Both the position numbers and the translations under genes were made by a program. A stretch of 35,035 nt of DNA, taken from a virus. Under the pieces are notes generated by a model. It did no database searches. It saw nothing but the letters and a program-made list of their open reading frames with translations, and had not been told where the DNA came from. This document shows positions 1 to 35,035 of this stretch, one piece after another; position 1 is the stretch's first letter; every line of letters begins with the position of its first letter. Where the stretch lies: the IMG/VR virus record IMGVR_UViG_3300032323_000829, positions 1 through 35,035 of that record; one strand, 5' to 3'.

Positions 1-20
1 TATGTGTGTGTTAAAAATGT

Positions 21-49
21 ATTATACTGTCATTGGGCTCGTTTGTCAA
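21..49 (-). promoter_or_regulatory. Sigma-70-type promoter reading off the left edge
   Basis: On the minus strand, -35 TTGACA (44-49) and -10 TATAAT (21-26) are separated by exactly 17 bp. It lies just past the stop of the gene at 76-519 and points left, so it should drive a gene outside the window. The -35 lies in the loop of an imperfect dyad (ATTGGGC...GCCCAAT). Both hexamers match the bacterial housekeeping consensus perfectly. Confidence 0.85.
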
Positions 50-75
50 GCCCAATAACCCTACAACACGACGGG

Positions 76-519
76 TTACATATCTTCCGCCATTTCGGCT
101 TCGATCAGTTCGTCAGCAATGGCCTCAGCCAACAGCACGTAGGGACGATCGTAGGCCTTGACATACCAGTTGCCGTCTTTGCGCAGGATGTACTCGTATT
201 CCTCATGCTGGTGGTTCTCAGCGTAGTCTGCGAAGTCCTTGAACGATTTGGCTTCAGTGCCTGACTCGCCGCGATCGCGTCCGTAGAATGTGCATTGATG
301 TTCGCCGGCCTCCCGATCATCGAAGCTGTGCTGCAGACCCACCTCGGGGCGCAGTGAGCTAAGATCACCCAGGTCCATGAGTGTGCGCAGCTTGAAGGGA
401 TCTTGATAGTGTTTGAGTAGGATCTTGCCGTTGTTATCCAAATAGCCGTCCCAGTGACAATAGACTTGTCCGACTGTGCCGTCTGCGTATTCCAAAGCAA
501 TTGTAGATCGTGTTGCCAT
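76..519 (-). CDS. Conserved phage hypothetical protein (MATRSTIALEYADG family)
   Basis: A 147-aa soluble protein whose N-terminus (MATRSTIALEYADGTVGQVY, then CHWDGYLDNNG) I recognise as a widespread phage protein of unknown function. There is no signal peptide or membrane segment. The C-terminal third is acidic, ending AIADELIEAEMAEDM. The start is supported by a strong Shine-Dalgarno (AAGGAGCGCGAA directly before ATG) and a perfect sigma-70-type promoter at 550-578, so it is probably expressed early by host RNA polymerase. It is the leftmost complete gene of the minus-strand accessory cluster. No catalytic motif is visible and I assign no function. Confidence 0.85.
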   Translation of the reverse strand: MATRSTIALEYADGTVGQVYCHWDGYLDNNGKILLKHYQDPFKLRTLMDLGDLSSLRPEVGLQHSFDDREAGEHQCTFYGRDRGESGTEAKSFKDFADYAENHQHEEYEYILRKDGNWYVKAYDRPYVLLAEAIADELIEAEMAEDM

Positions 520-549
520 TTCGCGCTCCTTTTGTTTAACTTAGCCTAG

Positions 550-578
550 ATTATAACACGGGCCGAAGCCCGTGTCAA
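550..578 (-). promoter_or_regulatory. Sigma-70-type promoter with a perfect dyad in its spacer
   Basis: Minus strand: -35 TTGACA (573-578), 17-bp spacer, -10 TATAAT (550-555), driving the gene at 76-519. The spacer is a perfect inverted repeat, 8-bp arms (556-563 and 568-575) around a 4-base loop, and the outer arm runs into the -35. In RNA the loop would be UUCG, an unusually stable tetraloop. It could be an operator, or a stem-loop ending transcription from the gene at 587-940, although no clear U-tract follows. Confidence 0.85.
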
Positions 579-586
579 TCACTAAT

Positions 587-940
587 TTAAATACCCTGGA
601 ACACGTCAAGGGCTTTCTGTGCGTCTGCGTCCAGCATTGCCAAGTCTTCTGCTCGTTGGCGCTCTACTTCCACAGTCTTGCGGTATGTGTCCAACTCTGC
701 TACCTTTGCTTCCATAGCAGGCCAAACAACATCGGAGGGGTTAAGGTAAGGACCAGTGTAATCCACTTTGTCCTCTTTCAGCGTAATGTCGCCGGAGCGG
801 ATGCCTTCAAACACCATGCCCCATGTAGGCTGTTGCGGACGGCCTGTAGGGCCAAATAGTTCTTGTGCTTTGTTTTGGATCTTATCCTGTGCGATCTCGT
901 TAAGACGACGGATAAAGTATTCGCGTTGTGCTTGTTCCAT
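587..940 (-). CDS. Hypothetical protein, helical
   Basis: A 117-aa protein with a charged, helix-prone N-terminus (MEQAQREYFIRRLNEIAQ) and C-terminus (TYRKTVEVERQRAEDLAML) flanking a Gly/Pro/Trp-richer middle. There are no membrane segments or known motifs. The start is supported by AGGAGCGAAAC before ATG and by the promoter at 973-1001. I do not recognise the family. The length, codon-like composition and clean promoter/RBS argue that it is real. It is one of the small accessory genes with near-identical control cassettes. Confidence 0.8.
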   Translation of the reverse strand: MEQAQREYFIRRLNEIAQDKIQNKAQELFGPTGRPQQPTWGMVFEGIRSGDITLKEDKVDYTGPYLNPSDVVWPAMEAKVAELDTYRKTVEVERQRAEDLAMLDADAQKALDVFQGI

Positions 941-972
941 GTTTCGCTCCTGTGTGTTGTGTGTAAGTGTAT

Positions 973-1001
973 ATTATATGCTCAAACTGTCTCTGTGTCA
1001 A
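973..1001 (-). promoter_or_regulatory. Sigma-70-type promoter, repeated cassette copy 1
   Basis: Minus strand: TTGACA (996-1001), 17 bp, TATAAT (973-978), driving 587-940. The element starts TTGACACAGAGACAGTTTGA and continues GCATATAAT. It overlaps the 3' end of the gene at 982-1350 and encodes that protein's last residues (DTETV and stop). The same element recurs at 1380-1408 and, partly, at 2062-2090. Confidence 0.9.
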
Positions 1002-1350
1002 GCAATTTCTGCAGATTGTTGCCAAACTTTTTATTCCAGCTCTGCAGGAACTCTGCGCCCACGTCAAAGCTCACATAGTCGTCACCCTGCATGCCCTGCT
1101 CACTGTAGCACAAATCTACTACCAAGCCATGCTGCTTAACAAAATGCATCAGCTCTTCTTTAAACAGGCTGTCTGTATAGATCAAGCCGTCTTTGCTAAC
1201 GTCCCAAGTGTCTGTATTAAAGTACACGCACAGTTCGCCAAACTCCATGTCGTCTGCGACATAGCCCAGCTGCATGTCTGTGATCTCTACTGTTTTTTGT
1301 GCTCTGCTCCAGTAGCCATCGCCAGCAGTGCTAAAAAGTACTCGTTCCAT
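982..1350 (-). CDS. Hypothetical protein ending in DTETV
   Basis: A 122-aa acidic soluble protein (MERVLFSTAGDGYWSRAQKT...) of unknown family. The middle contains YVADDMEFGELCVYFNTDTW and a Phe/Lys/His-rich helix (SLFKEELMHFVKQHG). No catalytic motif is recognised. The start has AAGGAGCGAACG before ATG and the promoter at 1380-1408. The last codons lie inside the promoter of the next gene downstream, so the DTETV tail is imposed by promoter sequence and shared with the unrelated upstream neighbour (1389-1781). Confidence 0.8.
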   Translation of the reverse strand: MERVLFSTAGDGYWSRAQKTVEITDMQLGYVADDMEFGELCVYFNTDTWDVSKDGLIYTDSLFKEELMHFVKQHGLVVDLCYSEQGMQGDDYVSFDVGAEFLQSWNKKFGNNLQKLLDTETV

Positions 1351-1379
1351 CGTTCGCTCCTTGTTGTTACAATAGCTCT

Positions 1380-1408
1380 ATTATATGCTCAAACTGTCTC
1401 TGTGTCAA
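1380..1408 (-). promoter_or_regulatory. Sigma-70-type promoter, repeated cassette copy 2
   Basis: Minus strand: TTGACA (1403-1408), 17 bp, TATAAT (1380-1385), driving 982-1350. All 29 bases of the core are identical to the copy at 973-1001, and again the element encodes the C-terminus of the upstream gene (1389-1781). Confidence 0.9.
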
Positions 1409-1781
1409 TGACTTTGTTGAGAAACCCTACGAGTCTGCGGGCTTCTTCCCGAGCTTCCATCATTGCTTCATAGATCATGTCCTCGGCAACGCCATCACGC
1501 AGCACTTCCCGGGCATCCTCGTACAAGAAGCCACCCACGTAATGTGAGCCCAATTCGTGCCCATCAAGCAGCACACGAACACGCAGCATGAAGTAGTCTA
1601 GCTCGCAGCGATCGATCTTGCGGGACATGTCCTCAACATCGAAGTAGGGCTTGCCCGTGTCTGGATCAATGGATGTATCAAACAAGTCCGCTAAGGGGAT
1701 GTCCTCCCAGGTCTTGTCTACGATCACGTCAAAGCCATCGCGCTCGTAACGTGCCAATTCGTCATAGTGTCGTTGCATCAT
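1389..1781 (-). CDS. Hypothetical protein, acidic
   Basis: A 130-aa strongly acidic protein (MMQRHYDELARYERDGFDVI...) with DIPLADLF, a hydrophobic strand-rich centre (YFMLRVRVLLDG) and a Glu/Ala-rich helical C-terminus. The family is not recognised. The start follows AAGGAGCGAATG. No promoter is seen between it and the upstream gene at 1797-2033 (15-bp gap), so the two are probably co-transcribed from 2062-2090. Its last residues (NKVIDTETV) are encoded by the promoter for the next gene. Confidence 0.8.
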   Translation of the reverse strand: MMQRHYDELARYERDGFDVIVDKTWEDIPLADLFDTSIDPDTGKPYFDVEDMSRKIDRCELDYFMLRVRVLLDGHELGSHYVGGFLYEDAREVLRDGVAEDMIYEAMMEAREEARRLVGFLNKVIDTETV

Positions 1782-1796
1782 TCGCTCCTTGTGTAA

Positions 1797-2033
1797 TTAA
1801 TAGTCTGCTGTCACAGTGCCCGCACCTGAATCATAGGTAAGGAACACCTTGGTGTGCTCGGTGTCGCCGTCCTGATCGTAGGTAACAGTGTAGCAGAACT
1901 GTCCGGCATTAGTGATGCCCACGAAACGAGCACTGTTGAACGAATCCCCTTTGTAGCCCTGCAGCTGCACTGCACGAGTTAATGCTGCTGCTGAGAACTG
2001 GGTAAGGGTAGCAAGCTTTTCTGCTGTGATCAT
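1797..2033 (-). CDS. Small hypothetical protein
   Basis: A 78-aa protein (MITAEKLATLTQFSAAALTR...). The N-terminal half looks helical (TLTQFSAAALTRAVQLQGY). The second half is beta-strand-like with alternating Thr/Tyr/Val (QFCYTVTYDQDGDTEHTKVF). No motif is recognised. The start follows AAGGAGCCCAA, and the promoter at 2062-2090 is perfect. It is probably the first gene of a two-gene unit with 1389-1781. Confidence 0.75.
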   Translation of the reverse strand: MITAEKLATLTQFSAAALTRAVQLQGYKGDSFNSARFVGITNAGQFCYTVTYDQDGDTEHTKVFLTYDSGAGTVTADY

Positions 2034-2061
2034 TTGGGCTCCTTAACGTTACAATGACTCT

Positions 2062-2090
2062 ATTATATGCTCAAAATCTGCTGCTGTCAA
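2062..2090 (-). promoter_or_regulatory. Sigma-70-type promoter, diverged cassette copy
   Basis: Minus strand: TTGACA (2085-2090), 17 bp, TATAAT (2062-2067), driving 1797-2033. The half near the -10 (TTTGAGCATATAATAGA...) matches the cassettes at 973-1001 and 1380-1408, while the first half of the spacer differs. It begins 3 bp after the stop of the GIY-YIG-like gene. Confidence 0.88.
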
Positions 2091-2093
2091 GAA

Positions 2094-2432
2094 CTACATG
2101 CCTCTCTTGTCTGTGTTCAGTGCAGGCATCATGACAGCTATGAGTTCGCGCTCACGAGTGTGTGCGGGCTGCTTGCCACGTATCAGTTCAACAGCACGTA
2201 TATCAACTTGGCTCTTGTCTGTGTAGCCGCGCAGTACTTCACAGAGCAACCAGTCCTTGCTCTCTTTTTTGGCACGATAGAAGTGTTTGGCAGCTCTGGC
2301 ACGTATGCTCTTTAATACAGTGCTTTCAGTCTTGGCCGTGACACCTATGTACGAACCCTGATCTGTGACGATCTCGTAGATGATGTGTGTGCGGTCTGTG
2401 CGCTTTTTACGTGTGCTAGTTGTCTGTGTCAT
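2094..2432 (-). CDS. GIY-YIG-like nuclease domain protein
   Basis: A 112-aa protein when started at the internal ATG (MTQTTSTRKKRTDR). The longer frame upstream would run through the promoter. Signs of a GIY-YIG fold are IYEIVTDQGSYIGVT (first two strands, with YIG), an Arg-rich helix (SIRARAAKHFYRAKK) and a late RERELIAVMMPALNTDKRG, which fits the metal-binding Glu and following Asn of the family. Such domains nick or cut DNA in phage homing enzymes and in repair. There is no DNA-binding tail, so it may be a small stand-alone enzyme. The ATG lies 6 nt after the -10 TATAAT, which predicts a leaderless mRNA. The first GIY is degenerate (IYE), so activity is uncertain. Confidence 0.7.
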   Translation of the reverse strand: MTQTTSTRKKRTDRTHIIYEIVTDQGSYIGVTAKTESTVLKSIRARAAKHFYRAKKESKDWLLCEVLRGYTDKSQVDIRAVELIRGKQPAHTRERELIAVMMPALNTDKRGM

Positions 2433-2438
2433 ACATGT

Positions 2439-2467
2439 ATTATACGGCCATTTGGCTAAAAGAGCAA
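2439..2467 (-). promoter_or_regulatory. Promoter for GIY-YIG gene, leaderless type
   Basis: Minus strand: perfect -10 TATAAT (2439-2444), 17-bp spacer, weak -35 TTGCTC (2462-2467). Only 6 nt separate the -10 from the ATG at 2432, so the transcript should begin at or next to the start codon. Confidence 0.6.
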
Positions 2468-2499
2468 CCAAAATGTCAAAGCCCTTAGGCTGTCTAGGG

Positions 2500-2649
2500 T
2501 TATCTAAAGATCCATATCCCTGCTGCTGCCATCATCACAGCGATGCAGATCCAGAATCCCACACGCTGCAAGGGCCACAGCTGATCGTACCAGCGCCATA
2601 GGTCGTCCAGTGGATCGAAGGGGTTAGGAGGTCGTCTTGGTTCTAACAT
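2500..2649 (-). CDS. Small single-pass membrane protein (49 aa)
   Basis: A short reading frame, MLEPRRPPNPFDPLDDLWRW through VGFWICIAVMMAAAGIWIFR. It has a Pro/Arg/Trp-rich soluble N-terminus of about 28 residues followed by one clear transmembrane helix ending in Arg, which predicts an inner-membrane protein with the N-terminus inside. No good Shine-Dalgarno is visible, and it sits directly downstream of the three tRNA genes, so it may be translated from the tRNA precursor transcript. The coherent hydrophobic segment and charge pattern argue that it is real. The function is unknown; phage proteins of this shape are often holin-like, antiholin-like or superinfection factors. Confidence 0.6.
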   Translation of the reverse strand: MLEPRRPPNPFDPLDDLWRWYDQLWPLQRVGFWICIAVMMAAAGIWIFR

Positions 2650-2669
2650 GTTCTACGCTGCTGCTGTAC

Positions 2670-2746
2670 TGGCCTGCCCGGAGGGACTCAAACCCCCGAC
2701 CTACAGCTTAGAAGGCTGTTGCTCTATCCAGTTGAGCTACGGGCAG
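2670..2746 (-). tRNA. tRNA-Arg (anticodon UCU)
   Basis: A full cloverleaf on the minus strand. The acceptor CTGCCCG pairs with CGGGCAG, the D-arm is GCTC...GAGC, the anticodon loop is CTTCTAA giving UCU, and the T-arm is GGGGG TTTGAGT CCCTC (final pair G-C). CCA is encoded after discriminator G. It reads AGA codons, which are used in the window's late genes (for example the 5080 fibre). Confidence 0.95.
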
Positions 2747-2752
2747 ATATTC

Positions 2753-2837
2753 TGGTGCGACCTTCCGGAATCGAACCGGAACGCATTGCTGCGAGAGATT
2801 TTAAGTCTCTTGTGTCTACCTATTTCACCAAGGTCGC
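2753..2837 (-). tRNA. tRNA-Leu (anticodon UAA)
   Basis: A class II tRNA with a long variable arm. The acceptor GCGACCT pairs with AGGTCGC, GGTAGACAC is characteristic of tRNA-Leu, and the anticodon loop CTTAAAA gives UAA. The T-loop is TTCGATT, the discriminator is A and CCA is encoded. It reads UUA/UUG, and UUA is heavily used in the structural genes here. Confidence 0.95.
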
Positions 2838-2842
2838 ATGTG

Positions 2843-2921
<79 letters not shown>

Positions 2922-2936
2922 TTGATGTGTATTGTA

Positions 2937-3212
2937 CTAGTTGCCTTCCGAGTTGTCAATGGTTTTTTCACGCTGCTGCTGTTCGTGACTGAGAATCATG
3001 CGATGCAGATCATCCATGCGCTGCTGTAGGATGTCGGGCGCAGCAGCAGCTAGACGATCAAGTTCCCAATCTGAGGGATAGTGACGCAGCATAGATCTAG
3101 CTGTGTCTCGAACGATTTTTGGTACTCTGGGTGTGTGCTCACTGTTACAGAGATCCAACAAGAACCGCCTAGTTTGCACTAGACTCCGATAACGTTCGTC
3201 TGGTAAGGTCAT
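2937..3212 (-). CDS. BPSL0761-family-like small protein
   Basis: A 91-aa protein, MTLPDERYRSLVQTRRFLLD ... VPKIVRDTARSMLRHYPSDWELDRLA. The pattern of an N-terminal 'ER.R.l.qtr.fL..l', then 'vR..a..lLRHYP', resembles the BPSL0761 family of small proteobacterial proteins often found on mobile DNA; its function is unknown. The C-terminus is Gln/Arg/Glu-rich. The ATG lies 5 nt after TATAAC, with no convincing -35 and no Shine-Dalgarno, so it may be another leaderless gene. It lies immediately upstream of the tRNA genes and may share their transcript. The family call is from memory of the motif. Confidence 0.75.
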   Translation of the reverse strand: MTLPDERYRSLVQTRRFLLDLCNSEHTPRVPKIVRDTARSMLRHYPSDWELDRLAAAAPDILQQRMDDLHRMILSHEQQQREKTIDNSEGN

Positions 3213-3238
3213 TGCGTGTTATATGTGTATATGTGAAT

Positions 3239-3454
3239 TCAACGGTTGATGATCACGATATCCCTAGCAGCGGGGCCTTGCTGTGCATCCAGTATAGTGA
3301 GCCTATTATCCCAATTGGGCAACTGCTGCATCAAGCTGGTGCCACGACATGGATCATATGACCTATCGCGATGATCTCTATAGCAGCCAGAACCATTTGA
3401 TGCGCAGCCTGTCGCAGTGATGATCAAACTAACAGTAACTAATGTCTTTAACAT
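3239..3454 (-). CDS. Small lipoprotein
   Basis: A 71-aa protein with a lipoprotein signal peptide: MLKTLVTVSLIITATGCAS, lipobox ATGC, so Cys17 should be lipidated after SPase II cleavage. The mature part is only about 55 residues and contains two more Cys (SGCYRDH..YDPCRG). It could be an envelope or entry-exclusion factor, or an outer-membrane spanin-like lipoprotein; no partner is visible nearby. The promoter at 3461-3489 places ATG 6 nt after TATAAT, predicting a leaderless message. Its 3' end carries one copy of a 14-bp sequence repeated twice more in the adjoining non-coding region. Confidence 0.75.
   Translation of the reverse strand: MLKTLVTVSLIITATGCASNGSGCYRDHRDRSYDPCRGTSLMQQLPNWDNRLTILDAQQGPAARDIVIINR
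3265..3278 (+). repeat. 14-bp repeat TAGCAGCGGGGCCT, copy 1
   Basis: The 14-mer TAGCAGCGGGGCCT occurs here inside the lipoprotein 3' end, where its complement encodes GPAAR, and again at 3588-3601 and 3942-3955 in non-coding DNA. The flanks of copies 1 and 2 are also similar over about 30 bp, so copy 2 may be a relic of a duplicated gene end. Confidence 0.8.
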
Positions 3455-3460
3455 GTGTAT

Positions 3461-3489
3461 ATTATACGATCAATTGAGTGTAGTGTCAA
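3461..3489 (-). promoter_or_regulatory. Sigma-70-type promoter, leaderless gene
   Basis: Minus strand: TTGACA (3484-3489), 17 bp, TATAAT (3461-3466), followed by 6 nt and then the ATG at 3454 of the lipoprotein. Both hexamers are perfect and there is no room for a Shine-Dalgarno. Confidence 0.88.
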
Positions 3490-3587
3490 TCTATATGTGT
3501 ATATGCGTGTGGCTGATCTACAACTGTATAGTGTATATGTGTATATGCATAGTGTATATAGAGTAGATCTTCACTGTGTGTAATCCT

Positions 3588-3601
3588 TAGCAGCGGGGCC
3601 T
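3588..3601 (+). repeat. 14-bp repeat TAGCAGCGGGGCCT, copy 2
   Basis: Exact copy of the 14-mer at 3265-3278, 323 bp away in the gene-free stretch. Similarity to copy 1 extends into the flank on the right: CTGgATgcACAGcA against CTGtATctACAGtA in complement. Confidence 0.8.
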
Positions 3602-3941
3602 ACTGTAGATACAGTTCGAATGGATCGCTGCTGTTAGCACAGTGATTCTATAGTGGATTATAGTGGTTCTACAGTGGATAATCATGAGAAAAACCAGCGT
3701 ATAGACGCCTGTAAAATAGGCCGATTGGACCGTTTGAGCATGGTGAATACAGATTATAAGGGTGGTTTATAGTTGAGAATTGGATCGGTTAATGAGGCAT
3801 ACAAAAAATACACACAATTCTGCACTTTATCACACTTCCTCACACCCGTTGCCCACTATGGCTCTCACTATACACATCAACACTACACAATCTCACACTA
3901 TACACGCACAATCGCACACATACGCACACTGTGTCTAGAGC

Positions 3942-3955
3942 TAGCAGCGGGGCCT
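3942..3955 (+). repeat. 14-bp repeat TAGCAGCGGGGCCT, copy 3
   Basis: Third exact copy, 354 bp from copy 2. Unlike copies 1 and 2 its flanks are not obviously similar. A possible 32-codon minus-strand frame (3954-4052) terminates inside it. Confidence 0.8.
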
Positions 3956-4048
3956 ATACACGTATATCTACCACTAGTCCTCGCAGTTGTGCTCGCTGTG
4001 TCAATAGCCAAAATCGTAGCTTCAGCTTTGAATTATACATGGGCTGTT

Positions 4049-4258
4049 TCATAGTTCGTTGAACTGATTGTTGCTGTGTATAATAGCTTGATTAAACTTA
4101 TAGCTAGCACGATTATCATCTGCCATGCTCTGTGCCAATTGTGCTTGTAAGAATCCAATCTGATACAGCATCTGTAGTCTGGGATTATTGGGGAATTTTT
4201 TGCTGGCCAGTTCTAGTAGATCAGATCTTATCCAGGATCTATACTGTTGATTTGTCAT
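4049..4258 (-). CDS. Small helical hypothetical protein
   Basis: A 69-aa protein, MTNQQYRSWIRSDLLELASK..., rich in Asn/Gln and predicted to be mainly helical, with no membrane segment or known motif. The start is supported by TAGGAGCGAACT before ATG, the same leader found upstream of the genes at 587, 982 and 1389. A TATAAT lies about 40 nt upstream of the start, but the -35 is poor. The family is not recognised. Confidence 0.7.
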   Translation of the reverse strand: MTNQQYRSWIRSDLLELASKKFPNNPRLQMLYQIGFLQAQLAQSMADDNRASYKFNQAIIHSNNQFNEL

Positions 4259-4371
4259 AGTTCGCTCCTATGTGTTTAGTGTATATGTGTCTAGTAGATC
4301 ATTATATGTGTATTAGATACCAAATGATCACTATACATACACTGATTATTAATGCCGGTAGTCTTGTGTCT

Positions 4372-4623
4372 TTATTCATCTAGGTTTAGGTCAATCCAAT
4401 CTTCTATGATACTATATGTGGCAATGACAAGTTCGTTGCTGTTTGTTTGGCACAGCTCTTGTTCTTCACCCGAGTCAAGTACAATACGTTCATGTACCTG
4501 CTCAAAACCCTTGTGCTTGTTTCTCAGTCTCTGTGCTATTCTTGCGCCAGTCTGTGTTCGATAGTACCTACATCTACGCCCAGTTGCCGCTTCCACTAGA
4601 TAATATACCTGTATTTTCTGCAT
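4372..4623 (-). CDS. Hypothetical basic protein
   Basis: An 83-aa protein, MQKIQVYYLVEAATGRRCRY ... ARIAQRLRNKHKGFEQVHER. It has a strand-like N-terminus, a basic helix in the middle and an acidic C-terminal tail (IIEDWIDLNLDE). It could bind nucleic acid, but no motif is recognised. There is no Shine-Dalgarno. Its ATG lies 4 bp after the stop of the 39-aa membrane-protein frame at 4628-4747, so the two are probably transcribed together from the late promoter at 4753-4759 and translationally coupled. Confidence 0.75.
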   Translation of the reverse strand: MQKIQVYYLVEAATGRRCRYYRTQTGARIAQRLRNKHKGFEQVHERIVLDSGEEQELCQTNSNELVIATYSIIEDWIDLNLDE

Positions 4624-4627
4624 GTTT

Positions 4628-4747
4628 TTATATCAGGGATATTATGTAAGCTAGGGCTATGATTATCGCTGCGGGTTTGGCTATTTGATAAATGGTCCAA
4701 ACTGTGACTACGACTGCTGCTTCAAGGGATTCTAATATAGATATCAT
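4628..4747 (-). CDS. Tiny membrane protein (39 aa), late and leaderless
   Basis: The frame MISILESLEAAVVVTVWTIY, then QIAKPAAIIIALAYIISLI, is almost entirely hydrophobic with one or two membrane-spanning segments split by KP. It would insert in the inner membrane. Support comes from the promoter geometry: ATAAATA ends exactly 5 nt before the ATG, the same spacing seen at 26682 and 31173. The stop is 4 bp from the next ATG. The function is unknown; a holin-like or membrane-remodelling role is possible, with no direct evidence. Confidence 0.6.
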   Translation of the reverse strand: MISILESLEAAVVVTVWTIYQIAKPAAIIIALAYIISLI

Positions 4748-4752
4748 ATGAA

Positions 4753-4759
4753 TATTTAT
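4753..4759 (-). promoter_or_regulatory. T4-like late promoter motif ATAAATA
   Basis: ATAAATA on the minus strand, 5 nt before the ATG at 4747. It matches the core of the T4-type late promoter (TATAAATA), which lies at about -10 and needs no -35 element. Confidence 0.55.
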
Positions 4760-4820
4760 GGTTAAGTAATCAGTGACTCACCCTAATTCTGTACTCTGTT
4801 GCTATCGTTTGACTTCTGTC

Positions 4821-5012
4821 ATGCCCTATGACGAGGAGTTGGTATGGCAGGATGTGCAGCAGTACGGGGGTGCTTTGAGTATCAAGGGCGACTGTATAGA
4901 CTTTTGGATACCGCCTCGTTATCAAACTTTTATCATATTGCGTTGGCCTTTGTTGGTGCGCAGACCTGATTGGGACTATGTGGATCATAGAGCTCCTGAA
5001 TATCAAATCTAG
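4821..5012 (+). CDS. Small phage hypothetical protein (WIPPRYQTF)
   Basis: A 63-aa protein if started at ATG 4821 (MPYDEELVWQDVQQYGGALS...). A GTG start at 4773 would add 16 less plausible residues. It is rich in Trp/Tyr/Pro (DFWIPPRYQTFIILRWPLLV) and looks like a compact folded domain rather than a membrane protein. The Shine-Dalgarno is weak. It would be the first plus-strand gene before the fibre cluster, 67 bp upstream of it. A 92-aa frame on the other strand overlaps it, but the composition favours this one. The function is unknown. Confidence 0.55.
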   Translation: MPYDEELVWQDVQQYGGALSIKGDCIDFWIPPRYQTFIILRWPLLVRRPDWDYVDHRAPEYQI

Positions 5013-5053
5013 CCGCGGTGCAGCTTCGCTGCTGTTAAGTCTGGACATTTAGG

Positions 5054-5060
5054 TTAAATA
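5054..5060 (+). promoter_or_regulatory. Possible late promoter TTAAATA
   Basis: GGTTAAATATG lies 19 nt before the fibre start at 5080, followed by a Shine-Dalgarno (GATCGAGGA). It differs from the ATAAATA motif at one base, so it is a weaker candidate. Confidence 0.4.
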
Positions 5061-5079
5061 TGTGATCGAGGATTGAACA

Positions 5080-7713
5080 ATGACAGAACAGGTAAAAAGC
5101 CTAAGATTACGACCAGAAGAACAGGAATTCCTAAACAGTCAGGACTTTGAACAGGGTCAGCTATTCCTGCGCCAGGACACCAACGAGTTGGTTATCATGG
5201 GTGATCAGCGTGGTGGTGTAGCCTTGCTCAAAGCAGATCTTTCAAACATACAAGGTGGTGGCGGTGGTACGGGATCTGTGGATTTTGGCTCACGCACCAT
5301 CGTGGCTGATGCTTTTGAGGGTGACGGCAGTCTATTAACCAACTTGCCCGTGCCCGCAGGTGTGGCCACACTCACAGATATTACCACAGCTATCTCAGCT
5401 ATACCCGCAGCTTCGACCACTGTATTTGGTTTGGTCAAGGTAGATGGGGTTAGTGTTACAATCAATGGCTCGGGTGTGATCTCTGCTACAGGCGGAGGTG
5501 GTGGTGGGGGCGGTGTAGATCTTACTGCGTTCTCAGTGTCATTGGCTCCCTTGGGTACCAGCACACTGACCTATAGCAATACCACGGGCGTATTCACATA
5601 TACACCCCCTGATCTCAGTGGGTTTTTAACATCATATACAGAAACAGATACCCTAGACTCGGTTCTAGCCCGAGGTGCGACTTCTGCTCGAGCAGCGACT
5701 ATTACCAATACTGTGACTGTAGATGATCTAATTGTAACTGATGATGCCACAGTACGGGGCACACTGTCAGTTACTGATATATTAAATTCGGACACAGGTG
5801 CGCCAAAATGGACATCGGGTTCCGACTTTCATATCAACATGCCCGGGGATCTTTTACTCAGCGGAGTATCCAAGATTAGAGGTGTTGCTGACCCTATAGC
5901 AGCCGATGATGTGGCCACTAAAAACTACGTAGATGGCGCAGCTTCTGCGTTCGACGGGGGTACAGTTTCTGGAGCGGTCAATATCACCAATACCACAGTC
6001 AGCACCAACAAGGACACAGGTGCGCTGATAGTAAATGGGGGTGTGGGCGTCGAGGGCAGCGTTTATGCTGGCGGACTGATATATGTGTTTGACACGCCCT
6101 CGGGCACTTATACTCCTGTGCTGACATCAGCATCTGGGGGTTACAACGGCGGTATTATTTCGGGCACAGTGTTTGTCAATAACTCAACAACATCTACATC
6201 TATTACCACAGGCGCATTGCGTGTGTTAGGAGGTGTGGGTATCCAGGGTAACCTCAATGTGGGCCCTGATGGTAGATTCAACGGCATACGTGTGGGCAGA
6301 GGCAGTGCTTCGGGGGTCGGTTCAGACACTAATGTGGCCCTTGGCGGTGGTGCTGGTAACGATGCTCCGTTGGCCCTAAATACTTCAGGACTAAGGAACG
6401 TGGCTGTAGGATTGGGTACGTTGAGTACAATCACATCAGCATCAGATAACGTGGCCGTGGGTCGATATGCCATGCAGGCAAAAACTGCCGGCGATAACAA
6501 TGTGGCCATCGGATCATCCGCATTGACTACGGGTTCTGGAAGTTCAAACACAGCCGTGGGTGCAGGGTCTCTTGGCACATCACCGGGCAGTCAAAACACA
6601 GCACTAGGTCATGATGCGTTACATGATATAGATGGAACTAACAACACAGCTATAGGTTTCTCAGCAGGCAGTGCCATGCTTACTGGTACTGGTAATATAT
6701 TAATAGGAGGCAACGACGGTTCTACCATCAACGGAGCTACTAATAACATATTGATTTCAGACGGGTCGGGAAATATTAGATTAACCATCGGCGAAACAGG
6801 AGTTTTAACTTTACCGGCCAACGTATCATCAACAACTACCACCACTGGGACTTTGGTAGTAACTGGTGGAGTGGGTATTAGTGGAGCAGTTAATGTAGGT
6901 GGCGCTGCAGGAATAGGTGGTTCATTATCAGTTTCAAGCACCACCGCCAGTACTTCTACAACTACTGGTAGCATAGTGACCCTGGGTGGAATTGGTGCTA
7001 CGGGTAACGTACATGCTGCGGCATTTGTGGGAGATGGCTCTGGATTAACTAACATCACTGCCTCTGCATTTTCCGGGGGTACAGTAGCAAACGCTACAAC
7101 ATTCTCCAGTCTTGTAACGATTAACAACGGTATTTCAACTAATAACACAGCCAACATCAGTATGGGCTCGGGTACCAGACAGATGTTAAACCTGTTTGGA
7201 ACAGCATACGGTATAGGCGTACAGGCTAACACCCTCTACTACAGATCGGGAGGCACATTCCGCTGGCATCGTGGGGGCACACATTCCAACACTGAAGGTG
7301 CTCCGGGCACGGGCGGAACACAGGCGTTGGTTTTAGATGCTTCAAGCAATTTAACAGCCACAGGTAACGTTACAGCATTCTCGGATCAAAGACTTAAAAC
7401 AGACATCGAAATAATCACAGACCCTATTGGTAAAATACTGCAATTAGACGGTGTTACATTTACTAGAATAGATTCAGGACAGCGCGGCCTGGGAGTAATA
7501 GCACAACAGGTCCAGAAAGTTTTACCAGAACTGATTGTAGTTGATGAAAATGGATATCTCAGTGTTGCCTATGGTAATTTAACAGGACTGTTAATAGAAG
7601 GAGTTAAAGCTCACGAGCAGGACATATCACAGTTAAAATCACAGGTTGTTGCTCAACAATTGATGATAGAACAACTGATGTTAAGGTTATCAGCATTAGA
7701 AGGATCTAGATAA
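5080..7713 (+). CDS. Tail fibre with YadA-like head repeats and S74 chaperone domain
   Basis: An 877-aa late virion protein, probably a trimeric fibre used for host recognition. Order of parts: N-terminal RLRPEEQEFLNSQDFEQGQL (likely attachment end); glycine linkers near 59-66 and 138-145; four copies of a repeat of the type TTGxLxVxGGVGIxGxVxVGG near 305, 369, 585 and 625; a run of NxAVG/NxAIG repeats at about 439-525, the left-handed beta-roll seen in YadA-type trimeric adhesins; and from about 766 an S74 intramolecular chaperone with FSDQRLKTDI. Ser768 in SDQRLK is the expected self-cleavage site. The domain ends in a coiled coil (HEQDISQLKSQVVAQQLMIE). The start follows GATCGAGGA. It overlaps the next gene by one base (TAATG). 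Confidence 0.92.
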   Translation: MTEQVKSLRLRPEEQEFLNSQDFEQGQLFLRQDTNELVIMGDQRGGVALLKADLSNIQGGGGGTGSVDFGSRTIVADAFEGDGSLLTNLPVPAGVATLTDITTAISAIPAASTTVFGLVKVDGVSVTINGSGVISATGGGGGGGGVDLTAFSVSLAPLGTSTLTYSNTTGVFTYTPPDLSGFLTSYTETDTLDSVLARGATSARAATITNTVTVDDLIVTDDATVRGTLSVTDILNSDTGAPKWTSGSDFHINMPGDLLLSGVSKIRGVADPIAADDVATKNYVDGAASAFDGGTVSGAVNITNTTVSTNKDTGALIVNGGVGVEGSVYAGGLIYVFDTPSGTYTPVLTSASGGYNGGIISGTVFVNNSTTSTSITTGALRVLGGVGIQGNLNVGPDGRFNGIRVGRGSASGVGSDTNVALGGGAGNDAPLALNTSGLRNVAVGLGTLSTITSASDNVAVGRYAMQAKTAGDNNVAIGSSALTTGSGSSNTAVGAGSLGTSPGSQNTALGHDALHDIDGTNNTAIGFSAGSAMLTGTGNILIGGNDGSTINGATNNILISDGSGNIRLTIGETGVLTLPANVSSTTTTTGTLVVTGGVGISGAVNVGGAAGIGGSLSVSSTTASTSTTTGSIVTLGGIGATGNVHAAAFVGDGSGLTNITASAFSGGTVANATTFSSLVTINNGISTNNTANISMGSGTRQMLNLFGTAYGIGVQANTLYYRSGGTFRWHRGGTHSNTEGAPGTGGTQALVLDASSNLTATGNVTAFSDQRLKTDIEIITDPIGKILQLDGVTFTRIDSGQRGLGVIAQQVQKVLPELIVVDENGYLSVAYGNLTGLLIEGVKAHEQDISQLKSQVVAQQLMIEQLMLRLSALEGSR

Positions 7714-8414
7714 TGCCATTAAATGCTTCAGGCACACTAAGTCTAGCTGGAACTACTGCCGGGCAGAGCATTGCTCTTGAACTGGGACAAAGTGCTACGG
7801 GCACTATCAGTTTGAATGATACTAATGTTAGATCATTGGGTGGAATAACCACACCGTCTTCAACTATAGCGATCAGTAACTTCTACGGAAAGTCATTGGG
7901 AGTTGATCCCGGAGGCGCTGTTGATCCTGCCCTAATAGTAGAGGCTGCTGGATTATTCATCTATGCCAGAGTGAATTATCATAATGAAAACGTAAATTTT
8001 CTTCCAGGCGGAGCTACCTTTACCGGCGGAGATTATAACACCATTAACTTTACCGTTGCCTCTGGTACTTCAGTTTCGTATCTATGGGTAGGATATTTCC
8101 TTGCACCATCTACCGGAGCTTATCAATTTCAAACAGTATCGGATGACGGAGCATACTTGTGGATAGGTAGTATTGCGTCATCAGGATTTAATACAGGTAA
8201 TGCGGCGGTCAATAATGGAGGACTGCATGGCTCACAAACACGAACAAGTGGGGTGTATTCGTTGACGGGCGGATTATTATATCCTATGAGAATATTATAC
8301 GGTAACAGTGGAGGATCGGGAATTATCCAGGCATTGTTTAATATCAATGGTGGAGCATTTACTCTTAACGGAACAGGGTATTATTTTTATAATACCTTAA
8401 CAAATGGAATTTAA
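7713..8414 (+). CDS. GLEYA/PA14-like adhesin, fibre tip or accessory protein
   Basis: A 233-aa protein. Residues 1-62 form a virion-attachment-like beta domain (PLNASGTLSLAGTTAGQSIA ... ISNFYGKS) seen in marine phage structural proteins. Residues about 75-230 resemble the PA14/GLEYA lectin fold: YLWVGYFLAPSTGAYQFQTV, then SDDGAYLWIG (143-152) and a later YPMRILYGN. The paired Asp (144-145) matches the Asp-Asp that holds calcium in fungal flocculin and Epa adhesins of this fold. This predicts calcium-dependent binding to a host glycan. It is translationally coupled to the fibre before it, so the two probably assemble together. The substrate is unknown. Confidence 0.75.
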   Translation: MPLNASGTLSLAGTTAGQSIALELGQSATGTISLNDTNVRSLGGITTPSSTIAISNFYGKSLGVDPGGAVDPALIVEAAGLFIYARVNYHNENVNFLPGGATFTGGDYNTINFTVASGTSVSYLWVGYFLAPSTGAYQFQTVSDDGAYLWIGSIASSGFNTGNAAVNNGGLHGSQTRTSGVYSLTGGLLYPMRILYGNSGGSGIIQALFNINGGAFTLNGTGYYFYNTLTNGI

Positions 8415-8416
8415 AA

Positions 8417-9949
8417 ATGAGTACTGAAGATCAAAATAAAGCAGTGGTTACATTACGTAAAGGTGTAGATGTTGATGCCTTTATCGAGGATATGGTATCT
8501 GGAAAAAATCATAATAGTTACATGCCTAACCGAGCTGTCGAATTGTATGACGAGAAACCAGGCAGTAAAAGAAACGTAGATTTTGTTTTAACACGAGAAG
8601 AAGCAGAACTACTTAAAGGTGATTCTCGAATAGTAGATGTTAGATATGGAACCAAAATTGAAAATGGTATAATATTATCGTCGAACGCCACGGACACTGA
8701 TCGATTATATTCAAAAACTACAGACCTGTTAAACACTCATTTTAATTGGGCATTCCCGTCTTGTACAGGTGTTGCGGACCCATTTACCAGTGGAACAGAT
8801 CTAAATTTTACACACACTTACCCGTTAGATGGTAAAGATGTAGATGTAGTAATTATGGATAGTGGCATTGTGCCCACCCACCCCGAATGGTTAAATCGAT
8901 TAGGTACAGCATCACGATTTCAGCAAATTGATTGGCCAGTGTCTAGCGGTCTTTCTGGAACATACACTCAAAATTCTAATCATTATACTGACATTGACGG
9001 CCATGGTACTCATATAGCAGGAACTGTGGCTGGAAGATTATACGGATGGGCTAAATCATCGAACATATATGCCATGACAGTCATTGACAACGCGGCAGCA
9101 TTTGGTATCAGTCAGGGCTTGGTTATGTTAAGAAACTGGCATAATTTAAAAATTAATAATAATCCTACAGTAGTGAATATGAGTTGGGGATATTTTAAAG
9201 TTTATGAAAATATTACGGGTGGCGTCTATCAAGGTACTCCATGGACATCGACGACTCCGCAGTCGTTGTATGGAATGGTTCAGACCATTTATAATAGATT
9301 ATTGAGCCCAACAAGATTTATTCATCCTGTAAGAGTTTCATCAGTGGATGCCGATATTGAAGATTGTGTCGATGACGGAATTATTATGGTTGCTGCCGCA
9401 GGAAATTTTGCACATAAGATTGATGTTCTTGGTGGAGTCGATTACGACAATTCATACACCGATTCGGTGAATGGAACAATCTTTTATCACCGAGGAGGAA
9501 CTCCAGCAAATGTAGCAGGAGTTATAACTGTAGGATCGGTAAAATTAGCACAGCCCGAAGGCAAAAGTTTTTTTAGTAACAGCGGACCTGGAATAACTGT
9601 ATGGGCTCCGGGAGAAGCAATTATGAGTGCTATTCCGGCAGGCTCGACAAAAGAAACTGCTGCCGGTGGAAGTGTAGATTATCCCGGCAATTCAACATTC
9701 AAGGCTACAAAATTAAACGGAACATCAATGGCAGCTCCACAGGTAACAGGAGTAATCGCACAGTGGCTTCAATCTAGATCTAATTATGATCAAATTAAAG
9801 TTACAGATTTTCTTCTTGAAAACTCAGTAGCATCTAGGCTTTCTAATACAGGAGGAGGATATACAGACTTACAGAGTCTTCAATCTGCACCTAATAGATT
9901 TTTAAGACAGCCATTCACATCAAGTACAGCTTGGAGATTTACTGGATAA
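8417..9949 (+). CDS. Subtilisin-like serine protease (S8 family)
   Basis: A 510-aa protein with an intact S8 catalytic set: Asp148 in VVIMDSGIVPTHPEW, His196 in DGHGTHIAGTVAG, oxyanion Asn330 in VAAAGN and Ser437 in NGTSMAAPQVTG. Residues 1-about 110 (RKGVDVDAFIEDM..., REEAELLKGDSRIVDVRYG) look like an inhibitor-type prodomain rather than a signal peptide. The enzyme is therefore probably made in the cytoplasm and may be carried in the virion. It lies 2 bp after the adhesin gene within the fibre operon. Likely roles are processing a fibre or cutting host surface proteins during entry; the sequence does not decide. The C-terminal 50 residues are outside the protease core. Confidence 0.9.
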   Translation: MSTEDQNKAVVTLRKGVDVDAFIEDMVSGKNHNSYMPNRAVELYDEKPGSKRNVDFVLTREEAELLKGDSRIVDVRYGTKIENGIILSSNATDTDRLYSKTTDLLNTHFNWAFPSCTGVADPFTSGTDLNFTHTYPLDGKDVDVVIMDSGIVPTHPEWLNRLGTASRFQQIDWPVSSGLSGTYTQNSNHYTDIDGHGTHIAGTVAGRLYGWAKSSNIYAMTVIDNAAAFGISQGLVMLRNWHNLKINNNPTVVNMSWGYFKVYENITGGVYQGTPWTSTTPQSLYGMVQTIYNRLLSPTRFIHPVRVSSVDADIEDCVDDGIIMVAAAGNFAHKIDVLGGVDYDNSYTDSVNGTIFYHRGGTPANVAGVITVGSVKLAQPEGKSFFSNSGPGITVWAPGEAIMSAIPAGSTKETAAGGSVDYPGNSTFKATKLNGTSMAAPQVTGVIAQWLQSRSNYDQIKVTDFLLENSVASRLSNTGGGYTDLQSLQSAPNRFLRQPFTSSTAWRFTG

Positions 9950-9953
9950 AATC

Positions 9954-10202
9954 ATGCAGATGCTCTGGGATAGACACCCATTCATTTATACAGCAAAAGT
10001 TGCATGGCCGTTAAAAGACGAGCCGCAGATGGATTGGATTTGGGGTGTTGAACAGATTGAGCATTGGTTATACGATCATGTAGGACAACGCTACTCTCAC
10101 TGGGCATGGCATCATAATAACCCGCAAAAGTACAATGAGCTCGCAGTAGGATTTAAATACGAGCCACACAAGCTGATGTTTGTTTTAGCTTGGTCAAAGT
10201 AA
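9954..10202 (+). CDS. Small Trp/His-rich hypothetical protein
   Basis: An 82-aa protein (MQMLWDRHPFIYTAKVAWPL...) with 9 Trp and 6 His, including WIWGVEQIEHWLYDHVGQRY and SHWAWHHNNPQKYNELAVGF. There is no membrane helix; it looks like a compact alpha/beta domain. The start may be ATG 9954 or ATG 9960. It is 4 bp after the protease gene and likely in the same late operon. The family is not recognised. The His/Trp content could support metal or sugar binding, which is conjecture. Confidence 0.75.
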   Translation: MQMLWDRHPFIYTAKVAWPLKDEPQMDWIWGVEQIEHWLYDHVGQRYSHWAWHHNNPQKYNELAVGFKYEPHKLMFVLAWSK

Positions 10203-10233
10203 TTTGAGATACATACAAATAAAGAGGAAGCTT

Positions 10234-10599
10234 ATGTTTTACAAACTAATAGCAACAACACTGGCAGTATTAACAATATCGGGCTGTTCTACAATTCAAC
10301 AGTATTGGCCTCGTGCCCACGATCCACAATTAGTTAGAATGTGGGTAGATACCAAAGTTAGTTTGGATCAAGTGGATTGCGCTGCAGAAGTTCGAGGGTG
10401 GAAATCAGTTTATGAGAATGCTGATCGTTTGGCTCTTTACACTGAATTTAGAAAAGACCCACAATCACAGAATATGAGAGGGTTGGCCAAACACGCAGAA
10501 AAAATGAATCAAGGTGGGTCTAAAGTATTTTGCGAGTTAGGAAAGAAAACAGCAGACGGAAGACTATCTGCAGCAAGAACATCATGGGAGAGTAGATAA
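10234..10599 (+). CDS. Putative lipoprotein
   Basis: A 121-aa protein starting MFYKLIATTLAVLTISGCST, a lipoprotein signal peptide with lipobox ISGC. The ATG at 10234 is chosen over an in-frame upstream ATG because it follows AAAGAGGAAG and begins the signal peptide. The mature part is charged (HDPQLVRMWVDTKVSLDQVD...) with two further Cys that could form a disulfide. It may be an outer-membrane-anchored factor, perhaps of lysis (spanin-like) or exclusion type, but the partner expected for a spanin is not evident. It overlaps the next gene by one base. Confidence 0.8.
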   Translation: MFYKLIATTLAVLTISGCSTIQQYWPRAHDPQLVRMWVDTKVSLDQVDCAAEVRGWKSVYENADRLALYTEFRKDPQSQNMRGLAKHAEKMNQGGSKVFCELGKKTADGRLSAARTSWESR

Positions 10600-10829
10600 T
10601 GGAAATTTTAGAACAAATGAAAGCTGGCGGTAACGCTGAAGCATACGGACTTGCTGCTGAGTTAGAACAAATAGCACAAGCCTATGCCAACGGTGAAATA
10701 TCTCAAGAAGAAAGAGATTATCTACTAGCAGAAGTTAGAGATGTTAAAGCTGCACAGGTCATAGCTGATAGAGAAGTGGTAATTCGACAAGTATATGAGG
10801 CAGTAAGTCTTATTGCCAAAGTAGTATAA
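10599..10829 (+). CDS. Small helical hypothetical protein
   Basis: A 76-aa acidic, nearly all-helical protein: MEILEQMKAGGNAEAYGLAA..., then GEISQEERDYLLAEVRDVKA. The ISQEERDYLLAEV segment looks like a helix-turn-helix packing unit, and similar small frames are common beside phage lysis or structural genes. There is no signal or membrane segment. It overlaps the lipoprotein stop (TAATG), so it is translationally coupled to it and may work with it. The function is unknown. Confidence 0.75.
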   Translation: MEILEQMKAGGNAEAYGLAAELEQIAQAYANGEISQEERDYLLAEVRDVKAAQVIADREVVIRQVYEAVSLIAKVV

Positions 10830-10833
10830 AGCA

Positions 10834-10840
10834 ATAAATA
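10834..10840 (+). promoter_or_regulatory. T4-like late promoter motif ATAAATA
   Basis: ATAAATA 7 nt before the ATG at 10848. There is little room for a leader, and TTAGATC is not a Shine-Dalgarno. Confidence 0.6.
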
Positions 10841-10847
10841 TTAGATC

Positions 10848-11237
10848 ATGAAAATCAAAGATATTATCTCAGAAGCCAAGACTATCAAAGTCGAGCCATC
10901 GAAACCTCGTAACTTCGTAGCCAAGAACGCCATCAACGCAGGTGCTGGTGCTCACAAGGACAAGAAGCGAGCTGACAAGCAAGGCGATGTCAAACACAAA
11001 AAGCAACTGGTTCCAATGGAAGATCAAGTGCAGGAAGAACCGGCCAGTCGTGATCTATGTACATCAGGTAAGCCTGATTCAGCATTAGGTGCTAGCCAAT
11101 TAGCATCATGTAAGAGTCAAGGTTATCGATCAAGGGACGGAGGAAAGAGCCATAAAGTAGGCAGCGAGCGAGTCAAAGTCCGCGGAAAGAAAATCAAAGG
11201 TAAAAAATACGGCGGACCATTACCTGATTGGTCGTAA
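10848..11237 (+). CDS. Basic phage protein with N-terminal MKIKDIISEA
   Basis: A 129-aa strongly basic, low-complexity protein. Lys/Arg-rich stretches (HKDKKRADKQGDVKHKKQ, RVKVRGKKIKGKKYGGPLPD) flank a short conserved-looking core, LCTSGKPDSALGASQLASCK. The first nine residues, MKIKDIISE, closely resemble the start of the protein at 33179 (MRINEIILE) and end in IxE before Ala, like a T4 prohead-protease cleavage site. A basic protein cut there could be a DNA-associated internal head protein. It has its own late promoter and runs directly into the YqgE-like gene. The function is inferred only. Confidence 0.8.
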   Translation: MKIKDIISEAKTIKVEPSKPRNFVAKNAINAGAGAHKDKKRADKQGDVKHKKQLVPMEDQVQEEPASRDLCTSGKPDSALGASQLASCKSQGYRSRDGGKSHKVGSERVKVRGKKIKGKKYGGPLPDWS

Positions 11238-11807
11238 ATGAATAAAATCCAAACTAACAAAGTACGGGTAGGAGATTGCCTAATATCTCCGCCTAACATG
11301 AAAGATCCTCGATTTGCCAAGTCGGTGATATTATTAACAGCACACGGTTCGCAAGGCTCTATGGGCTTTGTGCTTAACAGACCCACTGCTTATACCATTG
11401 CTCAAATTACTGAAAACAATGACTTTCGAAAGATAGGTGACATTGAAGTTAATTGGGGCGGCCCTGTACATAACAATGTAGTACATGTACTACATACCAA
11501 AGACTGGCAGACCAGTAGAACTAAATCAGTTAATTCAGAAATAAACATCACGTCCGACTCAATGATGTTCAGCTATATTGAGAACGGCACAGAACCTACT
11601 AAGTGGAAAGCTTTCTTGGGATTTTCTAGTTGGACAGGAGATCAACTAGAAGGAGAAGTATCCGGAGTTGAACCTTGGATACCTGAACAGAGTTGGTTGA
11701 TATTAAAAAACCCATCTAGCGAAATGATGTTCAATCTAGAAGGGGATATGATGTGGAACGAAGCTATCAACTTTTGTTCTAAACAAGCAGTCAATGCCTG
11801 GTTCTAA
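11238..11807 (+). CDS. YqgE/AlgH (UPF0301) family protein
   Basis: A 189-aa protein matching UPF0301 (DUF179) across its length: VGDCLISPPNMKDPRFAKSV near the start, then GSMGFVLNRPT, WGGPVHNNVVHVLH, FLGFSSWTGDQLEGEV and EPWIPEQSWL. The bacterial family is about 180-200 aa, so this looks complete. Its function is not established; AlgH has been linked to alginate and virulence regulation in Pseudomonas. The start follows the preceding stop directly without a Shine-Dalgarno, so it is probably coupled to the basic protein. Its end overlaps the convergent TraR-like gene by 4 bp. A phage copy suggests manipulation of host physiology. Confidence 0.88.
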   Translation: MNKIQTNKVRVGDCLISPPNMKDPRFAKSVILLTAHGSQGSMGFVLNRPTAYTIAQITENNDFRKIGDIEVNWGGPVHNNVVHVLHTKDWQTSRTKSVNSEINITSDSMMFSYIENGTEPTKWKAFLGFSSWTGDQLEGEVSGVEPWIPEQSWLILKNPSSEMMFNLEGDMMWNEAINFCSKQAVNAWF

Positions 11808-12046
11808 ACTCGCTGCTCACTCTTAGACTTACAATAGATACACAACTGAACTCCGGGCACTGCTAACCGTCTAGCCTCGGGAATAGATTCCCCGCACTCC
11901 ACACAATCCTCAGCACTGGCCATCTGCCGTTGTTTTTCCAACTGTCGTTGAACATTTGCCACGGCATTCATGTGTAAATGAATACTATGGATCTGGGCCA
12001 TTTCGGCTTCTTCCTCGTTATTGTATTCAAATTCTTTATCGATCAT
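11804..12046 (-). CDS. TraR/DksA-type zinc-finger protein
   Basis: An 80-aa protein with an acidic helical N-terminus (MIDKEFEYNNEEEAEMAQIH) and the C4 zinc finger of the DksA/TraR family: CVECGESIPEARRLAVPGVQ then LCIYC, with Cys48, 51, 69 and 72. The length is close to plasmid TraR (about 73 aa), which binds RNA polymerase in the secondary channel and mimics ppGpp plus DksA. By analogy it may redirect host transcription during infection. It is the last gene of a minus-strand unit with the 79-aa protein, DNA ligase and the 57-aa protein, from the promoter at 13820-13848. The acidic tip residues needed for activity cannot be judged by eye. Confidence 0.85.
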   Translation of the reverse strand: MIDKEFEYNNEEEAEMAQIHSIHLHMNAVANVQRQLEKQRQMASAEDCVECGESIPEARRLAVPGVQLCIYCKSKSEQRV

Positions 12047-12047
12047 A

Positions 12048-12287
12048 CTATTCTGCTTTCTTCAACTCTGCTAAAACTTGGTCTTTGGCACGACGATCTA
12101 AATCGGCGTTCTCAGCCTCAATCATTTTCCAAGCAATCATATCCATAAACTCTACCACAGCTAGTTTGCCATCTTCAGTCAAATGGCTGTAGCTGGATCC
12201 CACTGAGCTGTGATAGTAGAATTTAGAATTGTTGATGATCTCCATAAGACCACCATATGTTAGATCTTTGATAGCTGACTTTTCCAT
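12048..12287 (-). CDS. Small hypothetical protein
   Basis: A 79-aa protein (MEKSAIKDLTYGGLMEIINN...) with a Tyr/Ser-rich middle (SKFYYHSSVGSSYSHLTEDG) and a long C-terminal helix (FMDMIAWKMIEAENADLDRR). The start is the ATG one base after the ligase stop. A longer frame that runs into the ligase gene is a shadow, since the ligase frame is clearly coding there. It is coupled between ligase and the TraR-like gene. The family is not recognised; no motif supports a function. Confidence 0.75.
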   Translation of the reverse strand: MEKSAIKDLTYGGLMEIINNSKFYYHSSVGSSYSHLTEDGKLAVVEFMDMIAWKMIEAENADLDRRAKDQVLAELKKAE

Positions 12288-12288
12288 T

Positions 12289-13614
12289 TTAGATTTTTTC
12301 ACCTCTTGTAAAGCCTCGGAAACGTAAGAACCTCGGAAACCGGAGGCTCCATACATCTTCGCTATCTTGGCTCCGAGTTGCTGCATCTGCACGGACTTCC
12401 ACGACTTGCCTAATGAGCGTATCTTTAGACTCCCAAAATTCTGCTCTCTGTTCGTCTGAAAGACCTGAACCAACATTGACACGAATGAACTTACCATCAT
12501 CTTCACCTTCACAGACCAACGCACCTAATTTGCCTTCGTTGCGACCGGTGCCTTCTTCTACAGCAACTACGGCTAGGCTAACTTCGATAAACGGTTTCAT
12601 CTTTAACCACGAAGTCGAACGCTTACATTCATATTTTGATTCTGGGTTCTTGATCATGATACCTTCAAACCCATCTTCAACCATTTTCTTGTTGTAGTCT
12701 TTGTATTCTACCTGCCCAACAAAGCTGTCAAGATCAACTTCAATTTGTGGGATAACATCAACATAGCCGACTTTGTCAAACACTTCTTGGAAAGTCTTAA
12801 GGAAGTTATGACGACGCTTCTGGCCCATGGTACTTTGACCAGTCTTAAATTCGCTGAGTGGAATGATATCAAACAACATCAATCGAGCATCACCTGCTTT
12901 GACATCGTCTTTGCGGTGTACTTGTTTCATAAGATCTTGAAAGCTCTTGCTGACAACTTCACCGTCCAGTACATAACTACGACCAAAACTTTCAAGGTGC
13001 TGTAGTAGTGCATCAGTGATGTGAGTAAAGTTTGACAGTTCTTTGCCGTTGCGAGTGTATTGTATTACGGTTTTGCTTTCATAATCAACGACAGTTAGGC
13101 AACGAACTCCGTCCAACTTAGGCTGTAGAATTCTAGTGCCTTCGATTTTAGTTTCGTGATTGGCTCCGTCGTGGGCCAACATACATTCAAACACAGGCAC
13201 TGAGTACTGTGTCTTTTTAGATTTCTTAGCTACGGTATTCACAGTCTTTTCAGACACGCCGCAACGCAAATCTTTAATAAGAATGCGTCGATAGAAATCG
13301 TTCCACTGTTCTTTGGTTGCTACATCCATAGCCAACTTGATAGCGTCTCGAGCAGCGTGTCCTGTAATCTGACGCTTGTACAAATGTTCAGCTAGCTCTT
13401 TAAAGTTATCCCAACTGAGTCCTTGTCCGCTGTCTTCTTCTTTGATAGGAACTTGCTTAACACCAAAGGTATAAAGTTTGTCCAGGGCCATCTTAACACC
13501 TTCAAAGAACTCATCGAGTCCCTCATCCATAGCATCTTTGATGATTGCTTCTTTGGCAAGGCGACTATTGTCTGCCTCAAGGCGTTGAATAATAACTTGT
13601 GGTTGTGTTCGCAT
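12289..13614 (-). CDS. ATP-dependent DNA ligase (T4 gp30-like)
   Basis: A 441-aa protein sealing nicks in phage DNA using ATP. It has an N-terminal helical domain (residues 1-about 155), then nucleotidyltransferase motif I QPKLDGVRC with adenylation Lys166, LDGEVVS (217-223, motif III), DGFEGIMIKNP (motif IV) and WLKMKP (motif V). An OB-fold follows, with EGTGRNEGKLGAL and the closing SLRFPRFLRFR. The length is near T4 ligase (487 aa). The start MRTQPQVII at 13614 is chosen because AGAAAGG precedes it; an upstream in-frame ATG lies within the preceding gene. It is coupled to the 57-aa gene before and the 79-aa gene after, all under the promoter at 13820-13848. Confidence 0.95.
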   Translation of the reverse strand: MRTQPQVIIQRLEADNSRLAKEAIIKDAMDEGLDEFFEGVKMALDKLYTFGVKQVPIKEEDSGQGLSWDNFKELAEHLYKRQITGHAARDAIKLAMDVATKEQWNDFYRRILIKDLRCGVSEKTVNTVAKKSKKTQYSVPVFECMLAHDGANHETKIEGTRILQPKLDGVRCLTVVDYESKTVIQYTRNGKELSNFTHITDALLQHLESFGRSYVLDGEVVSKSFQDLMKQVHRKDDVKAGDARLMLFDIIPLSEFKTGQSTMGQKRRHNFLKTFQEVFDKVGYVDVIPQIEVDLDSFVGQVEYKDYNKKMVEDGFEGIMIKNPESKYECKRSTSWLKMKPFIEVSLAVVAVEEGTGRNEGKLGALVCEGEDDGKFIRVNVGSGLSDEQRAEFWESKDTLIRQVVEVRADAATRSQDSEDVWSLRFPRFLRFRGFTRGEKI

Positions 13615-13615
13615 T

Positions 13616-13789
13616 TTAACCTTTCTTGTTAATCCAATTTGGATCCCACATGTCTTGAGCAAGATCCGGGTAATATAATTCTGCCGGTACTGTTACTTTT
13701 TCTACTTTGATTTGGGGCGGTGGTGCAGTTAGTTCATTGTAAGCGTTATTGGCAAATGCCATTAACCAAAGTGCTAAAACTGTGTCCAT
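13616..13789 (-). CDS. Small hypothetical protein (57 aa)
   Basis: A 57-aa frame, MDTVLALWLMAFANNAYNEL, then a Pro/Lys middle (TAPPPQIKVEKVTVPAELYY) and PDLAQDMWDPNWINKKG. The N-terminus is hydrophobic enough for a short signal-anchor. It is preceded by AAGAGGCAAG and a perfect promoter and ends one base before the ligase ATG, so it is the leader gene of the ligase unit. The family is not recognised. The promoter, RBS and tight spacing are the reasons to call it real. Confidence 0.75.
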   Translation of the reverse strand: MDTVLALWLMAFANNAYNELTAPPPQIKVEKVTVPAELYYPDLAQDMWDPNWINKKG

Positions 13790-13819
13790 ATACTTGCCTC
13801 TTGTTATTATTGTATGTAT

Positions 13820-13848
13820 ATTATATGGTCAGTTTATAATTTTGTCAA
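13820..13848 (-). promoter_or_regulatory. Sigma-70-type promoter of the ligase unit
   Basis: Minus strand: TTGACA (13843-13848), 17 bp, TATAAT (13820-13825). It starts 1 bp after the stop codon of the methyltransferase at 13850 and drives the 57-aa gene, ligase, the 79-aa gene and the TraR-like gene. Confidence 0.9.
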
Positions 13849-13849
13849 T

Positions 13850-14731
13850 CTATTCGTAATCAAACAGTTTTTCTTTTGGATTATTGTCCCAATTATCCTG
13901 TATTCGTCTGCGGGCGATATCACAGTAGTGCTCACTAACATCGATACCCAAGAAGTTCATGCCTTCTTGTAGTGCGCCAATACCTGTTGTACCCGAGCCA
14001 CAGAATGGATCTAATACTGTGCCGCTTTTTGGGCTGTAGATCCTGCACAGGTATCGCATGAGGTTGATGGGTTTTGGTGTAGGATGATCGTTGTACTCTC
14101 CACGCTCTTCTCTAGTTGCTCTAGGTGCGTAGAAATACTTTTGGTGTTCTGGATCGTCAAAGTGTCCGATGATGTTAGTAGGATATCTGCCGTTTGGATT
14201 AGCATCAACTAACTCCGTGCCTTGATCAGCAGCTTTGGCAACGTCATTACCAAATGCTCTGCGAGTGTGTCCGCCTTCTGGATATTTAGGAGGCTCGCCA
14301 TTCCATGGCACACGAGTTGTTTCTGTGTTAATAGCACCTACTCCGTACTTGCTGACATTGTTGGCAATGCTGCCTTCTAGTGGCTTCTGTGCTACAAAGA
14401 TTGGTTCGTGGGCAGGCTTAAGACGATTGGTCTTGGCCATCTTAGTAGTGTTCATCCAGAAGATCATATCCATAGGACGAAAGCCCGCGTCATCTACATT
14501 AACAGCCATGCGATGATAAAATTCTGGATTACAAAAACTTAGAACAAATGCTCCGGGCTTTAACACACGATACACTTCACGCCATGTTTCTACTGGAGGC
14601 ACACTATGATCCCAATCAACTCCTGCGATGCTCATGCCATACGGAGGATCGGTGATACAACTGTCAATTGAGTTATCGGCTAATGTCTTTAAGTATTCAA
14701 CATTGTCACCGCAATGTATTTGATAATTCAT
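13850..14731 (-). CDS. DNA methyltransferase, beta class (DPPY)
   Basis: A 293-aa protein that transfers a methyl group from S-adenosylmethionine to an exocyclic amino group of adenine (N6) or cytosine (N4) in DNA. Catalytic motif IV TDPPYGM (Asp28-Tyr31) precedes the SAM-binding motif I VLDPFCGSGTTG (239-250), the order of the beta class. HPTPKPINLMRYL before motif I is also typical. The central part (about 100-190) is the likely target-recognition region. It overlaps the preceding methyltransferase by ATGA, so the two are translationally coupled. There is no cognate restriction enzyme beside it except perhaps the HNH protein; protection of phage DNA is the likely role. The target site is unknown. 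Confidence 0.93.
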   Translation of the reverse strand: MNYQIHCGDNVEYLKTLADNSIDSCITDPPYGMSIAGVDWDHSVPPVETWREVYRVLKPGAFVLSFCNPEFYHRMAVNVDDAGFRPMDMIFWMNTTKMAKTNRLKPAHEPIFVAQKPLEGSIANNVSKYGVGAINTETTRVPWNGEPPKYPEGGHTRRAFGNDVAKAADQGTELVDANPNGRYPTNIIGHFDDPEHQKYFYAPRATREERGEYNDHPTPKPINLMRYLCRIYSPKSGTVLDPFCGSGTTGIGALQEGMNFLGIDVSEHYCDIARRRIQDNWDNNPKEKLFDYE

Positions 14732-15639
14732 TCTTCCTCAATAAACAAATTGGAAGTTGGTTTCTTTTTCTTGTCTGGGTTTCGGATGCCGTCAAGCACA
14801 CCTTGCTCGTACTTGACATCGGGTGTTGTTTGAACACCGTCGGGCAACTGTGTAGATAATTGTTTGTCTGCGGCTTTAACTGTATCCCACTCGGCAGCAT
14901 CAATACGTTCTTGTGCTATATTATAATAGCCTTGATCCATTTCGATACCTACAAAGTTCCTACCTGTTAGTTTAGCACTGACTCCGCATGATCCGGATCC
15001 CATAGTAAAGTCTAACACAGTGTCGCCAGGGTTCGAATAAGTCATGATCAACCAATTCAATACATTAGTGGGCTTCTGTGTAGGATGCACAGTCTGTTGT
15101 GCTGAGAAGTTGCGTGATGCGTGTAGGATACTCTTAGGATAACGAGTACCGTGATTCTCTCCGCCTAGGAAAGGTTTGTTGCTGAAGCCATAGTTGTGAC
15201 TGTTACGACCTGTGCCGTAACCTTTCTCTTTGTCCTTGGCTTCACGTTTGTAAGGCTCACCTTCTTCCATAATCGGATTGTATGTGCCGCCAGACTCTTT
15301 GCTAAACACTAGAATGTTTTCATGAACTTTTTGCGGACGATACTTGGCCAGCCCAGGCGAGCCGCACTTGTTCTTGTTCCAGATCAGTTCGTGTCGGAAC
15401 CAATCTATCTTGCTGGCAACTACTAGACTGGTAAATGGCTGTGAGCCAAATATAATAATGTTGCCTTTGGGTTTAACAATACGCTCGAGCTCTGCCCACA
15501 TTTTGGCAAAGTCTAGAGTCTTGTCCCATTCGATAGCTGTAGTTCCGTAAGGAGGATCAACACATACCAAATCAATAGATTGATCGGGTATGTGCGAGAA
15601 CGCTGTGAAGCAATCGTTATTGTATAAAGTAGTAGTCAT
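14728..15639 (-). CDS. DNA methyltransferase, beta class (DPPY), second copy
   Basis: A 303-aa protein with motif IV VDPPYGT (Asp28-Tyr31) and a changed motif I VLDFTMGSGSCG (208-219), plus HPTQKPTNVLNWLI before it. It belongs to the same class as its neighbour but diverges in the middle (GSPGLAKYRPQKVHENILVF), so it probably has a different target site. The C-terminal 60 residues (AADKQLSTQL... to NLFIEEE) are an extra tail. The start at 15639 (MTTTLYNNDCF) is chosen because a perfect -10 ends 6 nt before it; the longer upstream frame would include the promoter. This predicts a leaderless mRNA. Confidence 0.92.
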   Translation of the reverse strand: MTTTLYNNDCFTAFSHIPDQSIDLVCVDPPYGTTAIEWDKTLDFAKMWAELERIVKPKGNIIIFGSQPFTSLVVASKIDWFRHELIWNKNKCGSPGLAKYRPQKVHENILVFSKESGGTYNPIMEEGEPYKREAKDKEKGYGTGRNSHNYGFSNKPFLGGENHGTRYPKSILHASRNFSAQQTVHPTQKPTNVLNWLIMTYSNPGDTVLDFTMGSGSCGVSAKLTGRNFVGIEMDQGYYNIAQERIDAAEWDTVKAADKQLSTQLPDGVQTTPDVKYEQGVLDGIRNPDKKKKPTSNLFIEEE

Positions 15640-15645
15640 ATAGTA

Positions 15646-15674
15646 ATTATACTGCCTTAAACACACTCTGTCAA
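15646..15674 (-). promoter_or_regulatory. Sigma-70-type promoter of the methyltransferase pair
   Basis: Minus strand: TTGACA (15669-15674), 17 bp, TATAAT (15646-15651), then 6 nt and ATG. The TGA inside TTGACA is the stop codon of the upstream HNH gene. Confidence 0.9.
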
Positions 15675-16183
15675 GCTAGATAATTTTCCCAGCTTGGGTG
15701 AGCAAAATGGAAACCACGTTGCTTACGCTTCTCAACTAAGTCCCAAAAGTGAGGCTTGTATGGAGTCTGTTTAGGTTTAAACTTGCCCACATGAGCTGCT
15801 TTACGGTAGTTACATGGCTTACATGCTGTAGTTGAGTTTTCCCATGTAGTCTTACCACCTTGAGAAACAGGATGCACGTGATCTAATGTAGCATTAGCCT
15901 CAGTGACTTCAGTACCACAGTATTGACACTGATACCTATCTCGCAAGAAGATATTGCGCTTGCTCATACGCATAGTGTGTTTTGGCTTTTGGTATTCTTT
16001 GAGCATGATCACGGCAGGCACCTGAGTTTCCCAACGAGCGGATCTCACAACCCAGTCGTCGTACCATTCCAAGACTTCGGCCTTGTCTAAAACCATATAG
16101 CGAATGGCCTCTTGCCAATCAACGACTGACAGAGGTAAAAGGCTAATAGGTTGCATATCTGCGTTTAAAAGTAGTGTGCTCAT
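15671..16183 (-). CDS. HNH endonuclease
   Basis: A 170-aa protein. Residues 1-75 (LLLNADMQPISLLPLSVVDW, DKAEVLEWYDD) are the N-terminal part common to a family of bacterial and phage HNH nucleases. The nuclease follows: CQYCG (Cys86, Cys89), TLDHVHPVSQGGKTTWEN with His102 as the likely catalytic residue and Asn116, then Cys121 and Cys124, so a structural zinc is bound. It cuts DNA using one metal ion; the target is unknown. A likely late promoter at 16209-16215 drives it. It sits directly before two methyltransferases, so it could be a restriction partner, a packaging-associated nuclease or a homing-type enzyme. Confidence 0.9.
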   Translation of the reverse strand: MSTLLLNADMQPISLLPLSVVDWQEAIRYMVLDKAEVLEWYDDWVVRSARWETQVPAVIMLKEYQKPKHTMRMSKRNIFLRDRYQCQYCGTEVTEANATLDHVHPVSQGGKTTWENSTTACKPCNYRKAAHVGKFKPKQTPYKPHFWDLVEKRKQRGFHFAHPSWENYLA

Positions 16184-16208
16184 GATGTTTAACTTCTAGT
16201 TCATGAAG

Positions 16209-16215
16209 TATTTAT
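16209..16215 (-). promoter_or_regulatory. T4-like late promoter motif ATAAATA (HNH)
   Basis: CATAAATAC on the minus strand, 25 nt upstream of the HNH start at 16183. A leader with weak Shine-Dalgarno (CTAGAAG) follows. Confidence 0.5.
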
Positions 16216-16266
16216 GGAAAATCTATTATATAGTCAGTTAATGATGTAAATCAATCAAAAAAAGAA

Positions 16267-16295
16267 TTGACATTACCAAAATGTTTGTTTATACT
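16267..16295 (+). promoter_or_regulatory. Sigma-70-type promoter for clpP
   Basis: Plus strand: TTGACA (16267-16272), 17 bp, TATACT (16290-16295), 28 nt before the ClpP start, which follows AACAAGGAAAC. It is divergent from the HNH late promoter in the same 140-bp gap, and is the only perfect -35 seen on the plus strand. Confidence 0.85.
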
Positions 16296-16323
16296 ATAAA
16301 GAACTTAACAACAAGGAAACAGT

Positions 16324-16944
16324 ATGACCCTAGTCCCAATGGTAATTGAAACTACAGGCAAAGGCGAACGAGCCTATGATATTTACAGCCGCTTACTTAA
16401 AGAACGTATCATCATGTTGAATGGCCCAGTAGAAGATCACACAAGCAATCTCATTGTGGCACAATTGCTATTTTTAGAAAGTGAAGACCCCAACAAGGAC
16501 ATCAGCTTGTTTATTAACAGTCCCGGCGGATTAGTCACAGCTGGACTGGCTATCTACGATACGATGCAGTTCATTAAGCCGGATGTTGCTACCTATGTTA
16601 TGGGGCAGGCATGTAGCATGGGATCATTCTTAGCACAAGCAGGAGCTAAAGGCAAGCGTCATGTACTGGCAGAATCACGTACAATGATCCATCGTGTAAG
16701 TTCAGGCACTCCGGGCACACGTGGGTCAGTTCATGTACAAGAGTTACAGTTTGAAGATAGCAAACGTGCTTTTGAAGAAAGCCAGCGTATCAATCAACGC
16801 TTGACAGAACTTTATGTTCGTCACAATTCAGTGGGCAAGACCTATGATCAAATGTATGAGACTATGAAGTTTGATACATTCCTTTCAGCCAAAGAAGCTG
16901 TTGAATGGGGATTGGCCGATAAAGTATTAGACAAGCGTCCGTAA
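16324..16944 (+). CDS. clpP: ClpP serine protease subunit
   Basis: A 206-aa protein, about the length of E. coli ClpP (207), with the opening [20 protein letters not shown] nearly as in bacterial ClpP. The catalytic triad is intact: Ser98 in GQACSMGSF, His123 in RTMIHRVS and Asp184 in [12 protein letters not shown]. ClpP forms a double heptamer that degrades proteins fed by ClpX or ClpA; the phage subunit could form its own ring or mix with the host's. The triad is retained, but the loop after His123 ([14 protein letters not shown]) departs from the usual QPLGG, which may affect assembly or head-domain contacts. It has its own host-type promoter and its end overlaps the convergent ALAS gene by 18 bp. 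Confidence 0.95.
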
Positions 16945-18114
16945 TTTAGCTACTAATTCTTCCATCATAGCATCTGTGTGAAACGGAGTGGGCGCAAATC
17001 GCAACCGCTCCGTTCCTACCTCAACAGTAGGATAGTTAATACTCTGTACATAATGACTGTGTTCATTTAACAGCGCATCACTAATGGCCTTGCACTTAAA
17101 GGCATCGTTGATCATTACTGGAACGATGTGCGTGTTATTTTCCATTAATGGAATACCGTTATCTCTAAACAACTGTTTGAGTTTAGCCGCCCGTTCTTGA
17201 TGCTTAACTCTTAGATCGTTGTTGGCTTTGAGATATTTCACAGCAGCTAAAGCACCCGCACAAGTTACAGGACTCATTGACGTTGTAAAAATAAAGCCGC
17301 TAGCGATGCTTCGAACAGCATCTATAATGATCTTGTCAGCAGCAATATATCCACCCTGTACTCCGTAAGCCTTGCCCAGTGTTCCATTAACGATATCTAC
17401 TTGGTGTTCTAACCCCAGTTCCTCTAATTTGCCCCCACCATGTTCTCCATACAGGCCCACGGCATGAACCTCATCAACATAGGTAATGGCCGCATACAAT
17501 CTAGCTAAGTTTAGGATTTCCTCTAATTTACTAACATCACCGTCCATGCTATAAACTGATTCAAGTACTACACATGGGACATTGTTTCTAGAAATAACAT
17601 CTTCTAACTTGGCTTTTAGATCTGCTAGATCGTTGTGTTTGAAAATCTGCTTAGGAGCTCTGCTGTTTCTCATGCCCTCGATAAGGCTGGCATGATTCTT
17701 TGAATCTGAAACAAATTCTATCCTTGGAATAATCTTAGCCAATGCTACCAGGGTCCATTCGTTGGCCACATATGCTGAACTGAATAATAAAGATCCGGTT
17801 TTCTTATGCAATGTTGCTAGTTCATACTCTAGGGCAACGTGGTAATGACTGGTGCCCGCAATGTTACGAGTACCACCCGACCCCGCGCCTGTTTGATCTA
17901 GGGCTGTGTGCATGGCGTCGATGACAACTTTGTGCTGACCCATACCTAAATAATCGTTAGAACACCAATTAACGATATTTTTAATATTGTAAGGACCATA
18001 CCAAATAGCTCTGGGATAGTCGCCTCGCTCACGCAAAATGTCGTTAAACACACGATATTTGCCTTCGGATTTTAGTTGTTCGATCAGTTTATAAAAGGGT
18101 TCTTTGTTAATCAT
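16927..18114 (-). CDS. hemA: 5-aminolevulinate synthase (ALAS)
   Basis: A 395-aa PLP enzyme that condenses glycine and succinyl-CoA to 5-aminolevulinate, the first step of tetrapyrrole (heme) synthesis by the C4 route. It is full length. Visible signatures: GKYRVF with Arg21, the Arg that binds the succinyl carboxylate in bacterial [44 protein letters not shown] (His141); [21 protein letters not shown] (Asp214, His217); NGTLGKAYG with PLP Lys248; and the C-terminal [25 protein letters not shown] and Thr363/Arg370 favour ALAS over the related BioF or KBL. The Shine-Dalgarno is GGAAAG. It is a stand-alone minus-strand gene; its promoter is unclear. Confidence 0.95.
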
Positions 18115-18123
18115 AGCTTTCCA

Positions 18124-18130
18124 ATAAATA
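18124..18130 (+). promoter_or_regulatory. T4-like late promoter motif ATAAATA
   Basis: CAATAAATAC, 29 nt before the ATG at 18160, with a Shine-Dalgarno-like TTTAAGG in the leader. It lies in the 45-bp divergent gap between ALAS and the fibre operon. Confidence 0.6.
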
Positions 18131-18159
18131 CATGTTACTGCTATTTAAGGTTTTAAAAA

Positions 18160-18384
18160 ATGGATATTATTAAACTTGATGTTCCCACGTTTCTACGCTT
18201 GTTAGAGCTGGCCAGAGAAGATGTCAAAGATGACACTGATCTTCACGATATTGCTGAAATAGTCACAAAACTGAGTCAAAACGAAGTTGTTACTATGGAC
18301 AAATACAAAGAAATCCTGGCGTTTATGAAACATCAAGGCAAAGAAGACGAGCTTGACACAATTAGAAGATTAGGTGGATTATAA
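18160..18384 (+). CDS. Small helical protein preceding the giant fibre
   Basis: A 74-aa acidic all-helical protein: MDIIKLDVPTFLRLLELARE, DDTDLHDIAEIVTKLSQNEV, then FMKHQGKEDELDTIRRLGG. It is probably a compact helical bundle. The stop overlaps the start of the 2052-aa fibre by one base (TAATG), so it is coupled with it and may be a fibre assembly or regulatory partner. No known motif is recognised. Confidence 0.8.
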   Translation: MDIIKLDVPTFLRLLELAREDVKDDTDLHDIAEIVTKLSQNEVVTMDKYKEILAFMKHQGKEDELDTIRRLGGL

Positions 18385-21300
18385 TGGCAAAACAAGAAAT
18401 TAATTTAGGATCAGCGCCAAATGCCGGTGATGGTGATCCGTTACGTACCGCGTTTAATAAGATAAACGAAAACTTTGACGAACTGTATAACAGCACAGGA
18501 GGTCTTGATTTATTAAACGTAGCATCAAATGTTATTCCGGCTACTGATAATACCTACGATCTAGGTAGTCCATCAAAACAATGGCGTCACGTTTATACCG
18601 CAGGCGGCAGTATCTACTTAGACAATATCAAACTTACCAACGTTGACGGAAAGTTGGTTGCTACTAAAGTTATTAATCCGGGCGAAGAAAACGAAGCAGA
18701 AGATCCAGAAGATTCAGATGCTACTAGTGAAATTGGCGGCGTGGGCAGTGGCCTAACTAGTAACGATGACATCACTATCACAGTCAATAGTGAAGATAGC
18801 AGTAGCTATACTTGGAACTTTGGACAGACTGGTTCGCTAACTGCTCCCGACGATATTATAGCAGGCTCCATTGGCGAAGGTGGTAGATTCATACAAGACT
18901 GTGACAATGGCACGAGCAGTATGCGTTGGATCAATGTAACAATCAATGGAGATGGAAACACCGAGCTTATTCGAGCCTATAGTGGTGATCCAGATGGTGA
19001 AAACGAAACTGGCAGAGAAAGAGCACAGGTCTCCGTAAACTGGCAAGATGACTATCAAAGTGGATTGACTATCAAATCGTTTGACCGCACAAATGTAAAC
19101 AGTACAGTTGAACATGATTGGCAATTCCAAGGCGACGGTAGCATAAAATTCCCAGACAACACAATACAGACCACAGCCTACACTGGACAAACCAGTGGCG
19201 GTAATACAGCCGCAAGATATGTTGCTGTAAACTACGATGGCGTCATCTACGGTTCCACAGACGGTGAGAACTGGACATCATATACCAGCACACTGGATAG
19301 CATTGGTCGAGTGGCTGTTGGCCCTACCAATATTGTTTATACTGCGGATAGAAGTGTTGGCAATGGCCAATCACTATGGTATGCCTCCGCTTATAACTCC
19401 GCTCCTACAGAAGTAGCACCTGCTGAAAATGTACAAGAAGAATATAATGAAGTAAAATATTTCAGCAGTATTGGAAAATATGTAGCAGTGGGCAAAGTGG
19501 TCGAAGGCAACAGTTTTCCAATATTACTACACAGCAGTGATGGCGTTACTTGGACTCGTTCTTATGTCTCTGAAGAATTTATAGCACAAGTTAGCCTTAC
19601 CGGCAGTGCTGAATTCGTAGACATCGCTGAAAACGATCTAGGATTTTTTATCATCTCAGACAGTAGTACTTGGGGCGGATTCTTCCTTGAAAACATCACA
19701 GACGCTCTAGACGCTACAACCAATGTTGAGCAGGCAGAATCCGATTGGGAGGAAGTGGTTTGGGTAGAAACAGCCGCTGAAGGTCTTAGAGGATGGCATG
19801 TATTTGACGATGATGAAGATTGGCGCTTCAACGCAAATGAAGATCCTAGAGTGGGTTCGTTTGAGTACTTTGCCGTTGAAGATTTAGATCCTGAATTTGA
19901 AGCGGCTGTGGGATATGACCCAGATCCATCAGAAATAGTTGTAGGCGAATACGACGGTGTATCAACTATTGTCATAGGCACTGGTGATGGTCAGATCATG
20001 TATTGGCCAGCAGAGCCAGCAGATCCAACCGTAGTGATTCCTAAACCTTACACATCCAGTATCAGTGATATTATTCGCGGAACAACTACAACAATCGAAT
20101 GGACTGGTAATCGTGGCCGTCAAGGCGACGGTGAAAAGATTGTTATCACAGGAGTGACCACTCAAGAAGGCGAACCAGGAACTACTAATCAAAGTTATAA
20201 TGGCACATATTATATTAAGCAAGTTGGCGACGATTCTCCTTACACATACGAGTTATACACGGATCAAGCATTAACCACACCGTGGAACACTATCACATAT
20301 TGGCCAGTTAATACCAACACTGGTACAATAACTTGGAGTCACGGACAATACATTGATGCCCTACACTACAGTAATGGCGTATTCTATATGGGCAACGATG
20401 ATGAAGAATTCTTTATATCAACTGACGGTGGAGCAACTTGGACTGAAACAGATTCATTCCCAGGTGGCGAAGGCGAGGAAGGCGGATTCATCAACGACAT
20501 TGACTCGTATGTTACTCCAAGTGCTGAAACTGATAGATTAGTCAGCGGCAGCAAACAAGTTATACTTGATACTGATGGTGATTTAACTATTCCAGGAAAC
20601 ATTAAGAGCGAAGGCAACATCAATATTGAAATCAATTTAAGTGATAGTACTCTGCGTAGATGGCAATTTGGGGAAGATGGTAATCTAACCCTACCAACAG
20701 GCGGAGACATTTTAGACAGCAATGGCAACTCAGTATTAGGCGGTGTTACGGGTGATAGTAATGTTTGGGTACAGACATTTGAATCAGTTGAAGGCGCTCC
20801 AGACGATGTGGTTGCGGCCGCGATGAGCGTGGAGTATGATGTTGAAGGTAATCTCATCTGTTTGTTTAGTCACGCAATAGACTACACTAATCCTTTTGGC
20901 GGTACAGGCAGTTATTTCTCAGTGGCCAAGATCTCCACCACAGGCACAATCCTATGGCAAAAAAGACTTGGCGCGGGCACCTACACAGACGGATGGGGCC
21001 TAGCAGTAGACAGTAATGACGGTAGCGTTTACATCGCAGGCAGTGACCGTCTTGACAATGAATCACAAGATTCTGACGCCATGTTGACCAAGATTGATTT
21101 GGCTGATGGCGGCTTTCAGTGGAGCAAGATTTATCGAGCCACCGGCATAGATTCATCCATTATGTCTGGCCAAAGCCCAGTTGTAGATGTGGCCAGCGAC
21201 GGTAATCCTGTTATGGTTGGTTACCTTGAAGATGGTTCCAGACAATACATCGCAACGACCAAAGTTGACAGCACCGATGGTTCCGTAATTTGGAGTAGAA

Positions 21301-24300
21301 AATTTGACGGCCAAGGCTATGACTACGCATACGGTATGGGTGTTGGCGCCAACGGTGACGTGGTCACTGTGGGCTATATAGATCAATATACCAGTGTTGT
21401 AGATTCATACTCAGTAACACCACAGACTGGCAGCGGTGTAGAAGTATTGGTCATCAACAGAAGTGATTTGAGCAATGATACATTTACCACCAGTTGGAAA
21501 GTGGCGGGCAGTGGCATCACTGGCTACGCAGATGTAACATTCATCAACAGTTATTCAGGTTTGACTAGCACAGTTCAAGAAGGTAGTGGTGCTACATTTA
21601 ATGTAACAATCGCAGGTGATGGGTCAATTGCTAACCCTGTGACTGTTGCCAACGGTGGCTCAAACTATCTATCAGGACACAAGATCAAAATACCATATAC
21701 CGCAATTAGTGGGGCAGATCTTAACTCAGATATTATTCTTACTGTCACCGGAGTTGATAGCGGTTCAATTACCAGCGTGGCTGCAGGATTTTACGGTAGC
21801 GGCGCAGGAACGCCAAATACATATAATGGAGTAGCAGGCACTAACTATCAAACTGGTTCAGGATTAGTATTCAATCTGGCCCTTGATTCTGGCAGCACCT
21901 ACACAGAACATCCGTATGCGTTCCAAAACGCGGGCGCAAACTATGTTGACGGAGATGTTGTAGTAGTTCCTGGAACACAGTTAGGTGGTACCAGCCCTGC
22001 TAATGATTTAACCGCAACTGTTTCAGTCACAGACGGCGGTGCTGTCACAACATTTAATAGTTTTGCAGGAACCCAACAGACTTCAACCTACAGAATTTTA
22101 GTATCAGAATCAAATGTGGACTTTGGCGCAGATGGCACTTGGACTTTAAACGAAGTAGATATTGACTCTAACGACCGTATGTTGGTTGTCAAGTACAACA
22201 GCTCGGGAGCAATACAGTGGCAGAAGGCCATACAGTTTGACGATGGATACGATTGTGGCGGAGCAGACTGCGACATTGACAGTGCGGGCAACATCTATGT
22301 AACAGGGCAATATAACAAGACTAACGAGCCAGGGGTTGCGTTAAGTATCCTTAAACTTAACAGTAGTGGCGTGGCACAGTGGAGCAGACGAGTAACAGGC
22401 AACTGTGACACATCTGGCACTAGCATTGTAGTTGGGGCAGATGATTGCCTATATCTATCGGGCATTACTGGTATTGAAAATCCCAATGAAGACGGGGCAC
22501 CTTACGCAGACATTCACTCAGTGTTGGCCAAGTACAGCACAGCCGGCGCGGTGTTATGGCAACGCCTGTTGGAAAATTCATCAAGTTGGAGTTTTACTGG
22601 CGCATTTTTTCAAGCAGGTGCCAGCAATCTAGCAGTCAAAGATGGCTATGTGGCACTGAGTGGCGGCTACGGAGATTTTGACAGTACTACATTTTCTGCT
22701 TCAGTTGCTCAGGTCAGCGCAGACGGCACAACATTCTCTGTGGGAGAATGGGACTTTGTTGCATCTAACTTTAGTGGCACATTCTTTGACGATGCCAGCG
22801 ACCTCACAGTAGTTGATGCTGACAAAATTGATACAGACTTCAGCGGTGACATTACTGTCACTGAAGGTGCAAGTATGGATCCCACTGGTAGCGATTTCTT
22901 GATAGGCACTGTATACAGAGAAAGTGGCGCTGATGATAGACTGGTCAACGGTGTTAACCAACTGGTATTGGGATCAACAGGAACTGTGACATTGCCACAA
23001 GGCGGCACAATCACAGAAGGCACGGTTACCAGCAATCCAACTATTCAACTAACTCCTGATAATCCAACTGTGGTCAGTCAGAAGTTGGTGATCAAAGGCG
23101 GTGGTTCGTACTCAAACACAGAAAACGGTATTTACTTATCCACCAATAACATTACTTGGGCAGTGTCCGATACTGTTGAATTTAATGTGTACGATTCAAC
23201 CCGTGCTAATGAAACGCTCTACTGGTGGATTGTGCCTGAAGGAAGCGGCATATCCACAACAATGTCAGGTACGGTAGCGTTGGATGGCATCGGTGACGGT
23301 AATTTTACTTTCACATTAGACAGTGACGCTTATGAATTTAGAGTGCGTGTATCACCTGAAGAAGATAACTACGATCCTGCGAATGTAGGTGTTGAATCAG
23401 TATTGATCAACGGCGACGCACCCGCATATGGTGATCATCACTTACACTTGACCACAGGTGATTTAACAGAAACCAGTATCTTTCTGGGCACTGACGATCA
23501 CAATGTGCGTACTACCACTGACGGTAAGATACAGATAACCACATTTGTGAACTCGTACACTGTTAACAACGTTTGGGAGTTTGGCACAGATGGTAGTTTA
23601 ACACTGCCAGATGGTGCTCCAATATTGTTTGGCGGTAATAACTGCCGCATACAAGCGTTACAGGCTTTTAGCATCTCCAGTGACGGAGGTATTGCAGTAG
23701 AAGTAACTGATAAACAATGGTTGTTTAGTTCAGATGGTACTCTGACACTCCCAGATGACAGTGGTATTAAATCCTCTACCAACATTGACATCACCATAGA
23801 CACTCCGGACAGCAGTACATTTAATTGGCGATTTGGGGCGGATGGTAGTTTAACATTCCCCAATGGTGAAACATTTAGTAATGGGCAGATAACAGCAGCC
23901 TCGGGAGGCGATGCCGCATTAGCAGATAATACCAATAATAATTTTATTTGGGTCGATAGCAATGGTGCGTATATTGAAACAGACGACGAGTTTGAACATA
24001 CCTGGACATTTGGCACAGACGGTAATTTAACATTGCCAGGCGATATCCGCAGTGAAAACGCTATCAACATTGACATCAACTTATCAGACTCAACACTACG
24101 CAGATGGACATTTGGTGAAGATGGTAACTTAACTGTTCCTGGTGACATTGTTGATAGTAACGGTGAAAGTTTCTTAAAAGATATTCCGCAAAACTTTCCA
24201 ACAGGATACAATGAGGGAGTTTATGTTTTACAAGCCAGTGATCGTGGTCGTCATATTTTAATCGACGGCACTGAAGGTAATTCAATAATAGTGCCAACAG

Positions 24301-24542
24301 ATGCTTCAGCACCAATGCCCATTGGATCTGCCATAGTGTTAGTGATTAAACCTGGCATGTACAGTATTGTTGTTGGTCCCGAAGACTCCGACAATATGAC
24401 GATCCACGGTGCTGGAGTTAGTTCTGTCGGGTACTACGAATTAGGTGCTGGAAATGGCGGTGCTATGGCCACACTGGTTAAAATAGGCGCCGACGAGTGG
24501 ATGATATCCGGCACTGGTTTAGCAGAATGGGAAGGACCATAA
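18384..24542 (+). CDS. Giant tail fibre / adhesin with beta-propeller
   Basis: A 2052-aa virion protein. The N-terminus (INLGSAPNAGDGDPLRTAF, NKINENFDELY) is a known phage virion-attachment type. Eight copies of a WxFGxDGxLTLP-type motif lie near residues 143, 246, 758, 1731, 1779, 1815, 1874 and 1906, and the flanks around 745 and 1893 (INLSDSTLRRW...DILDSNG) are a duplicated block. BNR-like SSDGVTWT and STDGGATWT occur near 385 and 680. SBBP-type propeller repeats (TGTILWQKRLG, AVDSNDGSVYIAG) cover about 816-1005 and 1256-1396, split by a region of about 250 residues with repeated YxxGDxxxxP...LGG modules. The last 115 residues form the distal domain. It probably forms a long host-binding fibre. 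Confidence 0.88.
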   Translation: MAKQEINLGSAPNAGDGDPLRTAFNKINENFDELYNSTGGLDLLNVASNVIPATDNTYDLGSPSKQWRHVYTAGGSIYLDNIKLTNVDGKLVATKVINPGEENEAEDPEDSDATSEIGGVGSGLTSNDDITITVNSEDSSSYTWNFGQTGSLTAPDDIIAGSIGEGGRFIQDCDNGTSSMRWINVTINGDGNTELIRAYSGDPDGENETGRERAQVSVNWQDDYQSGLTIKSFDRTNVNSTVEHDWQFQGDGSIKFPDNTIQTTAYTGQTSGGNTAARYVAVNYDGVIYGSTDGENWTSYTSTLDSIGRVAVGPTNIVYTADRSVGNGQSLWYASAYNSAPTEVAPAENVQEEYNEVKYFSSIGKYVAVGKVVEGNSFPILLHSSDGVTWTRSYVSEEFIAQVSLTGSAEFVDIAENDLGFFIISDSSTWGGFFLENITDALDATTNVEQAESDWEEVVWVETAAEGLRGWHVFDDDEDWRFNANEDPRVGSFEYFAVEDLDPEFEAAVGYDPDPSEIVVGEYDGVSTIVIGTGDGQIMYWPAEPADPTVVIPKPYTSSISDIIRGTTTTIEWTGNRGRQGDGEKIVITGVTTQEGEPGTTNQSYNGTYYIKQVGDDSPYTYELYTDQALTTPWNTITYWPVNTNTGTITWSHGQYIDALHYSNGVFYMGNDDEEFFISTDGGATWTETDSFPGGEGEEGGFINDIDSYVTPSAETDRLVSGSKQVILDTDGDLTIPGNIKSEGNINIEINLSDSTLRRWQFGEDGNLTLPTGGDILDSNGNSVLGGVTGDSNVWVQTFESVEGAPDDVVAAAMSVEYDVEGNLICLFSHAIDYTNPFGGTGSYFSVAKISTTGTILWQKRLGAGTYTDGWGLAVDSNDGSVYIAGSDRLDNESQDSDAMLTKIDLADGGFQWSKIYRATGIDSSIMSGQSPVVDVASDGNPVMVGYLEDGSRQYIATTKVDSTDGSVIWSRKFDGQGYDYAYGMGVGANGDVVTVGYIDQYTSVVDSYSVTPQTGSGVEVLVINRSDLSNDTFTTSWKVAGSGITGYADVTFINSYSGLTSTVQEGSGATFNVTIAGDGSIANPVTVANGGSNYLSGHKIKIPYTAISGADLNSDIILTVTGVDSGSITSVAAGFYGSGAGTPNTYNGVAGTNYQTGSGLVFNLALDSGSTYTEHPYAFQNAGANYVDGDVVVVPGTQLGGTSPANDLTATVSVTDGGAVTTFNSFAGTQQTSTYRILVSESNVDFGADGTWTLNEVDIDSNDRMLVVKYNSSGAIQWQKAIQFDDGYDCGGADCDIDSAGNIYVTGQYNKTNEPGVALSILKLNSSGVAQWSRRVTGNCDTSGTSIVVGADDCLYLSGITGIENPNEDGAPYADIHSVLAKYSTAGAVLWQRLLENSSSWSFTGAFFQAGASNLAVKDGYVALSGGYGDFDSTTFSASVAQVSADGTTFSVGEWDFVASNFSGTFFDDASDLTVVDADKIDTDFSGDITVTEGASMDPTGSDFLIGTVYRESGADDRLVNGVNQLVLGSTGTVTLPQGGTITEGTVTSNPTIQLTPDNPTVVSQKLVIKGGGSYSNTENGIYLSTNNITWAVSDTVEFNVYDSTRANETLYWWIVPEGSGISTTMSGTVALDGIGDGNFTFTLDSDAYEFRVRVSPEEDNYDPANVGVESVLINGDAPAYGDHHLHLTTGDLTETSIFLGTDDHNVRTTTDGKIQITTFVNSYTVNNVWEFGTDGSLTLPDGAPILFGGNNCRIQALQAFSISSDGGIAVEVTDKQWLFSSDGTLTLPDDSGIKSSTNIDITIDTPDSSTFNWRFGADGSLTFPNGETFSNGQITAASGGDAALADNTNNNFIWVDSNGAYIETDDEFEHTWTFGTDGNLTLPGDIRSENAINIDINLSDSTLRRWTFGEDGNLTVPGDIVDSNGESFLKDIPQNFPTGYNEGVYVLQASDRGRHILIDGTEGNSIIVPTDASAPMPIGSAIVLVIKPGMYSIVVGPEDSDNMTIHGAGVSSVGYYELGAGNGGAMATLVKIGADEWMISGTGLAEWEGP

Positions 24543-24543
24543 T

Positions 24544-24876
24544 ATGAGTATTATAGCAGGTATTATTGGATCTACGGCGGGAACTCCGCTAGGCGTTCTC
24601 ACTTCTCTAGCAGTACGTCAGTGGATTAATGGATATTCTAGTGGAGGGAACGGTAATTTTATGATTCTTTTAGCAGACTATCCCACAGCGGCTGACATTC
24701 CCGTTGGAGCAACAGGAACAGTCAGCAACGACGGCACACCCACAGATGTTGTAGTAACGGATAACTCGGCTATTACTTTTCATGGGCAAGAAACCCGGCA
24801 ACTAAGTTTGGATGTTAGTGGTTTAATAATTCCTGCTGGCAATGACGTAACATTTTACTGGTATCAAGCACCTTAA
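24544..24876 (+). CDS. Small fibre-associated protein
   Basis: A 110-aa protein following the giant fibre by 1 bp (MSIIAGIIGSTAGTPLGVLT...). The Gly/Ile N-terminus is hydrophobic but short. The rest is beta-rich with DIPVGATGTVSNDGTPTDVV, VVTDNSAITFHG and QLSLDVSGLIIPAGNDVTFY. The all-beta pattern suggests a small virion or fibre-tip accessory. The family is not recognised. Spacing makes it a coupled member of the fibre operon. Confidence 0.75.
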   Translation: MSIIAGIIGSTAGTPLGVLTSLAVRQWINGYSSGGNGNFMILLADYPTAADIPVGATGTVSNDGTPTDVVVTDNSAITFHGQETRQLSLDVSGLIIPAGNDVTFYWYQAP

Positions 24877-24878
24877 CG

Positions 24879-24885
24879 GTAAATA
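24879..24885 (+). promoter_or_regulatory. Possible late promoter GTAAATA
   Basis: GGTAAATAC, 18 nt before the ATG at 24904, with AGAGGA as Shine-Dalgarno between. One base differs from ATAAATA. Confidence 0.45.
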
Positions 24886-24903
24886 CCCACAGAGGATGAC
24901 ACA

Positions 24904-26259
24904 ATGGCCCTAAACGGAATATCAACACTAGCAATACCAACTGGCTTAACAGCAAACAGTTATACTCAAGCCAGCAGTTATCTAGTAGCAGTGGGCACGT
25001 TCAACTATGACGCATACGGTGCTGGATTTGCCATTAGAAAAGATGGCGGCGCAATAGATGCTTACATGGCACAGGTAATTGCCCTAGGTGCCGGTGCTAG
25101 AAACTGGACTTTTGTGCCCAGTAATGGACAACCTAGTTTTACAAGATCAATGACTCAACCTGATGGCACCAATACCTCTAATGATCCAAGTGAGTCTGGT
25201 GTTGCCATTTGGAACGTTACTACTGCCGCTGGCAATTTAAGTGGCAGTGGTGCTGATCAAATTAATATAGCGTTGATTCCCAATGGTACTTCCTTTACCA
25301 TATACGCAACCGAGTTAGGTGGCGGTGGTGGAGCAGATAAAGAGGCTAGACAGATTGCTAAACTTACTATTGCTGAGGCCAAGCGTCAAGGCAAGGTAGT
25401 TGCTACAGACGGCACAATTACTGGTAGTATAGATCCTACTAAACCTTATTATCGTACCAACAACCAATACGATATTGCACAGTTACCAACACAGTATGAC
25501 GGCAACGATATTATCGATAATCCCAATGTAGGCGGACTTTTACAAGGACGTCCTTGGAGTCCAGACACTATTATCACTGTTATTGAAGAAGGACTGGTAT
25601 TAAATCTAGATGCTCGCAATTTAAACAGTTGGTCAAGAGAACCAGGCGAGGATACGTGGTATGATCTCAGCGGCAACAACAATCACGCTACGGTATATGG
25701 TGACATTGCCTACGGTGAGGCTCTAGGTGGAGCACTAGCATTCGACGGTTCAGACGCACAATACGCTCAATGCCCGCCAGGCATTTACTTTACCAATGCT
25801 GGCTATACAATTCAAAGTTGGGTTTATGTTATTAGCGTACCCAACTGGAACCGTATCATAGACTTTGGCAGTGATGCAGGCTCGGACAATGTGTTGTTGT
25901 CTTCCACATTAGGCACAAATGGCATGCCTGCGTTGTGGGTCGGCCCTAGTGGAGATACTGTTCAATCTACAGTTGAACTACAGCCCAACACTGGCTGGCA
26001 TCATGTGTGTGCCACATGGAATCCCACAGGAACTGTGGGAAAAGTATTCATAGATGGAGTGATGACAGGTACAGGAACTGTAGCAGCCCCTGTAGCCGGT
26101 GTTAGAGCCAATTGTTATATTGGCAAGTCAAACTGGGGCAATCCTCCAGACCCTAACTTCAACGGCGGCATGGGAGCCATACAGATTTATAGCAGAACAT
26201 TAAGTGATGCTGAAATCACACAAAACTATAACACAACTAAGAGTTACTACGGACTATAA
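24904..26259 (+). CDS. LamG-like lectin-domain structural protein
   Basis: A 451-aa protein. Residues 1-about 140 are a beta-rich head (MALNGISTLAIPTGL..., AGFAIRKDGG), followed by GGGGGADKEARQIAK, a hinge and a helical spacer. Residues about 225-448 form a laminin-G/concanavalin-like domain: GLVLNLDARNLNSW, WYDLSGNNNHATVYGD, GGALAFDGSDAQY, a strand with TIQSWVYV, GWHHVCATWNPTG, and a closing IYSRTLSDAEITQNYN. Such domains bind glycans or proteins, often with calcium. It is a likely tail or capsid decoration adhesin in the fibre operon. The ligand cannot be predicted. Confidence 0.85.
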   Translation: MALNGISTLAIPTGLTANSYTQASSYLVAVGTFNYDAYGAGFAIRKDGGAIDAYMAQVIALGAGARNWTFVPSNGQPSFTRSMTQPDGTNTSNDPSESGVAIWNVTTAAGNLSGSGADQINIALIPNGTSFTIYATELGGGGGADKEARQIAKLTIAEAKRQGKVVATDGTITGSIDPTKPYYRTNNQYDIAQLPTQYDGNDIIDNPNVGGLLQGRPWSPDTIITVIEEGLVLNLDARNLNSWSREPGEDTWYDLSGNNNHATVYGDIAYGEALGGALAFDGSDAQYAQCPPGIYFTNAGYTIQSWVYVISVPNWNRIIDFGSDAGSDNVLLSSTLGTNGMPALWVGPSGDTVQSTVELQPNTGWHHVCATWNPTGTVGKVFIDGVMTGTGTVAAPVAGVRANCYIGKSNWGNPPDPNFNGGMGAIQIYSRTLSDAEITQNYNTTKSYYGL

Positions 26260-26262
26260 GTA

Positions 26263-26664
26263 ATGTACAGAAAATATATAAACATCGTAGAAGCAGCCAA
26301 CAAGGGCTGTCCGATTGCCACATACGATTTAGAAGTCAATGTAAAAAACAGACAAACGGCTATAGACAAACATCACTACGGTCCTGCTAATCCCGATGAG
26401 CCAGGCAACTACTGGAAGGCAGCAGCCGAGCAATGGGATATTACGGAAAAGACTGCCAAGACAATGACCTGCGGAAACTGTGCGGCATTTAATATCACTG
26501 ACGCAATGTACAAGTGCATACACGATGGTATGGGCAAAGAAGCTTACGATGCTGAAAAGACTCGTGAAGCAGCGGATTTGGGCTACTGCAATCTACTACA
26601 CTTTAAATGCGCTGGAACTCGTAGCTGTGAGCTGTGGGTCACAGGCGGACCTATTGTAAAATAA
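26263..26664 (+). CDS. Cysteine-rich protein, possible metal or Fe-S binder
   Basis: A 133-aa protein with seven Cys: Cys16, then TCGNCAAF (70, 73), YKC (85), GYC (109), FKC (116) and SC (122). The CxxC...C...C...C spacing resembles small iron-sulfur or zinc proteins and is also found in phage proteins of unknown role. The N-terminus MYRKYINIVE|AANKG ends in IxE before Ala, like the putative cleavage signals at 10848 and 33179. The start is 3 bp after the LamG gene. The function is unknown; if cut, the mature protein would keep all the cysteines. Confidence 0.8.
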   Translation: MYRKYINIVEAANKGCPIATYDLEVNVKNRQTAIDKHHYGPANPDEPGNYWKAAAEQWDITEKTAKTMTCGNCAAFNITDAMYKCIHDGMGKEAYDAEKTREAADLGYCNLLHFKCAGTRSCELWVTGGPIVK

Positions 26665-26669
26665 CAACG

Positions 26670-26676
26670 ATAAATA
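26670..26676 (+). promoter_or_regulatory. T4-like late promoter motif ATAAATA (leaderless)
   Basis: CGATAAATAACACTATG: ATAAATA ends 5 nt before the ATG at 26682, leaving no room for a Shine-Dalgarno. Confidence 0.6.
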
Positions 26677-26681
26677 ACACT

Positions 26682-26927
26682 ATGAGAGCAGCAGAATTCA
26701 TGAGGGCGTTAGCCGACATTATTGACAGCCTAGACGGCAAAGACTCTAACGATTCTCCGCCCGTAAATCCAGAAGAAAAAGACGATAATCCAGTAATGGT
26801 TTCACCGTTACAGCAGCAGCTAGAGTTGGATAAAGCAAAAGCAGGCAAAGACAGTCCAATTATCCGTAAACTTACTCAAGACGAAATCGAGCACGATCCA
26901 TCTAACCCAATCTTTAGAACCCGATAA
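26682..26927 (+). CDS. Small acidic hypothetical protein
   Basis: An 81-aa protein: helical start MRAAEFMRALADIIDSLDG, a Pro/Asp-rich linker (DSPPVNPEEKDDNPVMVSPL) and a C-terminal segment ending DPSNPIFRTR. The start is set at 26682 because the longer frame crosses the late promoter. Its ATG is 5 nt after ATAAATA, so it should be leaderless. The stop TAA lies within the next gene's ATAAATA. No motif or function is recognised. Confidence 0.75.
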   Translation: MRAAEFMRALADIIDSLDGKDSNDSPPVNPEEKDDNPVMVSPLQQQLELDKAKAGKDSPIIRKLTQDEIEHDPSNPIFRTR

Positions 26928-26930
26928 ATA
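26924..26930 (+). promoter_or_regulatory. T4-like late promoter motif ATAAATA
   Basis: CGATAAATACTC, 20 nt before the ATG at 26951. The TAA in the motif is the stop codon of the upstream gene. Confidence 0.6.
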
Positions 26931-26950
26931 CTCTTAACTAGGGTATTTAG

Positions 26951-29878
26951 ATGGCTTTCACGCAAGATTTACGAACTCAACGAAGAAACTATAACGACGG
27001 TGAAACTCGCATAGGCGAGAAAGATCGTCTTTGGTACGACTCAAATACCAACACTATACGTATAAGTGACGGTGAAACTCCTGGTGGAATCATTGTTGGT
27101 GGTTCAGGCGGTGGTGGCGACTACACATTACCTACAGCAACTAGCACAGTATTAGGTGGTGTAAAGATTGGTAGCAACATCTCTATCAACGCAGGTGTTA
27201 TCAGTGTAGCCGCACCATTTAGTGGTAGTTATACTGACTTAACTAACAAGCCTACAATTCCAGCTGCGCAAGTTAATAGTGATTGGAATGCCAGTTCTGG
27301 ACTAGCACAGATACTAAACAAACCAGCATTGTTCAGTGGAAGCTATACTGATTTAACTAACAAGCCAACGTTGTTTGATGGAGCATACGCCAGTCTAACT
27401 GGCAAGCCCACATTGTTCTCGGGTAGCTATAATGACTTAACAGACAAGCCAACAATACCCAGTGCTTACACTTTACCAACAGCAACTGACACAGTATTGG
27501 GTGGTGTCAAGATTGGTAGCAATATAACTATCAACGCAGGTGTTATCAGTGTAGCCGCACCATTTAGTGGTAGTTATACTGACTTAACTAACAAGCCTAC
27601 AATTCCAGCTGCACAGATACAAAGTGATTGGACACAGTCTAACAATGCAAGTTTAGACTTTATCAAGAACAAGCCAACTATACCAGACATTGGACCAATC
27701 CAGGAAGTGTTCTCTGCTACAACAGAACCAATGGGACACGCTGACAAGAGTCAGTCAACTATTTCGTTTAATGATTCAACTAGAACATTTACAATTAGTC
27801 CAGTAAGCGGTTCTTATAATGTATGGGTCAAGGGTGTTAAGTTTGTTATCAGCACAACTCGTACTGTAACTATTCCTAACACATCTGGCCTGTATTACAT
27901 ATACTTTGATGCCGCAGGCGCACTACAGTATCAAACTACATTCTTTGATTGGCCTAACCAAGCTCCTACAGCTTATGTCTATTGGAACTCAGGCACCGGC
28001 AAAGCACCTATAGTGGCTGACGAGCGTCACGGCATTGTGTTAGATTGGCAAACACACGAATACCTACACCGTACACGCGGCGCAGCCATTGCCACCGGCT
28101 TTGGTGCCACTAACTATATACTTGGCGGTAATGGATCACTAAACACGCACATACAACTAGACATTGCCTCGGGCACATTCTTTGATGAAGACTTAGAAGT
28201 AGAAGTTGTCAGCACTAACACACCTACTGCCAACACCTGGGAACAAGATCTAACTGGTCCAAGTCAAATACCAATATTTTATCTGTCTGGAACAACAGGA
28301 TGGGTAAGAGATGATCCAACTACCTTCCCGTTAAAGAGAGGATCAGCTCGTCCAGTGTGTAACTTAAACACAGCAGGCACTTGGTCAACACCTGATATCG
28401 ACAACAACAAGTTTGGTGTTACATTTATCATTGCTACCAACAATATAAACTATCCAGTGATGGGAGTTATAGGTCAATCACAACACTCTAATAAAAGTGA
28501 TGCTGAAGCTCTTGAGTGGAATGACTTAGAACTAACAGGTTTTCCTGTTGTAGAATTCCGTCCACTTTATAAAGTTGTTTATGAAACTAAAAATAGTTAC
28601 ACTAATACTCCTAAGGCTAGAATTGTATCTGTATGGGACTTGAGAAGTTTTACCAGCGTGATTTCAGCAGCCGCTAGCTTTGTTGATGCTAATGCGTTAT
28701 CAGGCACTGTGCTTGCTCCGTCTGTAGTTACAAGTAGTTTAACAAGTGTAGGCACACTGACTGACCTAACAGTCACTAATACAATAGCAGGTAGTATCAA
28801 TGGTAGCATTGTATGGATTAACTCAACACCTGCTCCAGGCGATCCTTTTAGAACAGCAATCAGTGCCGCAAGTGGCAATGCCAATATTTCATTAACTAGT
28901 GGCCTACCAGGGTTAGGCTCAACTGTCAGTTGGACATTTGACACAACTAAGATTACATTCCCAGATACTACAACTCAGACAACAGCCTGGACTGGTAGTG
29001 CTCCTACACTAACTACTGCTCGCAACATCAACGGTGTTAGCTTTAATGGCAGTGCTGATATTACAGTTACAGCCGCGGCAGGCACACTAACTGGCACAGA
29101 ATTGAAATCTACAGTAGTCACAAGTAGTCTAACATCAGTTGGCACACTAACAAGTCTAACAACCAGTGGTGCTGCCAGTATAACCTATACTCCAGGCACA
29201 GCTACAGGTTATGCTATTACCACAACAGGTAAAGATACACAAGGCGGCACAGGCTACTTTGACTTCTTGAGAGCCACTAACACTACCAGCGGTGCTACTA
29301 ATCCTAACAAGACATTCCGTTTAAACAGCACAGGTGCGGTGGAGATTATCAACAGTGCGTATAGTGCAACAATATTAAGTTTATCTGATGCAGGTGCGTT
29401 CAGTGTTCCGGGACCAATTTCTGTTAGTGGTAAGCAAGCAGTCAACGGCCCCGCATTCTCTGCGTATGCGGCTGCTATTTTACAAACGATTTCAAATGGC
29501 ACCCTAACCAAAGTGCTGTTCCAGACAGAAGAATTTGATACCAACAGTAACTATGCCAGTTCAAGATTCACTCCCACAGTTGAAGGATATTATCAATTAA
29601 ACGCAGAAGTTCGACTGGACGGCGCTTCGGGCACCGGCGAAATGATGATTGTTCTTTACAAAAACGGCGCAGCATACAAGCGTGGCACAAACCAACAAGG
29701 CACACAAATTGCCGCAAATTTCTGGGCCATGCAAGTAAGTTCCGTGGTCTACGCAAATGGCACCAGCGACTATTTTGAAATATATGTTCAACAAGGTTCG
29801 GGCGGTTCTGTATCTGTTACGGCAGTTGATAGCCCAGCAATCACCTGGTTTAACGGCTGTATGTTGCGCGGAGCATAA
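26951..29878 (+). CDS. Tail fibre with C1q-like tip and tandem repeats
   Basis: A 975-aa virion protein. Residues 1-about 60 form the attachment end (MAFTQDLRTQRRNYNDGETR, DGETPGGIIVGG). Residues about 57-235 are tandem units of the type FSGSYTDLTNKPTI (five complete or variant copies) and include a 165-bp direct DNA repeat. The centre (about 250-600) is a beta-rich shaft, with repeats such as VVTSSLTSVGTLT near 595 and 720. Residues about 835-975 (AFSAYAAAILQTISNGTLTK, then RFTPTVEGYYQLNA, LYKNGAAYKRG) match the C1q/TNF-like jelly roll that forms trimeric tips of many phage fibres. The start is supported by TAGGG and the promoter at 26924. It is a likely receptor-binding protein. Confidence 0.9.
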   Translation: MAFTQDLRTQRRNYNDGETRIGEKDRLWYDSNTNTIRISDGETPGGIIVGGSGGGGDYTLPTATSTVLGGVKIGSNISINAGVISVAAPFSGSYTDLTNKPTIPAAQVNSDWNASSGLAQILNKPALFSGSYTDLTNKPTLFDGAYASLTGKPTLFSGSYNDLTDKPTIPSAYTLPTATDTVLGGVKIGSNITINAGVISVAAPFSGSYTDLTNKPTIPAAQIQSDWTQSNNASLDFIKNKPTIPDIGPIQEVFSATTEPMGHADKSQSTISFNDSTRTFTISPVSGSYNVWVKGVKFVISTTRTVTIPNTSGLYYIYFDAAGALQYQTTFFDWPNQAPTAYVYWNSGTGKAPIVADERHGIVLDWQTHEYLHRTRGAAIATGFGATNYILGGNGSLNTHIQLDIASGTFFDEDLEVEVVSTNTPTANTWEQDLTGPSQIPIFYLSGTTGWVRDDPTTFPLKRGSARPVCNLNTAGTWSTPDIDNNKFGVTFIIATNNINYPVMGVIGQSQHSNKSDAEALEWNDLELTGFPVVEFRPLYKVVYETKNSYTNTPKARIVSVWDLRSFTSVISAAASFVDANALSGTVLAPSVVTSSLTSVGTLTDLTVTNTIAGSINGSIVWINSTPAPGDPFRTAISAASGNANISLTSGLPGLGSTVSWTFDTTKITFPDTTTQTTAWTGSAPTLTTARNINGVSFNGSADITVTAAAGTLTGTELKSTVVTSSLTSVGTLTSLTTSGAASITYTPGTATGYAITTTGKDTQGGTGYFDFLRATNTTSGATNPNKTFRLNSTGAVEIINSAYSATILSLSDAGAFSVPGPISVSGKQAVNGPAFSAYAAAILQTISNGTLTKVLFQTEEFDTNSNYASSRFTPTVEGYYQLNAEVRLDGASGTGEMMIVLYKNGAAYKRGTNQQGTQIAANFWAMQVSSVVYANGTSDYFEIYVQQGSGGSVSVTAVDSPAITWFNGCMLRGA
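27122..27286 (+). repeat. 165-bp direct repeat, copy 1
   Basis: Near-identical to 27467-27631, 345 bp downstream and in frame, with a stretch of about 85 bp almost identical (encoding INAGVISVAAPFSGSYTDLT and more). It encodes a fibre-shaft unit. Recent duplication or recombination within the fibre is likely. Confidence 0.85.
27467..27631 (+). repeat. 165-bp direct repeat, copy 2
   Basis: Second copy of the repeat at 27122-27286. Differences are mostly in the first and last 30 bp and largely synonymous or conservative. Confidence 0.85.
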
Positions 29879-29888
29879 GGAGACAACT

Positions 29889-30053
29889 ATGACAGAAGAT
29901 ACCGGAACGTATAAGAGATTAGAGAACAAAGGATGTCTCTGCTGGTGCGGCAAACATTGTGGTCACAGTTGCATGACTGATGGATGCGACTGCAATGAAT
30001 GTCAATGCTATGAATGCGTGAGCAAAGATGTCCAGAGTAACTTTAACAAGTAA
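29889..30053 (+). CDS. Ten-cysteine metallothionein-like protein (54 aa)
   Basis: A 54-aa protein with ten Cys and two His packed in 30 residues: CLCWCGKHCGHSC, then GCDCNECQCYEC. This density and the CxC/CxxC spacing resemble metallothioneins or small zinc/iron-binding knuckles. It would bind several metal ions in the cytoplasm, where the cysteines stay reduced. The start at 29889 is chosen because AAGGAGACAAC lies before it; a longer frame in the same phase comes from the fibre gene's other reading. Its end overlaps the next gene by 26 bp. Whether it stores metal, binds RNA or interferes with a host enzyme is unknown. Confidence 0.75.
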   Translation: MTEDTGTYKRLENKGCLCWCGKHCGHSCMTDGCDCNECQCYECVSKDVQSNFNK

Positions 30054-30669
30054 TCAGTTAGACTCTAACGGTTACTGGGACAAGCCCGTAGAGAAAATAC
30101 TCTATGTACCCACGCACAGTGATCTAGATCTATTTGACCAGAATGGCTACGATCTAACTCAGTTAGAAAAACATTATGCCTACAGCAATCATGCTAAGCC
30201 TAAAACCCATCGTGATCACATACACGCACTCAAGTGGGATTGGTTTACGCAAGCTCACAAAACTGAAGGCGCAATACTCAACCACAGTTTGTTATTTGAA
30301 CGCAAGGCCTACTCAGGTCCTGCTCTAACAGAACTTGAACAATGGGCTCGCGAGCTTCCGCTGATACACAAAATACTAGCACTAAGACCCAAGTGGGGAC
30401 TAGACTTTTCAATGGACTATGTTGATCGTGCAGGCAACGCCTTTGAAGTCTTACATTGGGAATGGGACAGCTTTGACTACACAGAAATATGCGCAGTTAA
30501 ACAATCTGTAGAACCTATCCTGTTGTCAATTGACTGGGATTCTGCTGCTGCTGACATCCTTAGACATAAAGATCAATGGCATCATTTAGACTTCTTTGCT
30601 CAAAGTGCGTGGAAATGTGATTACTTTGGCATTGCCCGCGAACGTTTTAAAATGGTTTCTTGGCAATAA
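30028..30669 (+). CDS. Hypothetical protein, Trp/His-rich
   Basis: A 213-aa soluble protein (MSRVTLTSNQLDSNGYWDKP...) with many aromatic and His residues: FDQNGYDLTQLEKHYAYSNH, HIHALKWDWFTQAHK, VLHWEWDSFDYTEI, WHHLDFFAQSAWK. It is probably an alpha/beta fold; no signal peptide. The stop TAA is part of the next late promoter. It overlaps the Cys-rich gene by 26 bp, so the two are coupled. I do not recognise the family, though the size and composition look like an enzyme or binding protein. Confidence 0.75.
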   Translation: MSRVTLTSNQLDSNGYWDKPVEKILYVPTHSDLDLFDQNGYDLTQLEKHYAYSNHAKPKTHRDHIHALKWDWFTQAHKTEGAILNHSLLFERKAYSGPALTELEQWARELPLIHKILALRPKWGLDFSMDYVDRAGNAFEVLHWEWDSFDYTEICAVKQSVEPILLSIDWDSAAADILRHKDQWHHLDFFAQSAWKCDYFGIARERFKMVSWQ

Positions 30670-30672
30670 ATA
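30666..30672 (+). promoter_or_regulatory. T4-like late promoter motif ATAAATA
   Basis: GGCAATAAATACTC, 26 nt before the ATG at 30699. TTTAGGA in the leader is a Shine-Dalgarno. The TAA of the motif ends the upstream gene. Confidence 0.6.
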
Positions 30673-30698
30673 CTCTTATAACTAATTTAGGATTTACA

Positions 30699-31133
30699 AT
30701 GAAGAAACTACTACTATTATTACTGGCTGTACCTGTTCTAGCATTTGCACAGAAACAACCTCAAGGCGTTACATATGACGCACAAATTTTAAGAGTGAGC
30801 GACGGCGATACGATTGTTATCGCCGCACCCTTTTTACCACAACCACTTAAACCTGAGCTTGCCGTCAGAATCTACGGCGTCGATACTCCAGAAAAAGGTT
30901 TCCGCGGACAATGTGATTCAGAAAAACAACGGGGAGAAGCCGCAAGCGTTTTCACTAAAAATCTCGTTACAGCCAGTCAAAAGCGACAAGTGGTCCTTTA
31001 TGGATGGGATAAGTTTGGTGGGCGTGTCTTGGGCGACATCATTCTAAACGGACAGAGCCTACGTGCTCAACTAATTGCCAACGGGTTTGCCCGCGAATAC
31101 TACGGTGATGCCAAACAATCTTGGTGTAACTAA
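30699..31133 (+). CDS. Secreted thermonuclease-type nuclease (SNase)
   Basis: A 144-aa protein. MKKLLLLLLAVPVLAFAQ is a Sec signal peptide with cleavage after AFA, so the enzyme acts in the periplasm or outside. The mature part is an SNase fold: RVSDGDTIV (Asp35, Asp37), VRIYGVDTPEKG (Arg57, Asp62, Glu65) and GGRVLGDI (Arg109), matching the calcium-binding and catalytic set Asp21/Asp40/Thr41, Arg35, Glu43, Arg87 of the staphylococcal enzyme. Cys72 and Cys143 could pair in the periplasm. It is calcium-dependent and cleaves DNA and RNA. The start at 30699 is chosen for the signal peptide and TAGGA; an upstream ATG only extends it into the promoter. Confidence 0.92.
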   Translation: MKKLLLLLLAVPVLAFAQKQPQGVTYDAQILRVSDGDTIVIAAPFLPQPLKPELAVRIYGVDTPEKGFRGQCDSEKQRGEAASVFTKNLVTASQKRQVVLYGWDKFGGRVLGDIILNGQSLRAQLIANGFAREYYGDAKQSWCN

Positions 31134-31160
31134 TGAAATCTGTTAGCAACTAACCTACAG

Positions 31161-31167
31161 ATAAATA
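31161..31167 (+). promoter_or_regulatory. T4-like late promoter motif ATAAATA (leaderless)
   Basis: CAGATAAATATCACTATG: 5 nt between the motif and the ATG at 31173, as at 26670 and 4753. Confidence 0.6.
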
Positions 31168-31172
31168 TCACT

Positions 31173-32042
31173 ATGAACATAGAAACCCACAAACTATTTG
31201 CCCAAATGTGCGAAAGCTTCTTACCAGAAGTCAGCACATCTATGGCTATGATACAGAATAAACCCGGCGGTGATGAAATCGTTAAAAATTTACATACCCA
31301 AAAAGGATTAGCCCATGATCAATCATACAAATCTGTAGATAAGATCAGTTGGTCAGAACTCAAAGACTCCTACAGAGGATCGTGGGTTATCATCCACGGT
31401 CAAACAGGTACCGGAGCTATACAGGCCAAAGGCGGATCATATCATGCCATTGCCAGCAAAGGCGGCGAAATTAAAGAATTTAGAAGCGATCGAGGCGGAA
31501 ACGTTATTGATTTCCTTAAAGGTGAAATAGGAAAACTAACTAAATTCTTTGTGGGCAAGAATACTTCTGATGTACAAGATAAACAGAAAAAAAGAGCAGA
31601 TGCTAAAGTTGGCGCAGGCCCACAAGAAACTAACAAAGAAGCATTGGTTAAAAAATTCCGTCCTCTTTGGATCAGGGCTACTAACTCAGCTATCGCTGAT
31701 ATCAAAGGTCACATTGCTAATCAAATTAAGAATGATGCGTTCGCCAAAGCCAAGAAAAAATTAGCACACGTAGAATCATTGATGACTGCGGTTGAAGAAT
31801 TAGAATCAGGATCGCAAGATACTCCGGGGTTCATTAATGGTTCTGTTCAAATTGCCATATTAATGGCAGCGGCACACTACTACCCAGAACAAACAGGCGA
31901 AATCCGCAAGGACTATGGATCAACATACACATCAACACTTCCTGAAGGTCCTCGTCAATTATTAACAGATATTTCCAACGGAGATACTAAAAAGCTAGGC
32001 ACTATACTGGCATTCTTTAAAAGGGCTTTGATATCAGGATGA
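31173..32042 (+). CDS. Hypothetical late phage protein
   Basis: A 289-aa protein (MNIETHKLFAQMCESFLPEV...). The N-terminal 110 residues look mixed alpha/beta with a Gly-rich core (WVIIHGQTGTGAIQAKGGSY, HAIASKGG). The middle is Lys/Arg-rich (FVGKNTSDVQDKQKKRADAK). The C-terminus is helical and hydrophobic (SVQIAILMAAAHYYPEQTGE). GQTGTGAIQAKGG is reminiscent of a P-loop but lacks the GKT/S, so I reject nucleotide binding. It overlaps the next gene by ATGA. It is probably a late virion or morphogenesis protein; the function is unknown. Confidence 0.8.
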   Translation: MNIETHKLFAQMCESFLPEVSTSMAMIQNKPGGDEIVKNLHTQKGLAHDQSYKSVDKISWSELKDSYRGSWVIIHGQTGTGAIQAKGGSYHAIASKGGEIKEFRSDRGGNVIDFLKGEIGKLTKFFVGKNTSDVQDKQKKRADAKVGAGPQETNKEALVKKFRPLWIRATNSAIADIKGHIANQIKNDAFAKAKKKLAHVESLMTAVEELESGSQDTPGFINGSVQIAILMAAAHYYPEQTGEIRKDYGSTYTSTLPEGPRQLLTDISNGDTKKLGTILAFFKRALISG

Positions 32043-33172
32043 AACTAGACCAAGTTATAGAAATGCAAGATCTTGCTGAAGCTAATGTTGCTAATAAGAT
32101 CAAAGACCCAAAAACAATTAAAATGTTGGGCATCGCCATGCGTCACGATGGTTCATTACCTAAGGCAGATGTTGCCAAGTTAGGTCCTAAACCGGACGAT
32201 CAAGCTATTTTAAATCTCTGGAGCGAGCTATTAGATAGATCGTTGAGATCCACAGACTACGGTGACCTAAGTCAAGACGGTAAGTTTGATGAATGGCTAA
32301 CACGTATGTACATGAACGGTATCGCTGACTTCGAAGATATCAACGGTGAAGGTGGTGATGCACTTGGTGCTTGGAAGGCTTTGAGCATACGTGGCAAATT
32401 ATCAACACAACATCAAGACTTCAACAAATTTAAAAACCTACGTCAAATACAGGCTATTATTAATGATAGACAGTATCGAGAAGAATTGCGCCGTATCAAA
32501 GATGCTGAAACAATTGAAAAACATAAGCGTGAAAAGAAAGAAACTACACTGATTGACAACGAACGTTTCTTAATTACCTTACCGTATAACTATGGTGCTT
32601 GTTACAACTTTAACAACTCGCATGGATTTAACGCAAGTTTCTGTACAGGATCTAGTTCTGGACAACGTTGGTTTGAACGCTATGCTCCAGAAGGCCCAAT
32701 CGTTAGTATTTTTGATAAACAAAATCAAGAAGATGAAAACGGCAAATGGCAGATGCATGCTCCTACCGGACAGATGAACAACGGTAATCAAAGTCTAAGT
32801 TATAACCGAGGCGATCAAAAGTTTGCCGAACTGTTTCCTGGACTACTAAAAGAGATCATCAGAGCGATGCAGGCTAAGGCAGATGAAATTAAAACAAATT
32901 CTGTAGATATTATTGCCGGCGGATATGATGTCACTAAAGCTATAGCTGACATTAAAGATAGACTACCTTACTCATACGCATCTGAAGCCAAAGAAGAAGA
33001 GCCGGCAGCGGATGACGGCCCAGGTACTTACTCTGTGACACACAACGCATCTGGAAAAACTGCTAGAATCGAAGGTGAAAATGCTGCTGATGTTTTAGAT
33101 AAAGTTTTAACACGTTATCCAAACATGAGCCGAGATGATTTTACGATCACAAAAGCCACAGAAGGGGAATAA
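32039..33172 (+). CDS. Phage protein with FCTGSSSGQRWFERY motif
   Basis: A 377-aa protein. A helical N-terminus (LDQVIEMQDLAEANVANKIK) contains LAE before Ala. A central stretch NSHGFNASFCTGSSSGQRWF, ERYAPEGPIVSIFDKQN, then a Gln/His/Met run (KWQMHAPTGQMNN) resembles a recurrent phage motif of unknown role (cf. xWCTAxxS...FxxYxxxGxLYxI). The C-terminal 60 residues after an acidic linker (EAKEEEPAADDGPG) form a separate small beta/helix domain (YSVTHNASGKTARI...YPNMSRDDFTITKATEG). The start overlaps the previous stop. The function is unknown. Confidence 0.78.
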   Translation: MKLDQVIEMQDLAEANVANKIKDPKTIKMLGIAMRHDGSLPKADVAKLGPKPDDQAILNLWSELLDRSLRSTDYGDLSQDGKFDEWLTRMYMNGIADFEDINGEGGDALGAWKALSIRGKLSTQHQDFNKFKNLRQIQAIINDRQYREELRRIKDAETIEKHKREKKETTLIDNERFLITLPYNYGACYNFNNSHGFNASFCTGSSSGQRWFERYAPEGPIVSIFDKQNQEDENGKWQMHAPTGQMNNGNQSLSYNRGDQKFAELFPGLLKEIIRAMQAKADEIKTNSVDIIAGGYDVTKAIADIKDRLPYSYASEAKEEEPAADDGPGTYSVTHNASGKTARIEGENAADVLDKVLTRYPNMSRDDFTITKATEGE

Positions 33173-33177
33173 CCCCT
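33163..33177 (+). promoter_or_regulatory. Hairpin over the Shine-Dalgarno of the nucleotidyltransferase
   Basis: AGGGG AATAA CCCCT forms a 5-bp perfect inverted repeat just before the ATG at 33179. Its left arm is the Shine-Dalgarno (AAGGGG), and the upstream stop codon lies in the loop. Folding would hide the ribosome site, so translation of the upstream gene could open it. Confidence 0.4.
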
Positions 33178-33178
33178 A

Positions 33179-34201
33179 ATGCGCATCAATGAAATAATTC
33201 TAGAGGGCGGGTGGGATACCAAAGCTACCCAATCTACTGTAATAAATCCTAGCACAGTTAAATCTGCGTTATCAACCATGCAGACTTTTATTGATAAATT
33301 TAATCAATTCCTTAACAGCAAAGGAGTTGAGCCTGTCAAGCTAGGACATCCCACAGGCAGTTCTGCTTATCACGATGTAGATCCAGAAGATAAAATCTAT
33401 GGTGACATAGACCTACAGATAATAGTTCCCGAAACAGAAGAAACTGCCAATATGACCACGGCACAAGCACAGGGATATTGGTACAAACTAGAAGACGAGT
33501 TTGTAAAATCATCTAATCTAAATTTCATACATCCAGAATCCGAACCAGGACACCCTATCGTGTCAGTGGGCAAAGATGCGTGGGTACAGATCGATCTTAT
33601 GCCTCATCCAGAAAGATTAGCCACATGGGGCAGATTCCGTACAACACCGGAGCGTGGAGTAAAAGGATTACTTAATGGTAACATGTTTAGTGTGCTAGGC
33701 GAGCTGTTAATGATGAGCATACAACACAGTGGTGTTCAATTTAAAGTTCGTGACAATGTCAAACAACCATATACTACCACAAGAAAGAATTACGATTTAG
33801 TAACAGTTAGTACAAACATTGAAAGTTTTGTCATGGACGTTTTTAAACACCTAGCAGAGTTACAGGGAATTGAATCCCCTAAAGTAGATCCTTTGTTACA
33901 AAAACACCCGGGCAGCGATATCAATAATGTTAAGATCAGCAACTTAGTTAATGCGGTCAAAGGACTGGCTAAGAGCTTTGAAATCAACAATATGTACAAC
34001 AAAGGAGATCTTGCCAAGTATGCTAATGCCAACGATTTTATTAATTCTTTCAAAGAACTCTATACAGCAAAAGCTGAAAAAGACATCAGCGCAGCCAAAC
34101 GTGATAAAGCCGAAACCCCACAAGCCAAAGCCAGAGCAGACGACGACCGACAAAAAGTAGCACAGGGTCTCGAAATGGTGATGGGCTTGTTCAATGGATG
34201 A
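33179..34201 (+). CDS. Polymerase-beta-type nucleotidyltransferase
   Basis: A 340-aa protein with signs of the nucleotidyltransferase superfamily: PTGSSAYHDV (Gly60-Ser61), the pair GDIDLQIIV (Asp76, Asp78) and a third carboxylate in WVQIDLMPH (Asp139), in the hGS...DhD...hDh order. Members move a nucleotide onto RNA, protein or small molecules; the target here cannot be told. The C-terminal half is helical, with Lys/Ala-rich stretches (DISAAKRDKAETPQAKARAD). N-terminus MRINEIILE|GG is nearly the same as MKIKDIISE|A of the 10848 protein. It lies 6 bp after the preceding gene, with a hairpin over its ribosome site, and overlaps the next gene by 8 bp. Confidence 0.72.
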   Translation: MRINEIILEGGWDTKATQSTVINPSTVKSALSTMQTFIDKFNQFLNSKGVEPVKLGHPTGSSAYHDVDPEDKIYGDIDLQIIVPETEETANMTTAQAQGYWYKLEDEFVKSSNLNFIHPESEPGHPIVSVGKDAWVQIDLMPHPERLATWGRFRTTPERGVKGLLNGNMFSVLGELLMMSIQHSGVQFKVRDNVKQPYTTTRKNYDLVTVSTNIESFVMDVFKHLAELQGIESPKVDPLLQKHPGSDINNVKISNLVNAVKGLAKSFEINNMYNKGDLAKYANANDFINSFKELYTAKAEKDISAAKRDKAETPQAKARADDDRQKVAQGLEMVMGLFNG

Positions 34202-34787
34202 CATCCGATACATAGACATTGATCTTGACCAAATTGATATTTGGAAAGATGAATTAGATTCGTTAGAATATTGCCAGGAAACATTTGGTGAGCTTGGATA
34301 CATTCTATACGAGTACTATCAAAACTACGACATTTCAATATTTGAAAAATACAAAAATAAGATAGGCACAGGTCTTGTTGATTCTCTGCTTAGTCATAAA
34401 AAACCTGTTTTAACATTCTTTGGAAAAACAGACAAGATTTTAATGTTGAACAACTATTGGAACACACATCAACAATGGCGTGATCCGTTAGTGGCAAGGT
34501 TAGTGGGCACAAAAAACAACAAGCCTTTTTACTACGCACACCCGGGCAGAGATCGATACGGTATTATGAAAGGACTGGGAGTTAAGTCTTATAAGTTTTT
34601 GTACATTCCACATCAGTTGTTAAATGACAGCAACTACGAAACTATAAAATCGTTTTGGGGCGAACATGGAAGCACATTGGTTATAAAACCCAGCGACGAT
34701 GATCCAAGTAGAACGGTGTTAGGAAATCATGATACTGAACAATATACCAAGTATCACAATTTAATCAAGTGGCTTAAGGCAAAATAG
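34194..34787 (+). CDS. Hypothetical protein of the nucleotidyltransferase operon
   Basis: A 197-aa acidic-to-neutral, Tyr-rich protein: MDDIRYIDIDLDQIDIWKDE, ELGYILYEYYQNYDISIFEK, YYAHPGRDRYGIMKGLG, and a C-terminal WGEHGSTLVIKPSDDDPSRT. No membrane segment or named motif is visible; I do not recognise it. It overlaps the nucleotidyltransferase by 8 bp, so the two are made together and may form a pair such as enzyme plus inhibitor or substrate adaptor. It is followed at once by a strong terminator hairpin. Confidence 0.75.
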   Translation: MDDIRYIDIDLDQIDIWKDELDSLEYCQETFGELGYILYEYYQNYDISIFEKYKNKIGTGLVDSLLSHKKPVLTFFGKTDKILMLNNYWNTHQQWRDPLVARLVGTKNNKPFYYAHPGRDRYGIMKGLGVKSYKFLYIPHQLLNDSNYETIKSFWGEHGSTLVIKPSDDDPSRTVLGNHDTEQYTKYHNLIKWLKAK

Positions 34788-34811
34788 AAAGGGCACCTAA
34801 GTGCCCTTTCT
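34786..34811. terminator. Strong hairpin between convergent genes
   Basis: An 11-bp perfect inverted repeat (AGAAAGGGCAC / GTGCCCTTTCT) with loop CTAA begins in the stop codon of the gene at 34194-34787. On the plus strand it is followed by CTTACTCTATAAT, so the U-tract is short. It sits between two genes pointing at each other and probably works for both. Confidence 0.75.
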
Positions 34812-34869
34812 CTTACTCTATAATATATACCGCTATGCGGTTAATTGTAATATACTGATAATAAAATAT

Positions 34870-35035
34870 TTACTTCTTTGCGCCAGTATTAACAAAAGCA
34901 TACATCTTTTCAGCTGTTTCTAGTACTTTATCAAGTCCTGGAAACTCAGGCATGCCAACTGTGGTAACGATCTGACCAGTTTTGTCATCACGTTTAGCTG
35001 TCATTTCCCATCCTTGAAACTTTGAGTGGAACTCA
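34870..35035 (-). CDS. C-terminal part of an unidentified protein (runs off the right edge)
   Basis: An open minus-strand frame from the right edge to TAA at 34870-34872: the last 54 residues, EFHSKFQGWEMTAKRDDKTG, QIVTTVGMPEFPGLDKVLET, AEKMYAFVNTGAKK. It is uninterrupted and has ordinary residue usage, with a C-terminal helix. The start lies beyond the window. The family is not recognised. It converges on the plus-strand operon across the terminator hairpin. Confidence 0.7.
   Translation of the reverse strand, partial: EFHSKFQGWEMTAKRDDKTGQIVTTVGMPEFPGLDKVLETAEKMYAFVNTGAKK

Follow-up and report, generated by a model that had tools for sequence, protein, structure and literature searches.

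Does a phage carry a working entry-step enzyme of tetrapyrrole synthesis and, if so, for what use and in which kind of host? The question is raised by a 35-kb linear virus contig of metagenomic origin in IMG/VR, which was analysed over its whole length of 35,035 nucleotides (the window) and was initially annotated as encoding 5-aminolevulinate synthase (ALAS). Viral ALAS is already known as a kind, with function demonstrated for a relative: Wegner et al. (2024, Nat Commun, PMC11480375) described viral alaS genes ('valaS') on contigs of marine and freshwater phages, and their main text reports that the CB_2 vAlaS complements E. coli lacking gtrR (an ALA auxotroph) and makes ALA. Together with the at least 469 pattern-matched IMG/VR stretches that our search of viral contigs found to encode ALAS relatives, this publication leaves the initial remark that an entry-step enzyme is uncommon in phages without support. 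The explanation that best joins our results, and which we consider very likely, is that the window encodes a working ALAS of the vAlaS family on a large T4-like, freshwater-type phage, probably expressed late, and providing extra tetrapyrrole for heme enzymes and, in relatives that carry them, for bilin genes.

Identity and conservation of the enzyme

The gene in question is

16927..18114, minus strand: ALAS (vAlaS) gene, 395 aa, identified by its ORF, TIGR01821, PDB entries 7x98 and 2bwn, residues and tree

The reading frame is complete and without interruption, and the plus strand of the same interval is riddled with stops. Against TIGR01821, the NCBIfam equivalog model for 5-aminolevulinate synthase (EC 2.3.1.37), the protein scores 557.6 bits where the curated cut-off is 338.55. 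Models of the sister families were scored alongside, and all fall below their cut-offs: bioF (310.5 versus 426.45 bits), the two models for glycine C-acetyltransferase or KBL (305.4 versus 460 and 242 versus 493 bits), serine palmitoyltransferase and autoinducer synthase. Among solved structures, the nearest are likewise ALAS (7x98, E 2e-128; R. capsulatus 2bwn, E 1e-120), with an identity of about 52-53% over 380 residues, and at ~52% identity the predicted ALAS fold is in no doubt. The claim of a full-length ALAS is thus borne out. The PHROGs collection has no family for the protein.

In R. capsulatus ALAS numbering, the residues of the PLP, glycine and succinyl-CoA sites (R21, N54, T83, N85, S137, H142, S189, D214, H217, T245, K248, T365 and R374) are all present in the window protein, and these 13 are invariant across 104 of 104 viral relatives. 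The initial list of key residues needs one correction: the residue given as Arg370 is an arginine, but the equivalent of the substrate-binding Arg374 is Arg372. T83 and N85 are of ALAS type and are replaced in E. coli BioF and Salmonella KBL.

The best 104 of the 469 viral relatives are 70-87% identical to the window protein, and among cellular proteins the nearest are ALAS of Alphaproteobacteria, with 51-58% identity. A tree of 95 proteins places all 50 viral rows in a single clade (SH-aLRT 100) apart from alphaproteobacterial ALAS, with the window protein in a seven-member subgroup inside it. Very long branches set the BioF of E. coli and the KBL of Salmonella apart from the ALAS rows, so that the window protein groups with ALAS, as the initial annotation expected, and not with BioF or KBL. 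Among the 64 pairs of viral relatives with usable divergence, dN/dS has a median of 0.038 and a maximum of 0.116; from these low estimates the enzyme is judged to be maintained by strong purifying selection. With dN/dS of ~0.04 among relatives and ~52-53% identity to solved ALAS, the predicted reading frame is not a chance product. The window ALAS is real, intact and under selection, and ordinary within the recently described viral family. The superfamily fold is common to all alpha-oxoamine synthases and KBL and BioF do match the protein, though with lower scores, yet a KBL, BioF or other such synthase wrongly labelled ALAS is highly improbable and nearly refuted, judged from the failed sister cut-offs, an ALAS cut-off exceeded by >200 bits, the retained T83/N85 and the position of BioF and KBL in the tree.

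GenBank phages in INPHARED, a collection that may omit records closely similar to the window, gave only matches of 26-35%, none of them ALAS-looking. Those with annotation are BioF or KBL, and some of the records resemble bacterial DNA. KBL/BioF-type enzymes are matched as well by several short or odd unannotated 'phage' records (Listeria, Staphylococcus, Salmonella), which have the look of contaminating bacterial DNA.

The initial annotation also proposed that the viral enzyme is not feedback-controlled like the host's copy. According to the main text of Wegner et al., the His342/Cys400 pair for heme inhibition in R. capsulatus ALAS is missing in many vAlaS (PMC11480375). The window protein has Lys340 at the position of His342 and no C-terminal Cys, and His342 is absent in 104 of 104 viral proteins. 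However, it is also absent in 99 of 110 bacterial relatives and present in 11, these 110 being the ones closest to the viral proteins and not an even sample. Loss of His342 is therefore no viral hallmark, a lost feedback site was rejected as evidence of a viral adaptation, and the proposed escape from feedback cannot be deduced from the missing residues. This corrects a tempting argument, since missing heme-site residues do not separate viral ALAS from most of the sampled bacterial relatives.

Phage genome and gene order

ALAS is surrounded by genes for an S74-chaperone tail protein, a tail-fibre protein, a phage-type DNA ligase, an HNH endonuclease, ClpP and two DNA methylases. The features that recur among relatives are

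12289..13662, minus strand: ATP-dependent DNA ligase of phage type (phrog_114, 324.7 bits; PF01068), in 64 relative loci
15671..16183, minus strand: HNH endonuclease (PF14279/PF01844), in 94 of 104 relative loci
16324..16944, plus strand: ClpP protease (PF00574, 215 bits), convergent with ALAS, the 3' ends overlapping by 18 bp
18160..18384, plus strand: small conserved gene of 74 aa, without a family, divergent from ALAS
18384..24542, plus strand: very long tail-fibre-like protein of 2052 aa, without a Pfam match

When 37 window genes were tested, 25 had relatives in a 364-kb T4-like record (G001), and for 22 of these 25 the relatives are clustered in one 42-kb stretch at 316-358 kb. The T4-type gp23 capsid protein is encoded in this record and in two other long related records. 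The placement of ALAS on a phage genome is upheld by this clustering and by the surrounding tail genes. The contrary reading of host DNA or a chimera could appeal to the metagenomic, linear nature of the contig but is nearly refuted, with next to no chance of being right, by a gene order that dozens of independent viral contigs share, by the 22 of 37 genes found in one stretch of a gp23-bearing T4-like record, and by the phage-type ligase and tail-fibre genes that flank ALAS.

The recurring order in relatives is tail gene, small 18160-type gene, ALAS, ClpP, HNH and ligase. In 62 of 104 relatives, no more than 3 kb separates ClpP from ALAS, the 18160-type gene adjoins ALAS in 53 of 104 (median gap 45 bp), and homologues of the 2052-aa tail-fibre-like protein are found upstream of ALAS in 23. 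An alternative arrangement has no ClpP at this place, with SNase, HNH and AlgH downstream of ALAS. Viral ALAS is thus a syntenic, maintained gene of a common large-phage lineage and not a stray capture. The interval between ALAS and ClpP looks like a cargo hot spot, being empty (as in the window) or filled with an SGNH-like protein, a cupin or an ADP-heptose-type block. In four loci (L019:11185-14124, L022:2208-5162, L050:11188-14130 and L068:7761-10715), it contains a cupin and four ADP-heptose-synthesis-like genes (HAD phosphatase, cytidylyltransferase-like, PfkB kinase and epimerase).

Several other genes were observed on these genomes. Amid its tail genes, the window encodes a subtilase-family protease (PF00082, 8417-9949) that has a homologue in 0 of 104 relative loci and a weak, non-collinear one in the 364-kb record. 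It also encodes a phage-borne AlgH/YqgE-like protein (PF02622, 11238-11807), for which 45 of the 104 related loci have a counterpart. In the 364-kb record, 31 tRNA genes were called (at 232111-237855 and 339529-339603), including tRNA-Glu and a tRNA with anticodon CTA, labelled tRNA-Pyl, that is a possible amber suppressor. Curli-like genes at 283585-285852 (CsgA/CsgB-like repeat protein, CsgG-like lipoprotein and CsgF-like protein) were recognized in the same record by eye only.

Expression, host and tetrapyrrole use

The 45-bp gap before ALAS contains late-promoter-like motifs in both directions, the positions of which shift among relatives. In the window, the features upstream of the start codon are

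18117..18122, minus strand: putative Shine-Dalgarno-like GGAAAG before the ALAS start codon, read from the sequence
18124..18130, plus strand: divergent late-promoter-like motif ATAAATA towards the 18160 gene, from motif conservation
18142..18148, minus strand: T4-type late-promoter-like motif TTAAATA towards ALAS, from motif conservation

Among 72 distinct upstream regions of relatives, TAAATA towards ALAS is found in 70 with 5.7 expected from base shuffles, and the reverse-facing motif is likewise found in 70 with 8.7 expected. Over the whole window, HTAAATA is not over-represented (16 observed versus 21.5 expected); several copies lie 11-35 bases before genes, including tail genes and ALAS. 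Given the conservation of the late-promoter-like motif, we infer that ALAS is probably expressed late along with the tail genes.

The predicted active enzyme, of the vAlaS family and encoded on a large T4-like freshwater-type phage, would accordingly be transcribed late from this motif, and the extra tetrapyrrole would support heme enzymes; in relatives that have the genes, it would also feed a phage heme oxygenase and bilin reductase. As to the host, the ClpP of the window has its best matches, at 56-60% identity, in Pseudomonadota without ALAS. None of the 24 genomes with the best ClpP matches has ALAS, compared with a base rate of 127 of 398 in an even sample of Pseudomonadota genomes (p 7e-5, with related genomes not independent). 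These matches weakly suggest a source or host with the C5 pathway, and the ClpP gene may be an old acquisition.

A finer version of our best explanation is that the phage infects a C5-pathway host, in which a foreign one-enzyme Shemin route would evade the host control point and spare charged tRNA-Glu for translation. The ClpP matches (0 of 24 against 127 of 398, p 7e-5) speak for it, as do the own tRNA-Glu of the 364-kb relative and the proposal of such a bypass for non-alphaproteobacterial hosts in the main text of Wegner et al. (PMC11480375). However, ClpP ancestry is a weak host pointer at an identity of at most 60%, closely related genomes among the 398 are not independent draws, and ALAS itself descends from alphaproteobacterial-type ALAS, so that we hold this version tentatively, at somewhat less than an even chance. 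A possible but rather doubtful alternative is an alphaproteobacterial host with an ALAS of its own, where the viral copy would only add capacity or remove control. It agrees with the alphaproteobacterial ALAS that are the nearest cellular relatives and with the assignment of the published vAlaS phage CB_2 to Methylocystis in the same main text (PMC11480375), yet the viral clade has at most 58% identity to any alphaproteobacterial ALAS found, with no sign of recent host uptake, and ClpP points instead to Pseudomonadota without ALAS. The CB_2 phage belongs to the large freshwater pmoC-phages, and HSP20 is common in those and their relatives (PMC7674155). AmoC/PmoC (PF04896), searched for as a link to methanotroph phages, was detected in 0 of 33 related records, but control genomes were equally silent.

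The 33 longer related records were also surveyed for heme oxygenase (PF01126) and bilin reductase (PF05996), which are present in 12 and 11 of them, respectively. Both genes occur in seven of the eight longest records, side by side or close together, at a distance of 29-69 kb from ALAS (in contig coordinates, with a 353-kb record treated as circular). In the nearest of the near-complete relatives (84% identity), 40 kb separate them from ALAS. In nearly all such records, the block has the order Hsp20-ClpS-(small gene)-HemO-bilin reductase; it is seen in the hemO loci L186-L202 and at 287018-289329 of the 364-kb record, where a DnaK gene then follows. Neither gene is found in the window, a 35-kb fragment, nor in one 185-kb relative, and ferrochelatase (PF00762) was detected in 0 of 21 records with controls working. 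Pelagiphage Mosig has heme oxygenase and bilin reductase as well, in a different setting. A gene of Pelagibacter phage Mosig (MT647606.1, 43207-43977; L261) is annotated 'putative ferrochelatase', and the Pfam ferrochelatase model matches nowhere in that record with positive controls.

These genes modify what was initially suggested about tetrapyrrole use: heme for respiration stays as one of several uses, but the longest relatives add heme oxygenase and bilin reductase. Part of the tetrapyrrole flux may thus go to bilins or iron release. Whether this is the main purpose, with ALAS refilling heme and respiration secondary, is questionable, though conceivable: the conserved block in seven of the eight longest records and the closest near-complete relative with both genes argue for it, and the absence of both from the window and the 185-kb relative against it. 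ClpS was considered as a tetrapyrrole-specific partner and dropped, because it is also found in jumbo phages such as PA5oct and Atu_ph07; to our knowledge, ClpS occurs in large phages with no known tetrapyrrole genes. Its placement beside heme oxygenase may be positional only.

A further joint reading, which we regard as unlikely, has a C5-only host that is given a Shemin route expressed late with virion genes, fronting a distant heme-to-bilin branch beside ClpS, and has phage ClpS and ClpP that could remove host glutamyl-tRNA reductase. Its host and its late timing are supported to some extent, and the Clp step is speculation. Glutamyl-tRNA reductase is a known Clp substrate in plants. It has reportedly been linked there to ClpS-dependent degradation (e.g. 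PMC6597238). For the vAlaS-family enzyme of our best explanation, we infer timing, flux and benefit, and the interpretation offered in the initial annotation is overall partly supported.

Relation to known systems

To the published account, this analysis adds large-phage synteny, strong purifying selection, late-promoter-like motifs, and a distant heme oxygenase and bilin reductase beside Hsp20/ClpS, by which viral ALAS is connected with genes for heme degradation and bilin synthesis elsewhere on the genome. It sharpens a testable question, namely late tetrapyrrole redirection by these phages and in which kind of host, and phage tetrapyrrole use should be easier to test from three links, to late-phase transcription, to the distant bilin block and to a host that may use the C5 route. 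Within the open-access literature, the results and discussion of the vAlaS paper (PMC11480375) note no HNH neighbourhood, late-promoter-like motif, bacterial count of the heme-site residue or ClpP-based host hint, and its main text does not mention a ClpP, ClpS and Hsp20 context.

As described in the main text of that paper (PMC11480375), vAlaS are encoded on aquatic myovirus-type phage contigs, have ~55% identity to alphaproteobacterial ALAS, form a viral clade apart from bacteria and are missing the heme-site residues, all of which is similar to what we find here. The same text reports valaS that stand alone or lie apart from the hemO and bilin reductase genes, the latter as in those longer relatives of the window that have both, and proposes uses for vAlaS in alphaproteobacterial and other hosts. 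In contrast to that account, bacterial relatives too can lack the heme site, and the protein assayed there, from CB_2, is different from the window protein. With alphaproteobacterial ALAS (2bwn; 7x98), the window protein shares the enzyme family, the PLP lysine and the residues of the glycine and succinyl-CoA site, while it differs in its identity of 52-53%, its place on a viral branch of its own, the Lys in place of R. capsulatus His342 and the lack of a C-terminal Cys. Like ho1, pcyA, pebS and pcyX of cyanophages and pelagiphages, viral alaS is a tetrapyrrole-acting gene in T4-like phages; those genes act downstream on heme, whereas ALAS is the entry step.
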